64,000 bases of DNA. It comes from Paludibacterium paludis (GTDB lineage Bacteria > Pseudomonadota > Gammaproteobacteria > Burkholderiales > Chromobacteriaceae). The position numbers and the translations under genes are program-made. Each line of letters begins with the position of its first letter. The stretch's first letter is position 1. The DNA is taken from assembly GCF_018802605.1 (NCBI RefSeq), contig NZ_CP069161.1:496001-560000 (forward strand), read 5' to 3'. Below, piece after piece: positions 1 through 64,000 of this stretch. The notes under the pieces were generated by a model. That model worked only from the letters and a program-made list of their open reading frames with translations. It ran no database searches and was not told where the DNA came from.

Positions 1-2
1 TC

Positions 3-1013
3 GTGCCACTCGTGCAGATGCTTGACATCATTTGGCTGGGTTTCAAGAGCCACTCCATTCCATGGCAAGAAACACGAATCGCTTACAGTCGGATGGAGTT
101 GAGTGTCCATGTGAATTTGGTATTGTCATTTTTTGCTACGGAACTGACATTAAGAGCTGCGCTTGGCAAATCCTGGTTGTCTGTAAAAACCCCCGTACTG
201 GTTTTTATGTTTGCAGTATGCGTTTTTGTTGACTTACAGCTTGTCACAAGGAATGCCACTGTTGGCATGATAAGTATGGTCGTCTCGAACGTTATTTTCG
301 TGATGCTTTACAGATTTAGGAAATGGGGCACAAAGAAGTTGATACTGGTGGCGTTGGCGGGCATCGTTTTCTTGGGCGCGCTTGTGAAAATATCACTTGT
401 CACCGATCCTCGCTGGAGGTCACTTGCAGAAACTGTGCCTTACTCTCTCGATATCAAAAACTATAAATTTTGGCTAAATAATGAAAAATACCCGCATCCT
501 AGGTTGGCCTCAGGAGAGGAAGTTAGCCTTTCGAATTATGAGCGTCTAGCCTGGGCCAAGGTTGGCATCGAGCTGGTAGCGAAGGAACCTCTTGGTATCG
601 GTATCGGGAATGATAATTTTCATCGACTTGTTGAAAAGCATTTCCAGGAACCATCGACCACGACACAGAGCCACTCGGGGCTGCTGAATTTCACTTTTGC
701 GGCAGGTATCCCGGGTTTGCTTCTTTGGCTAATGCTGATTTTTTCATTTGCGGCGACTGGCTGGAATAGTTTTTATCGTGAAAAGAAGGTAGTTGGACTT
801 TTTCTGTTGATGTTCATTCTTGGGTTTACGTCACGAAGTGTGTTCGATGATGTTTTGCGAGATCACATGCTCGAAATGTTTACCTTTTTCAGCTGTCTGT
901 TACTCGTGATTTGCTACCGGGAAAAGTCACAAGCGGTCGAGTGTTCAGATGGAGGCCCCTCGGCGATGAACCCTCCGGTGGACAGTTGGGGTAAACACAA
1001 GAAAAGTTTTTAG
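3..1013 (+). CDS. O-antigen ligase / Wzy family membrane protein (5'-truncated by window edge)
   Basis: The reading frame is open from the left edge, so the N-terminus is probably missing. About seven hydrophobic segments are visible. Between the fourth and fifth lies a long polar loop (roughly residues 130-225) that would face the periplasm. After the loop comes GIGIGNDNF, then SHSGLLNFTFAAGIPG leading into a membrane helix, which is the pattern of the Wzy_C/WaaL family. Members ligate O-antigen to lipid A-core or polymerise repeat units. The next gene, a glycosyltransferase, starts 11 nt after the stop, so this is the upstream part of a glycan operon. The family is fairly sure; ligase versus polymerase cannot be decided here. 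Confidence 0.75.
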   Translation: MPLVQMLDIIWLGFKSHSIPWQETRIAYSRMELSVHVNLVLSFFATELTLRAALGKSWLSVKTPVLVFMFAVCVFVDLQLVTRNATVGMISMVVSNVIFVMLYRFRKWGTKKLILVALAGIVFLGALVKISLVTDPRWRSLAETVPYSLDIKNYKFWLNNEKYPHPRLASGEEVSLSNYERLAWAKVGIELVAKEPLGIGIGNDNFHRLVEKHFQEPSTTTQSHSGLLNFTFAAGIPGLLLWLMLIFSFAATGWNSFYREKKVVGLFLLMFILGFTSRSVFDDVLRDHMLEMFTFFSCLLLVICYREKSQAVECSDGGPSAMNPPVDSWGKHKKSF

Positions 1014-1024
1014 GAGTCGTGTTT

Positions 1025-2155
1025 ATGCGCATCGCGCATATCGAGTCATCCATGGACTGGGGCGGACAAGAACTCCGCATCGTCGAACAGACGCAATGGT
1101 TGAATGATCATGGCTATCCGGCCTGGATAGTTGCTCGCCCCGGTTCTGCAATTCTCCAGCAGGCCCGCATGAGAGCATTGCCGCTTCTGTCTCTCGAAAT
1201 CCGCGGTTCGGTAAATCCCACGACATTCTTCTCCTTGCGCCGTTTTTTGGCCGATAATCAGATTGATATTCTTGATTGCCATGGAAATCGTGATAGTACG
1301 TACGGAGCCTGGATCAAGTGGCTGACCGGGCGTACGGTGGTGCGCTCCCGTCATGTCACCGATCCCATCGGCGTCAATGCGCTGAAACGCCTGGTTTGGC
1401 GCCATGGCAACGATGGTGTGATTGTCACCGCCGGACGGGTACGAGAGATACTCGACGAGGCCGGCCTGGTGAATCCCGAACATGTCTATGTCGCGGTGGC
1501 CGGGGTGGATGAACAACGTTTCTCGCCAGACCGGGATGGTGCCGCATTGCGTCAATCCCTTGGTATCCCGGCCAATCACATCGTGATTGCCAATGTCGGC
1601 ATGATCCGGCCGGACAAGGGGCAACTGCACTTTGTCAGAGCTTGCGCCTCACTCCTGCGGCGGCACAGTGACATCACGTGCATTCAGCTTGGCGAGGCGA
1701 CGACTCAGACGGAAAGCTACAAGCAAGAGGTAGTGGGCGCCGTACGCACCGATATCGAGAGCGGGCGTATCCGTTTTCTCGGCTATCAGAGTGATATCGA
1801 AAACTGGCTGGCGATCGCCGATATGGTCGTTATCGCCTCTGTCGCCACCGAGGCGCAGACTCGTCTGGTGGCGCAGGCGTTCCTGATGAAAAAGAATGTT
1901 GTGGCGACCACCACGGGCGGTTTACCCGAAATGATCGATCACGAGCGAACCGGTCTGCTGTGCGAGCCGGGCTCCGATACCGCCCTCGCCACGTCGGTGG
2001 CGCGCTTGCTGGATGATCCTGATCTGGCTAGCCGTTTGAGAGAAGCCGCCTTCGATCACGCGCTTCAGTATATGTCTTTCGACTACATGATGCGGGGCAT
2101 GCTCAATTGTTATCGGGACGCGATGCGGCGTTCGGGGCGAGTGGAGGCCGCATGA
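1025..2155 (+). CDS. GT4-type glycosyltransferase
   Basis: A 376-residue GT-B fold protein starting MRIAHIESSMDWGGQELRIV. It transfers a sugar from an activated donor during surface polysaccharide or LPS synthesis at the cytoplasmic membrane face. The N-terminal half has a Rossmann-like start with the GGQE loop. The C-terminal half has NVGMIRPDKGQ (start of the donor domain) and TGGLPEMIDHERTGLL near residue 300, the usual nucleotide-sugar region. I chose ATG 1025 because AGGAG at 1012-1016 sits 8 nt upstream; an in-frame GTG at 1019 would be too close. It overlaps the next gene by ATGA. The sugar specificity is unknown. Confidence 0.85.
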   Translation: MRIAHIESSMDWGGQELRIVEQTQWLNDHGYPAWIVARPGSAILQQARMRALPLLSLEIRGSVNPTTFFSLRRFLADNQIDILDCHGNRDSTYGAWIKWLTGRTVVRSRHVTDPIGVNALKRLVWRHGNDGVIVTAGRVREILDEAGLVNPEHVYVAVAGVDEQRFSPDRDGAALRQSLGIPANHIVIANVGMIRPDKGQLHFVRACASLLRRHSDITCIQLGEATTQTESYKQEVVGAVRTDIESGRIRFLGYQSDIENWLAIADMVVIASVATEAQTRLVAQAFLMKKNVVATTTGGLPEMIDHERTGLLCEPGSDTALATSVARLLDDPDLASRLREAAFDHALQYMSFDYMMRGMLNCYRDAMRRSGRVEAA

Positions 2156-3360
2156 AGCGGTTGCGTATCGCCCATCTGATCGATCTGGCCAACGTAGGCG
2201 GTGTGGAGACGCTTTACGCGGAGTTTTTGCGTGCTTCACCTCCTGACGGATGGCACGTCGAACATCTGACCGTGGCGGACAGTCCGGAGCCAGCGGCCCG
2301 TTTCTCCGACATCGGTCAGCATGGCCGCTACGTCTCCTGGCGCTGCCTGGGGCCTCTGTCTGTGCCGCGCCGGCCGTATGCGTTGCGGGCATGGAACCGT
2401 TTGCGCCTCATCCGGCAATTCCGGCCGGATCTTGTGGTGGCGTGGAACCAGTTCACTGACTTCCGGCTTGATCCGGTGGAATTGGGGTGTCCGCTGGTGT
2501 ACTATGAGCATGGCATGAGCTGGTATACCCACCATCCACGTCAGTTGCAAGGATTCTTCCCCCATGTCGCCTCGGCGATTGCCGTGTCCAGAGCCGGCGC
2601 CCGCATGCTGCAGCTCAAGCATCGGGTACCGTTCGATGTGACGGTATGCCCGAACCCGGTTCGTCCCGGATTGTCCGGCCAGAGCCATGTGCCGCGCGGT
2701 TTGCCGAGCGGGCGCCCTCTCCGGCTAGGATTCGCCGGCCGGCTTGTTCCCCTGAAAGCGGTTGGGTTGCTGATACTCGCGATCGAAGAGCTGCGCAGCC
2801 GGGGCATGCATGCTGAGGCCCGCATCGCAGGAGAAGGGGCCGAACGTCCCGTACTGGAAGCGCTTGTCAAACGGCTTGGTCTGGAGGATCGGGTGATATT
2901 CCTGGGTTTGGTCGACGATATGTCGGGGTTCTATCGTTCGATCGATCTTTTTGTGATGACTTCCATGCACGAAACCATGCCTTTGGTGTGCCTTGAGGCC
3001 ATGGCACATGGTTTGCCTGTTCTGTGCCCGACAGTCGACGGCTTTCCCGAAGTGGTCGATGATGGCAAGACTGGAGCCTGCCTGGCTCCACGTTGGCCGA
3101 TTGACGACTATGCGCGTGCCACGGGCGCCAGTACCGCTTTTGCTCGGGAGGTTTACGACCCCGACCTTGATTCGCTCGTGCCGACTCGGCTGATGCATCC
3201 TGCCGATATGGCCGACGCGCTCCAGTTCATGACATCGACCGAAGAGCGTTACCGGGAACTGAGCGCCGGGGCACTCGCCAAAGCGGCTGTTGCCCACCGC
3301 TTCGACGACTGGCTGGCCAGGTTTTACGCGCGGCTTGCCGCCGCGGCCGGCAAGCCGTGA
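2152..3360 (+). CDS. GT4-type glycosyltransferase
   Basis: A 402-residue glycosyltransferase beginning MKRLRIAHLIDLANVGGVET, with the GGVE loop typical of GT4 enzymes. The second domain opens with LRLGFAGRLVPLKAV (about residue 195) and carries MHETMPLVCLEAMAHGLPV around residue 280, the E-x7-E-like donor-binding region. The start ATG 2152 overlaps the previous stop (ATGA), indicating translational coupling; an upstream in-frame ATG at 2107 lies inside the previous gene and is less likely. The 3' end overlaps the convergent deacetylase-like gene by 37 nt. It is likely part of LPS core or capsule assembly with its neighbours; the substrate is not determinable. Confidence 0.85.
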   Translation: MKRLRIAHLIDLANVGGVETLYAEFLRASPPDGWHVEHLTVADSPEPAARFSDIGQHGRYVSWRCLGPLSVPRRPYALRAWNRLRLIRQFRPDLVVAWNQFTDFRLDPVELGCPLVYYEHGMSWYTHHPRQLQGFFPHVASAIAVSRAGARMLQLKHRVPFDVTVCPNPVRPGLSGQSHVPRGLPSGRPLRLGFAGRLVPLKAVGLLILAIEELRSRGMHAEARIAGEGAERPVLEALVKRLGLEDRVIFLGLVDDMSGFYRSIDLFVMTSMHETMPLVCLEAMAHGLPVLCPTVDGFPEVVDDGKTGACLAPRWPIDDYARATGASTAFAREVYDPDLDSLVPTRLMHPADMADALQFMTSTEERYRELSAGALAKAAVAHRFDDWLARFYARLAAAAGKP

Positions 3361-4313
3361 CGTTCGACATGGCCAGCGTGGTATTCCGCGAGCGTCGCTC
3401 CTGAATAATCTCGCGCCAGATGCGTGAACAGGGCTTCAAGGTCCCGGTAGAGCTCTTCGATATCCGCCTCCGTCCTGAATGTCGGGCTGCCGCCAGGCAT
3501 GAATTCCGACGAGTGCAGCATGAACTCCAGGTAGTCGGACCCGCCAGCGCCAACCCGGTCGGCGAGTGTGATCATTTCCCTGGCGTTACCTCCACGCGGA
3601 CGCAACCAGCTCATGGAGCGGGGGCGCGACTTGCCGCGCAGGCGATTCACCGTGTCCTTGAGTCCTTGCACGATAGATGAATATTTCGGACGTGTTGTCA
3701 TAGGAATTTCCAGCAGTGGCAGCGAGCCGGCTTGGCCGATATCACATTCGTCGAGCCAGTAAGCCGACTCCGGGAATTCTCTGTAGTCGGTTCCTCCCCG
3801 ACCCTGACGGGCTCCTCTTGTCTGGCTCCAGTCGACATGCGGAGTCACCGAGCAGTCCACCTTGTACCCGTGTTCCACCAGCAGCTTGGCATAGCGGCCG
3901 TCGAAGGCCCAGCGTCCGGCGCGGTGGCTGACCATCTTGACCCCGAACGTATCCTCCAGAAGATGGGTCATGGTGGCTATCTTGGCGCGCATGACTTCCA
4001 GCGGGTATTCGATCAGGTAAGCTTTGTCCTCGCCACCGTGGTCGGTTTCAGGATGCAGAGGAGGACTGTTCCAGGCATGCAGATGCATGCCGATCTCCGC
4101 TGTTTCCCGGGAGATCACGTCCCGGGCGAAAGCCTGGTAGACTGGATCGATCGCCATTTCGTGGTTGGTCAGATAGCACGGCTTGAAGCCGAAGCGTTCG
4201 CACAATGTCTGGAAGCGCTCGAGAAAACCGGCGTTGCGGGTAGTCAGCGTGGCTGCATTGCCCCACAGGTCGTCGCCTTCCGTGTCGATGGTGATAAGAA
4301 AGTGCTTTTTCAT
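3324..4313 (-). CDS. Polysaccharide deacetylase-like protein (NodB-homology type, WalW-like)
   Basis: A 329-residue protein starting MKKHFLITIDTEGDDLWG. The early ITIDTEGD, followed by EIGMHLHAWNSPPL near residue 95 and MVSHRAGRWAFDG near 150, matches the layout of NodB-fold carbohydrate esterases: an Asp pair early, a paired-His metal motif, and an Arg/Asp motif later. Its position among glycosyltransferases suggests deacetylation or another trimming step on a surface glycan. It has no signal peptide, so it probably acts in the cytoplasm. The start overlaps the stop of the preceding minus-strand gene by ATGA. Exact chemistry is inferred; some members of this family are uncharacterised. Confidence 0.7.
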   Translation of the reverse strand: MKKHFLITIDTEGDDLWGNAATLTTRNAGFLERFQTLCERFGFKPCYLTNHEMAIDPVYQAFARDVISRETAEIGMHLHAWNSPPLHPETDHGGEDKAYLIEYPLEVMRAKIATMTHLLEDTFGVKMVSHRAGRWAFDGRYAKLLVEHGYKVDCSVTPHVDWSQTRGARQGRGGTDYREFPESAYWLDECDIGQAGSLPLLEIPMTTRPKYSSIVQGLKDTVNRLRGKSRPRSMSWLRPRGGNAREMITLADRVGAGGSDYLEFMLHSSEFMPGGSPTFRTEADIEELYRDLEALFTHLARDYSGATLAEYHAGHVERHGLPAAAASRA

Positions 4314-5422
4314 GATGCAGCCTTGGATTGCCCGTTTGCGAGGGCCAAATAACGATCGACGATACTCTCGACAGAGAAGCGCCTCAAGAGTGCCTCGGGA
4401 ATGGCTGGCGGTACGGTGGTAACTTCGTCGATGGCGCGAGCCAAATCGCCGCAGGACGGCTCGACGATCCAGCGGGCGAGTTCACCTTGCAGAATATCGT
4501 TCGGCCCGTCAGGGTGGTAGCGCGTTGAAACGACTGGTGTTCCGCAGGCCATTGCTTCAACCAGCACCAGTCCGAATCCTTCATGATCTGAACTGAGTAC
4601 CAGTGCCTCCGCCGCGCGCATCCACGGGTAGGGGTTTGACTGAAATCCGGCAAGAACCACGCGTGGCGAGATACCGAGGGCTAGAGCGCGTTGTTTGAGA
4701 TCTGCCGTTTCCTCATGGCTGCCTTTGCCCACAAGCACGAGCTTTCCGGGATAGTTCGCGCTGGCAAAGGCCTCAAGAAGCCTGTCATGGCGTTTGACCG
4801 GATGGAATCGGCCGACGTGCACGATGAAGCGCTCCCCGTCCATTGGGCACGGCTCCATAGCGAGCTGCCGTACGGTGGGAAGATCGACGGGATTATCGAT
4901 AATCTCCAGCTTTGCCGGCTGTATCCCTCCGCTTTCCAGAATGTCACGGGCTACACCTCGCCCGACGGCAATCAGCTTGTTATTGCCATATGTGTTCTTG
5001 AGTTGATGCTTTTTCAGGATTCGAGCCAGTCCGCTCCTGCGTTCCAATTGGGTTTTGGCAACGGCGCCGTGCAGGCAGTACCATGCCCGTGTCCCGAGCG
5101 ATGACGCGGCGACGATACGGTCGGTTTTGGGCAGATTGGAGATAATGAGTTGTGGCGGCGACGGCAGCCCGGCGACCGCCGCGTCCAGCGCCCTTGCGCG
5201 CCGGCGAATCTCGGTCTGGCGGCGCAGCGGCCCCCGGTACCGATCCTCGAGCTGGATAAAGCGCACGCCGTCGGGCAGGGTATAAGCCATTTCCGCGCGT
5301 AATGAGATGAGGGTCACATCGAGGCCGCGAGCGAGCATGCCGCCAGCCAGCGTCAGCACGACCTTCTCAGCCCCCCCGCCTGCGAGTCCGTCGATAATGA
5401 AAGCGACATGACATACGCTCAT
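4310..5422 (-). CDS. GT4-type glycosyltransferase (LPS core type)
   Basis: A 370-residue GT-B enzyme starting MSVCHVAFIIDGLAGGGAEK, with the GGGAEKV loop that marks WaaG/WbnK-like GT4 enzymes. The donor half begins RFIVHVGRFHPVKRHDRLLE (about residue 195) and contains SSDHEGFGLVLVEAMACGTP (about 285), the classic EGFGL...EA nucleotide-sugar motif. It forms a coupled minus-strand run with the heptosyltransferase upstream (4-nt overlap) and the deacetylase-like gene downstream (4-nt overlap). The likely role is sugar addition to the LPS inner or outer core at the inner membrane. Acceptor and donor are unknown. Confidence 0.87.
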   Translation of the reverse strand: MSVCHVAFIIDGLAGGGAEKVVLTLAGGMLARGLDVTLISLRAEMAYTLPDGVRFIQLEDRYRGPLRRQTEIRRRARALDAAVAGLPSPPQLIISNLPKTDRIVAASSLGTRAWYCLHGAVAKTQLERRSGLARILKKHQLKNTYGNNKLIAVGRGVARDILESGGIQPAKLEIIDNPVDLPTVRQLAMEPCPMDGERFIVHVGRFHPVKRHDRLLEAFASANYPGKLVLVGKGSHEETADLKQRALALGISPRVVLAGFQSNPYPWMRAAEALVLSSDHEGFGLVLVEAMACGTPVVSTRYHPDGPNDILQGELARWIVEPSCGDLARAIDEVTTVPPAIPEALLRRFSVESIVDRYLALANGQSKAAS

Positions 5423-6543
5423 GGGCGCTCTCCGGCCAGGAAACCCCTCGCGGCGTCAAGCACCGGCTCGACTGGTATTGCCCGGAGGTAGCGTTCCGTG
5501 GTCGACGTGTCCACCGCGTCCGGATCGATCAGCGGGCCGTAATCCGCTGCGTGGATCAGCGCATGCCGGGCCATCCAGGGGTGCCATTCGTTGATTTTAC
5601 TGGGACCGAACAGCGCGACGATATCGCGGTCCAGAGCGGCGGCCATGTGCATCGGCACCGAATCGACGCCGATGAACAGTCCGGCGCCTTCGATCGCCGC
5701 GGCAAGTTCCGTCAGACTCAGTTGGCCTGCCAGCGAATGCACGCGTGGCGATCGTACGCGCCGCAGGATGGCATCCACCAAAGCGAGCTCTTCCCTGACG
5801 GGGGCGGCGGTCATGATGATTGTGTGACCATCATCGGCCAGCGACTGGATCACGCTGGCAAAGCGGTCGTCTTCCCAGCATTTGAAAAACCACCGGGAGG
5901 CAGGATGGATGAGGATATAAGGCCCGGTCACCCCGAGTGCTTCGAGCTGCCTGCCGACTGTATCGCGATCGCGTTGATCGATCGCCATCACGCAACGTTT
6001 ATCGGCGGGTGCGGCGGTGATGCCAAGCGTTTCCAGTGCGAGCAGGTTCTGTTCGACCGTGTGAATGGTATTGCTGGGAGCCAGCGGAGCGAGGCGGCTG
6101 AACAGGGACGCCCAGCGGTTTCCGCGGCGCTTGGGGTAATCGAATCCCACCGCCTCCTGGCGGGCCAGCAATCTGGCCAGCAGTGCGCCGTTCCATTGGT
6201 CGGACAGGTGAATCACCCAATCGTAGCGCCGACCGGCCATCCGGCGATACAGGGAAAGGAGGTGGCAGAGTTTTGCCGCGCCCTTGAGGCCGCGATCCAG
6301 ACCCCATACCCGGTCGATGTCCGTGTTGCGCGATACGATGGGTATGGTTTCCCGGTAAACCAGAAAATCGATCTGCGCATGCGGATAGCGCATTTTGAGA
6401 ACCCGCGCGACAGGCGTGCACAGAAGGATGTCTCCATGGTGTCGCAACTTGATCACCAGAATGCGTTTGGGTGGGGCGAGGTCAGTCAAGGTCGAACGGT
6501 CCGAAACGGGTTGTAAAGCGATATGGAGGCAAGGATAACGCAA
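5419..6543 (-). CDS. waaQ: GT9 heptosyltransferase, WaaQ-like (heptosyltransferase III type)
   Basis: A GT9 protein of up to 374 residues. The N-terminal part reads PKRILVIKLRHHGDILLCTP, the hallmark of WaaQ-type LPS heptosyltransferases (GDILL/GDVLL). Near residue 315 is LFIGVDSVPMHMAAALDRDI, the donor-binding (D/E)SxxxH region, followed by ALFGPSK. It adds a side heptose to the LPS inner core in the cytoplasm. It is first gene of a three-gene minus-strand operon. The longest frame uses TTG at 6543; no convincing ribosome site is seen, and a TTG about 19 codons later (just before TDLAPPKRIL) is a plausible alternative. Confidence 0.82.
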   Translation of the reverse strand: MRYPCLHIALQPVSDRSTLTDLAPPKRILVIKLRHHGDILLCTPVARVLKMRYPHAQIDFLVYRETIPIVSRNTDIDRVWGLDRGLKGAAKLCHLLSLYRRMAGRRYDWVIHLSDQWNGALLARLLARQEAVGFDYPKRRGNRWASLFSRLAPLAPSNTIHTVEQNLLALETLGITAAPADKRCVMAIDQRDRDTVGRQLEALGVTGPYILIHPASRWFFKCWEDDRFASVIQSLADDGHTIIMTAAPVREELALVDAILRRVRSPRVHSLAGQLSLTELAAAIEGAGLFIGVDSVPMHMAAALDRDIVALFGPSKINEWHPWMARHALIHAADYGPLIDPDAVDTSTTERYLRAIPVEPVLDAARGFLAGERP

Positions 6544-6624
6544 ATGGCGTTGCCGGGGGATGAGGAGCGGGGATTCTTTTTATGTTTTATATGATTGGCA
6601 TGTTTCGGATGGTGCCGTGGCCAG

Positions 6625-6660
6625 AAACGAAAACACCGGCGCAGAGCCGGTGTCGGAGCA
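6625..6660 (-). terminator. Rho-independent terminator after the FimV-like gene
   Basis: Read on the minus strand, an 8-bp perfect stem ACACCGGC / GCCGGTGT (arms at 6633-6640 and 6646-6653) with a 5-nt loop is followed by TTTCGTTTC. It lies 30 nt past the stop of the 6689-7063 gene, so it ends that transcript and insulates the heptosyltransferase operon. Confidence 0.8.
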
Positions 6661-6688
6661 ACTGCCGTCTCAGACGGCTTGATGCCAT

Positions 6689-7063
6689 TCAGGTGTTGAA
6701 CAGGGGATTCATCGGATCCATGTCCCGTCCGTTTTTCTGGATGGTTTTCCAGACATTCTGCCCCTGCAGTCTCGGGTGAACATCCGTCGCCAGTTGCGAA
6801 TAAGCCTTGACGTCACGGTCCGAGGAGTAGGCCCGGAGCAGGGTGACCTTGGCGGCCAGATTGTCCGGTTCGTCCGCCAGCGCATCGCGCAGCACGCGGA
6901 CGGCCTCCTTGGTTTTCCCGTAGGCCAGGAAAACCTCGGCCTCCCCGATCGGGTCGATTCCCCTGTCCCGCGGCTTGGTGTAGGAGACCGAGCGCCAGAC
7001 CTTTCGACACAGTAACAAGGCGGCCAGGCAGCCCAGTCCGCTGATCATGCTTGTCATCATCAC
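6689..7063 (-). CDS. FimV C-terminal-domain-like membrane-anchored protein
   Basis: A 124-residue protein with an N-terminal hydrophobic stretch (about residues 5-20, ISGLGCLAALLLC) that would anchor it in the inner membrane. This is followed by one TPR-like repeat (EAEVFLAYGKTKEAVRVLRD) and a C-terminal tail WKTIQKNGRDMDPMNPLFNT. That tail closely resembles the end of FimV/TspA proteins, which support type IV pilus assembly and polar localisation. It lies just past aroB, downstream of the pil operon, so a pilus or cell-pole role is a reasonable inference. The start is GTG 7063 or ATG 7060/7057; GAGGG on the minus strand is 8 nt from the GTG. Confidence 0.55.
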   Translation of the reverse strand: MMMTSMISGLGCLAALLLCRKVWRSVSYTKPRDRGIDPIGEAEVFLAYGKTKEAVRVLRDALADEPDNLAAKVTLLRAYSSDRDVKAYSQLATDVHPRLQGQNVWKTIQKNGRDMDPMNPLFNT

Positions 7064-7188
7064 GTGTTTTTCCCTCTCTCTACCTTTGTTGTGTCACTGA
7101 CGGCCGGTGTTGTGGTCATCAGGTGCGCTGTTCCGGAAGAGGTCCGGCCTGAGGGGAGGAGGCGAAGGTGACGATGCGGGGAATGCGA

Positions 7189-8286
7189 TCAGCCTGCACA
7201 TGGACGAACGCGATCGCCGGTCAGTACCCTGTCCAGCGTGCGATCGTCCACATCCCCTTTCAGTACCGCGCGTCCCAGCCGTTCGAGAAGGACAAAACGG
7301 ATAGCGCCCTGTTCCACTTTTTTGTCGTGGCTCATCAGTGACTTCCAGTTTGCCACACCCAAGTCGGGCGCGTGTACTGGCAACCCCGCATTTTCGATCA
7401 AATATCCAATCCGGTTGCAATCCTGTTGCGAAAGCCATCCATACTCCCGTGACAGTTCGGCGGCCAGCACCATGCCGGCAGCAACGGCTTCGCCGTGCAG
7501 CCAGGCTCCGAAGCCCAGCCCCGCCTCGATGGCGTGACCGAATGTGTGGCCAAGGTTGAGCAGTGCGCGGCGTCCCTGTTCCCTTTCGTCTTCGGCGACG
7601 ATTTCCGCCTTCATCTCGATGGAGCGGCGTACCGCATAAAGGAGCGCATCGTGTTCGCGTCCGCGCAATGCGTCGATATGCTCTTCCAGCCAGGCGAAGA
7701 AGGCGTCGTCGCCCAGCAGCGCGTATTTGATCACTTCGGCCAGCCCCGCCGAGATCTCCCTGTCGGGCAGGGTTTCCAGCAGGGAAAGGTCGGCAAGCAC
7801 CATGCGCGGCTGATAAAACGCGCCGATCATGTTCTTGCCCAGCGGGTGATTGATCGCGGTCTTGCCGCCGACCGATGAGTCGACCTGGGCGAGCAGGGTG
7901 GTCGGAATCTGGATGAAATTGGCTCCGCGCTGATAACAGGCGGCGGCAAAGCCCGTCATGTCGCCGATCACTCCTCCGCCCAGCGCGATCAGCGTGATCT
8001 TGCGCTCGGCGCGGGCTTCGAGCAGCGCATCGAAAATCCGGTTCAGCGACACCCAGGTCTTGTGCTCCTCGCCATCGGGAAGGATCACCGGGATGCAGGC
8101 GATGCCGGCGTTCTCCAGCGCGTTTTGCAACGTGGCGAGGTAGAGGGGCGCCACGGTGGTATTGGTGACGATGGCGACCTGGGGAACGGGAAGGTGGGGC
8201 AGGATCAGGTCGACCCGCTTAAGGAGATCCCGGCCGATATGAATGGGGTAACGGGTGTCCGGCAACGCGAGGTCGAGTGTCTGCAT
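7189..8286 (-). CDS. aroB: 3-dehydroquinate synthase
   Basis: A 365-residue AroB, starting [20 protein letters not shown]. It converts DAHP to 3-dehydroquinate in the shikimate pathway using NAD and a divalent metal. Diagnostic motifs are [21 protein letters not shown] (about residues 95-115), [20 protein letters not shown] (about 125-145), metal-binding [11 protein letters not shown] with its Glu, and [12 protein letters not shown] and [11 protein letters not shown] with their His residues. The start is one nucleotide past the aroK stop, showing tight coupling. A longer reading frame extends upstream but it lies out of frame inside aroK and is not coding. The length is normal for the family. 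Confidence 0.97.
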
Positions 8287-8287
8287 G

Positions 8288-8833
8288 TCAGTTCCTGGGG
8301 GGGGTGGGGGATCGGAGCAGGTGTTCGAGTTCCGCGACCAGCAGGTTGACGTTTTGCTGGGTGGTATCGACGACGAGATCGGCGATTTCGCGGTAGAGCG
8401 GGTCGCGCTCCCGGTACAGGCTTTCCAGCTTTGCTCTGGGGTCGGCGGTGCGCAGCAGGGGGCGGTTCCGGTCATGGAGGGTGCGGGACAGCAAGTCATC
8501 GATGTTGGCGCGCAGGTAGATGACCTTGCCGTGCGTTTTGAGCAGTTCCCGGTTGGCGGGCCGCAGCACCGCCCCGCCGCCGGTCGCCAGAACGATGTTG
8601 TCGAGTCCGACAAGATCGGCGATCACCGAGCTTTCCCTGTCCCGGAACCGTTGTTCGCCTTCGATATCGAAGATCGTGGCAACGCGAACCCCGCAACGCG
8701 TCTCGATTTCATGATCCGAGTCGTAGAAGGTCCTGCCGGTTCTCCGTGCCAGCGCCCGGCCCACGGTGGTCTTGCCGGCGCCCATCAGACCGACCAGAAA
8801 GAGGTTGCCTGCCAAATTATCCATGACAGGCAT
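8288..8833 (-). CDS. aroK: Shikimate kinase
   Basis: A 178-181-residue kinase that phosphorylates shikimate with ATP. The P-loop [12 protein letters not shown] is at about residues 15-26. The shikimate-binding SDHEIE follows near residue 39 and [10 protein letters not shown] near 58. ATGGGAVL (about 80-87) is the substrate-binding glycine motif, and DRNRPLLR (about 118) is the lid Arg region. Two in-frame starts exist (ATG 8833, giving MPVMDN, or ATG 8824, giving MDN); neither has a strong ribosome site. The position between pilQ and aroB is the conserved pilMNOPQ-aroKB order of beta- and gammaproteobacteria. Confidence 0.96.
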
Positions 8834-8856
8834 TGTATCCGAGGCCGCCCGGCCTG

Positions 8857-10896
8857 TCAGGGGGTGGGCGGAAGCAGGTCGGCGATGATCTTCGGCGTAA
8901 TGAAAACCAGCAATTCCCGGCGCTTGTTCGCCGCCTGCTTGCTGCGGAACAGGGCGCCGATGCCCGGGATGTCGCCGAGGAGGGGGACTTTCTGCTGAAG
9001 GTCGCTCTGCTCTTCGACATAGATACCGCCGATGACCACCGTCCCCCCGTTCTCGATCAGCACCTGGGTGGTGATTTTCTTGGTATTGATGGAGGGGGTA
9101 CCCTGCACGAGCTGGCTGAAATTGGCCGAGTCCTTGGACAGATCGATGTTCATCAGGACCGTGTTGTCCGGGGAGATCTGTGGGGTGACCTTGAGGCTCA
9201 GCACCGCCTTTTTGAACTCGACCTTGGTCGAGATGCTGGTTCCGCTGCCGGTATCGGACTGGTAGGGGATTTCCTGGCCCTCCTCGATGCGGGCCTCGGT
9301 CCGGTCCGAAGTGAGCACGTGCGGACTGGAAATGACCTTGCCCTTGTCTTCCGCCTGCATCGCCTGCAACTCGAGTCCGATCACCGCGCTCGCCCCGGCG
9401 CGGAACAGGGCCGCCACCGAGTTGTAGGGGGTCTTGATCGGCAGGTTCACGCCAATGCCGGGCATTTTCAGCGTCCCATCATCATTAAGCGTGCTACCTA
9501 ACAGCATGTCTTTACTGTAGCGGGCAAAACTCAGCTTCACCCCCAGATCCCGGCTGAAATTGTCGGTCGCTTCCACGATGCGCGCTTCGATCAGAACCTG
9601 GCGCACCGGTATGTCGGTCTTGCGGATCAGCCCGCGGATCTTGTCGATGACCTCACGGGTATCGTTGACGATCAGTGTGTTGGTTTTGGGGTCGAGCAGC
9701 ACGCTGCCACGCTCCGACAGCACGGTGCCGCCCTTACTGCCGCCGAGCGAGCGGTCGTCGAGGATTTTCCGGAAATCCTCCGCCGAACGGTAGCGCAGCA
9801 CAAAGGTGTCGGATTGCAAGGGCGCGAGATTGCCGAGTTGTTGCCGGCTCTCCAGCATCTGCCGGTCATGGTTGGCCAATTCCTCGCGCGGCGCGACGCG
9901 AATGATATTGCCCATGCGGCGTTGATCCAGGTCGCGACTTTGCAGAACCAGATCCAGGGCCTCTTCCCACGGCACATCCTTGAGCCTGAGCGTGACCGAA
10001 CCCGTCACCGTGTCGCTGACCACGATGTTCATCCCGGAGAACTCCGCGATGACCTGGAGCAGATTGCGCACATCGATGTTCTGGAAATTAAGCGACAGCC
10101 GGTCAGCACGGGAGGCGGCGGCCTTCGGGCGCGCCGCTGGAGTCGCGGGCGCCTGCGCGGGGGTGTTCAGCCCCGGCTTGACGACCTGGATCGTCAGCTT
10201 GCCGTCCGCCTGCCAGCTGGTGAATTGCGCATTGGGATCGAGCGTGACCAGCAGCTTGGCCTTTTTACCCTGGTTGCGGGTCTCGATACGTCTCACCGGA
10301 GTGGCGAAATCGGTCACGTCCACGCGTCGCTCGCGCCCCGCCGGGAAACGCTGGCCCGGTAGTCCCACGACGAGGATGGCGCCATTGCGGTGGATATCCG
10401 TCACGACATTGCCGGCGGGAAGCGTCAGCTCGATACGCCCCTCGCCGGCCGCGCCCCGGGCGAAGTCGAGCGCGAAAGGCGTCTCCTCCGCCCGGACCGG
10501 CGCTGCGATCTTGCTGCCTTCGCCCAGCACGAGCTCAAGCGTGTTGCCTTCCGCCCGGGTGCGCCATGAGGCCTGGCGCGCAAGATTGACGACCAGCCGT
10601 GAACGGCCCTCAACCTCGACGGCCGACAGCGAGCCAACCAGCTCTCCTGCCAGTTCCAGCGCCTCCTTGGGCAAGGTAAGCCGGTGCTGGCCAAGATCGA
10701 GGTTCAGGCGCGGAGGTTGATCGACCATGAAGGCGCGGGTGTCGCCCGGCGGGGAGTCGAACGTCAGGGTCAGAATCTCTTCCCCTTGCGAAGAGCGGGA
10801 GAGTGCCATGCCTGTCAGGGCGGCCATGGCGTGGCAGGGCCAGTGGCCGATGAAAATGGCGAGCGCGGTAAGGAGATATCCTTGGCGGTGTCTCAT
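8857..10896 (-). CDS. pilQ: Type IV pilus secretin PilQ
   Basis: A 679-residue outer-membrane secretin, the gated channel through which the type IV pilus exits. An N-terminal signal peptide ends near CHAMA. AMIN-type domains that bind peptidoglycan occupy roughly residues 25-220. A proline/alanine-rich linker near 240-265 precedes an STN domain ([20 protein letters not shown], about 270-335). An N-domain ([13 protein letters not shown]) and the secretin core with [20 protein letters not shown] follow, about 490-675. It overlaps pilP by ATGA and is the last pil gene before aroK. Confidence 0.96.
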
Positions 10897-11408
10897 CGTT
10901 TGGGTTCCGGTTCTCTCAGGGCCAATGTCGTAATGCGTTGTGTCCAGGTGCCGTCGGTTCCCCGCAGCATTTCCCGGATGTCCATGCCGTCTTCCCGCAC
11001 GTTCTGGATGCGTCCGAAGCGGGTGCCGATATGATTGCCCGGCGCGACGCGTTGCACGATGCCGTCCGGCGTGCGGACCAGCGCTTCGCGCTTGCCGCCA
11101 CGAGTCAGCGTGCCGACCATTTCCAGTTTGTCGAGTTCGTAATTTTCCAGCAGCTCGCGCGGCCGGGCGCTATCGGCGTCTGACGGCAGATTAAGGTACG
11201 AGAACTGTGACAGCCGGGCAGGCTCGAACGGGTCTTGCAGCAGCTCTGGCGTGATCTCGTACGCGACGTGCTGCGTGATACTGGGTAGTGGCGCGACCTT
11301 GCCGCGCGTGGTGCGCCGGGCATGATCCATCCATTCGTCGAGGTCGTCTGGCGAGCCGCCGCATCCGGCGAGTGTCAGGAGCAGGGTGACGAGCAGGAGG
11401 TGTCTCAT
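10893..11408 (-). CDS. pilP: Type IV pilus lipoprotein PilP
   Basis: A 171-residue lipoprotein. The signal peptide MRHLLLVTLLLTLAGC ends in a lipobox with Cys16 as the acylated residue. The mature part has an unstructured N-region and a C-terminal beta-sandwich (about residues 85-160, with VGTLTRGGKREALVRTPDG and VAPGNHIGTRFGRI). PilP links the PilN/PilO inner-membrane complex to the PilQ secretin in the periplasm. It overlaps both neighbours by 4 nt, so the whole pilMNOPQ block should be translated from one message. Confidence 0.95.
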   Translation of the reverse strand: MRHLLLVTLLLTLAGCGGSPDDLDEWMDHARRTTRGKVAPLPSITQHVAYEITPELLQDPFEPARLSQFSYLNLPSDADSARPRELLENYELDKLEMVGTLTRGGKREALVRTPDGIVQRVAPGNHIGTRFGRIQNVREDGMDIREMLRGTDGTWTQRITTLALREPEPKR

Positions 11409-12037
11409 GGCGTTTTTCTGCCGGTGGCCAGTGGTTTGGTGACGGTCCGCGCCGCCTGTTCATCGGCTTCCAGAGCCCTGAAGGTCCGCAGTTTCGCCTG
11501 CAGCGTCATACGACCGGATTTCCCCGGAGCGAGGGTCAGTTCGCTCAGCGTGACGATACGCGGCAATTTCGCCATGTCGGCGGTGAATGCGACCACGTTC
11601 CGGTAGGTGCCTGTGACGCGAAGGGAAATCGGCACTTCGGCCAGATCGCCCCTGATGACTTCCGGTTCCGGACGGAACAATTCGAAACGCACGTCGCGCC
11701 CCGCGCCGGCCTGATTGATGTCGGCCAGAAGCGACGCGATATTGGAGCGGGTCGGCAATTGACGAATCAGTTGCGCGAGCGCCCCTTCCACCGAGCGCAG
11801 TTGTCGTTCCTGTTCCGCCAGGCTGTGGACGGCGCGCAGCTTCTCTATATAGGTCTGTCGCAGCTCGGTTTCCTGCCTGCGCGCGTCGTCCAGCCGGGCG
11901 AGCGGCCCATCGAGCAGAAATGTGTAGCCCCCCGCCAGAACCAGCGTGCCCAGCAGCGCGGCGACGAAACATTGCCGCCGCACCGGCCAGTCGGCCATGG
12001 TACGCAGATCCAGTTGCCTGAGTTCGTCGAGTGTCAT
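11405..12037 (-). CDS. pilO: Type IV pilus inner-membrane protein PilO
   Basis: A 210-residue bitopic protein. A short cytoplasmic N-terminus (MTLDELRQLDLRTMADWPVR) is followed by one transmembrane helix (about 22-45), a coiled coil (about 50-95, rich in Arg, Glu and Gln) and a ferredoxin-like periplasmic domain containing VRFELFRPEPEV and VTGTYRNVVAFTADMAKLPR. PilO pairs with PilN to form the alignment complex between the cytoplasmic PilM ring and PilP/PilQ. Both ends overlap neighbouring pil genes by ATGA. Confidence 0.94.
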   Translation of the reverse strand: MTLDELRQLDLRTMADWPVRRQCFVAALLGTLVLAGGYTFLLDGPLARLDDARRQETELRQTYIEKLRAVHSLAEQERQLRSVEGALAQLIRQLPTRSNIASLLADINQAGAGRDVRFELFRPEPEVIRGDLAEVPISLRVTGTYRNVVAFTADMAKLPRIVTLSELTLAPGKSGRMTLQAKLRTFRALEADEQAARTVTKPLATGRKTP

Positions 12038-12618
12038 TGACGGGCTCCTTCCGAGGCTGCATGGCGAGTCGGTGCCTGCGACGCTTTTACCGACAGGGAA
12101 AATTCGCTGCCGCGCGAAGCGGCGTCGGCCGGATCGCGCAGATAATCCAGCTGCGGGTCGCTCAGCATCGGTCCTTGTCCCAAGAGGATCAGATAGGCCG
12201 ACACCCGCTCCGCGGACTGGGCCATTCCGGTGACGATGATGCGCTGACCGTCCTGTGACGGTTTGATTTCCTTCAGGTAGACGCCCGGCGGGGTGAGCAG
12301 GGAGAACTGCTCGAGCAGCCGCACGGCGTCGTTGCGTCCGGCCTGCAGTTTTTCCACCAGTTGCTGGCGCTCGATCAGGGTCTGTTTTTCCCGATTGAGG
12401 GAAGCGGCGCGGCGCAAGGTGCCGTTGAGCGTATTGATGGCGTCTTCAAGCTTGCCGTTCCTGGCCCCCTGGTCGCGGATAGCGGCGTCGATCGCCACGG
12501 CGGCGAGGGCGAGCAAGGCGGCCGAAACGAGCACGGCGAGGATCAGGAGCAGCCGGAATCGACGTCGGTGGCCTTCGCGAAGCCGTTCGCGGTAGGGGAG
12601 GAGGTTTATCCGGATCAC
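12034..12618 (-). CDS. pilN: Type IV pilus inner-membrane protein PilN
   Basis: A 194-residue bitopic protein whose N-terminus MIRINLLPYRERLRE is the conserved INLLP peptide that docks into PilM. One transmembrane helix (about residues 22-45), a coiled-coil region (about 50-95) and a ferredoxin-like periplasmic domain (LLTPPGVYLKEIKPSQDGQR) follow. It is the PilO partner. The gene overlaps pilM and pilO by 4 nt each. Confidence 0.95.
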   Translation of the reverse strand: MIRINLLPYRERLREGHRRRFRLLLILAVLVSAALLALAAVAIDAAIRDQGARNGKLEDAINTLNGTLRRAASLNREKQTLIERQQLVEKLQAGRNDAVRLLEQFSLLTPPGVYLKEIKPSQDGQRIIVTGMAQSAERVSAYLILLGQGPMLSDPQLDYLRDPADAASRGSEFSLSVKASQAPTRHAASEGARQ

Positions 12619-13709
12619 AGGTCGAACCTCCTGAGGGCAAGGCCGGTGGCGACCAGCAGCGAGGGCGCATCGGCCAGCAGATCCTTGATGGCGACGTCAC
12701 GCCCCTGGATCATGGTGGCGAACGGATTGGCGAGCATGGTGCTGATCTGGGTACGAAGCGCGACCGCATCGTCGAGTCCGGGCAGCAGGCTGCTGCCGCC
12801 GGCGAGCAGGATGTAGTCGATCCGTCCGTAACGGTTCTGGCTGACCATGGTGTAGAAGAACTGCAGTGCGCGCTGCACCTCCATCGCCAGGGTGTCGATG
12901 AACGGGTGGATCAACTCGGCCTCGACGCCTCCGGGCAGGCCGCTACGCGTTGTCTCCACGCCCAGCCGGCGCTGGATGTCGCGCGTCAGTTGCTGCCCGC
13001 CAAAAGTCAGATCGCGGTAATGGAGCTGTTCGCCGTTGCGTACCACGCTGCAATGAATGCGCGAAGCCCCGATCTCGAACAGGGCGAACGTCTGGTCGAG
13101 CCCCTGATCGGGCATCTGCAGGCGGATCTGCTCGAGCGCGGTCATCGACGCGAAGCACTCGACATCGACGACGCGCGCCGACAGACCCGCGAGCTCGACC
13201 GCGGCGACGCGCTCCTCGACCCGCTCCCGGCGGGCCGCGCACAGCATCACTTCCAGGTCGTCCAGATTGCCCTGCGCGGCGCCCAGCACCTGAAAATCCA
13301 GGTTGACTTCGTCGATGGGAAAGGGGATCAGGCCGGCCGCCTCGTTGCGTACCCGTTCTTCGAGAACATCCGCATCGCTGGCCGGGATCGACACCTTTTT
13401 GTAAATGGCCATGGCGGTGGGGATCGCCAAGGCGGTCTCCCGGGTGGAGGTGCCAAGCGCCTGCCAGGCGCTGGCGATGGCTTCGGCGATGGCCTCGATG
13501 TCATGGAAGGCGCCTTCCTCGACGGCGCCTGCCGGCAAGGGTTCGATACGGTAGCGGTCGAGCCGTATGGCCCTGCCGGTGCGTGACAGTTCGACCAGCT
13601 TGACCGAGGAGGAACCGATATCCACTCCGATCAGCGGCTGGGCCGCGGCATGCCGCAAGCCGGCCCGTTGCAGCCAGCCGGCACTTTTCTCAAAAAATTC
13701 GGCTAACAT
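12615..13709 (-). CDS. pilM: Type IV pilus actin-like ATPase PilM
   Basis: A 364-residue cytoplasmic actin-fold protein. The first phosphate-binding loop is LIGVDIGSSSVKLVEL at about residues 25-40. The C-terminal adenosine loop is ILLAGGSSLLPGLDDAV, near 300-320. It binds the N-terminus of PilN and completes the cytoplasmic ring of the pilus machine. It is the first gene of pilMNOPQ; on the minus strand GAGGGAG lies upstream of its ATG. The roughly 115-nt gap to the divergent PBP1A gene must hold the operon promoter. Confidence 0.95.
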   Translation of the reverse strand: MLAEFFEKSAGWLQRAGLRHAAAQPLIGVDIGSSSVKLVELSRTGRAIRLDRYRIEPLPAGAVEEGAFHDIEAIAEAIASAWQALGTSTRETALAIPTAMAIYKKVSIPASDADVLEERVRNEAAGLIPFPIDEVNLDFQVLGAAQGNLDDLEVMLCAARRERVEERVAAVELAGLSARVVDVECFASMTALEQIRLQMPDQGLDQTFALFEIGASRIHCSVVRNGEQLHYRDLTFGGQQLTRDIQRRLGVETTRSGLPGGVEAELIHPFIDTLAMEVQRALQFFYTMVSQNRYGRIDYILLAGGSSLLPGLDDAVALRTQISTMLANPFATMIQGRDVAIKDLLADAPSLLVATGLALRRFDL

Positions 13710-13767
13710 GGGCGCTTTGGCTCCCTCTTGGCGGCTATCGATCGGAGGGGGACGGAACGAAACTGTC

Positions 13768-13794
13768 TTGTCCCGTTGCCCAAGACGTTATAAT
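13768..13794 (+). promoter_or_regulatory. Probable sigma-70 promoter for the PBP1A gene
   Basis: A consensus -10 element TATAAT is at 13789-13794, with TTGTCC (13768-13773) as a weak, closely spaced -35. It sits 31 nt before the PBP1A start codon. The same interval must also drive pilM on the opposite strand, and the TTATAA core is itself palindromic, so the two promoters may overlap. Confidence 0.5.
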
Positions 13795-13825
13795 CCCTTT
13801 TCTTGTGACGCTTTTCGACCATTCT

Positions 13826-16189
13826 ATGCTTAAGCGAATCCTTGCCATTCTGGCTGGTCTGTTCATCGGTGGCGCCGTTGTGGCGGCCGGTGCGCTGGCC
13901 GTGGCGATCATCATAACCTACCCGACTTTGCCCAGTCTTGACTCGCTCACCGACTACCGGCCCAAGATCCCGTTGCGGGTCTATTCCGGCGATGGCGTGC
14001 TGATCGGCGAGTTCGGCGAGGAGCGCCGTTCGTTCCTGCGCATCCAGGATGTTCCGCAACCGATGAAGCAGGCCGTGCTGGCCGCGGAAGACGAGCGCTT
14101 TTACCAGCATAGCGGAGTCGACTATATCGGTGTGTTCCGCGCGGCGCTGACCAACCTCGTGACCGGGCACAGCAAGCTGGGCGCCAGCACCATCACCATG
14201 CAGGTGGCCCGCAATTTCCTGCTGTCGCCGGAAAAGACTTTCACCCGGAAATTTACCGAGGCCCTGCTTGCCTTCAAGATTGAGCATTCTCTCTCCAAGG
14301 ATCAGATTCTCGAGCTGTATTTCAACCAGATTTATCTGGGGCAGCGCGCCTACGGTTTCGGCGCAGCGGCGCAGGCCTATTTCGGCAAGTCCATCAAGGA
14401 CCTGAATATCGCCGAGATGGCTATGCTGGCAGGGTTGCCCAAGGCACCGTCCGCGTACAATCCCATCGTCAATCCGGAGCGGGCCACATTGCGCCAGCAA
14501 TACGTGCTGCGCCGCATGAAAGATCTGAACTTTATCACCCCTGAACAGTATGACGATGCGATGCAGGTCAAACTTAAGGTGGTTAGTCAGGCTCTGGACA
14601 ACAGTTTTCCCGCGCAATATGTTGCGGAAATGGCTCGGCAGGCGATGTACGAGCGGTATCGCGAGAAAGCCTATACCGACGGTTTCCGCGTCGTGACCAC
14701 TATCAACAGCCATGACCAGCAGTGGGCCTACGACGCATTGCGCGCGGGGCTCATCGATTTCGACCGCAAGCACGGCTACCGGGGCCCGGAGAGTTTCATC
14801 GACACCCGGGAGTCACAGGGCGAGGATCCGTCCGAAGTGCTGGATGACGCGCTCTCCGAGATCCGCGACAGCGGCGACATGCTCGCCGCGATCGTGCAAA
14901 GCGCGTCGCCGGTCGAAGTGCGGGCCTATCTGCGCGGCGGCAAGATCGCCTCGGTCAAGGGGCCTGGTCTCGATTTCGCCCGACGCGCGCTCAATCCACG
15001 CCTTCCTGCCGCCCAGCAGATCCGTCCCGGAGCGGTGATCCGCGTCAGGGCCAACGAGAAGGGGTACTGGGAAATCGTGCAGATGCCGGAGGTCGAGGGC
15101 GGCTTCGTCTCGCTCGACACCCGTACCGGGGCGATCCGTTCCCTGGTCGGCGGGTTCGATTTCAACCGCCGCAGCTTCAATCACGTGACGCAGGCATGGC
15201 GCCAGCCCGGTTCCACGTTCAAGCCGTTCATCTATTCGGCCGCGATCGACAAGGGGCTGCCTCCTTCAACCATCATCAACGACGCGCCATTGACCGTCGA
15301 CCTTCAGGATGGAACCGGCCAGCGCTGGATTCCGAAAAACGATGACGGCAAATTCCTTGGCATGATGTCCATGCGTCGCGCCCTGACCCTGTCGCGCAAC
15401 CTGGTCTCGGTGCGTCTGATCAAGGCCATCAGTCCTGACTACGCCCAACAGTACATCCAGCGCTTCGGGTTTTCCGCGAAGCAGCACCCGGCTTATTTGA
15501 CCATGGCGCTGGGCGCAGGATCGGTCACCGCGCTGCAGATGGCCGAAGGCTATTCGGTGTTCGCCAATGGTGGTTATCGCACCAAGGCCTATTTCATTGA
15601 CCGCATCGAGGACGCGACAGGCAAGGTGCTGGCCAAGACCGTGCCTGCCGTGGCCGGGCAGGGCGCGCAGCAGGCGATCGATCCGCGCAACGCCTTTATC
15701 ATGACGAGCATGATGGGCGATGTGGTGCGGTACGGTACCGCTGCACGGGCGATGGCGATCGGACGTCAGGATCTGGCCGGCAAGACCGGCACCACGAGCG
15801 ATTTCAAGGATGCGTGGTTCGTCGGCTTCAATCCCGGTCTGGTCGCCGCCACCTGGGTAGGCTACGACCAGCCGCGCAGCCTGGGACGCTATGGATATGG
15901 TGGAACCGCGGCTTTGCCGATCTGGATCAATTACATGACCAATGCGCTCAAGGGCGTGCCAGAGGTCGACATGCCGGTGCCCGCCGGCATCACGGTGAAG
16001 CCGGGGGCCGGCCTGAGGGGGGGCGACGAATATTACTACGACGAATTCCCGAAACCGAATCCGGAAATCCATCTGGATAACCAGGGGACCGTGCCGAGCG
16101 ACGGGCCGTCCGATGAGGATGCGTCAGCCGCTCAAAGCGATGCTCCGGTGCGGGATGCCGTTGAGAACGTGAAGGAGCAGCTGTTCTGA
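13826..16189 (+). CDS. mrcA: Penicillin-binding protein 1A (bifunctional transglycosylase/transpeptidase)
   Basis: A 787-residue class A PBP that polymerises and cross-links peptidoglycan. The N-terminal membrane anchor is at about residues 5-30. The GT51 domain follows with EDERFYQHSGVD and GASTITMQVARNF (about 85-130). An inserted OB-like region lies in the middle. The transpeptidase has GSTFKPF (catalytic Ser of SxxK, about residue 460), LSRNLVS (SxN) and AGKTGTTSDFKDAWF (KTG). The C-terminal tail is acidic and Pro-rich. ATG 13826 (MLKRILAI) is preferred over an upstream GTG at 13805. The divergent pairing with pilM is conserved in related bacteria; a terminator follows. Confidence 0.95.
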   Translation: MLKRILAILAGLFIGGAVVAAGALAVAIIITYPTLPSLDSLTDYRPKIPLRVYSGDGVLIGEFGEERRSFLRIQDVPQPMKQAVLAAEDERFYQHSGVDYIGVFRAALTNLVTGHSKLGASTITMQVARNFLLSPEKTFTRKFTEALLAFKIEHSLSKDQILELYFNQIYLGQRAYGFGAAAQAYFGKSIKDLNIAEMAMLAGLPKAPSAYNPIVNPERATLRQQYVLRRMKDLNFITPEQYDDAMQVKLKVVSQALDNSFPAQYVAEMARQAMYERYREKAYTDGFRVVTTINSHDQQWAYDALRAGLIDFDRKHGYRGPESFIDTRESQGEDPSEVLDDALSEIRDSGDMLAAIVQSASPVEVRAYLRGGKIASVKGPGLDFARRALNPRLPAAQQIRPGAVIRVRANEKGYWEIVQMPEVEGGFVSLDTRTGAIRSLVGGFDFNRRSFNHVTQAWRQPGSTFKPFIYSAAIDKGLPPSTIINDAPLTVDLQDGTGQRWIPKNDDGKFLGMMSMRRALTLSRNLVSVRLIKAISPDYAQQYIQRFGFSAKQHPAYLTMALGAGSVTALQMAEGYSVFANGGYRTKAYFIDRIEDATGKVLAKTVPAVAGQGAQQAIDPRNAFIMTSMMGDVVRYGTAARAMAIGRQDLAGKTGTTSDFKDAWFVGFNPGLVAATWVGYDQPRSLGRYGYGGTAALPIWINYMTNALKGVPEVDMPVPAGITVKPGAGLRGGDEYYYDEFPKPNPEIHLDNQGTVPSDGPSDEDASAAQSDAPVRDAVENVKEQLF

Positions 16190-16218
16190 TCTGCTGATCA
16201 TCCCATCCGCAGGAAACG

Positions 16219-16253
16219 AACCCGTCACGCGTGCGAGCCGTGACGGGTTTTTG
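16219..16253 (+). terminator. Rho-independent terminator after PBP1A
   Basis: An 11-bp stem with arms AACCCGTCACG and CGTGACGGGTT (16219-16229 and 16239-16249) and a 9-nt loop is followed by TTTTTGC. It is 30 nt past the PBP1A stop. Confidence 0.85.
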
Positions 16254-16345
16254 CATTTCGGAGTTGTCCTAATCCACTCTGATGAGGTTTCCGCCAGAAT
16301 CCGGCTGTCAGATGCAATGCCATAGAGGCAAGGAGCCGGAGTGTT

Positions 16346-16963
16346 ATGAAATCCATCATCGTCGTCGACGACCACCCTGTGGTAAGGCTGGCCGTCAGGA
16401 ACACCTTCGGGGGGCAGGATGATTGCCTCTTTGTGGGAGAAGCATCCGGACCGGAAGAAATGATGGCGCTGATCCGGCAATTGCCGCCCGATCTGGTGAT
16501 ACTGGACATGATGCTCGGCCGGAACGATGGGTTGACGCTGATTCGCAAGATACGGACGATCGACCCGGAGATCCGCGTGCTGGTGTTCAGCACGCGGGAC
16601 GATGCCGTGCACGTTGCGCGGGCGCGGCGCGAAGGCGCCAGTGGCTACGTGTCCAAGAATGCGGAGCCCGGCGTCCTGTTGCAGGCCGCCCGTTCAGTGC
16701 TGGCCGGTTTTCTGGTTTTTCCCGAAACCGACGGAGCCCGGGGTCATGAACAGATCGCCGTCGCGCCCGATATCTGCCTGAGCCGGCGTGAACTGTCGGT
16801 GCTGACCCTGATGGCCGGAGGAATGCGCAACAAGGCGATCGCCGAGCGCTTGTATCTGAGTCCTAAAACGATCAGTACCTACAAGGCGCGCATGCAGGAA
16901 AAACTCGGCCTCGCATCAACGCTCGAACTGATCGACTACGCGCGCTTTCACGGTCTGGGCTGA
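16346..16963 (+). CDS. NarL/FixJ-family response regulator
   Basis: A 205-residue two-domain regulator. The receiver domain (residues 1-120) starts MKSIIVVDDHPVVRLAV, with the acidic pocket DD, the likely phospho-acceptor Asp in LVILDMMLGR (about residue 54) and the conserved Lys in GYVSKNAEPG (about 105). The C-terminal LuxR-type helix-turn-helix is seen in LSRRELSVLTLMAGGMRNKA followed by LYLSPKTISTYKARMQEKL. AGGAG upstream supports the start. No histidine kinase lies next to it, so it is an orphan here. It runs convergently toward the eptA-like gene 12 nt away; its targets are unknown. Confidence 0.88.
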   Translation: MKSIIVVDDHPVVRLAVRNTFGGQDDCLFVGEASGPEEMMALIRQLPPDLVILDMMLGRNDGLTLIRKIRTIDPEIRVLVFSTRDDAVHVARARREGASGYVSKNAEPGVLLQAARSVLAGFLVFPETDGARGHEQIAVAPDICLSRRELSVLTLMAGGMRNKAIAERLYLSPKTISTYKARMQEKLGLASTLELIDYARFHGLG

Positions 16964-16975
16964 CGCCCGCGGGGC

Positions 16976-18592
16976 TTATCCGGTGCGGCAAGGCGCGAAC
17001 AGATCAAGGGCCGGCCGGTAAACCGAGGTCTGGATATCCAGCAAACCCAATACGGAATGGAACAGATAGTCGTGCGTATACCGCCGGTCGCTGCGCGCTT
17101 TGAGGCAGCGCCCGTCAACCTTGAAATCGTTCTGGAAGTTGGCCGACAGCCACAGCGCCGCGGCGATGTGCTTTTGCTGGTCCGGCGCGACGAAATACGG
17201 GGCGCCGTGCAGGTACATGCCGTGTTCGCCAAGCGATTCGCCATGGTCGGACAGATAGATCATCGCCGTGTCGAGATCGGCATTTTTCTTGAGCAACTCG
17301 ATGGTGCGCGACAGTACGTAATCTGTATATAAGATTGTATTATCGTAAGCGTTTACAATTCCCTGACGATCGCAGCGGTCGAGCTGGCTGGTTTTGCAGA
17401 CCGGCTTGAAGGTTTCGAAGCGGGCCGGATAGCGCTGAAAGTAGGCAGGTCCGTGACTGCCCATCATGTGCAGAACCACGACCATGTCCTTGCCGGCTTT
17501 GTTCGAGGCCTCCCTCAGTCCTTGCAGCATGATTTCGTCATGGCACTCGGTGTCGCAGAACTCCGGTATGGCAAGATCCGTCGTGCTGATCGTCGGAACC
17601 CTGTCGCAGACGCCCTTGCATCCTGACTGATTGTCACGCCACTGCACCGCGAAACCGGCTCGCTGAATCACGTCCAGCAGCCCTTCCTGTCCCTTGGCCT
17701 TGCTGTCGCTGTACCCTTCGCGGGTCAAATTAGAAAACATGCAGGGCAGCGAGACGGCCGTTTCGGTCCCGCATGACCAGACATTCGGCAGATTGATCAC
17801 GCCGGGTTCGCGGGCCAGTTGCGGAGTCGTATTGCGGGCATAGCCATTCAGACCGAAGTTTTCCGCGCGGGCGGTTTCCCCCACTACGATCACTGTCAGG
17901 CTGCGCCGCTTGCGCTGCGCCCATTGCGGGCCTTTTTTGGCATCCGTGCCCAGGGGCGCGACGACGGTCGGGCGGGTCAGGTAAGTGTCGTTCACGTACC
18001 CCCAGGTCGCTTGCAAGGCGTTGGACGGAATCAGCAGCAGGCGGATTTCGCGATGGTTTCGGAACAGCGAGGCGAACTCCTGATAAAACAGCATGGCGAT
18101 GGCCAGTATCACCGCGAAGCTGGCTATCGCGGACAGTACGCGCACGCCAAGCTCGCGCCAGAAAGGTCTCCACGCGACGGGAAGGCGCCATACGGCTATG
18201 GAAGGAATGACTCCGAGGACGATAAAGTACCCCGCCATTTTGAAGGTCAGCAGGTCGAGCGACTCGGCGCGGTTGGTCTCCATGACGTTCTGTATCATGC
18301 GCGCATCAATCATCACGCCGTACTGGTTCATGAAATACGTGACGAACGAGGAAAGTACGAGAAGCCCGATCGCCAGCGGTTTGAAGACATAGGGCGATGC
18401 GACAAGACTGAGCACCAGATTGTAGTAAGCCAGGACCAGCAGGCCAGCCACGCCGATAAATCCCCAATCCTTCGGACTCACCGGATCGACAAAGGCGATC
18501 AGCCGGGTCCAGAAGGGATAGTTGTAGCAGAGCAGCAAAAGGGCCGATACGGCCAGGGTAACGACTTCACTGCGCAGCGGGCGTTTTACCAC
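16976..18592 (-). CDS. eptA: Lipid A phosphoethanolamine transferase (EptA-like)
   Basis: A 538-residue inner-membrane enzyme with five N-terminal transmembrane helices (to about residue 170) and a periplasmic sulfatase-like domain. Key motifs are VVGETARAENFGLNGY (metal-binding Glu), CGTETAVSLPCMF (nucleophilic Thr), HMMGSHGPAY (His) and YLSDHGESLGEHGMYLHG (Asp/His metal ligands), plus several Cys pairs as in EptA/MCR. Family members add phosphoethanolamine to lipid A and can lower polymyxin sensitivity. I place the start at GTG 18592, which has GGAG 9 nt upstream; the frame stays open to 18769, but the extra part looks non-coding. Confidence 0.9.
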   Translation of the reverse strand: MVKRPLRSEVVTLAVSALLLLCYNYPFWTRLIAFVDPVSPKDWGFIGVAGLLVLAYYNLVLSLVASPYVFKPLAIGLLVLSSFVTYFMNQYGVMIDARMIQNVMETNRAESLDLLTFKMAGYFIVLGVIPSIAVWRLPVAWRPFWRELGVRVLSAIASFAVILAIAMLFYQEFASLFRNHREIRLLLIPSNALQATWGYVNDTYLTRPTVVAPLGTDAKKGPQWAQRKRRSLTVIVVGETARAENFGLNGYARNTTPQLAREPGVINLPNVWSCGTETAVSLPCMFSNLTREGYSDSKAKGQEGLLDVIQRAGFAVQWRDNQSGCKGVCDRVPTISTTDLAIPEFCDTECHDEIMLQGLREASNKAGKDMVVVLHMMGSHGPAYFQRYPARFETFKPVCKTSQLDRCDRQGIVNAYDNTILYTDYVLSRTIELLKKNADLDTAMIYLSDHGESLGEHGMYLHGAPYFVAPDQQKHIAAALWLSANFQNDFKVDGRCLKARSDRRYTHDYLFHSVLGLLDIQTSVYRPALDLFAPCRTG

Positions 18593-18800
18593 AATACTCG
18601 ACTCCGGATTCTTCGACCAGGCGGCCACGAAGGCAAGAGTATGCCTACATGACGGAGGGGCTTCAACCTTGACCCCGATGGCGCGGGGGAGTGTGGCCGC
18701 ATGGGGACGCCGGATACCGGTCTGTCCTGACTCAGGAATTCGGCCCGTTGCGGATGGAACCCGAAACACCGGTCATGGCCGCGGTCCGTGCGCGCGGCCG

Positions 18801-20192
18801 TCAGCGGCCCTGTGCCAGTTGCGCGCCGGCATGCCGGTCAAGGCGCCGGAACAGTTGGCACGAGAGGGCGGTCAGCCCGCCCATGGCAACGAACGCGAGG
18901 CCATAATCCGCCGTGTGCGGTATGGCGTGACCGTTGGCGAATGCTATGCCTTGCAAGGCGAAGGCGCCAGCCGTGACGCCGAAGCCCGCCGCCAGTTGCT
19001 GCGCCACGCTGGAGAGACTTGTGGCGTGGCTCATCCGCTCCGGGGTGACATCGGCAAAGGCGATAGCGTTCAGACTGGTGAACTGCAAGGAGCGCAGGCA
19101 GCCTCCGAGCAGAAACACCGCGAGCATCAGCGCATGAGGGGTGCGCGGGTCGAAAAGACCGAAAATCGCGATGGAGAATCCCGCCAGAATGCTGTTGGCG
19201 ACCAGCACCCGCTTGAAACCGTAGCGTCCCAGGATACGTGAGACGATGGTTTTCATGAACAATGCCCCGATGGCGGTAGAGCAGGTGAGCAGTCCCGATT
19301 CGAACGGACTGAAGCCGAAGCCGAGCTGCAGCATCAGGGGCAGCAGGAAAGGCGTGGCGCCGATGCCCACTCGGAACAGAAATCCTCCCACCACACTGGC
19401 GTGAAAGGTTGGCGTGCCCAGCAAAGACAGATCCAGCAGCGGATGGCTGCTGCGTCTGAAATGCCGGACATAGAGCAACAGCAATCCCGCGCCGCCCATC
19501 GTCAACGCGCCCGACATCGCCGATGAGAGCATGTGCTTGCCTTCGGTTGCCAGCCCCATCATCAGAGCCGACAACCCGACTCCCGACAGCAGAAAGCCCT
19601 TCAGATCCAGTGGAGGAACGTTGTCCTCCCGGTGATTCTCGATGAAACGCGCGGCCAGCGCGAAACCGAGCACGCCGATGGGCACGTTGATGAAAAAAAT
19701 CCATCGCCAGTGAAAATAGGTGCTGATGAAGCCGCCAAGCGGAGGGCCGATCACCGGGCCGAGCAGCGCGGGTACCGTCAGATAACTGAGCGCTTTGACC
19801 AGTTCGGATTTGCGGGTTGTGCGGACGATGACGAGCCTCCCGACCGGTACCATCATCGCGCCGCCCATGCCCTGAACGAAACGGGCCAGGACGAAGCCTT
19901 CCAGCGTACTGGAAAAGGCGCACATCAGTGAACCGAAGATGAAAACGGCGATCGCCCACCGGAAAATCCGTCTTGCCCCGTGCCGGTCGGCCATCCAGCC
20001 GCTGACCGGAATGAACACGGCAAGGCTGACAAGATAGGACGTCAGTGCCAGTTTCAGGGAAATGGGGTCCACCGACAGGTCGCGCGCTATCGCGGGCAAG
20101 GAGGTGGAAATCACCGTCGCATCCATGTTTTCCATGAACAGCGCGGTAGCCACGATCAGGGGGGTGAGCATGGCTCGGTCGAACTTCAGCAT
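18801..20192 (-). CDS. MFS multidrug efflux transporter (DHA2 / EmrB-QacA type)
   Basis: A roughly 463-residue transporter with about 13-14 membrane segments. FMENMDATVISTSLPAIA near residue 20 is the DHA2 motif D1 (D-x-T-I/V-x-x-x-L-P). GWMADRHGARRIF is motif A between helices 2 and 3. VPALLGPVIGPPLGGFI matches motif C of drug:proton antiporters. It should export hydrophobic compounds with proton influx. ATG 20192 (MLKFDRAML) is my preferred start; a GTG at 20219 is possible, and neither has a clear ribosome site. No adjacent HlyD-type adaptor or regulator is present. Confidence 0.87.
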   Translation of the reverse strand: MLKFDRAMLTPLIVATALFMENMDATVISTSLPAIARDLSVDPISLKLALTSYLVSLAVFIPVSGWMADRHGARRIFRWAIAVFIFGSLMCAFSSTLEGFVLARFVQGMGGAMMVPVGRLVIVRTTRKSELVKALSYLTVPALLGPVIGPPLGGFISTYFHWRWIFFINVPIGVLGFALAARFIENHREDNVPPLDLKGFLLSGVGLSALMMGLATEGKHMLSSAMSGALTMGGAGLLLLYVRHFRRSSHPLLDLSLLGTPTFHASVVGGFLFRVGIGATPFLLPLMLQLGFGFSPFESGLLTCSTAIGALFMKTIVSRILGRYGFKRVLVANSILAGFSIAIFGLFDPRTPHALMLAVFLLGGCLRSLQFTSLNAIAFADVTPERMSHATSLSSVAQQLAAGFGVTAGAFALQGIAFANGHAIPHTADYGLAFVAMGGLTALSCQLFRRLDRHAGAQLAQGR

Positions 20193-20480
20193 GGCAGTCG
20201 CTAACGGGGTCAGTGGCACTCAGTCTAGCACCGTGTCGGACAGGATATCAGAGGTGTATTGCAAATAAATACTATGCCCTGGACGCGTTGCTTCGCGCGG
20301 CGACGGAACCCGCCGGGTGTGCTTCCGGCATTGATCCCGGACGTGGGGCCGGAATGATGGCATGACAGTCTGGGCCGGAGGGAGAAGAGGAGCGCGAGGA
20401 TGGTCCATGGCGGGACAACCGGCTCCTCTTCTTTGTCGTCAAGGCGGCTCTGTCGCCTCAAGCGATCGCGTAGGCGATGT

Positions 20481-21230
20481 TCAGCGCGGCGTGGTTTTGC
20501 GGCGCCGCATGCGCAAGGTCAGCGCAACCAGCCCGAAGCCCATCAGCGCATAGGTTTCCGGCTCGGGAATCGTGTTGACCTGGGCGACATACCTCAATTC
20601 GTTCACGCGCAGCTGGAAAGGATCCGAGTCATTGAGCGAATAATGGAAATCGGTGTTGGTTTGGGTGCCGATCAGCACATAGCCTTTGCCCTTGCGCGCA
20701 CCACTGAGGATCGCATTTCCGCTCTGGCCGGTGATGAATGTGGTGAAGCCCGCGGCCTGCACCTCGCTATGGGAGAAATTGTCGCCACCCCAACTCGCGC
20801 CCGCGCCATTGAAAATCGGGTTGGTGATGTCCTCCGCGTAGCCCCGGCTGGAGTAAGGTTCGCCTTCATTGCCGATCGATGCGCCGAAAACCAGCGAAGT
20901 TCCATCGCCCCATACCGCCGCGTTCAGGAACAGGCGTCCTCCCGCGAGCACGTAATTCTCCAGTGCCGAGCGGTTGGCCCTGACGAAGGCGCCGAAATCT
21001 GTGCTGGTGTTGCCGCCTCCATCGATATAGAGCGTTGAATACTTGCTGAAGGAGTCGCTGAACGAAATGCGGTTCCACTTGCCGCTGCCAAATGCAATGT
21101 TCATGGCGGAGATGTTGCTGTTACTGCCCCACGGCTCACTGCTTCCCGACATATAGGCGATGGTGCTGGACCATGCCGTCCCCGACAACAAAAACATTGC
21201 CAGGACCAGACTGCTCACTGATTTTTTCAT
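20481..21230 (-). CDS. PEP-CTERM sorting-domain protein
   Basis: A 249-residue secreted protein. The signal peptide MKKSVSSLVLAMFLLSGTAWS is followed by a Gly/Ser/Asn-rich body. The C-terminal tripartite signal is IPEPETYALMGFGLVALTLR followed by an Arg/Lys cluster (RMRRRK): PEP motif, hydrophobic helix, basic tail. Such proteins are processed by exosortase and often belong to extracellular polysaccharide or biofilm matrices. The body contains FVRANRSALENYVLAGGRLF, reminiscent of glutamine-amidotransferase-like or DUF4350-type folds, but I cannot name it. A similar PEP-CTERM gene lies just upstream on the same strand. No exosortase is in the window. Confidence 0.85.
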   Translation of the reverse strand: MKKSVSSLVLAMFLLSGTAWSSTIAYMSGSSEPWGSNSNISAMNIAFGSGKWNRISFSDSFSKYSTLYIDGGGNTSTDFGAFVRANRSALENYVLAGGRLFLNAAVWGDGTSLVFGASIGNEGEPYSSRGYAEDITNPIFNGAGASWGGDNFSHSEVQAAGFTTFITGQSGNAILSGARKGKGYVLIGTQTNTDFHYSLNDSDPFQLRVNELRYVAQVNTIPEPETYALMGFGLVALTLRMRRRKTTPR

Positions 21231-21453
21231 GAACGCATCCTTAACAATTCTTTTTATCGAAACGGAACTCCCGGCTTCGCATGATGGGGCGGGGCAGGGA
21301 TAAGGCTTACTTTATGGATCTTGTTAAGTCTGAATGCAATATTTACTGTCAATGCGTTTGGCATTTTCCGGATGGGGTATGGGGGAGGACTGGGTGTGCC
21401 ATCACACAGGAAAACCCGTTAAATCGGGCCTTCCCGCGCAGGTGATGATCAGG

Positions 21454-22050
21454 TCAGCGGTGTGTTTTTCTGTTGCGAAGCCGCAACGTCAAGGCAACCA
21501 GCCCCATGCCCACCAAGGCATAGGTTTCCGGTTCGGGCACGGCCGAGGTGATGCCCCAGGCCTGGAATTCGGAGACGGAGAAATGGTTGTCGCCTCCCGC
21601 CGCCAAGATGGAGAAAGCCGTGGCGTGAATGGCTCGGTTCAATGTGTACGAGCGGGTGTTCAGTCCCCACCTTGTCGGTAAGTCTAACGTGGTCAGATTA
21701 TGCCAAGTGTTCGATGTGTCCCGGTAGCGAATAGTGTAAAGGTCATTGCTGTCGGCCTGCAGCAGGATCGATTGCACCAGCGATGAACCACGCAACGCGA
21801 TGGTGATGCTGTCCTGACGTGGTGGGCCGGCCCAGAATACCGTGCCGGTATTCCATTGCCGCCCGTTAGGCAGCAGGATGCCGTCAGTGATGCTCGCTGC
21901 CGGAGCGAGGACGGAGCCGCCCCATCCGCCGGCGTTGCCGAAATGGTTGCCCTGCAGCGTGACGCTGCTATTGAGCGCGACATTGGTCAGCGCCGCTTGT
22001 GCCGTGCCGATACTCAGGGCGGTCATGCCCAGAAACAGAAGTGTTTTCAT
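21454..22050 (-). CDS. PEP-CTERM sorting-domain protein, discoidin-like
   Basis: A 198-residue secreted protein: signal peptide (MKTLLFLGMTALSIGTAQA), mature start LTNVALNSSVTLQG, and C-terminal VPEPETYALVGMGLVALTLR with a basic RNRK tail. The start NVALNSSVTLQG, with SITDG later, resembles F5/8-type (discoidin) carbohydrate-binding domains, where N-x-A/V-x-G...A-x-D-G is typical; this is tentative. Its sorting tail is nearly identical to that of the neighbouring 20481-21230 gene, suggesting a shared exosortase target class. A weak hairpin with CCCG/CGGG arms and a T-rich tail is seen downstream (about 21412-21432). Confidence 0.83.
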   Translation of the reverse strand: MKTLLFLGMTALSIGTAQAALTNVALNSSVTLQGNHFGNAGGWGGSVLAPAASITDGILLPNGRQWNTGTVFWAGPPRQDSITIALRGSSLVQSILLQADSNDLYTIRYRDTSNTWHNLTTLDLPTRWGLNTRSYTLNRAIHATAFSILAAGGDNHFSVSEFQAWGITSAVPEPETYALVGMGLVALTLRLRNRKTHR

Positions 22051-22340
22051 GGTGTCGGATCTCGGTAATGATGATGGATGAATCGTCGGACTCTCCTGCT
22101 GCCTCGAGCGGCTTTCTGTGAAAACAGATATGCGAGTTCATTTAAAGATGGTAGAACAAAAATATATTTTTCCAGCTGGCATTATGGACGGGGCGGATGA
22201 AGACAAACCGTATGTCAAGTCTTTTTGGATTGTTTATCATTTTTTTATGAAAATTATTGCCAGGGGATTGATGGGTAAAGTGATGGTAGATTGCACGGGT
22301 ATCCATTATGAATCTGTGCCGATTGCGCAGCTGAAGGCCC

Positions 22341-22655
22341 ATGCTTTTCTTGCTCCGACTCTTTTGCCGCATGTCCGCGGTGCTGGCGCTGGCCGCCGCC
22401 GGAGCGTCCGCGCACGCGGACCTGATCTCCGTGCCGGACCGCATCGTGGCCAAACCGCGCTGTGCGCAGGCTGGAGCATTGCTCTCCAGGGACTTTGTCG
22501 CGTGCCCCTCATTTGACGAGCAGAGCAAACCCCCCCTGCGCGTTCCCGGCGCAATGCCGGCGCTGGCGCTGCTGGCCGGGCAGGACATTCTGATTCTGGC
22601 TGGGCTGGGGATGCTGGTTCTTGTCGCGCGTCGGGCCAAACGCAAGGGGATGTGA
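22341..22655 (+). CDS. Small exported protein with C-terminal membrane helix and basic tail
   Basis: A 104-residue ORF with a credible signal peptide (MLFLLRLFCRMSAVLALAAA, cleavage likely after SAHA), a short Cys-containing mature part (two Cys) and a C-terminal helix DILILAGLGMLVLVARRAKR ending RKGM. The helix plus basic tail mimics a PEP-CTERM signal, but the PEP box is replaced by RVPGAMPALALLAGQ. A GAAGG lies close to the ATG. It sits between two PEP-CTERM genes and a metabolic gene and has its own terminator downstream. I do not recognise the family; it may be a divergent sorted or membrane protein. Confidence 0.5.
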   Translation: MLFLLRLFCRMSAVLALAAAGASAHADLISVPDRIVAKPRCAQAGALLSRDFVACPSFDEQSKPPLRVPGAMPALALLAGQDILILAGLGMLVLVARRAKRKGM

Positions 22656-22682
22656 ACGCCACTAGCGCGATTGGCCGCAGGC

Positions 22683-22708
22683 ACGGGGTGCGGCATCCCC
22701 GTCTTTTC
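22683..22708 (+). terminator. Rho-independent terminator
   Basis: A stem ACGGGG / CCCCGT (22683-22688 and 22697-22702) around an 8-nt loop is followed by CTTTTCC. It lies 27 nt after the 22341-22655 small gene and just before the enolase-superfamily gene, separating the two transcripts. Confidence 0.6.
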
Positions 22709-22734
22709 CTGATCCTGTCGGGAGTGGGTAACCG

Positions 22735-23895
22735 ATGCGTATCACCGATATCCGCGAGCTGACCATTCCTCTTTCCCGCTATGCTGATCCGGCCCTGCCC
22801 GGGAGCGGACTGACAACGAGCATGGTGGCTGTCGCTACCGATCTGAGGCATGGCGACCGACCTGTTGTCGGCTATGGATTTGCGTCGATCGGCCGTTATG
22901 GCCAGGGCGGTCTCATTCGCGAGCGCTTCGCTCCGCGTCTTATCGGTGCGGCTCCCGATACCTTGCTTGACGCGGCAGGGCAACGCCTCGATCCTGCCCG
23001 AGCCTGGGCGGTGATGATGGCAGGAGAAAAACCCGGTGGCCACGGTGAGCGGTGCGTGGCGGTCGGGGCGCTCGACATGGCTCTTTGGGACGCGGCGGCA
23101 AAAGCCGCCGATTTGCCGTTGAGCGTGTTGTTGGCCGACTACCTGGAGCGAGATCCCGAACCGGAAGTGAGGGTGTACGCGGGAGGCGGCTATCCGTATC
23201 CCCTGAACGATCTTGAACGGCTGGCAGATGAAATGCGCATCTTCGCCGATCAGGGGTTCACCCATGCCAAAATCAAGACGGGAGCCGGCCTGGAAACGGA
23301 CTTGCGGCGGATCGAAACCGCCGCCGCGCAGCTTGGCGGTTCGGAGCGGTTGGCCGTGGATGCGATGAACCGCTATACCCCGCAGCAGGCCCTGGCCGCA
23401 GCCGGGGCGCTGGCCGGTCATGGCCTGTGGTGGTTCGAAGATGTGTGCGATCCACTGGATTTCGATACCCAGTCGCTGATCGCGGCAACTTATCCAGGGC
23501 CGATCGCCGCCGGCGAGGCGCTGTTTTCCGTTGCGGAGGCGAAATTGCTGGATCGCCATGGCGGATTGCGGCGCGAGCACGACATCCTGGTGTTCGATCC
23601 CGTTCATTGTTATGGCCTGACCGGATATCTTGATATTGTCGGGTATCTGCTCGACCACGGTTGGCCGCGTCGGGCATTCTGGCCCCATGGCGGACATTTG
23701 TTTTCCCTGCACCTTGTCGCCGCCCTGGGGCTCGGTGGCGCCGAGATCAACCCGCTGGCTTTTGACCCATTCCGGGGCGTGTTCCCCGGTATTCCCGTCG
23801 AGAACGGCATTACCAGACTTCCTGACGCACCCGGCATCGGTTTTGAGCTGCACGGGCCTGTCTGGTCGGTGTTCCGCGCGTTGGGCCTTGATTGA
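22735..23895 (+). CDS. Enolase-superfamily dehydratase, D(-)-tartrate dehydratase-like
   Basis: A 386-residue mandelate-racemase/muconate-lactonising-type enzyme. The N-terminal cap carries VVGYGFASIGRYGQGGLIRE and MMAGEKPGGHGERCVAVGAL, which I recognise as close to D-tartrate dehydratase (TarD). The barrel has HAKIKTG (KxK base, about residue 180), LAVDAMNRY (metal Asp), WWFEDVCDPLDF and AAGEALFS (metal Glu residues), and WPHGGHLFSLHLVAALGLGG with the catalytic His. The expected reaction is Mg-dependent dehydration of a sugar acid such as D-tartrate to oxaloacetate. The whole set of catalytic residues is present. The substrate call is inferred from my memory of the family. Confidence 0.8.
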   Translation: MRITDIRELTIPLSRYADPALPGSGLTTSMVAVATDLRHGDRPVVGYGFASIGRYGQGGLIRERFAPRLIGAAPDTLLDAAGQRLDPARAWAVMMAGEKPGGHGERCVAVGALDMALWDAAAKAADLPLSVLLADYLERDPEPEVRVYAGGGYPYPLNDLERLADEMRIFADQGFTHAKIKTGAGLETDLRRIETAAAQLGGSERLAVDAMNRYTPQQALAAAGALAGHGLWWFEDVCDPLDFDTQSLIAATYPGPIAAGEALFSVAEAKLLDRHGGLRREHDILVFDPVHCYGLTGYLDIVGYLLDHGWPRRAFWPHGGHLFSLHLVAALGLGGAEINPLAFDPFRGVFPGIPVENGITRLPDAPGIGFELHGPVWSVFRALGLD

Positions 23896-24052
23896 TCGGG
23901 CGGGCGTGTCGGTCTGACACGATAGTTCTCCGGTCAAAACGCTATTGTTGTTCCTTACTCTTAGCATAAACTTCAAGCATGAAACATTCGCAAGTGCAGG
24001 TGGGCGCTTCCGCTGCTCTCGTGCCATTGCCCGATCACTTAGGAGGGGAAAC

Positions 24053-24799
24053 ATGGCTAAGCGATGCGCTGGATCAATTGTCGCCATCTGCCTTGCTCAC
24101 GCATGTTTTGCCGAGGAAGTGGTTATTTCCATTCAGTATCGTGATAAGCCGCCCTATAGCTACAGTAAGGAAGGACGGCCTGCCGGTTTTCTGCTTGAGC
24201 GCACCGTGGAGATTTTACGCCGCGCAGCCGTGCCAGCCAAATATGAGCAAATCCCGGTAAAACGCATTGTTCAGGATATTAAAGACAACAAGAAAACAGT
24301 TTGTTCTCCGGGATGGTATAAAATTCCCGATCGCGAGGTCTTCGCCCAATTTACGCTGGCAATTCATCAGGATAAACCACAGATTGTATTGGCCAATGTG
24401 CAAGTGGCGAAACAGATTCAATCTATGAGTACGTTTAAATCTTTATTAAACAATAAAGATTACCGTCTTGGTATTGTGTCCGGCGTATCCTATGGTCCTG
24501 ATCTGGATGGCATGATTAATAATGCGACAACCACTGCGATGGATTCCAATGTGACGCCGGATGGGCTTGCGCGCATGATTGCCATGCATCGTGCCGATTA
24601 TATGATTATCGATGTGGAAGATTACAATTTTTTGCTGCAAAAAAAGGAGATAGATACCGATAGATTGGTCGTATTGAAATTCAAGGATATTCCTGAAGGG
24701 CTTAGGCGTTACATTATGTGTAGCAAAAATGTCAGTGCAGATATCATGCAGCGGATCAATCGATCCATACAAACGGTAGTTCCCGGTTTGTCTCCGTAG
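24053..24799 (+). CDS. Periplasmic solute-binding protein, family 3-like
   Basis: A 248-residue exported protein: signal peptide MAKRCAGSIVAICLAHACFA, then EEVVISIQYRDKPPYSY, the standard opening of SBP_bac_3-type amino-acid-binding or sensor-like proteins. GYxxE-type ligand motifs are weak. The C-terminal part has LRRYIMCSKNVSADIMQRIN. ATG 24053 is chosen because AGGAGG is at 24041-24046; the frame stays open upstream to 23945. The gene is clearly AT-richer than its neighbours, suggesting transfer from another lineage. No permease or ATPase gene is adjacent, so it may be an orphan binding protein or a sensor component. Confidence 0.7.
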   Translation: MAKRCAGSIVAICLAHACFAEEVVISIQYRDKPPYSYSKEGRPAGFLLERTVEILRRAAVPAKYEQIPVKRIVQDIKDNKKTVCSPGWYKIPDREVFAQFTLAIHQDKPQIVLANVQVAKQIQSMSTFKSLLNNKDYRLGIVSGVSYGPDLDGMINNATTTAMDSNVTPDGLARMIAMHRADYMIIDVEDYNFLLQKKEIDTDRLVVLKFKDIPEGLRRYIMCSKNVSADIMQRINRSIQTVVPGLSP

Positions 24800-25226
24800 C
24801 TGAATTTAAAAAAACACGATTTTTCCATCCGTTAGCCAGCGAGATGGAAATGAGTTAGGCTTGAATCACACGATTTCCTGTTGTTTTTCAATATTCTTCC
24901 TGTTTTTTTCCTCTCTATTCAATCCCCATGGTCGGCAGTTTCATACGTTTCCGTTGTTCCGAGCGATATTTCCTTTGTCGTTACCGTTGAGTTGCTGCAG
25001 TACGCGTTTTGCTTGTGCTCTCCATGGATACATCATTCCCGTAATGGGGGGTATGTCAACATGGCGTGGGTAGCCATGGGTTTTTAGGTTAAATAACTTG
25101 CGTTTGATAAAAATATAGCTCAAATGTTTTAATTATATAAATGGTATAAAAGTCGCGATATTGATCTGTCCACAATGACAGTTTTGATAGATAAGTCGTG
25201 TTTTTATATTGACGGTGATTTTTTCT

Positions 25227-25242
25227 GTTGATTAGTATCAAC
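25227..25242. promoter_or_regulatory. Perfect palindrome, candidate operator
   Basis: GTTGAT-TAGT-ATCAAC: two perfect 6-bp arms around a 4-bp spacer, 116 nt upstream of the 22-codon ORF and without a T-tract. This is the size of a dimeric repressor site. No regulator gene lies in the cluster, so the binding protein is unknown. Confidence 0.35.
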
Positions 25243-25343
25243 CGGCAGCCTGGGTTTGCAGTCATTTTTCTGAGTGATACTGTTTGCCGTATATCGGTTA
25301 TATTTTCTGCTGCCACGTTGCTATTTTTCGTTTTTAATCAGTT

Positions 25344-25353
25344 AAAGGAGGTG
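25344..25353 (+). promoter_or_regulatory. Near-perfect Shine-Dalgarno of the small peptide ORF
   Basis: AAAGGAGGTG matches nearly the whole anti-Shine-Dalgarno sequence. The GGAGG core (25347-25351) is 6 nt from GTG 25358, the optimal distance. No other gene in this part of the window has such a strong site. It decides the start of the small ORF and implies high translation. Confidence 0.75.
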
Positions 25354-25357
25354 TTTT

Positions 25358-25426
25358 GTGAAAGTCAGGAAGATTGTCGTGAAAATCAACGATAAAGAAT
25401 TCACCTGCGGAAACTATAACAAGTAA
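25358..25426 (+). CDS. Candidate RiPP precursor peptide (22 residues)
   Basis: A 22-codon ORF from GTG 25358 to TAA 25424-25426. The peptide starts MKVRKIVVKI, a basic/hydrophobic alternating half resembling short RiPP leaders such as those of methanobactin precursors. It ends NDKEFTCGNYNK, with one Cys followed by Gly, Asn, Tyr and Asn. It lies 49 nt before the first of two MNIO-type enzymes and shares strand with a MATE exporter. A very strong ribosome site upstream, against almost none for the enzyme, fits a peptide made in excess of its modifying enzyme. It is too short for ordinary gene callers. That it is translated and modified is inference; the site and the context are what I see. Confidence 0.6.
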   Translation: MKVRKIVVKINDKEFTCGNYNK

Positions 25427-25435
25427 TCGAGGTGC

Positions 25436-25522
25436 ATGACGGGCAGCCAAGGCCTGGCGGACCATCGCACAATACATGAACATGAAAATAGCGTGCAGCT
25501 ACCATGCCGGATTTATGGATAA
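25436..25522 (+). other. Second short ORF overlapping the MNIO start (28 codons)
   Basis: ATG 25436 to TAA 25522 encodes 28 residues with one Cys (ending LPCRIYG). It begins 9 nt after the 22-codon ORF and runs over the start of the first MNIO gene in another frame. GAGG is only 3 nt upstream, which is too close for good initiation. It could be a coupling ORF that lets ribosomes reach the poorly equipped MNIO start, or chance. Confidence 0.2.
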
Positions 25523-26576
25523 CAGGACGATCCGCGTTCCCGATGTCAGTCTCATGGAAGTGGGCCTGGCTGCCTATAAACATGTATTTTCAGAAGCTAA
25601 ACATCTTGATATCGAGTATCGCGGCGATATCTCCTTGCATGTCGCTCGTTCACCGATCACAGAGGCGGCCGTTTTTCAGAATGCCTTCATTCAGGAGAAG
25701 CTTGCCGGTATCGGGAAGGACGCCCGAGTGGTCAGCATCGGATTTCATCTGTGCGGCGACCGGCGCGACAATATCGGGGCTTACGGGTTTTCCTCGCATT
25801 ACCGCTGCTCGGCCGGCGCGGAAAATCGCGCGACCGCCTTTATCGCCAGGGTGACCGCCGCCACGGGAAAACCCGTCTGGATCGAGAACGCCAATTTCTA
25901 TTCGGCATCGCCGGCCGAAATCGTCGCCAACTGGAAAAGCATTGTCCGTATCGCGGAGCATTCCGGCGCGAGCCTGATCATCGACCTCTCCCATTTGATC
26001 ATCGACTGTCTGAACAATGGTGTATCGCCCGATATTTGCCTCGGGATGATCCCGTGGGACAGCGTGGCCGAGTTGCACCTGTCGGGCATCGTCGAAGGCC
26101 GGGATGGCGCCTTGCACGATGGGCACGGTAGTCCGGTCGATCACCGAGTGTGGGCGATGCTCGACACGCTGATGCGCTACGGACTGGTCGGCGGCGACAT
26201 CTACCTCAACATCGAGCACAGCGACTCGGCGTGGCTTGCCGATCCCGTGGCTTATCGCGCCGATTTTGCCCGGCTCGCTTCACGGCTTGCCGCTCCCTCA
26301 CGCACGAACGGTGGCAAGAATGCGCTTGGTTATGCGCGCGCCTACCTGAAAACCCTGCTGAAAAACGCCATCGTCAACTTCGACGAGGTCGTGGAGTTGT
26401 CCGGTATTTCGGAGCGGGAGTTGCTCGATGGTTGGCTGAGCCACGTCGACGCCACGAAAAAACGTCTCGCGCTGTCGACCGAGGAGATGGATTCGCTGAT
26501 CCGCCGCGAATCGATCGTGTTCACTGATACTTTCATCGACTATATCGAGAGCCGCTTCAATGAAAACAGGGATTAA
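25476..26576 (+). CDS. MNIO-type (DUF692) iron oxidase with C-terminal extension
   Basis: A 366-residue protein whose first ~275 residues read as a DUF692/MNIO TIM barrel. These are multinuclear non-haem iron enzymes that rewrite Cys, Asp or Asn residues of RiPP precursors. Metal-site motifs in order are SLHVARSP (His), SIGFHLCGDR (His), WIENANFY (Glu, Asn), LIIDLSHLII (Asp, His), AELHLSGI (His), HDGHGSPVDHRVW (His/Asp) and LNIEHSD (Glu). The last ~90 residues form an extra helical domain (YARAYLKTLLKNAIVNFDEV) that may hold leader-peptide binding or partner function. The ATG at 25476 or 25482 lacks a good ribosome site, suggesting low or coupled translation. It overlaps the next MNIO gene by 17 nt. 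Confidence 0.75.
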   Translation: MNMKIACSYHAGFMDNRTIRVPDVSLMEVGLAAYKHVFSEAKHLDIEYRGDISLHVARSPITEAAVFQNAFIQEKLAGIGKDARVVSIGFHLCGDRRDNIGAYGFSSHYRCSAGAENRATAFIARVTAATGKPVWIENANFYSASPAEIVANWKSIVRIAEHSGASLIIDLSHLIIDCLNNGVSPDICLGMIPWDSVAELHLSGIVEGRDGALHDGHGSPVDHRVWAMLDTLMRYGLVGGDIYLNIEHSDSAWLADPVAYRADFARLASRLAAPSRTNGGKNALGYARAYLKTLLKNAIVNFDEVVELSGISERELLDGWLSHVDATKKRLALSTEEMDSLIRRESIVFTDTFIDYIESRFNENRD

Positions 26577-27351
26577 TTGGTCCGGCCAGCGTGACCTGCC
26601 CACCGTCGCATCCTTGCTTGGCAGCGGCGAAGTGGATTTCGTCGAGATCGTGATCGACAACTTCCTGCCATGCGACCCAGGCTCGCTCCTGTCCATCCTC
26701 GATGGCACGCCCTGCGCTTTTCACATCATGAACTCCCGCTTTCTGCATGCCCGTCCGGGGGCGTTGCGCGATATGGCCAAGCGTGTGCGCGAGCTCGACG
26801 CCGCGCTGTCGCCCTTGTATGTCTCGGATCATCTGGGCAAGTTTTATTTCCGGGGACAGGCTTTGCCACAGATGCTCGAGGTCGACTACGTCCGGGACGG
26901 GGCATGGTGCCGGGACAAGCTGGCGCTCTGGCAGGATTTGCTTGGCCGGCAGATCTTCATCGAGAATTATCCGTCGATCATTCGGCAGCCGGCCGCCCAA
27001 GCGGCGTTTTTTGCGCGATTGATCGAGGCGACGCAATGCGGATTACTGTTCGACATATCCAATGCCGTGATCGCCGAGATCAACACGGGAGAATCCGCCG
27101 GCGACTGGTCGGCTCTGTGGCGAAATACCCGGCATTTTCATATCGGCGGATTTGCTCCGGCGGCATTTTCCGTGCGATGCGCGGTCGATACCCATGATCG
27201 GGGCATCGATGAGCGCGCCTTGCTTCTGGCGGAAGTGGTGCTTGGCCGCGTGAAGAACGTGACGGTCAGCGTTGAACGGGATGACCGCTTCGATGCGGAG
27301 GAATGGCTTGCCGATGTGCGCAGAATCGGAGCACTCCGCGGTGATCTCTGA
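26560..27351 (+). CDS. Second MNIO-type (DUF692) enzyme, MbnB-like layout
   Basis: A 263-residue TIM-barrel protein, more canonical DUF692 than its neighbour. It has GINWSGQRDL at the start, FHIMNSRFL, YVSDHLGKFYF (about residue 87), FIENYPSII (Glu/Asn, about 132), GLLFDISNAV (Asp/Asn, about 163), HFHIGGF (His, about 190), VDTHDRGIDERALL (Asp/His, about 208) and VTVSVERDD (Glu). These match the His/Asp/Glu/Asn positions that hold two or three iron ions in MbnB, TglH and BufB-type enzymes. Overlaps with both neighbouring genes (17 nt and 38 nt) show a single operon. It probably acts on the same small peptide, alone or after the first enzyme. Confidence 0.8.
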   Translation: MKTGINWSGQRDLPTVASLLGSGEVDFVEIVIDNFLPCDPGSLLSILDGTPCAFHIMNSRFLHARPGALRDMAKRVRELDAALSPLYVSDHLGKFYFRGQALPQMLEVDYVRDGAWCRDKLALWQDLLGRQIFIENYPSIIRQPAAQAAFFARLIEATQCGLLFDISNAVIAEINTGESAGDWSALWRNTRHFHIGGFAPAAFSVRCAVDTHDRGIDERALLLAEVVLGRVKNVTVSVERDDRFDAEEWLADVRRIGALRGDL

Positions 27352-27880
27352 GGTGTGCCGCGCGCTTGCCGATCCCGCCGCTCCCGTGCCGGTGTGTGGC
27401 CGGGCGAGGGGGTATCTGGCCCTTCTTGCCTGCGCCTGGCGCGATCCTGTTGTCGCCGCTGTACCCGGTATCTCGGACCTGATGGATCTTGCCGACGAGA
27501 AGGCATGGGCCGGATTTCTCGGCTGGTGCCGCCTGCGCCGCGCAATGCTCGACTGGCGCTTTGGCGTATCGTTGCTCGCGTATCTTCTCTCGGAATACCG
27601 GGCGGTGCCCGCTTCGCTCGCCGAGCATCTGTTGCTGTTTGCCTGTTCGCAGTGGACCTACTCCGACAAGGGGCCGCATCACGGCATTCTGATCGCGTCC
27701 TCGCTGGATTCGCGCCGGCTGTGCGCCGCGGAAAAGAGTACCGATGCCAGGTTGGAGCGCGAGGTTTTCGTGTTGAGCCTCGACTCGGATGTGGAGGTGA
27801 CGGGCGGATTCGCTTACGCCACTTACCGGCGGGATGACGATCTGCCGAGCGTATTGCAGCGAGACTGGACTGCATTATGA
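27314..27880 (+). CDS. Unrecognised protein, probable MNIO partner
   Basis: A 188-residue cytoplasmic protein from ATG 27314 (MCAESEHSAVISEVCRALAD); an earlier ATG at 27272 would overlap the MNIO gene further. Visible elements are a helical N-terminal half (GYLALLACAWRDPVVAAVPG), SLLAYLLSEYRAVPASLAEH in the middle, then ACSQWTYSDKGPHHGILIAS, and a strand-rich C-terminus with an acidic stretch. MNIO enzymes nearly always need a partner encoded next door (for example MbnC or DUF2063 proteins) that presents the precursor, and the size and position fit. I do not recognise a family by sequence. Its stop overlaps the MATE start by ATGA. Confidence 0.6.
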   Translation: MCAESEHSAVISEVCRALADPAAPVPVCGRARGYLALLACAWRDPVVAAVPGISDLMDLADEKAWAGFLGWCRLRRAMLDWRFGVSLLAYLLSEYRAVPASLAEHLLLFACSQWTYSDKGPHHGILIASSLDSRRLCAAEKSTDARLEREVFVLSLDSDVEVTGGFAYATYRRDDDLPSVLQRDWTAL

Positions 27881-29121
27881 ATCACCCGGCCATACTCCGT
27901 CAGGCATTGACGATCTCTGCCTCAAGGCTGATCTCGCTGAGCATGGCCAGCACGGATCTGATGGTGCTTGGCCGGATGGCCTGGCGCGATGCCTCCGATT
28001 TTGCCCTGGCCAGTCAATGGGCGCAGGTGTTCGTTGTTCTGGCTGTGACCCTCAACGTCGGAGTGGTGTTGGTCTACCGCGCCGGGCGGGTCGTGGATTC
28101 GCGGCTTGCCGGCCGGATCGCGGCCTATGCGCTGGCGGTTGGCGGGGCGCTGTGCCTGGCGAGCCTTGCGCTGCCCTCCATGGCGGGTTTTTCCAGTTCG
28201 GCGCGCGCCATCTATCTTGTGCTGGCGGCGGGCCTTGTTCCCATGACCCTGCACATCGCCTGCTGCCATCTGCTGGAGGCGGAGGGCTTCGCTCCGCTGG
28301 TACTTTGCGCGACAGCCGCCCTGGCGTGCCTGAATGGGGTGCTGGATGTTGTGTTCGTGGCATGCGACGCCGTTCCGTCCGGTATCGCTGTCGCGTTGTC
28401 CACGACCGTGGTTCGGGTTGCCGGTATGGTGCTCGGCTGCGCCCTGGTCGCGTCCAGGCTGGGAATCCGGTGCAAGCCTGACTGGTCGGCCGACACCTCG
28501 AAAGCCCTGTTCGGCTACGGCCGAAGCGAGGCCGCCACCGGACTGGCATTCACCGGTGGCCTGGCGCTGTTGTGCACCGCGCTGGCCGCGCAATCCGGCC
28601 AGGCATCGTTCGCCCGTTTTGGCATCGCGCTCAACTTCATGAATACCGTGTCCATCCTATTCACGGGATTTTCGTTGTCGCTGACCCAGTACTTCGCCAA
28701 GCGGATGCCGCCCTGGCAAGACCGCGTTGCCGGTGTGCTGGCTCTGTCGCTGGTCTACATCGTTGCCTGGATCGCGGTTCTGCTGCCGTCGTGCGGGCTC
28801 GTCGCTCGCTGGTATCTGGGCCGTGCCGACGGCGCGCTGGCCGGTTTATTCGCGGCAGGACTGGTGGTCGTTATGCTCGACGGTATGGCGCAGATCCTGA
28901 TCGGCCTGCTGCGTCTTGCCGGTCAGGTCGCCGTGCCGCCGATGTTCCGGTTGTCGATGGTGGTGTTTGGTATCCCGCTGTCTTTGCTCGGTTTCGATGG
29001 TGAGAATTTCGGCTGGGTCATGGCCGGGCTGGCGTTCGGCAATGCTGTCGCCACGTGTCTGGCTTTCTCCGCCTTGTATGTCACCTGTCGGCGTACCGGC
29101 GCAGACGAGCAGGGCCAGTGA
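27877..29121 (+). CDS. MATE-family efflux transporter
   Basis: A 414-residue membrane protein with about 12 hydrophobic segments and the MATE layout: a start of MNHPAILRQALTISASRLIS, an Asp in the first helix (ASTDLMVLGR), and repeat-like second-half segments such as GIALNFMNTVSILFTGFSLS. MATE pumps export small molecules with Na+ or H+ influx; methanobactin clusters carry one (MbnM) for product export, so peptide export is the likely job here. The start overlaps the partner gene by ATGA. The 3' end runs 276 nt antisense into the convergent MFS gene, which is unusual. Confidence 0.85.
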   Translation: MNHPAILRQALTISASRLISLSMASTDLMVLGRMAWRDASDFALASQWAQVFVVLAVTLNVGVVLVYRAGRVVDSRLAGRIAAYALAVGGALCLASLALPSMAGFSSSARAIYLVLAAGLVPMTLHIACCHLLEAEGFAPLVLCATAALACLNGVLDVVFVACDAVPSGIAVALSTTVVRVAGMVLGCALVASRLGIRCKPDWSADTSKALFGYGRSEAATGLAFTGGLALLCTALAAQSGQASFARFGIALNFMNTVSILFTGFSLSLTQYFAKRMPPWQDRVAGVLALSLVYIVAWIAVLLPSCGLVARWYLGRADGALAGLFAAGLVVVMLDGMAQILIGLLRLAGQVAVPPMFRLSMVVFGIPLSLLGFDGENFGWVMAGLAFGNAVATCLAFSALYVTCRRTGADEQGQ

Positions 29122-30222
29122 TGCGATGGCGGCGCCAAGCAGGCTCAGATGGTCCAGACCGAACCCCCAGTCCAGCGCCAGCCCGCCGGCCCAGGCTCCC
29201 AGGGCATTGCCAAGATTGAACGCCCCGATATTCAGGGAGGAGGCCAAAGGCGCGGCCGCGCCGGCCTGACGGATCACCCGGCCTTGCAGCAGCATGCACA
29301 CCGAGAAGGCGGCGGCGCCCCAAAGCGCGACCAGCGCCAGGGCGGACGGCAAGTGATGGCTCTGTACATGAAAGCCCAGCAGGCAGAGGGCCGCCGCGCC
29401 GAGACTGCCCAGAAGGCTGGCGGTGAGCCGCCAGTCGCACAGGCTGCCGCCGATCCAGCCGCCCGCGGCGATGCCGAGGCCGCACAGCAGCAACGCCGCG
29501 CCGCCAGAGCGGACTGGTAGGGCGCTGACCTGCAGCAGGATCGGCAGCAGATAGGTGAAGAAGCTGAACATGCTGGCCGACGCCAGGACACTGCACACGA
29601 GAACCGGCCATACCTTGCCCGGTAAGCGGGGAAAATCTGGGGAGGCGCCGGAACGGGGCGGCTGTGCGGGTACTCTGGCGCGCATCAGCAGCAAGGCGGC
29701 GACTCCCAGGAGCGCGACGGCGGCGAAGGTGGCTCGCCAGCCTGCCCATTGGCCGAGCAGGGTACCTCCCGGCACGCCGAGGATGTTGGCGAGCGTCATG
29801 CCGGAGAAGGTTAGCGCCATCGCCCGGCCTGCCATGCCCGGTGGCGCCAGCCGCGCGGCCAGGACTGCCGATGCGCCCATGAAACTGGCATGGCTGAGTG
29901 CGGTCAGGAGGCGCGCCGCCAGCAGGCTGTAAAAACCGGGAGCCAGCAGTGCGGCGAGGTTGCCGGCGATGAATATCACCATCAACCCTGTCAATGCCCG
30001 CTTTTCTTCGCAGCGCGCGATGGCGCGGGCCAAAAGCGGACCACCCGCCACGACACCAAGAGCATAGGCGGAAACCAGATAACCGGCGCGCGGCAAGTCG
30101 ATGGCAAGGTCGGCGGCGATGTCCGGCAGAAGGCCCATGATCACAAATTCGGCGGTGCCGATCGCGAAGGTGGCGACGGCCAGTGCGAGCAGGGCGGGTG
30201 AGACGAGACGTGGTGGAGTCAT
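28846..30222 (-). CDS. MFS efflux transporter (AraJ/YdhP-like) with antisense-encoded tail
   Basis: A 458-residue ORF. The first ~375 residues are a normal 12-helix DHA1-type pump (FAIGTAEFVIMGLLPDIAAD at the start, motif A-like region, GVPGGTLLGQ in helix 5). The last 91 residues lie antisense to the MATE gene and are hydrophilic and low-quality (many Gln, His, Arg and Asp), unlike any MFS end. The normal stop appears to have been lost where the MATE gene joins, so the reading frame continues to a fortuitous stop at 28846. The pump domain itself looks intact. The divergent LysR gene may regulate it. Confidence 0.8.
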   Translation of the reverse strand: MTPPRLVSPALLALAVATFAIGTAEFVIMGLLPDIAADLAIDLPRAGYLVSAYALGVVAGGPLLARAIARCEEKRALTGLMVIFIAGNLAALLAPGFYSLLAARLLTALSHASFMGASAVLAARLAPPGMAGRAMALTFSGMTLANILGVPGGTLLGQWAGWRATFAAVALLGVAALLLMRARVPAQPPRSGASPDFPRLPGKVWPVLVCSVLASASMFSFFTYLLPILLQVSALPVRSGGAALLLCGLGIAAGGWIGGSLCDWRLTASLLGSLGAAALCLLGFHVQSHHLPSALALVALWGAAAFSVCMLLQGRVIRQAGAAAPLASSLNIGAFNLGNALGAWAGGLALDWGFGLDHLSLLGAAIASLALLVCAGTPTGDIQGGESQTRGDSIAERQPGHDPAEILTIETEQRQRDTKHHHRQPEHRRHGDLTGKTQQADQDLRHTVEHNDHQSCRE

Positions 30223-30377
30223 GTCGGTGATTTCAGGAATGGCGGGACTGACAGATTAGCGGCCCTCCCCCGCGGCAAACAGCGGCCTGGCGCTCCGCAT
30301 TGTGCGGAGCAGGACATCGGGAATGCGCTGCCGGCCGCGGAAAATGACGTTAAACTGGCGGACGGGAGGTTGTGACC

Positions 30378-31262
30378 GTGTTTGAATCGCTAAGCGAGTT
30401 GTCGGTGTTCGTCACCGTGGCGGAGCAGGGAAGCTTTGTCGGTGCCGGTCGGGTCTTGGGCGTATCGGCCTCCGCGGTAGGCAAGCGCGTCAGCCGGCTG
30501 GAGGCGGAACTGGGGGTGCGGCTCATGCAGCGCAGCACGCGTTCTCTTGCGCTGACGGAGGAGGGCGAGCGGGTATTGCAGGGCAGCCGCGAGATTCTGG
30601 CGCGGGCCGCGGCGCTAAGAGGCGACGTGCGCCAAGCCAGGGAGGCGCCTTCCGGCACTTTGCGATTGAGCCTGCCGCCGATCGGCGGCGTGCTTATCGC
30701 GCCTCTTGTCGAGTTTCAGCGTCGTTATCCGCATGTGGCGCTGGAGCTGGATTATAGCGAACGCAATGTCGACATCATCGAAGAGGGGTTCGATGCGGCG
30801 ATCCGGGTGGGGGACCGCTCGGACAGCAAACTGCGTGGCCTGGTCTTGCCCGGATTCCGTCGTCTTCTGGTGGCGGCGCCATCCTATCTTGCCGCTCATG
30901 GAGAACCGGAGACGGTGGATGATTTGGCGCGGCACCGACTGATTCATTACCGTTCGCCCAACAGCGGCAAGCTGGAAACCTGGCCTGTGGGCGGTGAGTT
31001 GCCGCAATCGCTGGTGTGCAATAGCGTGCATGCGCGGCTGGAATTCGCGCTGCAAGGTTTGGGCATCGCCTGCCTGCCTGACACGTCGGTTCGCCGCGAG
31101 CTGGACAATGGCAGTCTGACCGCGCTGCTGCAAAGTGAGCGCGGCGAACCGGTGCCCTTGCAATTGCTCTGGCCGTCGTCGCGCGGCGCGGCCGCTCGCC
31201 TGCGGGCGTTGATTGCCTTTCTGGGCGACTGGTCGGCGCATGCCCAGGCGCTCTGTGGATAG
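30378..31262 (+). CDS. LysR-family transcriptional regulator
   Basis: A 294-residue regulator. The N-terminal winged HTH covers residues 1-60 (FVTVAEQGSFVGAGRVLGVS followed by SAVGKRVSRLEAELGVRLMQ), then the linker helix, then a two-lobed effector domain (GTLRLSLPPIGGVLIAPLVE onward). GTG 30378 is chosen because GGAGG at 30365-30369 is 8 nt away; GTG 30372 is too close. It is divergent from the MFS pump with a 155-nt gap, the usual arrangement for a LysR controlling its neighbour. The effector is unknown. Confidence 0.9.
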   Translation: MFESLSELSVFVTVAEQGSFVGAGRVLGVSASAVGKRVSRLEAELGVRLMQRSTRSLALTEEGERVLQGSREILARAAALRGDVRQAREAPSGTLRLSLPPIGGVLIAPLVEFQRRYPHVALELDYSERNVDIIEEGFDAAIRVGDRSDSKLRGLVLPGFRRLLVAAPSYLAAHGEPETVDDLARHRLIHYRSPNSGKLETWPVGGELPQSLVCNSVHARLEFALQGLGIACLPDTSVRRELDNGSLTALLQSERGEPVPLQLLWPSSRGAAARLRALIAFLGDWSAHAQALCG

Positions 31263-31604
31263 TTTTCCATGCGCGGCCAGCCTGTGGGTAACCATGGAAC
31301 ATGGATAATCAGCGTGCTGACTCTTCGCTCTGGGCGGGTTTTTCGCCGGGAAGTTAACGTCTCCGTTCGCCGGATGGCCGGGGCTCCGATTTGTGCGTGA
31401 GTCCTATGGCGCTTCTTCCAACGTGACCGTATTTCTTCACTGAGTTTGTCACTTTCAGGGGCGTTTCTAAACCGCCGCCGCGCCAGGGGGTGATCGGCTC
31501 CGCTAGCTCTGATAACTGCCGAACTCCGCGAAGAGCCTGAATCTCCCCCTGCTACTCCCCGAGTTCCTCAAAATCCAATTGGCACTCTTCGGAGCGTACT
31601 GACA
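31263..31604. other. Gene-free interval between LysR and tRNA-Arg
   Basis: About 340 nt with no supported ORF. I see GC-rich unstructured sequence and no insertion sequence end or tRNA-derived repeat. The tRNA 3' side points this way, so it is where an integrated element would border the tRNA, but no integrase or att duplicate is visible. Confidence 0.5.
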
Positions 31605-31640
31605 ACAAAAAACCCGCAGCGCCTTGGCGGGTGCGGGTTT
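31605..31640 (-). terminator. Terminator of tRNA-Arg
   Basis: Minus-strand stem AACCCGCA / TGCGGGTT (31611-31618 and 31632-31639) followed by a run of T. It lies about 35 nt beyond the tRNA 3' end. The plus-strand reading also ends in TTTT, so it may work both ways for LysR readthrough. Confidence 0.75.
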
Positions 31641-31674
31641 TGTGGTACTTCCCGGATTGTGTCGGCGCTTGTTT

Positions 31675-31749
31675 TGGCGCCCCCGACAGGAATCGAACCT
31701 GTAATTGCCCCTTAGGAGGGGGCCGTTATATCCATTTAACTACGGAGAC
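31675..31749 (-). tRNA. tRNA-Arg (anticodon CCT)
   Basis: A complete 75-nt cloverleaf on the minus strand: acceptor GTCTCCG with CGGGGGC (two G-U pairs), D stem GTTA/TAAC, anticodon stem GCCCC/GGGGC around loop CTCCTAA, T arm ACAGG-TTCGATT-CCTGT, discriminator G and encoded CCA. Anticodon CCT reads AGG, a rare Arg codon in GC-rich bacteria. It is 6 nt past the ispB stop on the same strand, so it may be partly co-transcribed with ispB. Confidence 0.95.
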
Positions 31750-31755
31750 TCTTGA

Positions 31756-32727
31756 TCAGGCGCTGCGACCAACCGACAGGGCGGCCAGTTCGATCATCGC
31801 TTTCTTGGCGTCGCTGTCGGGCAGACCGGCGATCGCGGCGATGGCCGCGTCGGCCGCCTTGACCGCTTCGCTGCGCGCGTAATCCAGCGCGCCGCAGGAT
31901 TGTACCGCACAGAGCACCTCCTGGAAAAGATCGCGAGAGGCTTCTTCGATGGCGCGCCGCACCAGCGCGGCGGCGGCGGGTGCGCCATTGCGCATCGTGT
32001 AGATCAGCGGCAGGGTTGGCTTGCCTTCCGCCAAGTCGTCCCCCAGGCTCTTGCCGATGGTTTCCGCGTCGCCGCTGTAGTCCAGAACGTCGTCGATGAT
32101 CTGGAAAGCGGTGCCAAGGTGCGTGCCGTACTCGGACATGGCGCGCACGCCAGCTTCATCCGCTCCGGCAATCAGGGCGCCGACGCGACAGGCCGCTTCG
32201 AAGAGCTTGGCGGTTTTGTAGCGGATCACCTGAAGGTAGCCTTCCTCGGTCACCTCGGTATTGCCGATGTTGAGAAGCTGCAGCACCTCGCCCTCGGCGA
32301 TGATGTTGGTGGCTTCCGACATGACTTCCAGAATCGCCATATTGTGCGTGGTGACCATCATCTGGAAGGCGCGCGTATAGAGGAAGTCGCCGACCAGCAC
32401 GCTCGCGGCGTTGCCGAACAGGGCGTTGGCCGTTTCGCGCCCGCGCCGCATGTCCGATTCGTCGACCACGTCGTCGTGCAGCAAGGTGGCGGTGTGGATG
32501 CACTCGATCATCGCCGCCAGTTCGAAGAGGTGGGCGTCGCCGTATCCGAACGCCCGGCCCGACAGCAGGGTCAGGATGGGACGCAGGCGTTTGCCGCCGG
32601 CCGAGATGATGTACTCGGCGACCTGGCGAATGAGAATGACATCGGAGTGAAGTCGTGCCCGGATCACCCGGTCGACGGTTTGCATGTCTTCGGCAACGAA
32701 GGTTCGGAAAAACGGGGTTGTGGACAC
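31756..32727 (-). CDS. ispB: Octaprenyl diphosphate synthase
   Basis: A 323-residue trans-prenyltransferase that builds the ubiquinone side chain. The first Asp-rich motif LLHDDVVDESDMRRG is at about residues 82-96 and the second, FQIIDDVLDYSG, is near 210-221. GGKRLRPIL (about 44-52) binds the isopentenyl substrate. The length is typical for IspB. It lies divergent from rplU with a 190-nt gap, a conserved arrangement in proteobacteria. The exact chain length cannot be read from sequence alone, but IspB is the expected member in this context. Confidence 0.93.
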   Translation of the reverse strand: MSTTPFFRTFVAEDMQTVDRVIRARLHSDVILIRQVAEYIISAGGKRLRPILTLLSGRAFGYGDAHLFELAAMIECIHTATLLHDDVVDESDMRRGRETANALFGNAASVLVGDFLYTRAFQMMVTTHNMAILEVMSEATNIIAEGEVLQLLNIGNTEVTEEGYLQVIRYKTAKLFEAACRVGALIAGADEAGVRAMSEYGTHLGTAFQIIDDVLDYSGDAETIGKSLGDDLAEGKPTLPLIYTMRNGAPAAAALVRRAIEEASRDLFQEVLCAVQSCGALDYARSEAVKAADAAIAAIAGLPDSDAKKAMIELAALSVGRSA

Positions 32728-32832
32728 GTTGTTAGCCAGTTGGAAAGAGACGCCTCAAACCCTCGGATAGTACCAGAAAATGCTCTCGAGATTGAACCTG
32801 TGACCGCCATTTCCGCTAAGTTCATGAAAAAA

Positions 32833-32862
32833 TTGACATGTTTTGTTCTTCGGGCGTAGAAT
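32833..32862 (+). promoter_or_regulatory. Sigma-70 promoter of rplU-rpmA
   Basis: TTGACA at 32833-32838 (perfect -35), an 18-nt spacer, and TAGAAT at 32857-32862 (5/6 -10). The rplU start codon is 57 nt further on. A strong promoter fits a ribosomal protein operon. Confidence 0.8.
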
Positions 32863-32918
32863 GCTCGGCTTCCTGCTCAATTGGGCGGGATTATCCAGAT
32901 TCCATTAGGAGCTTCCGA

Positions 32919-33230
32919 ATGTATGCGGTCGTAAAAACTGGCGGCAAGCAGTACAAAATTGCCGTTGGCCAAAAACTTAAAGTAGAACAGATACCTGCAG
33001 ACATCGACAGCCAGATCGTACTTGAAGAAGTGCTGATGATTGCTGACGGTGAACAGGTTCACGTGGGTACCCCGCGCGTTGCTGGTGCAACCGTTACCGC
33101 CACCGTCGTGGCGCACGGTCGCGGCGAGAAGGTCCGCATCTTCAAGATGCGTCGTCGCAAGCACTACCAGAAGCACCAGGGTCACCGTCAGAACTACACC
33201 GAAATCCGCATCGACGCGATTTCCAAGTAA
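32919..33230 (+). CDS. rplU: 50S ribosomal protein L21
   Basis: A 103-residue protein starting [20 protein letters not shown], the near-invariant L21 N-terminus, with [20 protein letters not shown] and [11 protein letters not shown] at the C-terminal side that contact 23S rRNA. The start at ATG 32919 has AGGAG 7 nt upstream; the longer open frame from 32838 is not coding. It is followed by rpmA 12 nt later, the universal rplU-rpmA pair. Confidence 0.98.
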
Positions 33231-33242
33231 GGATAGCAAGAC

Positions 33243-33518
33243 ATGGCACACAAGAAAGCAGGCGGTAGCTCCCGCAACGGCCGCGATTCCGAATCCAAAC
33301 GCCTGGGCGTCAAGGTTTACGGCAGCGAACTGATTCCGGCCGGTTCGATCATCGTGCGTCAGCGCGGCACCCGCTTCCACGCTGGTGAAAACGTCGGCAT
33401 GGGCAAGGATCACACCCTGTTCGCCAAGGTTGACGGCTACGTTCAGTTCACCGTGAAGGGCGCGCTGAACCGCAAGACCGTGACCGTGGTTCCGTACACG
33501 GGCGTTGACGGCGAGTAA
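33243..33518 (+). CDS. rpmA: 50S ribosomal protein L27
   Basis: A 91-residue protein starting [20 protein letters not shown], the mature-type L27 N-terminus that reaches the peptidyl-transferase centre, followed by [20 protein letters not shown] and [17 protein letters not shown]. It does not carry the N-terminal extension found in Firmicutes. A strong terminator follows, so obgE is probably transcribed separately or by readthrough. Confidence 0.98.
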
Positions 33519-33533
33519 TCGTCACCCCTTGTC

Positions 33534-33566
33534 AAAAAGCCCTATCCTTGGTGGTAGGGCTTTTTT
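33534..33566 (+). terminator. Rho-independent terminator of rplU-rpmA
   Basis: AAAAAGCCCTA pairs with TAGGGCTTTTT (33534-33544 and 33555-33565) around a 10-nt loop and ends in TTTTTTG. It lies 15 nt past rpmA. Confidence 0.9.
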
Positions 33567-33581
33567 GTTGTCATGAGGCGC

Positions 33582-33618
33582 CAGGCGTGAGGGCTGTGCG
33601 GCACAACCCTCACGCCTG
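33582..33618. repeat. Long inverted repeat between rpmA terminator and obgE
   Basis: Outer arms CAGGCGTGAGGG / CCCTCACGCCTG (12 bp, perfect), one mismatch, then TGTG / CACA, and a 3-nt loop: a 17-bp hairpin with a single mismatch. It lies right after the rpmA terminator and 28 nt before the obgE start codon. No T-tract follows, so it is not a standard terminator. It could protect or shape the obgE leader. Confidence 0.7.
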
Positions 33619-33619
33619 A

Positions 33620-34822
<1,203 letters not shown>

Positions 34823-34825
34823 GGG

Positions 34826-36127
34826 GTGTCTGGGGACAATCCGGTTTTAACCCGAGCCGGATTGTCCTTGGAATCGCTATCCTCCTTCTTTCAGCCCGAC
34901 ATCGATCCCGCTTCGCTCCATTCCGTGCAGCGGCTGAACGATGCCTGGCCTTACCTGTCGGCTTTCATCACCCTGTTCCGCGGCGGCGACGAGGAAGTCC
35001 TGATGCGACTTCTGGTGCTGCGTGAGCTGGGCGCGCGCGCCGAGGCGCCGTTCTGGACCCCTCAGGAGCTGGCCCAGCGTTTCGCCTATCTCAATCCGGT
35101 CAAGCTCGACACCATCCTCAAGCGACTGCGCGAGGGCGGATTGCTGGTCTGGGAAACCGACACCGGCCTCTATCAGCTCTCCGAAGGCGCGCGCATCGCC
35201 ATGGCGGCACTTGCCACGTTGATGGATGTGACCGGCGATGATGCCGAGCTCGGCTATCTGACCAGCCAGGTGGCGGCGGGGCAGGCGGTCGGCCAGGTCT
35301 CCGAAGAGGCGCTGCGCCACCTGCTGGGACGACTGAACGAACTTTACGCCGAATTCGAGGACGCCCTCGAGTCGCAATCGGAGTTCCGCATCCGCGCCGC
35401 CCAGCCCCGGCTGGAGGCCGTATGGCGCTGGGTCGCCAAGTCCACCGACGTGGTGCGGCAGCTGACGGCCGACGACACCCTGACGCTGACGACCCTGTCG
35501 CGCGCCCAGGCCATCGCCCTGGCGCAAAGCCGCATGCTGGCGCTGGCTGGCACGTTCGAACGGCGCCTCGCGCAATTGGCCGCGCAACGCGTGCACCTTG
35601 GCGCATCGGGCCTCACGTCGACCGATATCGCCGCCTGGCTGCGCAATGCCGGCGCCGCCGACCTTGCCCGCCTCGTCGCTCCGGCCATCGCCGCGTGCCC
35701 GGAACCGGCCTTCCTGTCGACGCCGGAGCTGGCCGACGTGGCCGAGTACGAACTTCTGGCGCGAGAGCGGGCCAGGGCCGACGACACGGTCTTGCCAGGC
35801 GCCGAAGCGGCCCCAGAGGCCGATGCGCCGGAAGTCGAGCGCCTGATTCACGCCGAAACACTCTACGATGCCCTGGCGTCGCTCGAAGCGGAAAGCCACA
35901 TCGGCGACGCGGTGCTGGCCGACAGCTACAACGAAACCGCCTACCGCCTGTCCCTGTTGTCGTTATTGGGCGACCCCGAGACCCGCGACGAGGCGAGCGT
36001 TGTCGCCGCGCTGGCGCGCCTGCCGCTGAGACTTGAAGGCGGTGGCGGCATCATCGAACCCGATCACCCCGAAGTGGCCAGCCTGTCCGATGCCCGGCTG
36101 GTTCCGCCGGCACAACCGTTATCTTGA
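34826..36127 (+). CDS. mksF: Kleisin-like subunit of an MksBEF/Wadjet-type SMC complex
   Basis: A 433-residue protein that I call the kleisin by gene order and size (MksF/JetA, ~430-500 residues). A winged-helix-like segment near residues 70-115 contains FWTPQELAQRFAYL and LDTILKRLREGGLLVW. A long Ala/Leu-rich helical middle follows (LLGRLNELYAEFEDALESQS). The C-terminal half has an acidic linker (about 320-345) before a final helical part. The start is GTG 34826; no good ribosome site is seen, and the stop of obgE is only 3 nt upstream. The mksE-like gene begins 7 nt after its stop. Naming follows the Pseudomonas scheme and is tentative. Confidence 0.6.
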   Translation: MSGDNPVLTRAGLSLESLSSFFQPDIDPASLHSVQRLNDAWPYLSAFITLFRGGDEEVLMRLLVLRELGARAEAPFWTPQELAQRFAYLNPVKLDTILKRLREGGLLVWETDTGLYQLSEGARIAMAALATLMDVTGDDAELGYLTSQVAAGQAVGQVSEEALRHLLGRLNELYAEFEDALESQSEFRIRAAQPRLEAVWRWVAKSTDVVRQLTADDTLTLTTLSRAQAIALAQSRMLALAGTFERRLAQLAAQRVHLGASGLTSTDIAAWLRNAGAADLARLVAPAIAACPEPAFLSTPELADVAEYELLARERARADDTVLPGAEAAPEADAPEVERLIHAETLYDALASLEAESHIGDAVLADSYNETAYRLSLLSLLGDPETRDEASVVAALARLPLRLEGGGGIIEPDHPEVASLSDARLVPPAQPLS

Positions 36128-36134
36128 ATCGCTT

Positions 36135-36815
36135 ATGGATACTGAACTCACCACCCTGACGGCCAGGCTGCTGGCGCACCGCGTGATCGAACGCGGCGAC
36201 CCGCTGGCGCGCCGCGCGCTGATGGACGATGGCTTTCGCGCCGAACTGGACCAGCGGCTGGCCGATGTCGGACTGCGACTTGTGGAAAACCCTTACGCCG
36301 AGCACCTGGCGGTGGCGATGCTGCCGGAGCTGACCGAATCCGTGTTCGGTTCCGGCGACGCCTGGATGAACAACAACATGGGTCTGCCGCGCGACGGTGT
36401 GGCGCTGCTGGTGATCCTGTGGGCGCTTATCGTTTTGCCCAAGCGCGAGCGCCAGATCGCCCGCGTGGAGGCCGGCAAGGAAAACCAGTCGGACATGTTC
36501 GGCGCGCAAAAACCCCTGGAGACCGGCGAGGCGGTGTCCACCGGGGTGTCCGAGGATGCCGTGTACGCCGATTTCGGCAAGGCGCTGGGCGGGCGCACGC
36601 GCTTTAACGCCAACCTCGGCCGTCTGGCCAACCTCGGTTTTGTTGTGCGCCGCAACCGCATGATCGCGGAAGGGCCGATGCTCGATCTGTTGATCGACTA
36701 TGGCCACTTGGCGCCCCGCATCATCGAGGGCGCGCTGTCGGAAGTGCTCGGAGCGCGCCGCGAGGCGGCGCAGGAAGCCGCGCAGCGGAATGGCGAAGAA
36801 GGGGAGGGCGCCTGA
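36135..36815 (+). CDS. mksE: KITE-like subunit of an MksBEF/Wadjet-type SMC complex
   Basis: A 226-residue protein, the size of MksE/JetB. ATG 36135 (MDTELTTLTARLLAHRVIER) is taken as the start; an in-frame ATG at 36033 would lie inside the preceding gene. Sequence features are an N-terminal helical region, AWMNNNMGLPRDGVALLVIL (about 80-100) and a second winged-helix-like part VYADFGKALGGRTRFNANLG followed by RLANLGFVVRRNRMI. It would bind the kleisin of the same operon. Its stop overlaps the SMC start by 1 nt. Confidence comes mainly from operon order. Confidence 0.62.
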   Translation: MDTELTTLTARLLAHRVIERGDPLARRALMDDGFRAELDQRLADVGLRLVENPYAEHLAVAMLPELTESVFGSGDAWMNNNMGLPRDGVALLVILWALIVLPKRERQIARVEAGKENQSDMFGAQKPLETGEAVSTGVSEDAVYADFGKALGGRTRFNANLGRLANLGFVVRRNRMIAEGPMLDLLIDYGHLAPRIIEGALSEVLGARREAAQEAAQRNGEEGEGA

Positions 36816-39622
36816 TGTTTCAGATCAAATCGTTGGAAATGGTTCACTGGGATTTCTGGCAGCGTCTGAGCGTGCCGCTCGACGCTCAGATCGTCACCAT
36901 CATCGGACCCAACGGCTCAGGCAAGACCACCTTGCTGGACGCCATGCGCACCCTTCTGGCCATCAAGTGCTCGGGCAAGCGCGACTACAAGCGCTACGTG
37001 CGCAACAACCGCGAACCGTTCGCCTATCTGCGCGGTGTGGTGGACAACCCTCGCCGTGCGTCGGACGGCCTGTACCCGACACCGTTTTTTCCGATCGTCA
37101 CGCCGGATGTGACCTTGCTGTGCCGGGTGCGCAAGCAGGGCGGCGACTGGGTGCGTCATTACGCCATTCTCGACGGCGATGTGCCGCTCGAGCTTGCCGA
37201 AGGCCAGGCGCAATGGCTCGGTGTGCAGGAATACCGCCGACGGCTGGAGGCCGCGGGCCTGACGGCCGCGGTGGCCGAAGTGCTGGCGCTCGAGCAGGGC
37301 GACACGGACAAGCTGACCGAATACAGTCCGCGCCAGCTGCTCGATCTGGTGTTCCAGGTTTTCGGCGACAAGGACGTGCTCGACAACTACCAGCACGCCC
37401 GCGAAGAGCAGAAGGCCACCGAACAGGAGCTCGAGTCGCTGTCGCGCCAGAAGGAAATGCTGGAAGGCCGGGTCGAAATCATGAAAACCCGCGCCAACCG
37501 CTATCTTGAATGGCGCCAGTTGAACGCCGCCATCGCCCGGCTCAACGACACCGCGCTTCCGGTGCTGGGCTGGCTCGACAACAAGTCGTCAATCGGCTCG
37601 TCCTGGAACGAATACCGCCAGCGCCTGTCGCAGCGACGCGATGCGCGGCGCGACCACGGCGACACCCTGACCCTGGTGGCGCGGCTGCGCGATGCTGAGC
37701 ACGGCGCGCAGGCCGCGCGGGATGCCGCCGAGACGGTGCGCCGCTCCGCTCAGGATGCGTTCATGGCCGCCAAGGCGGATCATGCCGAGGTGGCGGGCCA
37801 GCTCAAGGAGCGCGATCGGCTGCTTGCCCTGACCGGTAAGAACTACGGCAGCGACAGCACCGCCCTGACCGGCAAGCTCGCCGCGCTGCGCCAGGAAACC
37901 GACGCGCTGCGCGATACGCTGCGCGAGGCCAAGCGCCGCCGCCAGGATCTGATGCAGCATGTGGCCTCCCTGGAGGCCGGGCGCACCCGGCTTCCCGAGG
38001 ATGTGCGCCACCTGCGCGCGGCCTTCGACGAGGCCGGTATTCCTCATACCTTGCTGTCGGATATCGTGGAAGTGACCGATTCTGATTGGCAGGGCGCCGT
38101 CGAGGCCGTGTTGCGGCCCTATCGTCACGTGGTGTTGCTGGACAATGGCCAGGATCGCTCGCGTGCCTGGGAAATCGCCGAGCGCCTGCGTTACCGTCAT
38201 TTCATCGTCCCTGACCGGACTACGCCGCCGGCGGCGCGCAAGGGTTCTCTCCTGGATGTGGTGCGTCTGTCCGCCGACATCCCGGACTGGCTGTCGCGCC
38301 AGTTGAACGCCATCACCCGTGTCGAAAACGCCCGTGAAGGGGCCGGCGTCGACGGGGACTGGATCACCCGCGAGGGCTACTTCCGCGAGCGGCGCGGGGC
38401 GCGCCATATCGGTGTGGCGGCGCACGAGTATGCCTTCGGCGAGGCCGCTCGGGTGTCTCGCCTTGCCGGCTTGCGGCGCGAGTTGACGAAGCTTAACGAA
38501 ACCCTGCTTGCCGACGATGAGAAACTGCTGGCGCTGACGCGCGAGGCGAGCGGTTTGGCCGAGTATCTGGGGGGAATGGACGCATTCCTGCAACTGGAGT
38601 CGCGCGCCGACGAGTTCGCCGCCCTGGAGGCGCGCAAGATCGAGCTTGAAGAGCGGATCGCGCGGCTTGGCGAGGCGCTTGCCGCCGCACAGGGAGAACG
38701 CGAGGCGGCCGAAGCGCGCTATTCGGATGCGCGCCTCGCGCATGATCGCGTTTGCCTGCGGGAAAAAGAGGGTCTGGAGAAGCTTGCCGCGCTCGACGCG
38801 GGGGTCGAGGCCTCTCGCCGCCAGTTGCGCAGGCTGATCGGCGAAGTGCGCGAAGCGGCGCGTCGTCTGCCGCCCGATGCGCTGGCGCCCGAGGCGGTCA
38901 AGGCCCTCGAGGACGAGTTCGAAAGCGCCGCGGACGCGCGTCATCAATTGGGTTATCTCGAAGAGCGGCTGGGGTCGGGCGAGTGGGAAACCGACGAAAA
39001 CGTGCTGGAACTCAAGGGCAAGCTCAACGACGACCTGGAGCAGCTGGAGCGCGAGCGCGCGAGGCGCCAGAGCGAAGTCGACCGGGCCGGTTCGCTGACC
39101 GGCGAGGCGCGCGCCGCCTACATCAACAAGCTGCGCGCCACGGTGCGGGCCTATGCGCGCAACGTCAAGCGTCTTGGCGAGTTGGCCGGCATCGGCGTCG
39201 AGGTGGATCTGCCGCAGCTGGAGAACGACGACGCGGTGCTGGCTCAGGCCGGATTGACCCTGCGTTTCAACTTCGACCAGAAGGGCATGATGGGATTGAA
39301 CGACGGTGAGGCATCGGGCGGCCAGCAGGTGATGAAATCGCTGATCCTGCTGATCGGCCTGATGATGGACGAAGCCAATCCGTCGGGTTTCGTGTTCATC
39401 GACGAGCCATTCGCTCACCTGGACATTTTCAATATCGACCGGGTGGCGGGTTTCCTCAAGGCCACCGAGGCTCAATACCTGATCACGTCGCCCAACACGC
39501 ACAACATCAACATCTTCGCGCCGTCGGAATTGACCCTGGCCACGCGCAAGAAGCGCCCCGGCGAAACCTGGGCGCCGCCGATCCTGCAGACGCGCCGCCG
39601 CGTCGAGGAGAAACCGGCTTGA
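36815..39622 (+). CDS. mksB: SMC-like ATPase of an MksBEF/Wadjet-type complex
   Basis: A 935-residue SMC-family ATPase. The N-terminal head has the Walker A IIGPNGSGKTTLLDAM (about residues 29-44). Two long coiled-coil arms flank a hinge-like region (IVEVTDSDWQGAVEAVLRPY through RGARHIGVAAHEYA, about 425-540). The C-terminal head has signature ASGGQQVMKSL (about 828) and Walker B GFVFIDEPFAHLD (about 858-870). Total length is short against canonical SMC (~1150), as in MksB. With the kleisin- and KITE-like genes upstream it should form a DNA-loop-extruding complex. No JetD/MksG nuclease gene follows, so chromosome maintenance is as likely as plasmid defence. Confidence 0.82.
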   Translation: MFQIKSLEMVHWDFWQRLSVPLDAQIVTIIGPNGSGKTTLLDAMRTLLAIKCSGKRDYKRYVRNNREPFAYLRGVVDNPRRASDGLYPTPFFPIVTPDVTLLCRVRKQGGDWVRHYAILDGDVPLELAEGQAQWLGVQEYRRRLEAAGLTAAVAEVLALEQGDTDKLTEYSPRQLLDLVFQVFGDKDVLDNYQHAREEQKATEQELESLSRQKEMLEGRVEIMKTRANRYLEWRQLNAAIARLNDTALPVLGWLDNKSSIGSSWNEYRQRLSQRRDARRDHGDTLTLVARLRDAEHGAQAARDAAETVRRSAQDAFMAAKADHAEVAGQLKERDRLLALTGKNYGSDSTALTGKLAALRQETDALRDTLREAKRRRQDLMQHVASLEAGRTRLPEDVRHLRAAFDEAGIPHTLLSDIVEVTDSDWQGAVEAVLRPYRHVVLLDNGQDRSRAWEIAERLRYRHFIVPDRTTPPAARKGSLLDVVRLSADIPDWLSRQLNAITRVENAREGAGVDGDWITREGYFRERRGARHIGVAAHEYAFGEAARVSRLAGLRRELTKLNETLLADDEKLLALTREASGLAEYLGGMDAFLQLESRADEFAALEARKIELEERIARLGEALAAAQGEREAAEARYSDARLAHDRVCLREKEGLEKLAALDAGVEASRRQLRRLIGEVREAARRLPPDALAPEAVKALEDEFESAADARHQLGYLEERLGSGEWETDENVLELKGKLNDDLEQLERERARRQSEVDRAGSLTGEARAAYINKLRATVRAYARNVKRLGELAGIGVEVDLPQLENDDAVLAQAGLTLRFNFDQKGMMGLNDGEASGGQQVMKSLILLIGLMMDEANPSGFVFIDEPFAHLDIFNIDRVAGFLKATEAQYLITSPNTHNINIFAPSELTLATRKKRPGETWAPPILQTRRRVEEKPA

Positions 39623-39624
39623 AA

Positions 39625-39658
39625 AAAACGCCGCTCCGGCTCCGGGCGGCGTTTTGTT
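39625..39658. terminator. Bidirectional rho-independent terminator
   Basis: AAAACGCCGC / GCGGCGTTTT (39625-39634 and 39646-39655) around an 11-nt loop, with A-runs and T-runs on both sides. It serves the SMC operon (plus) and the amino-acid permease (minus), which converge here. Confidence 0.85.
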
Positions 39659-39671
39659 TGTCCCGGCGCGG

Positions 39672-41273
39672 TCAGCCCGCGTCGTGCAGGGCGGCGACCG
39701 CCGCCGCGTCGTGCTCCTCGTCAAGGTATCGGGTGTGCCAGCCGCTGCGCGTGCCCCACAGGAAAAACGCGTAGCCGAGCACCCCTACGAGTACCATGTC
39801 CGGTCCGTAGGGAATCAGGCCGATTCCGCCGAACTCTTCGCTGCCAAGCCAGGAGACAAGGGCCATGGCGGGCAGGTAGGCGATCATCCACAGCGCTCCT
39901 CTGAATTCCCGGGCGAAATCGCGCCAGCCGCTTTTGGCTTGATAGTAGAGATAGACAGGCAGGGCCACGACCATCAGCACGATGATCTGGCCGGTCAGCG
40001 GCCAGCGGGCCCAGTACAGCACCAGCGAGGCGCATACGAAGGCCAGGGGCGCGATCAGCCCGAGGCCGGCCACTTTCAGCGGGCGCGGCAGGTCAGGCGC
40101 GACGCGGCGCAGCGCGGCGACGCTGACAGGACCGGTCAGGTAGGAAATCACCGTGGCGACGGAAATCACAGCGGCCAGCGTGCCCCAGCCGCGGAAGAAG
40201 AACAGGAACACGAAGGATACCGCCAGATTGAACCACATGGCGGGGCGCGGAATGCCGTAAAGCGGATGCACGCGGCCGAGCATCTCCGGCAGGGTGCCGT
40301 TGCGCTGCATGCCGTAGATCATCCGCGCCGTGGTCGCCGTATAAGTGGCGCCGGTGCCGCTGGGGCTGATGAACGCGTCGAAATAGAGCAGCATGGTCAG
40401 CCAGTTGAGCCCCAGCGCCATGGACAGCTGGGCGAACGGCGAACTAAAGTCGATGCCGGACCAGCCGCGGGCGAGGTGGCCGGGAGTGAGCGCCCCGATA
40501 AAGGCGATTTGCAGCATCACGTAGATCACGGCGGCGATCAGGATCGATCCGACCACGCCGAATGGCACGCTCCGTCCCGGGCGCCTGGCCTCGCCGGCGA
40601 GGTTGATCGGACTTTGAAAACCGTTGAAACTGAACACGATGCCGCTGGTGGCGACGGCGGTCATGACCGCCGACCAGCCATGCGGCGCGAAGCCTCCCGG
40701 CGTGGAGGCTCCGAAATTGCCGCTGTGAAAGCCGGTGGAGACGAGCGCTCCGATGGTCAGTCCGGGAACCAGGACCTTGAAGACGGTGATGGCGCTGTTG
40801 GCCTTGGCGAAAAGCCGTACTCCCCAGTAGTTGAGGAGGAAATAGACGATCACCAGCATCGCGGCGATAGCCAGACCGATCGGGCTCAACTCGCCCTGGT
40901 GGTACAGTTCTCCGGCCCATGACCAGGGCCAGGTGCTCATGTACTGGACGGAAGCTTCCGCTTCGATGGGGATCACGGATACGATGGCGATCCAGTTGGC
41001 CCACGCGGCGATGAAGCCGACCAGCGAACCGTGAGAGTAACGCGCGTAGCGGACCATGCCGCCGGATTCGGGAAACATGGCGCCCAGTTCAGCGTAACTG
41101 ATCGCGATGGTCAGGATGATCAGCATGCCGATCACCCAGGCCACCGTGGCGGCCGGTCCGGCGATGGCCGCGGCATGCGAGGCGCCGAACAGCCACCCGG
41201 AGCCAATGATGGAACCCAGGCCGGTCAGCATCAGCGCGATCGGCCCGATATGTCGGTGGTGAGGATGGTTCAA
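39672..41273 (-). CDS. APC-family amino acid permease
   Basis: A 533-residue transporter with about 12-14 membrane segments. The first helix is IGPIALMLTGLGSIIGSGWL, where the GSIIGSGW pattern is the substrate/ion motif of APC permeases. ELGAMFPESGGMVRYARYSH is the conserved loop before helix 3, and SFNGFQSPINLAGEARRPGR is also typical. The likely substrate is a basic or polar amino acid, as in YjeM/AspT-like permeases, but specificity is unclear. The start is TTG 41273, which has AGGAG 8 nt upstream; the open frame to 41384 is longer but has no support. Confidence 0.85.
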   Translation of the reverse strand: MNHPHHRHIGPIALMLTGLGSIIGSGWLFGASHAAAIAGPAATVAWVIGMLIILTIAISYAELGAMFPESGGMVRYARYSHGSLVGFIAAWANWIAIVSVIPIEAEASVQYMSTWPWSWAGELYHQGELSPIGLAIAAMLVIVYFLLNYWGVRLFAKANSAITVFKVLVPGLTIGALVSTGFHSGNFGASTPGGFAPHGWSAVMTAVATSGIVFSFNGFQSPINLAGEARRPGRSVPFGVVGSILIAAVIYVMLQIAFIGALTPGHLARGWSGIDFSSPFAQLSMALGLNWLTMLLYFDAFISPSGTGATYTATTARMIYGMQRNGTLPEMLGRVHPLYGIPRPAMWFNLAVSFVFLFFFRGWGTLAAVISVATVISYLTGPVSVAALRRVAPDLPRPLKVAGLGLIAPLAFVCASLVLYWARWPLTGQIIVLMVVALPVYLYYQAKSGWRDFAREFRGALWMIAYLPAMALVSWLGSEEFGGIGLIPYGPDMVLVGVLGYAFFLWGTRSGWHTRYLDEEHDAAAVAALHDAG

Positions 41274-41500
41274 GAAATGATCTCCTGTTTGATGAGCCGG
41301 TTTCGGATCCGGTCTTCTTGCCCGCAGGGATGTATCGCAGTATGAAAAGTCTGTCGACTGACAGGAAGGACAATGCGCGGGCAATGGGAATTTCCCATAC
41401 GCGAATTGTAAGCAATCATTGCTTTACTGTCAATTTATTGATTAACAATCAGAGAGTTATGATTTAATGATGGGTGCGTGGACAGAGCGGGAGGATGAGA

Positions 41501-42802
41501 GTGGCACGTAGGCACTGGCGCGAGCGCGATCATGCAAGGTTGCTTCCGGTTCTCGGCGTCTGGCTGATCCTGTCGGTGTGCGTGGCGCTGCTTGCCGCGG
41601 CCGCATCGGCGGCCTTCATGGCGATGCTGACGTGGGCGACCGATCTGCGCGAACACTCCCCCTGGTGGTTGCTGGGCTTGCCGCCGGCGGGGTTCGCGAT
41701 GGTCTGGATTTACCAACGCTATGGACTGGGCGCGGAGAAAGGCAACAATCTGCTGCTCGACGAAATCCACGATCCGCGTCATCCCGTTCCCCTGCGCATG
41801 GTTCCTCTCGTTCTCGTGTCGACCCTATTGACACATCTGGTCGGCGGCTCGGCGGGGCGGGAGGGCACGGCGGTGCAGATGGGCGGTGCGCTGGCCGACT
41901 GGCTGGCGCGGACTGGGCGTGTGTCGCGCGAAACCCGTCGTCAGCTTCTCGTGGCCGGCATGGCGGCGGGCTTCGCCGCGCTGTTCGGCACGCCGCTCGC
42001 CGCGGCGGTGTTCGCGCTGGAGGTGCTCGCCATCGGGCGCATCCAGTACGACACCCTGTTGCCGGTGTTTCTGTCGGCGGTGCTGGCCGCCCGGTTCGCC
42101 ACGCTGATGGGAATCGCGCACAGTCACTACAGCGTGGGTATCGTGCCCGATCCCGAGCTGGCCGGACTCCTTACCGCCCTCGCGCTGGGCGCGGCGGCGG
42201 GAATCGCCGCATGGGGGTTTTCCCGGGCGATGCACGGTACGGCGCGGGCCGCCCGGCGCTGGATTCCCCATGCCCCGTCGCGCGCGGCGGCCGGCGGGCT
42301 GCTGATCGCCGTCCTGATTCCCCTGACCGGAGCCTGGCGTTATGCGGGACTGGGCCTGCCGGTCATCGCGGATGCCTTCCGTGTGCCGTTGCCCTGGTAC
42401 GACCCACTGGCCAAACTCGGTCTGACGGCGCTGACGCTCGGCAGCGGCTTCAAGGGGGGGGAGGTCACTCCGCTATTTTTCATCGGAGCGTCGCTGGGCA
42501 ATGTGCTGGCGCCGCTGGGCGCATTGCCGATGCCGCTGATGGCGGGAGTCGGCATGGTCGCGGTGTTCGCGGGCGCCGCCAATACGCCGCTCGCCGGCGC
42601 GCTGATGGCCATGGAGCTGTTCGGAGCACCTGCCGGGGGGTACGCGGCGGTGGCCTGTGTGATGAGTTACTGCTTTGCCGGGCACAGTGGCATCTATCTT
42701 GCCCAGCGCATCGCCCAGGGCAAGTTCATGGCGGTCTTGCCAGGAACGCGGCTGGGCGATGAGCGCGCCCTGTGGCGCGCGCGGTTGCGGAGCCGGAAGT
42801 GA
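41501..42802 (+). CDS. ClC-family anion channel/transporter (SycA/EriC-F-like clade)
   Basis: A 433-residue ClC protein with about 10 hydrophobic segments. Instead of the Cl-type GSGIPE motif it has GAEKGNNLLLDEIHDP (about residues 70-85). The gating-Glu motif is GGSAGREGTAVQMGG (about 115-130), and the third signature is FKGGEVTPLFFIGASLGN (about 318) instead of GGIFAP. These variants are, to my knowledge, those of the SycA-like clade that includes fluoride transporters (EriC-F), so F- rather than Cl- transport is possible. GTG 41501 has GGGAGG 6 nt upstream. No fluoride riboswitch was found upstream. Confidence 0.8.
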   Translation: MARRHWRERDHARLLPVLGVWLILSVCVALLAAAASAAFMAMLTWATDLREHSPWWLLGLPPAGFAMVWIYQRYGLGAEKGNNLLLDEIHDPRHPVPLRMVPLVLVSTLLTHLVGGSAGREGTAVQMGGALADWLARTGRVSRETRRQLLVAGMAAGFAALFGTPLAAAVFALEVLAIGRIQYDTLLPVFLSAVLAARFATLMGIAHSHYSVGIVPDPELAGLLTALALGAAAGIAAWGFSRAMHGTARAARRWIPHAPSRAAAGGLLIAVLIPLTGAWRYAGLGLPVIADAFRVPLPWYDPLAKLGLTALTLGSGFKGGEVTPLFFIGASLGNVLAPLGALPMPLMAGVGMVAVFAGAANTPLAGALMAMELFGAPAGGYAAVACVMSYCFAGHSGIYLAQRIAQGKFMAVLPGTRLGDERALWRARLRSRK

Positions 42803-42885
42803 GACCCTGGTGCGACCGGGGTTGAATTTGCCGGGCGTTGCGTCACACTAATGAGATTTTCCACAGACACACAAGGACGACAGAC

Positions 42886-43386
42886 ATGGCAACCGTAACC
42901 CTGCGCGGCAATCCTGTTGATGTGGCGGGCAACTTGCCGGCCAAGGGCCAGAAAGCCCCGGACTTTCTTTTAACCGGCGCGGATCTGGCCGACGTTTCGC
43001 TCGCCGCCTTCGCCGGCAAGCGCAAGATCCTCAACATTTTCCCGAGCGTGGACACGCCCACCTGCGCGACCTCGGTGCGCAAGTTCAACGTCAAGGCCGC
43101 GGGTCTTGCCGGTACCGTGGTGCTATGCGTGTCGGCCGACCTGCCTTTCGCCCAGAAGCGCTTTTGCGGGGCGGAGGGCATCGAAAACGTGGTGAGCCTG
43201 TCCACATTCCGTCATCCGGAGTTTGCCGAGCGCTTCGGCGTGCGTCTGGCTTCGGGACCGCTGGCCGGACTGACCGCGCGCGCCGTGCTGGTGCTTGATG
43301 AGAACGACGCCGTGCTTCATGCCCAGCTGGTTGGCGAAATCGGCGATGAGCCCGATTACGAGGCGGCGCTCGCCGCGTTAGGCTGA
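42886..43386 (+). CDS. tpx: Thiol peroxidase Tpx
   Basis: A 166-residue atypical 2-Cys peroxiredoxin that reduces lipid and other peroxides. The peroxidatic Cys is in [17 protein letters not shown] (Cys about 61) and the resolving Cys in [15 protein letters not shown] (Cys about 95). The Tpx-specific [18 protein letters not shown] block is complete. ATG 42886 has AAGGAC upstream. It acts in the cytoplasm or periplasm with thioredoxin; no signal peptide is seen. It stands alone in transcription orientation relative to the chemoreceptor downstream. Confidence 0.93.
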
Positions 43387-43502
43387 GCGTTTCGCGCGTT
43401 GTCCCGTCGCCGGGCGGGGCAGCGCGATGGCCGCGAAGAACGTCTGCTCGAACGATTGCCGGGCCAGTGCGGCAAGCCGCTCCGCCGCGTCGTCGGCGCG
43501 CA

Positions 43503-43643
43503 AGGCTGGCCTTTTTCACCGCCGAGGGTCTGTTCATGCTGCGTTACTTCAAGCTGATGACGTTTTCGGGGGAGGAATGGGAGGCGATCCAGGAAGATCT
43601 GGCGGACCTGTTCCAGTCCGCCGATCCGTTGCCCGGCGATTAG
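43503..43643 (+). pseudogene. Truncated 3' remnant, probably a TetR-type regulator
   Basis: From 43503 a frame reads RLAFFTAEGLFMLRYFKLMT, then FSGEEWEAIQEDLADLF, ending at TAG 43643. The GLF/hydrophobic helix followed by E-E-W-x-x-I-x-x-D-L resembles the last two helices of TetR-family ligand domains. Nothing upstream in frame provides a DNA-binding domain, since tpx ends at 43386. It overlaps the chemoreceptor stop by a few nucleotides. It is likely a decayed gene end; the family call is weak. Confidence 0.35.
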
Positions 43644-44968
43644 TCGCGGTCGCTCAGGAGCTCCGTGATGCCCTTGACGACCTCCACGACCTCTTTCGCT
43701 CCGCCGCGGATATCTGCGATGGCGTCGCGGGCGTGGTCGGAAAGCTCCATGCCGCGCCCGGCGAGGTTGCGAACGTCCTGCATCGCGGCGACGGCCGACT
43801 GCGATCCTTGCTGAATGCGTTCGACGATGCCGGCGATCTCCCCGGTGGACTGGCTGGTACGCTCCGCGAGCTTGCGTACTTCATCGGCGACAACCGCGAA
43901 GCCCCGGCCGGTTTCGCCGGCGCGCGCCGCCTCGATGGCGGCATTGAGCGCCAACAGGTTGGTCTGGTCCGCGATGTCGCGGATCGTGCCGACGATGGCG
44001 CCGATCTGGCCGGAGCTCTCGCCGAGTTGCTCGATGATGGCCGAGGAGTGCGTCACGCTGTCCGAGACCTTGCGCATCTCGGCGGCGGCCTGATCCAGCA
44101 CGCCGCTGCCGCGTAGCGACAGCGCCTCGGTGTTTTCCGAGACGGAGAGCGCCGATTGCGCCCGTTCGGCCTGGGCGTGCAGTAGTTCGATACGCTGGGT
44201 AATGTCGCTGGCGAATTTCACGACTTTTATCACCCGGCCCGACGGATCCACCACCGGGTTGTAAGTGGCTTGCAGCCAGACCGCTTGGCCATTTTTCGCC
44301 AGCCGCTTGTAGCGCCCCTGGAAAAACTCCCCTTTGACCAGTTTGCGCCAGAATTCCGCATACTCAGGAGACGAGGCGTATGACGACTCGCACAAGATGC
44401 GGTGGTGCCGGCCTTCGATATCGGCAAGCCGGTAGCCGAAGGTGGCGAGGAAGTTTTGGTTCGCCGTCAGAATGGCGCCATCCGGGGCGAATTCAATGAT
44501 GGCCATGGAGCGGTCGATGGCTTCCCGCTGGGCCTGGAATTCGCGTTCCGAACGCACCCGCTCCGTGATGTCGGTGGCGACCTTGACGATGGCCGCGACT
44601 CGCCCGCCGGCATCGAGAACCGGGCTGTAGCTCGCCGAAAGCCAGACCTCCCTGCCATCCTTGGCGCGTCGTGTGCAGCGACCCGAGTAGGGCTCTCCGT
44701 TCGCAAGCTTGCGCCAGAAATCGCTGTACTCCGCGCTGGAGGCATAGGCTGCATCGCACAGGATGCGATGGGGCTTGCCGATCAGCTCTTCGGCCCGGTA
44801 GCCCATCAGCTCCAGAAAATGGTGGTTGGCCGACACGATGGTGCCGTCCGCCGAGAATTCGATCATGGCCATGGATCGTTCGATGGCATCCAGACGGGCA
44901 CGGGCGCGGGCCAGTTGCGCCTGGCTATCGGCCAGAAGGGCTTTGAGACCCGAAGCAAACAGAGGCAT
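43640..44968 (-). CDS. Soluble double-PAS methyl-accepting chemotaxis protein (BdlA-like)
   Basis: A 442-residue chemoreceptor without any transmembrane helix. Two PAS domains (about residues 28-145 and 150-267) share [20 protein letters not shown] / [20 protein letters not shown] and [20 protein letters not shown] sequences, each ending in a PAC-like [20 protein letters not shown]. The C-terminal signalling domain (about 300-435) has the conserved hairpin tip [20 protein letters not shown] and [20 protein letters not shown]. This is the BdlA layout, known from Pseudomonas for biofilm dispersal. It probably senses a cytoplasmic redox or ligand cue; a short coiled coil precedes the first PAS. 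Confidence 0.87.
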
Positions 44969-45067
44969 GAGCTTCTCTCTTGTTTAAATCAAACCTGGTA
45001 GTGCAGTGAAGTGTACCCCTAATTAGAGATAGCCTGAAAAAAAGCCCTCCGCCCGCCAATCTCGCTT

Positions 45068-45571
45068 TCAGGGTTGCGACGCGCGCACCGGGGACTTGAT
45101 GCCGCGGCAGCGAAAGCGGCGCGGAGCGGTAAGGATCACCACGGTGCCGGCAAAGCGGTCGTGCCACGACCGGCGTTTGGGGTCCAGGAAGATCCAGGCG
45201 TAGCCCAGACCGAAGCAGGAAAGGGAAACCATGCTTGCGCAAAAGCGGCGCAGCGCCTGGCGCAGTGTCACGGTGGCGAGTGTCGACTCGTCGACGATGG
45301 CCAGTCCGATCAGCATCTTGCCCGGCGTGGCGCGTTTTTTCAGCCAGAAGGTCACGATCAGGGTGGAGGGAATCAGGAAGTTGGCGAGGGACTTGAGCCA
45401 GGCCAGCCATTCGCCGTTTGCCGGGGCGATCGGCAGGGTGTGGCCGGTGGCAAGGTGGTAGAGCAGCATGGCCAGACCGAAGACCACGGCCATGACCGCC
45501 AGAAAGAACACCTTGTCCAGGCTCCAGGCCGCGAGCCGCGGCCAGAAACCCGCATAGTCGGAGCGTTGCAT
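45068..45571 (-). CDS. RDD-family membrane protein
   Basis: A 167-residue protein with the RDD pattern: FWPRLAAWSLDKVFFLAVMA with Arg and Asp in the first helix, then two more hydrophobic segments (LIPSTLIVTFWL and VSLSCFGLGYAWIF). TPGKMLIGLAIVD and LDPKRRSWHDRFAGTVVI are conserved RDD features. The function of such proteins is mostly unknown; some have been linked to ion antiport. A basic C-terminal tail faces the cytoplasm. It lies between a chemoreceptor and a gamma-carbonic anhydrase gene on the same strand but with gaps, so co-transcription is uncertain. Confidence 0.85.
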   Translation of the reverse strand: MQRSDYAGFWPRLAAWSLDKVFFLAVMAVVFGLAMLLYHLATGHTLPIAPANGEWLAWLKSLANFLIPSTLIVTFWLKKRATPGKMLIGLAIVDESTLATVTLRQALRRFCASMVSLSCFGLGYAWIFLDPKRRSWHDRFAGTVVILTAPRRFRCRGIKSPVRASQP

Positions 45572-45645
45572 CGGTACCCCCGGTGGCCCGCCGGATGGAT
45601 ACCCGGCGGAGAAGTCATGGTACGCTCTGGCTCGTTACCGCTTTA

Positions 45646-46200
45646 TTAACGAGCGTCCGACGCCAGGCTTGCGAGGTGCTTGGCCGAGAGGCGGCGGTAG
45701 TGCTCGGCCGAGTAGCGAAAATGCGCCAACTCGTCTTCCGTCAGGGGCCGGACCTGCCTGACCGGGTTGCCGAGGTAAAGATAGCCGGACTTCAGCGTTT
45801 TTCCGGGCGGCACCAGCGAGCCCGCGCCGACCAGCACGCGCGGTTCGATGACGGCCCGGTCAAGAACGATGGTCCCGATGCCGATGAGCACCTCATCGCC
45901 GATGGTGCAGCCGTGCAGGGTCACATGATGGCCGATCGTGACATCGCGGCCGATGATCAGCGGCGCCCCTTCGGGATCGGCGGCGTTCTTGTGGCTGACG
46001 TGCAGCATGGCGAAATCCTGGATGTTGCTGCCCGCGCCGATTTCGATGCGGTTGACATCGCCGCGTACGACGGCGCAGGGCCAGACGGACGCGCCTTCCG
46101 CCAGCGTCACCTCGCCGATGACCACGGCGGCCGGATCGATAAAGCAGCTCGCATCGATGTCCGGTGTCATGCCGTCGAAGGTGCGGATATTGTGATTCAT
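45646..46200 (-). CDS. Gamma-class carbonic anhydrase-like hexapeptide protein
   Basis: A 184-residue left-handed beta-helix protein. Hexapeptide repeats run from about residue 18 (CFIDPAAVVIGEVTLAEGAS) to 140. Zinc-site His residues are in DFAMLHVSHKNAAD and TIGHHVTLHGC. A C-terminal helix follows (LTEDELAHFRYSAEHYRRLS). Family members (YrdA/CaiE/PaaY type) form trimers and often act as carbonic anhydrase or acyl-thioesterase; activity cannot be inferred from sequence alone. ATG 46200 is chosen with GAGGA upstream; a longer frame to 46527 is a shadow of prlC. It is divergent from prlC. Confidence 0.88.
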   Translation of the reverse strand: MNHNIRTFDGMTPDIDASCFIDPAAVVIGEVTLAEGASVWPCAVVRGDVNRIEIGAGSNIQDFAMLHVSHKNAADPEGAPLIIGRDVTIGHHVTLHGCTIGDEVLIGIGTIVLDRAVIEPRVLVGAGSLVPPGKTLKSGYLYLGNPVRQVRPLTEDELAHFRYSAEHYRRLSAKHLASLASDAR

Positions 46201-46288
46201 CGGTTTGTCCTCATTTTCCTGGGATAGCAGCGTACGCAATACTATACCGGAGCGGAGCACAGGCCGCCCGCCAACAAGGAACACGTCC

Positions 46289-48328
46289 ATGAGTGATAAC
46301 CCGCTTCTCGATTTTTCCGATCTGCCGCGCTTTGCCGACATTCGCGCGGAGCATGTCACACCGGCCATCGACGCCTTGCTCGACGGGGCGCGCGGTGTCG
46401 TCGAAGAACTGACAGGGCACCCGCAAACACCCGATTGGGAGCACTTTGTCGAGCCGATGACCGACGCCGTCGAGAAACTGACGCGCGCCTGGGGGGCGGT
46501 AGGGCACTTGAACGCCGTTGTGAACACCCCGGAATTGCGCGATGCCTACAATGCCAATGTGCCAAAGATCGCCGCATTTTTCACGGAAATGGGCCAGAAT
46601 CTCGCGCTTTACGATCGTTTCAAGGCGCTGGCGAGCGCCCCGGCCTACAGCGACTATTCCGCCACGCGAAAAAAAATTGTCGAAAACAATCTGCGGGATT
46701 TCCGCTTGTCCGGCGCGGAACTGCCGGAGGCCGACAAGGCCCGCTTCGCGCAAATCCAGGAACGGCTGGCCGAGCTGTCCGCCCGCTTCGAACAGAATGT
46801 ACTGGATGCCACGGACGCGTTCAGTCTCTACATCGAGGATCCTCAACGTCTGTCCGGAGTGCCCGACGACGTGACGCACATGCTCGCCGAAGCGGCCGCC
46901 GCCGATGGCAAGCCCGGTTTCAAGCTCAGCCTGCAGTTCCCTTGCTATCTGCCGGTCATGCAGTACGCCGATAACCGCGAGCTGCGCAAGACACTGTACG
47001 ACGCCTATGTCACGCGTGCTTCGGAATTCGGCAAGACGGAGTGGGATAATGCGCCCCTGATTCGCGAACGGCTGACCCTGGCACGGGAAGAAGCGCGACT
47101 GCTCGGTTTTGCCGACTATGCCCAGCTGTCGCTCTTCACCAAAATGGCCGACAGCCCCTCCCAGGTGATCGCTTTCCTGCGTGATCTGGCGGCGCGCGCC
47201 ATGCCCTTCGCGAAAAAGGATCGCGCCGAGCTGGAGGCCTTCGCGCGCGACACGCTGGGCATCGATACGCTCGAAGCCTGGGATCTGGCTTATGTATCGG
47301 AAAAGCTGCGCGTAGCGCGCTATGCGTTCTCCGATCAGGAGGTGAAGCAGTACTTCCCCGAACATCGTGTCATTGAGGGCCTGTTCGGCGTGGTGCGCAC
47401 CCTGTTCGGCATCGACGTGCAAAAGGGGGAGGCCCCGGCCTGGCACAAGGATGTCAGCTTTTACACCATCAAGAAGGACGGACAGGTGCTCGGCGGTTTT
47501 TATTTCGACCTTTACGCACGCGAAGGCAAGCGTTCCGGTGCCTGGATGGACGATGCGCGGGGCCGTCGCGTGAAAGGGGGCAAGGTACAGACTCCGATCG
47601 CTTACCTCACTTGCAACTTCAGCCGGCCGGTGGGCGACAAGCCGGCCCTGTTCACCCACGATGAAGTCACGACGCTGTTCCATGAGTTCGGCCATGGTCT
47701 GCACCACATGCTGACCCGTGTCGACGAACTGGCGGTGGCCGGCATCAGCGGGGTGGAGTGGGATGCCGTGGAGCTGCCGTCCCAATTCATGGAAAACTTC
47801 TGCTGGGAGTGGGATGTGCTGCAGGGCATGAGCGCCCATGCGGACAGCGGTCAGCCCCTGCCGCGCGAGCTGTTCGACAAAATGACGGCCGCCCGTCATT
47901 TCCAGAGCGGCATGCAGATGCTCCGCCAGATCGAATTCGCGCTGTTCGACATGCGCGTTTATGGCGAAATGGATCCGGTCGGGGGTGATTGGCAAGCGCT
48001 GCTGGCGAGCATTCGCGAGGAAGTCGCCGTCAATCTGCCGCCGGCTTACAACCGTTTTCCCAATAGCTTCAGCCACATTTTTGCGGGCGGCTATGCGGCC
48101 GGCTACTACAGCTACAAATGGGCCGAAGTGCTGTCGGCCGATGCTTATGCCGCATTCGAGGAGACGGGGGGCGCCAATGCCGAGATGGGCGCCCGTTTCT
48201 GGAACGAGATTCTCGCCGTGGGCGGTTCGCGGCCGGCGATGGCGTCCTTTTGCGCGTTCCGCGGCCGGGAGCCGAATATCGATGCCTTGTTGCGGCATTC
48301 CGGCATGGTCGAAAGCGCGGCCGCCTGA
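46289..48328 (+). CDS. prlC: Oligopeptidase A (M3 family)
   Basis: A 679-residue zinc metallopeptidase that degrades signal peptides and other short peptides in the cytoplasm. The active site is TLFHEFGHGLHHML (HExxH, about residues 463-475) with the third ligand Glu in NFCWEWDVLQGM about 25 residues later. YDAYVTRASEFGKTEWDNAP and GGYAAGYYSYKWAEVLSADA are also typical of M3A. The ATG at 46289 has AAGGA 8 nt upstream; the open frame extends to 46205 but is not needed. Length matches E. coli OpdA/PrlC (680). A strong terminator lies about 125 nt downstream. Confidence 0.95.
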   Translation: MSDNPLLDFSDLPRFADIRAEHVTPAIDALLDGARGVVEELTGHPQTPDWEHFVEPMTDAVEKLTRAWGAVGHLNAVVNTPELRDAYNANVPKIAAFFTEMGQNLALYDRFKALASAPAYSDYSATRKKIVENNLRDFRLSGAELPEADKARFAQIQERLAELSARFEQNVLDATDAFSLYIEDPQRLSGVPDDVTHMLAEAAAADGKPGFKLSLQFPCYLPVMQYADNRELRKTLYDAYVTRASEFGKTEWDNAPLIRERLTLAREEARLLGFADYAQLSLFTKMADSPSQVIAFLRDLAARAMPFAKKDRAELEAFARDTLGIDTLEAWDLAYVSEKLRVARYAFSDQEVKQYFPEHRVIEGLFGVVRTLFGIDVQKGEAPAWHKDVSFYTIKKDGQVLGGFYFDLYAREGKRSGAWMDDARGRRVKGGKVQTPIAYLTCNFSRPVGDKPALFTHDEVTTLFHEFGHGLHHMLTRVDELAVAGISGVEWDAVELPSQFMENFCWEWDVLQGMSAHADSGQPLPRELFDKMTAARHFQSGMQMLRQIEFALFDMRVYGEMDPVGGDWQALLASIREEVAVNLPPAYNRFPNSFSHIFAGGYAAGYYSYKWAEVLSADAYAAFEETGGANAEMGARFWNEILAVGGSRPAMASFCAFRGREPNIDALLRHSGMVESAAA

Positions 48329-48455
48329 CAATTTGCACGGGCGCGGGAACCAAACCGCGATGGCTTTGCCTAACTTGTTCTGTTCACGTTTTCTCCAGAG
48401 CAGCAGCGAGCAAGACGATATCCGTGTCCATCGGCCATTGATTCCGTCTTTTTAC

Positions 48456-48486
48456 CGCCCCCGTTTTCAGCGGGGGCGTTTTTTTA
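48456..48486 (+). terminator. Rho-independent terminator after prlC
   Basis: CGCCCCCG / CGGGGGCG (48456-48463 and 48471-48478), 7-nt loop, followed by TTTTTTT. It is 128 nt past the prlC stop. Confidence 0.9.
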
Positions 48487-48552
48487 TGTGCGCTCGTCAT
48501 GCTTGCCGGATATGGCAAGCGGACGGGCGCGGCGTATCGGGAAATAAGGCGA

Positions 48553-48717
48553 TCAGCGAGGCTTTTTGTCGAAGCCTTCAAGTGGAGTCGAACCCAGGGT
48601 GCGGCGTTGGGCGGGAGTCTGAAGCGAGTAACCGGGAAGCATGGGGGACAGCGAGGAGCGCTGCGGAGCGGGGGCCGTTTTTTTCGGGGGAGAAGAGGGC
48701 TTGATCGGACTGGCCAT
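48553..48717 (-). CDS. Hypothetical Pro/Ser-rich small protein (54 residues)
   Basis: An ORF starting MASPIKPSSPPKKTAPAPQR and continuing SSLSPMLPGYSLQTPAQRRT to a TGA. It is rich in Pro, Ser, Lys and Arg with no hydrophobic segment. It fills the only open stretch in a 580-nt gap between prlC and xthA. No clear ribosome site is visible on the minus strand. I record it because the composition is not random-looking, but coding is unproven and no family is recognised. Confidence 0.25.
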   Translation of the reverse strand: MASPIKPSSPPKKTAPAPQRSSLSPMLPGYSLQTPAQRRTLGSTPLEGFDKKPR

Positions 48718-48907
48718 GATGGTATACCGGTTATGAAGACATTTTCATCATAGGTTGTTGATGGATCGTCTGACAATGTCTGATGTGTCAGTCTTCTCTG
48801 CGCTGTTCCGGATGTAATGAAAAAATCGAAAACAATTCAATGTGTTGACGATATGTTTTTGCGAAATTTTCCAGCTGTTATGTTGCTGAATGAGGAATGA
48901 TAAAAAT
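48718..48907. other. AT-rich leader upstream of xthA
   Basis: An AT-rich 190-nt stretch without a gene. TTGACG (about 48844) is a -35-like element, but I could not fix a good -10. The region probably contains the xthA promoter. GAGGAA lies about 11 nt before the xthA ATG. Confidence 0.35.
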
Positions 48908-49684
48908 ATGAAAATCGCTACTTGGAATGTCAATTCACTTAACGTGCGTTTGCCGCATGTCGTTCAATGGCTGGCAAGCTCGGCGGTCGATGTTCTGTGC
49001 CTGCAGGAACTGAAAATGGATCAGGAGGCGTTTCCGCTATCCACGATCGAGCAAAGCGGTTATCGGGCGTTCTGGTTCGGACAAAAGACCTACAACGGCG
49101 TTGCCATCCTTGTGAAGGACGGTCTTCGTGTGGAAGACGTGATCAATGGCATACCGGATTACGACGATCCGCAGCGCCGTGTCATCGCCGCGACGGTGGA
49201 GGACGTGCGCGTGATTTGCGGCTATTTCGTCAACGGAGAAGCCGTCGGCTCGGACAAGTATGCATACAAGCTCGACTGGCTCGCCAGGCTCGAGGCGTAT
49301 GTCGCCCAAAGCCTCGAGCGGTGGCCAAGCCTTGCCCTGCTGGGCGATTACAACATCGCGCCGGACGATCGCGATGTCTATGATGCCGAGGCCTGGAAAG
49401 ACAAGGTTCTGTGCTCCGAGCCCGAGCGGGCGGCGTTCCGGCGGCTGATCGGTATGGGGCTGACCGACAGCTTCCGTCTGTTCAATGCGGAAGACAAGCA
49501 GTACAGCTGGTGGGATTACCGCGCCGCGATGTTCCGGCGCAATCTGGGGCTGCGTATCGATCACATTCTGGTGAGCGATCCGCTCAAGGAGCGGGCGGCC
49601 CATTGCGAGATCGACAAGGCGCCACGCAAATGGGAACGCCCTTCCGACCATACTCCGGTCGTGCTGACACTCAAGCCGGCATGA
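48908..49684 (+). CDS. xthA: Exodeoxyribonuclease III
   Basis: A 258-residue AP endonuclease/3'-exonuclease of the EEP fold, for base-excision repair. Motifs are MKIATWNVNSLNVRLPHV at the start, CLQELKMD (metal-binding Glu, about 34), GDYNIAPDDRDVYDAEAW (Asp/Asn, about 149), RIDHILVSD (about 220) and PSDHTPVVLTL (catalytic Asp-His at the end). ATG 48908 is preferred over ATG 48890, which would add six residues to the conserved start. It is followed by the RquA-like gene after about 90 nt on the same strand. Confidence 0.95.
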   Translation: MKIATWNVNSLNVRLPHVVQWLASSAVDVLCLQELKMDQEAFPLSTIEQSGYRAFWFGQKTYNGVAILVKDGLRVEDVINGIPDYDDPQRRVIAATVEDVRVICGYFVNGEAVGSDKYAYKLDWLARLEAYVAQSLERWPSLALLGDYNIAPDDRDVYDAEAWKDKVLCSEPERAAFRRLIGMGLTDSFRLFNAEDKQYSWWDYRAAMFRRNLGLRIDHILVSDPLKERAAHCEIDKAPRKWERPSDHTPVVLTLKPA

Positions 49685-49776
49685 TCCGATCGGTCGGGGA
49701 TTTGGCCAAGCTCAAACCGGAAGGCGGGAAGGGATGCTAGTCTGAAACGGAATCCATAACGACGACTAGATGACTT

Positions 49777-50487
49777 ATGACACACAACCCGCCAAAGGCC
49801 TCGCGTCAGTTGTATTACGAAGATGTGCCGGCTTATATGACCGAGGTCTACGACTGGGCCTATGTCAATCCCGACCATGCCCGGCTGCTTGATCGCAATG
49901 TCGTCGTCAAGACCTTGCTGTTCGGCAATGACCAGCGCCTGATGCGCGCTTTCCTCGCCCGCGTCCGGCCCGGCCTGCGCGTTTGGCAAGTCGCCCACGT
50001 CTACGGCGATCTGGTTGCCCGGGTCGCCGCCAAGACCGGCGCGGCGGGACGCTTCCTGCTCACCGACATCACGCCTGTGCAGGTGGAACATGCGGTAGCC
50101 AAGCTGGCGGCCTATCCGCATGCCGAAGTTGTCCGGGCCGATGCGGCGACCTACCGTCCGGCCGAGCCGTTCGATCTTATCGTCAGCTTTTTCCTGCTGC
50201 ATGAAGTGCCGGACGACCTGAAATGCCGGATCGTGGACAACATGCTTTCCCAATTGCCCGAAGGGGGCGAAGCGCTGTTCGTCGATTATCACAAACCCGC
50301 CGCCTGGCAGCCGATCGGCTGGTTGCTGCGCGGGGTCAATGCCTGGCTCGAACCATTCGCCTGCGCGCTGTGGCGCAAGGAAATCCGCGAGTATGCCAGC
50401 GAGCCGGAGCGTTTCGTCTGGGAAAAGCGCACCATTTTCGGCGGCGTCTACCAAATTGTCTCCGTGCGGCATCGCGCCCGGGAGTAA
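49777..50487 (+). CDS. rquA: RquA-like methyltransferase-fold protein (rhodoquinone biosynthesis)
   Basis: A 236-residue class I SAM-fold protein that I recognise as RquA-like. The N-terminus has YYEDVPAYMTEVYDWAYVNP, then LLFGNDQRLMRAFLARV. The SAM-motif position reads RVWQVAHVYGDLVARVA, where normal methyltransferases have a Gly-rich loop with Glu/Asp. FDLIVSFFLLHEVPDDL and ALFVDYHKPAAWQPIGWLLR follow, ending KRTIFGGVYQIVSVRH. RquA replaces a ubiquinone methoxy group by an amino group, producing rhodoquinone for fumarate-reducing anaerobic respiration. The VYGD loop and the YHKP motif support the assignment over an ordinary methyltransferase; the reaction is from family knowledge. Confidence 0.8.
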   Translation: MTHNPPKASRQLYYEDVPAYMTEVYDWAYVNPDHARLLDRNVVVKTLLFGNDQRLMRAFLARVRPGLRVWQVAHVYGDLVARVAAKTGAAGRFLLTDITPVQVEHAVAKLAAYPHAEVVRADAATYRPAEPFDLIVSFFLLHEVPDDLKCRIVDNMLSQLPEGGEALFVDYHKPAAWQPIGWLLRGVNAWLEPFACALWRKEIREYASEPERFVWEKRTIFGGVYQIVSVRHRARE

Positions 50488-50633
50488 CGACGGTTTGTAA
50501 AGGGGTCAGGGTTTTCATGGCCAGCAACCGGTTCGCGATGCCGGCTCACCGTCGCGACACGATTTCGGCCGATACTGGACTTGAACGTGCGCTGGCGGCA
50601 TCGCGGCGCAATAACGATCGGGAAAGGCATGAC

Positions 50634-51041
50634 ATGGCAGCGACCCTGACTCTGGCGACCGTCATGGCTCTCGGTCTGTTGACCCCCGCCGCGGCCGAAA
50701 CTCATGATTCCCGGCATCCGCGCCATGGCCCGGATCGGCAAGTCTGGCGCTCCGGGCACTGGTTGCACGGCGACTACCGGGGCCGCTTCGGCTGGTGGTG
50801 GGTCAGCGGGGGCGTTTGGTTTTTTTATAACGCGCCGGTGTATCCCTACCCCGACCCCTACGCTCCTTCCGCTCCGATGCCGGCGCCGACTCCCCCCGTG
50901 CCGCCGTCGCCCCCCGAGCCCGAGTCCCCCGCGACGGCTGTCCGGGTCTGGTACTTCTGCCCGGCCCGCAAGCAGTATTACCCGTATGTCAGCGAATGCC
51001 CTGGCGGTTGGCGGCCCGCTCCCGCTGCGACGGGCCGGTGA
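50634..51041 (+). CDS. Secreted protein with WYxCPxxxxYYPYVxxC C-terminal domain
   Basis: A 135-residue exported protein. The signal peptide MAATLTLATVMALGLLTPAA is followed by a His/Arg/Trp-rich region (RQVWRSGHWLHGDYRGRFGW), a Pro-rich linker (about residues 75-105) and a C-terminal module VRVWYFCPARKQYYPYVSEC PGGW with two Cys. This module recurs at the end of many uncharacterised proteobacterial envelope proteins. ATG 50634 has GGAAAGG 6 nt upstream; the open frame to 50517 would hide the signal peptide. A strong terminator follows. Function unknown; a cell-surface or periplasmic role is inferred. Confidence 0.6.
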   Translation: MAATLTLATVMALGLLTPAAAETHDSRHPRHGPDRQVWRSGHWLHGDYRGRFGWWWVSGGVWFFYNAPVYPYPDPYAPSAPMPAPTPPVPPSPPEPESPATAVRVWYFCPARKQYYPYVSECPGGWRPAPAATGR

Positions 51042-51055
51042 GGATGCGCCATGTG

Positions 51056-51092
51056 GAACAAAAACGACGGGCGCACTACACGTCGTTTTGTT
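51056..51092. terminator. Rho-independent terminator
   Basis: AAAACGACG / CGTCGTTTT (51061-51069 and 51081-51089), extended by AACA/TGTT-type pairs, around an 11-nt loop with T-rich ends in both directions. It lies 15 nt past the small secreted gene. Confidence 0.8.
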
Positions 51093-51317
51093 GCGGCAGA
51101 CCCGGGAATTCCCCCGGAAACCCCCGAAATTGCGGTGTGACGCTCTGTGACGTGTATTGTCATTGTATTGAAATAATGTAACAAATATCCTTTATGGATT
51201 GACTGGCCGGTCGACAATCAGTAGCGTGAGACGTCTTTCGATGTGGAGCTTTGCCTGAATCGATGGCGGTCAACGAGATCTCGCCGCCATCCTGGATAGC
51301 GTCCGGAGATCCCTGAC

Positions 51318-52019
51318 ATGAGCAAAATCCTTCTGGTGGAAGACGACCAGAAACTTTCCCGCCTGATGACCCAGTTCCTTGCCCAGCACGGTTTCGACGT
51401 GAGTCCGTGCTTTCGGGGGGACGAGGCGGTGGCGGCGTACAAATCCTTTCAGCCCGATCTGGTGGTGCTCGATCTGATGCTGCCAGGACGCGACGGCCTG
51501 CAGGTCTGCCGCGATATCCGCGGATTTTCCAGCGTACCCATCCTGATGTTGAGCGCGCGCGAAGAGGACGTGGACCAGATCATCGGTCTTGAATCCGGGG
51601 CCGACGATTATGTCATCAAGCCTGTCGAACCTCCTGTCCTGCTTGCGCGGATACGGGCCAGGTTGCGTCGCCCGCAGGCGGGTGACGAGGAGCGGGACGT
51701 GCTCTCGTTCGGCTCATTGCTGATCGACCGCGGCAACCGCCGGGTTGTCCGTGACGGTCTGCCTGTCGACGTGACCACCATGGAATTCGAAACCCTGTGG
51801 GTGCTGGCCAGCCACGCCGGCCGCGTACTCAGTCGCGATGACATCATGAATCTTGTCCGCGGCATTGATTTTAACGGTCTGGATCGTACTGTGGATGTCT
51901 GCATCAGCCGTTTGCGCCGCAAGCTGGAAGACGACCCGAGAGAACCAAGACATATCAAAACGGTTTGGGGAAGGGGCTACTTATTCAGTACGCTGGAATG
52001 GACTTCGCAGGGATGCTGA
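51318..52019 (+). CDS. rstA: OmpR-family response regulator RstA-like
   Basis: A 233-residue regulator. The receiver domain (1-118) has LLVEDDQKLSRLM (acidic pocket), the phospho-acceptor Asp in LVVLDLMLPGRDG (about 52) and the Lys in DDYVIKPVEPPVLL (about 101). The winged-helix DNA-binding domain (about 130-228) has TTMEFETLWVLASHAGRVLS and VDVCISRLRRKLEDD with KTVWGRGYLF at the end. The stop overlaps the rstB start. The pair with the kinase and the MipA-like gene downstream matches RstAB operons, which respond to acidic or low-Mg conditions in enterics; the signal here is unknown. Confidence 0.88.
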   Translation: MSKILLVEDDQKLSRLMTQFLAQHGFDVSPCFRGDEAVAAYKSFQPDLVVLDLMLPGRDGLQVCRDIRGFSSVPILMLSAREEDVDQIIGLESGADDYVIKPVEPPVLLARIRARLRRPQAGDEERDVLSFGSLLIDRGNRRVVRDGLPVDVTTMEFETLWVLASHAGRVLSRDDIMNLVRGIDFNGLDRTVDVCISRLRRKLEDDPREPRHIKTVWGRGYLFSTLEWTSQGC

Positions 52020-53323
52020 GATTTTTTCTGCGCCTTTACTGCATGCTGGTGTTGGGTTTCATCGCGGCGGTCCCCGTTATCAATTGGGTGGTGCTGACGT
52101 TTTTCCCGGCCACGATCGAAAGCTACAACCATGAGGCGGTGCGCGGACAGCTGTATACCCTGGTCGAGCAGCTCTCTCCCTTGCCGCGCGCCGAGCGCGC
52201 CCGCAAGCTGGAGGAGTGGCGGCCGCATTATGGCCTGAAGCTGGCCCTGGTCGATGCCGCGACATTCCCGGTGAGCGACAAGGAACGGGACTTGTTGACC
52301 AAAGGCCGTTTCATCAGCCGGGACGACTTCATCGAGTACGTGACGCCGATGCGCAATCCCGCGGACGGGCAATGGCTGCGGGTCAGCCTTCCACCCGAGC
52401 CCACCCTGCTCACATCCCCGATGCTGTGGTTCGCCTACTCGTTTCTGGCGATGACGGTAGGAGCCCTGCTGTGGCTGTGGGTATTTCCGTTATGGCGCGA
52501 TCTGCAGCTGCTCAAGGAGGTGACGCAAAAACTTGGCGAAGGAGTCCTGCGCGCGCGGGTGGGGGTGTCCAAGCGCTCGACCATTCGGGATTTGGCCGAG
52601 CATTTCAACAGGATGAGCGACAAGATCGCCGAGCTTATCAATAACCAGCGCGATCTGACCAATGCGCTGTCGCATGAACTGCGCACCCCCCTGGCGCGTC
52701 TGACTTTCGAACTGGATATGTTGCGCAGCGCGGACAAGCCGGCCGAGCGCAATGAATTGATCGACGACATGGCGGCCGATGTCCGCGAGCTGGACGATAT
52801 GGTTTCGGAGCTGCTGGCTTATGCCCGTCTTGAACATCGGGGCAGCATGAGCACCTGTTCGCGCGTGGTGATCGCTTCCTGGCTGGAAGAGGTGGTCGGA
52901 CACGTTGAGCTGGAGGCCCGGGCGCGCGATATCGAATGCGTGGCGTCCGGCGATACCTCCGCGACAGGAGTATTCGAAGTACGCGCGATGACGCGGGCGG
53001 CGGTCAACCTGTTGCGCAATGCGATTCGCTACGCGGAACGGCGTGTCGAAATCCGCTTCGCCGAAACGCCGGCGGGACAGATCCTGACGATTGCCGATGA
53101 CGGCCCCGGCATTCCGCCCGCGGACCGGCTGCGGGTCTTCGAGCCCTTTACCCGGCTTGACGAAAGCCGCGATAGAACCACGGGCGGTTTCGGCCTGGGA
53201 CTCGCCATTGTCCGGCGGATTGTCCGCTGGCACGGCGGGAGCATCGAAATCGGCGAAGCCGAACTGGGAGGGGCCCTGTTCACCATTATTTTGCCGGCCC
53301 GTCCGGGGTCGCCGGTCAAATAG
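52013..53323 (+). CDS. rstB: Sensor histidine kinase RstB-like
   Basis: A 436-residue membrane kinase. TM1 is at residues 4-28 (FFLRLYCMLVLGFIAAVPVI), a periplasmic sensor of ~110 residues follows, and TM2 is near 138-160. The HAMP is at about 160-212, HisKA with ALSHELRTPLARLTFELDML (His about 228) and the ATPase has LLRNAIRYAE, IADDGPGIPPADR and GGFGLGLAIVRRIVRWHGG. The ATG at 52013 overlaps the rstA stop (TGA 52017-52019). An in-frame ATG at 51998 is also possible. It phosphorylates the RstA-like regulator upstream. Confidence 0.9.
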   Translation: MLRFFLRLYCMLVLGFIAAVPVINWVVLTFFPATIESYNHEAVRGQLYTLVEQLSPLPRAERARKLEEWRPHYGLKLALVDAATFPVSDKERDLLTKGRFISRDDFIEYVTPMRNPADGQWLRVSLPPEPTLLTSPMLWFAYSFLAMTVGALLWLWVFPLWRDLQLLKEVTQKLGEGVLRARVGVSKRSTIRDLAEHFNRMSDKIAELINNQRDLTNALSHELRTPLARLTFELDMLRSADKPAERNELIDDMAADVRELDDMVSELLAYARLEHRGSMSTCSRVVIASWLEEVVGHVELEARARDIECVASGDTSATGVFEVRAMTRAAVNLLRNAIRYAERRVEIRFAETPAGQILTIADDGPGIPPADRLRVFEPFTRLDESRDRTTGGFGLGLAIVRRIVRWHGGSIEIGEAELGGALFTIILPARPGSPVK

Positions 53324-53417
53324 ATACATTTTTTCACAAATTCATTACATGTGAATGGAGAACCTCTGGAGCCGAGTCTCTACCATGTCGATTATCTATT
53401 AGTCATGGGTAAATGTC

Positions 53418-54236
53418 ATGGTAACAAGGCTTGCAAATCGTGCCTGGCTGGCCGCTGCGCGCATCATCCTTCTTACGACGGGAGCGGGCGCTCTGGTCTC
53501 CCAGGCTTGGGCGGGCGATGACTGGCAGGTTGGGGTTATGGTCGGGGGAGGCGTGGCGCCGCGCTACAGCGGAAGCAAGGATACCGCCACCTCGCCGGCA
53601 TACGGGCTGTCCATCCGTTCCCCCTATGGTGTCTTCCTCGACAGCGATTCCGGATTGGGATGGGGCACGACGCTGCCAAACGGTGTCTCGACACAGGTGT
53701 ATGTTGGTTTATCGGGCTCCCGCAAGGATCATCGCAAGCATGGCGAAGGCTCCGATTATTTGCGCGGCATGGGAGATATCAAGTCACGTGCCTCGATCGG
53801 CTGGGACATCAGCGCGCCGATCGGGCCGGTCGTGTTGAGCGGTTCCATCCGCCGTGCCCTGAAGCAGGGCAGCGACAAGGATACCGGCAAGGCCTATACC
53901 CAAGTGCATGTCGGTATCGGCACCGATCTTGTCAAAGGTACTGGCGGGACGGTGTCGGTGCTGCTCGGGGCGAGTTTTGGCGATTCCAATTACATGCAGA
54001 CCTGGTATGGCGTGAGCGCCGCGCAGGCGGGGAGAACCCGGTTCGCCGCATACCGTCCGAAAGCCGGGATGGAGAGCGTGTCGCTTGGCGGCAGCTGGAG
54101 CTATCCTATCGATAAGCATTTCTCGGCGACATTGAGTGTCGAAGCGGCGCAGCTTGTCGGCGATGCGGGAAAAAGTCCGTTGACCCAGAAGAAGCACCAG
54201 TATTCCGGCGGATTGATGCTGGGCTATCAATTCTGA
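53418..54236 (+). CDS. MipA/OmpV-family outer membrane protein
   Basis: A 272-residue outer-membrane beta-barrel. The signal peptide covers about the first 33 residues, ending SQAWA. The mature start GDDWQVGVMVGGGVAPRYSG and the frequent alternation of Gly/Ser/Tyr strands (for example SLGGSWSYPIDKHFSATLSV), with C-terminal Phe after GLMLGYQF, are typical. MipA was named as a scaffold for the murein machinery, but OmpV-type proteins may have other roles. It follows the rstAB operon by ~95 nt and may be its target, as MipA/OmpV genes often sit next to two-component pairs. A terminator follows. Confidence 0.85.
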   Translation: MVTRLANRAWLAAARIILLTTGAGALVSQAWAGDDWQVGVMVGGGVAPRYSGSKDTATSPAYGLSIRSPYGVFLDSDSGLGWGTTLPNGVSTQVYVGLSGSRKDHRKHGEGSDYLRGMGDIKSRASIGWDISAPIGPVVLSGSIRRALKQGSDKDTGKAYTQVHVGIGTDLVKGTGGTVSVLLGASFGDSNYMQTWYGVSAAQAGRTRFAAYRPKAGMESVSLGGSWSYPIDKHFSATLSVEAAQLVGDAGKSPLTQKKHQYSGGLMLGYQF

Positions 54237-54247
54237 CGGACAGCGCG

Positions 54248-54276
54248 AAAAAAAGGAGGCCTGGCCTCCTTTTTTC
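54248..54276. terminator. Bidirectional rho-independent terminator between mipA and fpr
   Basis: An AAAAAAAGGAGGCC / GGCCTCCTTTTTT stem with a minimal loop, flanked by A and T runs in both directions. It ends the mipA-like transcript and the convergent fpr transcript. Confidence 0.85.
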
Positions 54277-54294
54277 ATGGAAACGGCAGAGTGC

Positions 54295-55071
54295 TCACTT
54301 CTCGACGAAAGCCCGCTCGATGGCGTAGTCGCCCGGCTCGCCCATGCGCGGCGACTCCTTGAAGCCCAGGTTGTCGAGGATGCGGCAGGTATCCTCGAGC
54401 ATCGCCGGACTGCCGCACAGCAAGGCGCGGTCGTGTTCGGGGTTCAGTTGCGGCAGGCCGATGTCGCTGCACAATTTGCCGCTGACGATGAGGTCGGTCA
54501 GGCGACCCTGATTGCGGTACGGCTCGCGGGTCACGGTCGGGTAGTAGATCAGCTTTTCGCGCACCACCTCGCCGAAGAACTCGTTGTCCGGCAGTTCGCG
54601 CGTGATGTAATCCTCGTACGCCAGTTCGCTGACCCAGCGCACGCCGTGCACCAGCACGATCTTCTCGTAGAGGTCGTAGACCTCCGGATCCTTGATGATG
54701 CTCATGAACGGAGCGAGGCCGGTACCGGTGGAGAACAGGTACAGGTTCTTGCCCGGCAGCAGGTTGTCCTGGACCAGGGTGCCGGTCGGTTTGCCGCTGA
54801 CGACGATTTCGTCGCCGACCTTGAGGTGCTGCAGGCGCGAGGTCAGAGGGCCGTCCTGCACCTTGATGCTGAAGAACTCGAGGTTTTCTTCCCAGTTAGC
54901 GCTGACGATGCTGTAGGCGCGGATCAGCGGCTTGCCATTGACCATCAGGCCGATCATGACAAATTGTCCGTTGATGAAGCGCAGGCCCGCGTCGCGGGTC
55001 GTGGTGAAACTGAAAAGTGTGTCGTTCCAGTGGTGAACGCTGAGCACGCGTTCAGTGGTCAGGGTTGCCAT
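54295..55071 (-). CDS. fpr: Ferredoxin/flavodoxin-NADP reductase
   Basis: A 258-residue FAD enzyme that exchanges electrons between NADPH and ferredoxin or flavodoxin, often for oxidative-stress defence. The FAD-binding half has NGQFVMIGLMVNGKPLIRAYSI-type sequence (about residues 33-55, with RAYS contacting FAD). The NADP half has FSTGTGLAPFMSIIKDPEVY (about 113-132). The C-terminal FVEK and the aromatic region fit bacterial subclass I Fpr. It is convergent with mipA; the next 600 nt upstream are gene-free. Confidence 0.94.
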   Translation of the reverse strand: MATLTTERVLSVHHWNDTLFSFTTTRDAGLRFINGQFVMIGLMVNGKPLIRAYSIVSANWEENLEFFSIKVQDGPLTSRLQHLKVGDEIVVSGKPTGTLVQDNLLPGKNLYLFSTGTGLAPFMSIIKDPEVYDLYEKIVLVHGVRWVSELAYEDYITRELPDNEFFGEVVREKLIYYPTVTREPYRNQGRLTDLIVSGKLCSDIGLPQLNPEHDRALLCGSPAMLEDTCRILDNLGFKESPRMGEPGDYAIERAFVEK

Positions 55072-55680
55072 AAGCGAGAATAACTGTCTGAGGAGAAAAG
55101 AATGAGGAGCATTCTACAGTGTTACGGGCGGCTTGGCTCGCCTGATGCGAGACGACCCGGCGAAAAGCGACACAACCCTGATGCCGGTCAAACTGTCTGA
55201 CAATCGTGGCGGTGGACGGGGTTAAAGATAAAGCAGAGGAGGGTGGCAGCGCCACCCTCCGGGGAACAACAACAGATGGAAGTACCTTTGGCGCGCGCCA
55301 TAAGGAGGGTCGGTACTGCCGCGCGCCTGTCGAGTCAACGTTTCATCGTGTCTTGCGTAAAGATCATGGCCTGTCCGTCGCGGGACGGCCCGTGCACTGC
55401 GTTTCGTTCCGGCCGCGCCGTGTCATGCCGGCGGGCGGTCGCGCCATGGATGGGCGACATGAGGGGAAACCCCGTTCTCTTCGTTAACAGCGCAATACAT
55501 CGAAATCATTGAGCATTCTTCGGTCGGTGCCGGAGCGGCGGATTCCGTGCATCTTCAGTGATGCTTGACACTCTGGGCTTGACTTGGCCCGAATCAGGGG
55601 ATGCCGTCCGAACGATGGCCGTTTCTGTCATCCATAATCTCCCTGCTGTTCAGACACTTTCACTATAGTCCGGTACGAGG
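55072..55680. other. 600-nt gene-free interval upstream of fpr and downstream of the GT4/LpxH operon
   Basis: No ORF here has a ribosome site plus plausible protein composition. The notable element is a perfect GC-rich inverted repeat at 55238-55260. The promoter of fpr must lie near 55072-55200 on the minus strand. The rest is moderate GC with no recognisable repeat, tRNA or riboswitch. Confidence 0.5.
55238..55260. repeat. Perfect 10-bp inverted repeat
   Basis: GGAGGGTGGC and GCCACCCTCC separated by AGC: a compact, very stable hairpin in the gene-free region. No T-run follows on either side, so a rho-independent terminator is unlikely. It might be part of an unannotated small RNA or a recombination/protein site. 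Confidence 0.55.
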
Positions 55681-56736
55681 CTATTGCAAGGCGTCATCCG
55701 TCAGGGCTGCGGAGTCGGCCGCTCCCGGCTCGGGCTGGGTGTTAGGGTGCAAATGCCGCTCGAATTGCCGTGCCGCCGACGTCCAGGAGAACCGTTCCGC
55801 GATCTGGCGCACATGCTCCCGATCGATCGCCAGCGCCGCGAGGCAGGCGCGCCGCAGATCGTCGTCGAGTGCTCCGGCGCCGCTGTCTCCGACCACATCG
55901 CGGGGTCCCGCCACCGGGTAAGCCGCCACCGGCGTGCCGCACGCCATCGCCTCGAGCAGGACAAGACCGAAAGTGTCGGTCAGACTGGGGAACACGAAGA
56001 CATCCGCCGCGCGGTAAAAGCGAGCGAGCTCCGCCTGCGGGAACACCCCGGCGAAATGCACATCGGGGTAGTGGGCTTTGAGACGGGCAAGCAACGGCCC
56101 GTCGCCCACCACCCATTTGCTGCCGGGCAGATCAAGCTTGAGAAAGGCCTCGATATTCTTTTCCACGGCCACGCGGCCGATGTAGACAAAGCGTGGCGGA
56201 CGCGACTCGTCGAGCCTGTCCCGTTCTCCCGGAGTGAAAAGCTCCGTGTCCACGCCCCGCCCCCATAGCACCACGTTGGTGAAACCACGGGCGATCAGAT
56301 CGTCGGCCACAGAGCGGGTCGGCACCATGACCGCGGCGGACGCCCCGTGAAAACGGCGCATCCAGGCGTAACTCAGCGACAGGGGCAAACGGATCCTCGC
56401 ATGGATGTATTCCGGGAAGCGGGTGTGGTAGGCGGTGGTGAATTGCAGTCCCTGGCGCAGGCAATACCGGCGCGCGGCGAGCCCGAGCGGCCCTTCCGTG
56501 GCGATATGGATGGCGTCAGGCGCGAGGTCGCGGATGGTTTTGGCGACCCGGCCGTAGGGGAACAGGGCTAGACGGATATCCGGATAGGTCGGGCAGGGCA
56601 GGGTACGGAAATCCTGCGGGGTGATCATGTCGACCCGGTGGCCGAAGTGCACCAGTTCGCGGCGGGTTTCGGTCAGGGTTCGTACCACTCCATTGACCTG
56701 AGGGTGCCAGGCGTCGGTGACGATCAGGATGCGCAT
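55681..56736 (-). CDS. GT4 glycosyltransferase (GDP-mannose/lipid glycosylation type)
   Basis: A 351-residue GT-B enzyme starting MRILIVTDAWHPQVNGVVRT, the N-terminal motif (DAWxPQVNGVVRT) of GT4 enzymes close to PimB/MgtA-type mannosyl- or glucosyltransferases of membrane lipids. The donor half has PPRFVYIGRVAVEKNIEAFL (about 195) and FPSLTDTFGLVLLEAMACGT (about 265). It overlaps the LpxH-like gene by 13 nt, and both follow yegD on the minus strand. A role in glycolipid synthesis is plausible; the exact substrate is unknown. Confidence 0.85.
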   Translation of the reverse strand: MRILIVTDAWHPQVNGVVRTLTETRRELVHFGHRVDMITPQDFRTLPCPTYPDIRLALFPYGRVAKTIRDLAPDAIHIATEGPLGLAARRYCLRQGLQFTTAYHTRFPEYIHARIRLPLSLSYAWMRRFHGASAAVMVPTRSVADDLIARGFTNVVLWGRGVDTELFTPGERDRLDESRPPRFVYIGRVAVEKNIEAFLKLDLPGSKWVVGDGPLLARLKAHYPDVHFAGVFPQAELARFYRAADVFVFPSLTDTFGLVLLEAMACGTPVAAYPVAGPRDVVGDSGAGALDDDLRRACLAALAIDREHVRQIAERFSWTSAARQFERHLHPNTQPEPGAADSAALTDDALQ

Positions 56737-57572
56737 GTTGTCTCCAGGGGAGGTTGCGACGGGGGGGCGGGCGCGTCGTCCGGGATATCGGAGAGCGGCG
56801 ACCGGCCGGGCAGGAAGCGGGTCCAGTACAGGACATCGAGCGTGCCGTCCGGGTGCTCGACCAGCGCCGACAGGCTCTCTACCCAGTCGCCGCTATTGCC
56901 GTACAGAATACCGCCGATGTCCTTGATTTCGGCTTTGTGGATATGGCCGCAGATCACACCGTCGAAACCACGGCGACGAGCCTCGTTGGCCAGGATGTTT
57001 TCGAAGTCGTTGATGAAGTTGACGGCGTTCTTCACCTTGAGTTTGAGGTATTGCGACAACGACCAGTAAGGCATTCCGAGCTTGTGCCGGATCCAGTTGA
57101 AGCCGCGGTTCAGCTGAAGAATGAAGGTGTACAGGGAGTCGCCCAGATAGGCCAGCCATTTGGCGTACTGGATTACGCCGTCGAATTCGTCGCCATGCAA
57201 TATCAGCATGCGCCTTCCATCCGCAAGACGGTGTTCGGCTTCGCGGCGGATGGCGATACCGCCGAAGTCCAGATCCACGTACTGGCGCGCCGCCTCATCG
57301 TGGTTGCCCGGGATGTATACAACCCGCGTGCCCTTGCGGGCCTTGCGGAGGATTTTCTGCACCACGTCGTTGTGGCTTTGCTTCCAGTACCAGGACTTGC
57401 GCAATTGCCAGCCGTCGACAATGTCGCCGACCAGATAGAGGTAGTCCGACTCGTTGTGCCTCAGAAAGTCCAGCAAGTGATCCGCGCGGCATCCGGCGGT
57501 GCCCAGATGGACATCGGATATCCAGATGGCGCGGTAGTGGCGGTGTTCGGACGGTTGCGCATCAGACGGCAT
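56724..57572 (-). CDS. Calcineurin-like phosphoesterase, LpxH/UDP-diacylglucosamine diphosphatase-like
   Basis: A 282-residue metallophosphoesterase. The metal motifs in order are AIWISDVHLGT (D-x-H, about residue 17), YLVGDIVDGW (GD, about 47), YIPGNHDEA (GNHD, about 87), ILHGDEFDG (about 124) and VICGHIHKAEIKD (GHxH, about 208). The layout and length match LpxH2-type proteins, which can cleave UDP-2,3-diacylglucosamine for lipid A synthesis. Whether this one is the main LpxH is unclear. ATG 57572 (MPSDAQPSEH) is chosen from alignment-like reasoning; a longer frame upstream is a shadow. It overlaps the GT4 gene. Confidence 0.82.
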   Translation of the reverse strand: MPSDAQPSEHRHYRAIWISDVHLGTAGCRADHLLDFLRHNESDYLYLVGDIVDGWQLRKSWYWKQSHNDVVQKILRKARKGTRVVYIPGNHDEAARQYVDLDFGGIAIRREAEHRLADGRRMLILHGDEFDGVIQYAKWLAYLGDSLYTFILQLNRGFNWIRHKLGMPYWSLSQYLKLKVKNAVNFINDFENILANEARRRGFDGVICGHIHKAEIKDIGGILYGNSGDWVESLSALVEHPDGTLDVLYWTRFLPGRSPLSDIPDDAPAPPSQPPLETTCAS

Positions 57573-57678
57573 CGAGCGGGCTCCGCGTGCGTGGCGACAG
57601 CGGTATCGTGCATGGGCCCGGTGACAGCGATGTGTTCGATCGATGACAGCGTAGTGACGAAATGATGGCGTTCGGGTG

Positions 57679-58953
57679 TCAATCCTCGCTACCGTAACGC
57701 CGCGCTGCTTCGATGGCCAGGCCGCTGCCGATACTGCCGAACAGATTGCCCTCCACATGGCGGGCCTCCGGCAGGGCGCGGGCGATGCGTTCGCGCAACA
57801 GCGGCACGCCGCTCGATCCTCCGGTGAAGAACACCGTATCGATACGGCTGCCATTCAATCCCGCGTCCGCCAATAGTCGGCCGACCGTGCGGGCGACCTG
57901 ATCGGTCTGCGCCTCGATGGCCTGGTCGAACCCTTCCCTGGTCAGCGCCGCGAACAGCCCTTTCTCGATATGCTCAAGATCGACCCGGGCCGTCGCGTTG
58001 CCAGACAGGGCGATCTTGGCGTCTTCGACCTGCATGGCCAGTCGATGGCCGGCGCGCTGGCGGATCAGTTCGAACAGCCGGTCAAGCAGCGCCGGTTCGC
58101 GCGCGTCGGCGAACACGTCCGACAGATCGCTCCAGGCCTTGCGGGTGTAGGCGAAATTGATGGTGTGCCAGGTGGCCAGATTGAAAAACTGGGCCGAAGG
58201 CATCTCGGCATTGTTTTTCAGCCGGGAGCGGAAGCCGAACAGCGGCATTAGTCCGGCAAGGCTCAGTTGCCGGTCGAAATCGGTGCCGCCGATGTGGATG
58301 CCGCCGGTGGCCAGCAGGTCGTCGCGCCGGTCGTCCAGGCGGCTTCGTTCGGGAGAGAGACGCACCAGCGAGAAATCGGATGTGCCTCCGCCAATGTCCA
58401 CGATCAGCACCCGTTCTTCGCGGTCCAGCCGCGATTCGTAATCGAAGGCCGCGGCGATGGGTTCGAACTGGAAGGAGACATCACGAAACCCCACTTCGCG
58501 GGCGATGGCGCCCAGCGTATCCTCGGCGAGCCGGTCGGCGGCGGGGTCGTCATCGACGAAAAACACCGGCCGTCCCAGCACCACCTGGTCGAAGGCCCGG
58601 TCCGAGTGGGCTTCGGCGCGCTGCCTGATTTCACGGATGAATAGCGACAGCAGGTGGCGGAAAGGAAGCGGACGTCCCTGCACCTCGGTCTGGCCTTCCA
58701 TCAACGATGAGCCGAGCAGACTCTTGAGGGAACGCATCAGGCGTCCTTCGTAACCTTCCATGTAGTCGGCCAGGGCGCGCCGGCCGAAACGGCAGACTTC
58801 CTCTTCGTAGTTGAAAAACACCACGGACGGCAGCGTGATGCTGCCGTCCTCGAGAGGAATCAGCGTGTCCTGGCCTGGCCGCAGCCAGCCTGCGGTGGAG
58901 TTGGACGTGCCAAAGTCGATGCCCAGCGCGCGGGCCCGGGAGTGCCGTCCCAT
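57679..58953 (-). CDS. Hsp70-family chaperone YegD-like
   Basis: A 424-residue actin/Hsp70-fold ATPase, truncated relative to DnaK because it lacks the substrate-binding domain. The ATP loops are LGIDFGTSNSTAGWLRPG (about residues 10-27), VLIVDIGGGTSDFSLVRL (about 185-202) and DTVFFTGGSSGVPLLRERIA (about 375). In the middle, FEPIAAAFDYESRL corresponds to the EPxAAA helix. These match E. coli YegD, whose role is not established. It is followed ~105 nt downstream by the LpxH-like gene. Confidence 0.9.
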   Translation of the reverse strand: MGRHSRARALGIDFGTSNSTAGWLRPGQDTLIPLEDGSITLPSVVFFNYEEEVCRFGRRALADYMEGYEGRLMRSLKSLLGSSLMEGQTEVQGRPLPFRHLLSLFIREIRQRAEAHSDRAFDQVVLGRPVFFVDDDPAADRLAEDTLGAIAREVGFRDVSFQFEPIAAAFDYESRLDREERVLIVDIGGGTSDFSLVRLSPERSRLDDRRDDLLATGGIHIGGTDFDRQLSLAGLMPLFGFRSRLKNNAEMPSAQFFNLATWHTINFAYTRKAWSDLSDVFADAREPALLDRLFELIRQRAGHRLAMQVEDAKIALSGNATARVDLEHIEKGLFAALTREGFDQAIEAQTDQVARTVGRLLADAGLNGSRIDTVFFTGGSSGVPLLRERIARALPEARHVEGNLFGSIGSGLAIEAARRYGSED

Positions 58954-59017
58954 GTGTCGGCTCCAGAAGAAAACGGGACGGCGATGATACGCGACAGGTC
59001 TCTGATTGGAAAGGGCT

Positions 59018-60937
59018 TTACCAGGTGCCTTGCCATTTCACCCAGAGCGTCCGTCCGGGCTCGTTCACTTTGCCGGTGCTTTCGTACCCCGGAATGGGCA
59101 CCCCGCCTTTGCTCACGGCTTCGGCGTAGACGCGGTTGAACACATTGTCCACTCCCGCCGTGAGTTTGTTATGACGATCGATCTGCCAGCCGGCGTTGAG
59201 CGAGAGAATCCCGAAACCGGCGGTTTCTCCGTTGTCGAGACCGACGATACCGCCCTGGCCGCTGGCGATCCGGTCTTGACGGGCGGCGAGGCGCCAGAGC
59301 GCTCCGGCCGACCAGGCGCCGTTGTCGTAGCCGACACCGAGTGTGCCCTGCAACGGCGTTGTCTGCGCCAGCGGACGGCGGTCGCTGAGGTTGTCGGCAT
59401 GTACCCAGGCGAGGGTGCCGGTCGCCGTCCAGGACGGTAGGAATTCCCAGCTGATGTCGGCCTCAAGCCCGTGGTGCCAGGCATTCACATTGCGATAGCC
59501 GACGCCGGTTTGCCTCAGGATGTAATTGTCGATCCTGCCGGCGAATGCCGACAGCGAGGCTTTGACATCCTTCGCTTGGTAGAGGGCGCCGATATCCAGC
59601 TGGCGCAGTTTTTCCGGGTGCTGCCGGGCGGCGATGCCGTCCTCCCAGTAATCCGGCGCGCGCATCGCCTGGCCGAATCCGGCGTAGCCTGTCCAGGCAC
59701 CCGAGCGGTGTTCGTAACGCGCGAAACCGGATTCCAGTTCGTAATCGCGCACGCGGCCTGCTGCGGACTGCGGTGTGCTGTCATAGGTGGTGCGGGTCAG
59801 GTCGCGCCGGAGGCCGGAAACCAGAGTGCCGCTGTCGCCAAGCGGCAGGCGGCCTTCCGCGAAGACGCCGGTGTTGTCGCTCGCCTGATCGGACTGGCTC
59901 ACGCGATTCCGTATCCATTCATGCCGGTCGCGCAGGGTATCGACACCGACCGTCAGCGACAGATCGCCCAATTGCAGCTCGGCGGCGGCCTTGCCGGTAT
60001 CGACTTCGCGGACCGGATTCATGGCGGCGCGCTTGGCGGCGGGTGTCCAGGGTCTGAGCGTGTAATTGTCCATCACGTGGTCGACATTGCTGTGGCCGAT
60101 GTTCAGGCGCACGGCCGTCAGCCAGTCGGCAAGGTTGCGGCGTTCGGCTTTCAGCGACCAGGCCTCGCGGTCGAAGCGGCTGCCGTCCATACCCCGGTCG
60201 GCGTAGGCGGCCTGGCCGCGGCTTTTGTCGACGGTCAGTTCGATCAGCGTTGCGCTGTCCGGTGTGAACCCGGCGATCAGCGTCTGGCTTTCGCGCCGGT
60301 AGGACGAATGCACCTTGCGTCCTGCGCCGTCACGGTAGTCGCCGCCATGGTTACGCGTGCCGAGCACGCGCAGATAACCGTACCGGGCGCCGAATGCGGC
60401 GTCGGCATAGACTTCGTTGCGGTCGCCGCTGCCGGCCATCAGTCCGCCGCTCAAGCGCGCGCCCGCTTCGTCGAAAGGCGCGGTGCGGCGTTCGAAGTCC
60501 ACGGCGCCGGCGATCAGCGGCGCGCCCATCGTCACGCTTTGCGGTCCCTTGACCACGGTCACCTTGTCCCAGGCATCGGGAAAGAGATAGGCGGTTGGAG
60601 GATCCATGCGGCCTCCGCAGCCGCCATAAAGGAAGGCGCCGTCGGCCTGAATGGCCAGACGCGAGCCGCCCAGACCGCGCAGCACCGGGTCGCCCGATTC
60701 GCCGCCCTTGCGCGCGACGCTGAAGCCGGGGATGCTTTTGAGCAGTCCGGCGCCGTCGGCGGCGGGCACCGGCTGGCGCGGCGCGCGCGGGTCGGTTTCC
60801 ACTCTGAGTGGCTGGCGGCTGCGCACCGCGGTGACCACCACTTCGTCGCCGATGTACACCGGACGAAGATCGGCGGCGAAGGCCTGCGTGACGGCGAGCA
60901 CCGCCGGAAGGGGAATGAAGCGGAGAAGATCTCTCAT
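59018..60937 (-). CDS. TonB-dependent copper receptor (OprC-like)
   Basis: A 639-residue outer-membrane receptor. The signal peptide ends at QAFA, followed by the plug domain (VVVTAVRSRQ, GLLKSIPGFSVARKG near 65-80). The loop FLYGGCGGRMDPPTAYLF (about 104-121), with Cys and Met, is the copper-receptor signature seen in OprC/NosA. The barrel ends WVKWQGTW with an aromatic last residue. It should import copper, possibly on a small ligand, with TonB energy. The RegBA pair starts divergently 92 nt away, hinting at redox or copper control; no TonB/ExbBD genes are in the window. Confidence 0.88.
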   Translation of the reverse strand: MRDLLRFIPLPAVLAVTQAFAADLRPVYIGDEVVVTAVRSRQPLRVETDPRAPRQPVPAADGAGLLKSIPGFSVARKGGESGDPVLRGLGGSRLAIQADGAFLYGGCGGRMDPPTAYLFPDAWDKVTVVKGPQSVTMGAPLIAGAVDFERRTAPFDEAGARLSGGLMAGSGDRNEVYADAAFGARYGYLRVLGTRNHGGDYRDGAGRKVHSSYRRESQTLIAGFTPDSATLIELTVDKSRGQAAYADRGMDGSRFDREAWSLKAERRNLADWLTAVRLNIGHSNVDHVMDNYTLRPWTPAAKRAAMNPVREVDTGKAAAELQLGDLSLTVGVDTLRDRHEWIRNRVSQSDQASDNTGVFAEGRLPLGDSGTLVSGLRRDLTRTTYDSTPQSAAGRVRDYELESGFARYEHRSGAWTGYAGFGQAMRAPDYWEDGIAARQHPEKLRQLDIGALYQAKDVKASLSAFAGRIDNYILRQTGVGYRNVNAWHHGLEADISWEFLPSWTATGTLAWVHADNLSDRRPLAQTTPLQGTLGVGYDNGAWSAGALWRLAARQDRIASGQGGIVGLDNGETAGFGILSLNAGWQIDRHNKLTAGVDNVFNRVYAEAVSKGGVPIPGYESTGKVNEPGRTLWVKWQGTW

Positions 60938-61029
60938 TGTTATGTCATATAGGTGTTTTGGACCGGCTGAATGCTAGAAGAATCATCCGACGACGGGAAT
61001 GTGACAAAGTGTCGCAGCGCGAACTCGCC
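60938..61029. promoter_or_regulatory. Divergent promoter region between copper receptor and regBA
   Basis: A 92-nt gap that must carry two promoters. It contains GACA-AAG-TGTC, a small inverted repeat near 61000-61012, next to GTGTCGC, which weakly resembles the GNCGC half-site reported for RegA. A site shared by the receptor and the sensor genes is a reasonable guess. Confidence 0.3.
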
Positions 61030-62304
61030 ATGGAATCTGTTACAGTGGCGGACATGGCTGTGATGTCACCGTTTTCCCATGACCTGCCGCGCGCGGCGGC
61101 GGGGCTTGCGCAACTGCGTTGGCTGACGCTGTGCTCGGGCGCGCTGCTGTGCGTTGCGGGCGGCGCGGCGGGCGTGGCGCTGCCGTATCCCCTGCTGGCC
61201 CAGGCGCTCCTGACCCTGACGGCCGCCAACCTCGTTCTCGCCCGCTGCGGCGCGCGTTCGCGCACGCCGGCCCTGTGGCTCGGAGCGGGGCTGGCCGCCG
61301 ACGTGATCTGCCTGACCGAAGTCCTCGCGTTCACCGGCGGGGCGGCCAACCCCCTGGCGTCCCTTTATCTTCCGCCCGTACTGTTCGCGGCGCTGCTGTT
61401 GCCCGCCGCCTTTGCCTGGACGCTGGCGTTCGCCACCTTGCTGGCCTATGCCGCCCTGTTCCGCTGGCACCTGCCCTGGCCGGCCGCCGCAGGGGATGCC
61501 GCGTACGCCGTGTCATTACACCTGACCGGCATGTGGGTCACCTTCTCCTTGTCCGCGCTGCTGATGACCGGTTTCGTGTCATGGCTGGCGCGCCGACTCG
61601 CGTCCCGCGAAGCGATGCTGACGGCCGCGCGGGAGGCCCTGTCGCGGGACGAGCAGCTGCTCGCGGTGGGGATGCAGGCGGCCGGCGCGGCGCATGCCCT
61701 GTCCACCCCCCTCAATACCCTGACCCTTCTGGTCGATGAAATGGCGGAGTTCCGGGCCGGGGACGCGGAGCTCGCCGCCGATTTGCAGACGATGAAAGAA
61801 CAGCTCGCCGGTTGCCGCCAGGCCTTGTTCGCCCTGAAGGACGGGGCGGAGTCCGGCGTGCGCGAGGCGCCGCTGTTCGCCATGTTGGCCGACCGGCTCG
61901 AAGGCTGGCGCGCATTGCGGCCGGATGTGGTTCTGATCTGGACGCCCCCGGATGTCCCGGATCCGGTCGTCGGTCTGGACAGCGCGTTCTGGCCGGCGTT
62001 CTTCAATCTGGTCAACAATGCGGCGGAAGCCGGCGGCGGGGAGGTCGAGGTCCGCGCATCGCTCGCTGCCGGGGGATTGACGCTCGATGTGATTAACAGG
62101 AAGGGCAGTCTGAGCGATGAGCAACTGGCGCGTGCCGGCCTGACACCGCTGGTGTCGGGCAAACCCGCCGGCATGGGGCTTGGCGTGCTGCTCAGTCATG
62201 CCACGCTCGCGCGCCTTGGCGGCCGCCTTGAGCTCGTGAATCGTCTGGGCGGAGGCGTCCACGCCAGGATCGTCCTGCCGCTGAACCGCCGGAGAGTGCC
62301 ATGA
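61030..62304 (+). CDS. regB: RegB/PrrB/ActS-like redox sensor histidine kinase
   Basis: A roughly 424-residue kinase with six N-terminal membrane segments (about residues 25-185). The ubiquinone-interacting motif FTGGAANPLASLYL (GGxxNP, about 100) is the RegB hallmark. The H-box is AHALSTPLNTLTL with the phospho-accepting His. The N-box is FNLVNNAAEAG. The nucleotide lid is GMGLGVLLSHATLARLGGRL. Two oddities: the G1 box, normally DxGxG, reads VINRKGSLSDE, and I see no redox Cys at the usual linker position. The start is ATG 61030; ATG 61054 is possible. The stop overlaps the regA start. Confidence 0.85.
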   Translation: MESVTVADMAVMSPFSHDLPRAAAGLAQLRWLTLCSGALLCVAGGAAGVALPYPLLAQALLTLTAANLVLARCGARSRTPALWLGAGLAADVICLTEVLAFTGGAANPLASLYLPPVLFAALLLPAAFAWTLAFATLLAYAALFRWHLPWPAAAGDAAYAVSLHLTGMWVTFSLSALLMTGFVSWLARRLASREAMLTAAREALSRDEQLLAVGMQAAGAAHALSTPLNTLTLLVDEMAEFRAGDAELAADLQTMKEQLAGCRQALFALKDGAESGVREAPLFAMLADRLEGWRALRPDVVLIWTPPDVPDPVVGLDSAFWPAFFNLVNNAAEAGGGEVEVRASLAAGGLTLDVINRKGSLSDEQLARAGLTPLVSGKPAGMGLGVLLSHATLARLGGRLELVNRLGGGVHARIVLPLNRRRVP

Positions 62305-62828
62305 GCCTGGATTTTCTGCTGATCGACGATGACGTCGCCTTCGCGTCGATTCTTTCCCGATCCCTCGGGCGGCGCGGATACAGCGTCGATATCGCCTGCG
62401 ATGAGGATTCCGCGCTGGCCGCCATGATGCGCGCGCCACGGCATGTGCTGCTGGATCTCCATCTCGGCGGCCAGAGCGGCTTGCGCCTGCTGCCTCGCCT
62501 TAAAGCCGCGGGACCGGACAGCCGGATCGTCGTGTTGACCGGTTACGCCAGCATCGCCACGGCGGTGGAGGCGACCAAGCTGGGCGCGGTGCAGTACCTT
62601 GCCAAGCCCGCGACCCTCGATGACATCCTCGCCGCGTTCGAGCAGGACGCGGCCAATCCGGACCTTGCGGTCGCGCCTCAGCCGATGTCGCTCAAGCGCG
62701 TCACCTGGGAGCACCTGCAGCGCGTGCTGGCCGAGCACGGAGGCAATATCTCGGCGACCGCGAGGGCGCTGAACATGCATCGACGCACGCTCCAGCGCAT
62801 GTTGGCCAAGCGCCCGGTGCGCGAGTGA
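62301..62828 (+). CDS. regA: RegA/PrrA/ActR-like response regulator
   Basis: A 175-residue regulator: receiver domain (1-120) with LLIDDDVAFASILSRSL, the Asp in VLLDLHLGGQSG (about 52) and the Lys in VQYLAKPATLDDI (about 103). The C-terminal Fis-type HTH is ISATARALNMHRRTLQRMLA followed by KRPV, nearly the invariant RegA DNA-recognition end. It is paired with regB by ATGA overlap. RegBA systems control aerobic/anaerobic genes in response to the quinone pool. Here it lies next to a copper receptor rather than the usual senC. Confidence 0.93.
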   Translation: MSLDFLLIDDDVAFASILSRSLGRRGYSVDIACDEDSALAAMMRAPRHVLLDLHLGGQSGLRLLPRLKAAGPDSRIVVLTGYASIATAVEATKLGAVQYLAKPATLDDILAAFEQDAANPDLAVAPQPMSLKRVTWEHLQRVLAEHGGNISATARALNMHRRTLQRMLAKRPVRE

Positions 62829-62949
62829 ATCAGCCTGGCTTTACCCCCTTCATCAGAAAATTTGATTTGAGTTAATGCTCGAAGATGCCCTAGTCTGATC
62901 CAATTGGCATTAAATGACGCCTTCACGACGACAAAGGGGAGAAAGACAG

Positions 62950-64000
62950 ATGATGCGTGGACAGATGATGGACCAGCCCTTGCTCATTTCCAGTCTGCTG
63001 GACCATGCCGAGCGCTACCATTCCGATACCGAAATCGTTTCCCGCAGTATCGAAGGGCCGATTCACCGCTATACCTGGGGTGACGCGGCGCGGCGCGCGC
63101 GCCAGTTGGCGAACGCGCTGACGGATTTGGGCGTGGTGGAAGGGGAGACGGTCGGCACGCTGGCCTGGAACGGCTACCGCCACCTGGAGGCCTACTACGC
63201 GGTATCCGGCATGGGGGCAATCTGTCATACCGTCAATCCGCGGCTGTTCGCCGAGCAAATCGCCTACATCGTCAACCATGGCGAGGATGTCGTGCTGATG
63301 TTCGATTTGACCTTTCTCGCGATGGTCGAACAGCTCGCTCCGACTCTCAACACGGTTCGGCATTTCGTACTGATGACGGATCGAGACCACATGCCGCGCG
63401 AGACCTCGATCGACAATCTGTTGTGCTACGAGGATCTGGTGCGCCGTTCCAGTGACCGCTACGAATGGCCGGTGCTTAACGAAAACGCCGCTTCCAGCCT
63501 GTGCTACACCTCGGGCACCACCGGCAATCCGAAGGGCGTGCTGTATTCGCATCGTTCGACCGTGCTGCACGCTTTCGCCAGCTCCTTGCCCGACAGCCTG
63601 CATATTTCCGCGGAGGGTTGCGTCCTGCCCGTGGTGCCGATGTTCCATGTGAATGCCTGGGGTCTGCCGTACAGTTGCGCGATGAACGGCGCCAAACTGG
63701 TGTTGCCGGGCGCCAAGATGGATGGCATCAGCCTTTACGAATTGATCGAGAATGAACACGTCACCCTGGCCGCCGGCGTGCCCACGGTGTGGCTCATGTT
63801 GCTGCAGCATTGCGAGCGCAACCATCTGAAAATGCATAGTCTCAAGCGGGTGATCGTGGGCGGATCCGCCGCGCCGGAGTCGATGATCGACCAACTGGCT
63901 GAGCATGGCGCCGAGTTGCGCCAGTTGTGGGGGATGACCGAACTGTCGCCGTGCGGCACGACCAGCACGCCGAAATTCAAGCATCGCGCCAGCGATGCGC
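62950..64000 (+). CDS. AMP-dependent acyl-CoA synthetase (partial, runs off window)
   Basis: The frame from ATG 62950/62953 stays open to the right edge (about 350 residues). It has the ANL-superfamily core: AASSLCYTSGTTGNPKGVLY (ATP/AMP-binding A3 motif, about residues 180-200), VVPMFHVNAWGLPYSC (about 237), VGGSAAPESMID (A5 region) and LWGMTELSPCGT (about 328), with the A8 region still missing. MFHVNAWGLPY and the N-terminus (SSLLDHAERYHSDTEIVSRS) suggest a medium/long-chain fatty-acyl-CoA synthetase similar to AlkK. Residues downstream of 64000 are not visible. GGGGAG lies upstream of the start. Confidence 0.85.
   Translation, partial: MMRGQMMDQPLLISSLLDHAERYHSDTEIVSRSIEGPIHRYTWGDAARRARQLANALTDLGVVEGETVGTLAWNGYRHLEAYYAVSGMGAICHTVNPRLFAEQIAYIVNHGEDVVLMFDLTFLAMVEQLAPTLNTVRHFVLMTDRDHMPRETSIDNLLCYEDLVRRSSDRYEWPVLNENAASSLCYTSGTTGNPKGVLYSHRSTVLHAFASSLPDSLHISAEGCVLPVVPMFHVNAWGLPYSCAMNGAKLVLPGAKMDGISLYELIENEHVTLAAGVPTVWLMLLQHCERNHLKMHSLKRVIVGGSAAPESMIDQLAEHGAELRQLWGMTELSPCGTTSTPKFKHRASDA

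Follow-up and report, generated by a model that had tools for sequence, protein, structure and literature searches.

Five genes lying one after another on the forward strand of a 64,000-nucleotide stretch of the Paludibacterium paludis genome, here called the window, very probably form a mov operon, that is, a RiPP operon of the Group V methanobactin-like type. Gene order, homology, conserved ligand positions and conserved peptide residues all support this reading, and the operon is genuine, judged from its DNA apparently intact, and a new copy in another bacterium of a kind described earlier. A first-pass annotation had seen here a RiPP operon akin to methanobactin (precursor, two MNIO enzymes, partner and MATE exporter), and this stands; its description as an undescribed system and a new RiPP does not, the literature on Group V operons and on MovA and MovX (passages in PMC3621798, PMC12452194 and PMC11002830) ruling that out.

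The passage of PMC3621798 (2013) on Group V methanobactin operons describes those of Vibrio caribbenthicus and Photorhabdus luminescens, with a one-Cys precursor, a gene weakly similar to DUF692 between mbnA and mbnB, and a dissimilar MATE, without a nearby TonB receptor. The operon in the window has the same short one-Cys precursor, the same DUF692-like gene between precursor and mbnB, and likewise an MbnB, a partner and a MATE without a nearby TonB receptor; the P. luminescens operon was compared by description. A second DUF692-like gene, a one-Cys substrate and the lack of a nearby TonB receptor had been thought unusual, and all three are given there for Group V. The same had been said of two MNIO enzymes in one operon, but Table 1 of PMC12452194 has MovA and MovX with a C-terminal amide made from Asn and two MNIO enzymes on one peptide, and a summary in PMC11002830 gives the cluster one MbnBC-like MNIO enzyme and one that cleaves at Asn, both acting on MovA. 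MovX is also called an amidating enzyme in PMC12636437.

The precursor peptide and its surroundings

An ORF check of the window confirmed the five same-strand ORFs and the overlaps of 17, 38 and 4 nt between the four larger genes, as first annotated (Table 1). The first ORF begins with GTG and encodes the 22-residue peptide MKVRKIVVKINDKEFTCGNYNK, preceded by TTAAAGGAGGTGTTTT. The near-perfect Shine-Dalgarno reported for this 22-codon ORF held up when the whole window was scanned for AAGGAGG, which stands 4 to 16 nt upstream of 5 of the 5436 ATG, GTG and TTG triplets on both strands, movA among them.

Table 1. Features assigned to the putative mov operon, in window positions
Feature	Position	Strand	Evidence
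movA, precursor peptide, 22 aa, GTG start	25358..25426	+	NF050127; match to MbnA 7dz9_E
movX, MNIO with C-terminal extension of ~90 residues	25476..26576	+	PF05114, 68.7 bits
movB, MbnB-type MNIO	26560..27351	+	7dz9 MbnB, E 7.9e-76
movC, MbnC-type partner (leader-binding, RRE-like)	27314..27880	+	7dz9_D MbnC, E 3.2e-14
MATE-type exporter	27877..29121	+	tblastn to L034 exporter; model vs PDB
Possible weak sigma-70-like promoter, TTGACG-18-TAGTAT, 9/12	25209..25238	+	Consensus scan only

With the curated NCBIfam model NF050127 ("methanobactin-like peptide MovA") it scores 44.0 bits, above the cut-off of 33, over model positions 1-23 of 23. Among the sequences of solved structures it matches two MbnA chains of 7dz9 (7dz9_E among them) and, at E values up to 10, nothing else. 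7dz9 is the crystallized MbnABC complex of V. caribbenthicus, whose MbnA has the sequence that PMC8888699 gives for the peptide of this species. MovA has one Cys in its 22 residues, in a Thr16-Cys17 pair, and a penultimate Asn21; its core reads TCGNYNK as against TCGAFNK in V. caribbenthicus, where the peptide has 23 residues and the host is another bacterium. An ending of the form TC-x-x-Y-N occurs in the 64-kb window once on the forward strand and not at all on the reverse strand.

The same ending, followed by one or two residues, closes a short upstream ORF at 8 of the 8 related loci with a readable upstream stretch; this count covers the eight named below, a ninth (L043) being without an upstream stretch. 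When these stretches were shuffled with base composition kept, the ending turned up in 0 to 6 of 2000 shuffles per stretch. A chance short ORF is therefore ruled out, since the curated model is passed, the 7dz9_E chain is matched and the ending recurs at all readable related loci against the shuffles. All 10 peptides compared (the window, the eight related loci and V. caribbenthicus) share Thr16, Cys17 and Asn21, the peptide of L040 having two residues after the Asn, not one. Taken together, the loci show which precursor residues are constrained, namely Thr-Cys for MovB and Asn for MovX.

The GC content is 0.362 in the movA ORF, 0.384 in the 558-nt stretch upstream of it, 0.571 to 0.645 in the four larger genes and 0.617 in the whole window. 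Promoter-like sites (5 between positions 24700 and 29300, against a shuffle mean of 2.0, sd 1.3) and terminator-like sites (8, against 5.6, sd 1.6) are both somewhat above their shuffles. By profile, the neighbors are an enolase-superfamily gene and a solute-binding protein gene upstream and MFS and LysR genes downstream, and these two nearest genes on either side include no TonB receptor. Immediately before the operon, the gene for the family 3 solute-binding protein (23945-24799) is itself AT-rich (GC 0.456); it passes PF00497 with 26.9 bits (cut-off 26.4) and is TIGR02285-like, below that model's cut-off.

The MNIO enzymes, the partner and the exporter

Both enzyme genes clear the PF05114 cut-off of 25 bits (68.7 for movX and 85.7 for movB), so the call of two MNIO enzymes was sound. 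In MovX, H55, H91, E137, D170, H173, H201, D215, H217 and E247 are identical in all 7 rows of the alignment, which holds the window, L034-L038 and L040, or 7 of the 10 loci recognized as holding movX or a piece of it; L039 (split open frame) and L041 and L043/L006 (contig ends) were left out. The MovX model (pLDDT 84.9) matches structures of MbnB and TglH, and residues 283-365 are modeled, within the whole protein, as helices and two short strands; a passage in PMC12452194 gives MovX a winged helix-turn-helix domain. The first MNIO gene stands where movX does in the described clusters, and its product is taken to be MovX, known MovX having been compared by description.

The second enzyme is 49% identical to the MbnB of 7dz9 over 254 aligned residues and keeps 10 of the 10 iron-ligand and catalytic residues examined, including the tri-iron ligands and the catalytic Asp, that PMC8888699 names for VcMbnB. 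The metal ligands predicted for both MNIO proteins are thus present, as an invariant His/Glu/Asp set of candidate ligands in MovX and as the known residues in MovB, and together with the recurring short ORF in homologous clusters, which had also been named as a check, this favors a real RiPP operon. In a tree of nine MovB/MbnB proteins, the window, Moraxella, Xenorhabdus and V. caribbenthicus share one side with support of 97/95, and three other rows sit on long branches; the movB alignment has six rows (window and L034-L038, without L039, L040, L041 and L043), and the L043 protein, from genome G005, was added in the tree.

The homology of MovB and MovC to MbnB and MbnC, in sequence and fold, is shared with canonical methanobactin systems (MbnABC; Methylosinus, Rugamonas), and a TonB copper receptor lies some 30 kb away, so that one might read the operon as making a Group I-IV methanobactin, a copper chelator with two heterocycles that is re-imported by a TonB receptor. 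We hold this to be extremely unlikely. Canonical clusters have two or more core Cys, usually a TonB importer (according to the passage in PMC3621798) and no MovX, whereas here the peptide has one Cys, movB is separated from the precursor by a second MNIO gene, profiles identify no TonB receptor among the two nearest genes on either side, and MovB falls with the Group V enzyme in the tree. Canonical membership was rejected on the same single core Cys and on TIGR04159, which MovB matches with 238.5 bits against a cut-off of 325.

Bufferins and oxazolins (BufABC, HvfABC) share the MNIO superfamily PF05114 with the operon, but they have signal-peptide precursors and DUF2063 partners according to PMC12452194. 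Membership there was rejected too, as the first and second MNIO proteins reach 60.5 and 87.7 bits against the BufB cut-off of 310 and 48.4 and 42.6 bits against the HvfB cut-off of 360. PF09836 (DUF2063) has no match in the five operon proteins at E values up to 10; this lack had been listed as unusual, yet it is expected because the partner is MbnC-like. A third MNIO gene of the host lies far from the operon (G000:C1:1214804-1215586, reverse strand; PF05114, 319.6 bits).

That partner, a protein of about 190 residues formerly called unrecognized, is by its sequence match to 7dz9_D an MbnC homologue, and scores 34.4 bits with TIGR04160, short of the cut-off of 185; its alignment comprises the window, L034, L035, L039 and L036. 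The exporter gave no Pfam match to its own sequence. By tblastn it is 29% identical to the exporter of L034 and 27% to that of L035, the exporters of all four loci submitted (L034, L035, L036 and L038, which with the window form its five-row alignment) pass MatE PF01554, and its model (pLDDT 83.7) finds MATE structures as its best matches in the PDB, in agreement with the original call of a MATE pump.

Related loci and distribution

A pattern-based scan of a species-genome collection for MovX-type proteins returned eight loci: Xenorhabdus beddingii, X. lircayensis, Chitinimonas sp. BJB300, and MAGs of Moraxella, Chromatiales, Chlamydiales, Bdellovibrionaceae and Legionella. The scan is not exhaustive because exact peptide patterns were required. 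movB follows movX in 7 of the 8 fetched loci, being cut by the contig end in L040; in the eighth, the Legionella MAG (L041), the contig stops inside movX. The movC match is below an E value of 1e-20 in L034, L035 and L039 and weak in L038 (0.004); it was not found in L036 or L037, and the ORF at the movC position of these two was judged by eye. The exporter of L039 was matched by tblastn, and no MATE ORF was seen right after the mov genes of L037. In the X. lircayensis locus (L039), the assembled sequence splits both the movX frame (435-1525) and the MATE frame (2833-4053), and movA and movC remain open.

NF050127 sees mainly close relatives, since its cut-off was reached by 2 of the 8 related peptides (42.9 and 33.4 bits); five of the others scored 31.3, 17.2, 15.0, 10.1 and 7.0 bits and one had no match. 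The precursor ORFs of the Chromatiales, Chitinimonas and Chlamydiales loci run to 23 to 56 (depending on the start chosen), 50 and 52 residues. An acetyltransferase (GNAT) gene was found downstream by Pfam in all three loci submitted (L036, 4745-5290; L037, 8486-8998; L038, 9694-10275). The L037 precursor carries a Gly-Gly pair ahead of its C-terminal part.

Within the sampled genomes, full-length matches at MovX level were found in 2 of 399 from the order (the host itself and G057, whose contig is taken to be that of L037 and was counted once) and in 1 of 369 from the class (the host itself). The other MovX-profile matches listed, with E values up to 1e-10, are taken as other MNIO enzymes because they cover only about profile positions 70-240. 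In samples of 399 order and 369 class genomes, NF050127 matched the host genome alone. At this similarity the cluster is absent from the five other genus genomes searched, among which G005 has a 35% relative. In the literature searched, no paper joined methanobactin and Chromobacterium. With the window, an apparently intact mov cluster is added to a lineage in which, by this sampling, clusters of the kind are rare.

The nearest kin of the cluster presumably belong to other orders, and this, with the patchy presence within the genus, suggests that the cluster reached its host by horizontal transfer. Carriage on plasmids was rejected, as a tblastn search of a plasmid collection with MovX returned a single record, with 26.5% identity across 48% of the query. 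Patchiness and the AT-rich stretch upstream could also be signs of a cluster that is silent in this strain, a reading we consider highly unlikely given five open ORFs, preserved ligand positions and the strong Shine-Dalgarno. In G005 (L043), a movX fragment at the contig end is followed by a divergent movB, 33-35% identical to that of the window, and then by ORFs resembling movC and a MATE gene on visual inspection, which showed no acetyltransferase ORF at this locus.

Proposed pathway and copper context

By analogy with work on relatives, the MbnC-like MovC would hold the leader of MovA while MovB, as a multi-iron enzyme, would carry out a four-electron oxidation of Thr16-Cys17 to an oxazolone-thioamide or its thiooxazole isomer; strong homology to the solved 7dz9 complex points to these two steps. 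MovX would then cut the N-C-alpha bond of Asn21, so that Asn-Lys is lost and Tyr20 becomes a C-terminal amide, as the place of the gene, the MNIO fold of the enzyme and the conserved Asn suggest. The leader is probably removed before export by a protease encoded outside the operon, whose genes include no candidate, and the MATE pump would export the peptide. The order of the two modification steps, which we likewise take from relatives, is reportedly given in the primary mov paper, published by Chioti and colleagues in J Am Chem Soc in 2024.

The product of the Thr-Cys step is in dispute. A passage of PMC12668002 that names MovA, bufferin 1 and oxazolin holds that one or more published structures could be misassigned between oxazolone-thioamide and thiooxazole, and puts the absorption of MovA near 305 nm, unlike methanobactins; as reported in PMC8888699, Cys18 of the 23-residue V. 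caribbenthicus peptide coordinates an iron of the active site and gets modified, and the modified peptide absorbs near 270 nm and shows a 300-360 nm shoulder. With Asn-Tyr ahead of the cleaved Asn, the peptide in the window is a useful natural variant for the study of MovX and also for deciding between the two products.

The most likely role of the mov peptide, from what is described for relatives, would be metal (copper) binding. A mov-type peptide could instead have an antimicrobial or signaling job, with the MATE pump serving export or self-protection, and the single modifiable Cys and the finding of relatives in Xenorhabdus, which are insect-associated bacteria, fit such a job. It is also in keeping with PMC3621798, which in its Group V passage doubts that these products chelate copper in the usual methanobactin way. 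We regard this as possible though doubtful, since ITC in PMC8888699 showed Cu2+ binding by the V. caribbenthicus peptide after modification and none by the unmodified form.

A bolder proposal, which we think unlikely as a whole, has two parts: the peptide amide would carry copper for the host within a circuit that includes the distant TonB copper receptor, and, in addition, the Chitinimonas, Chromatiales MAG and Chlamydiales MAG loci, with mostly longer precursors and an acetyltransferase, would form a second mov lineage with a further modified product. The receptor gene (59018-60937, reverse strand), ~30 kb from the operon, passes TIGR01778 for TonB-dependent copper receptors with 563.7 bits (cut-off 472.45). 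Divergent from it lies a gene for a RegB/PrrB-like sensor kinase (60937-62304, forward strand), with 161 bits against a cut-off of 350.
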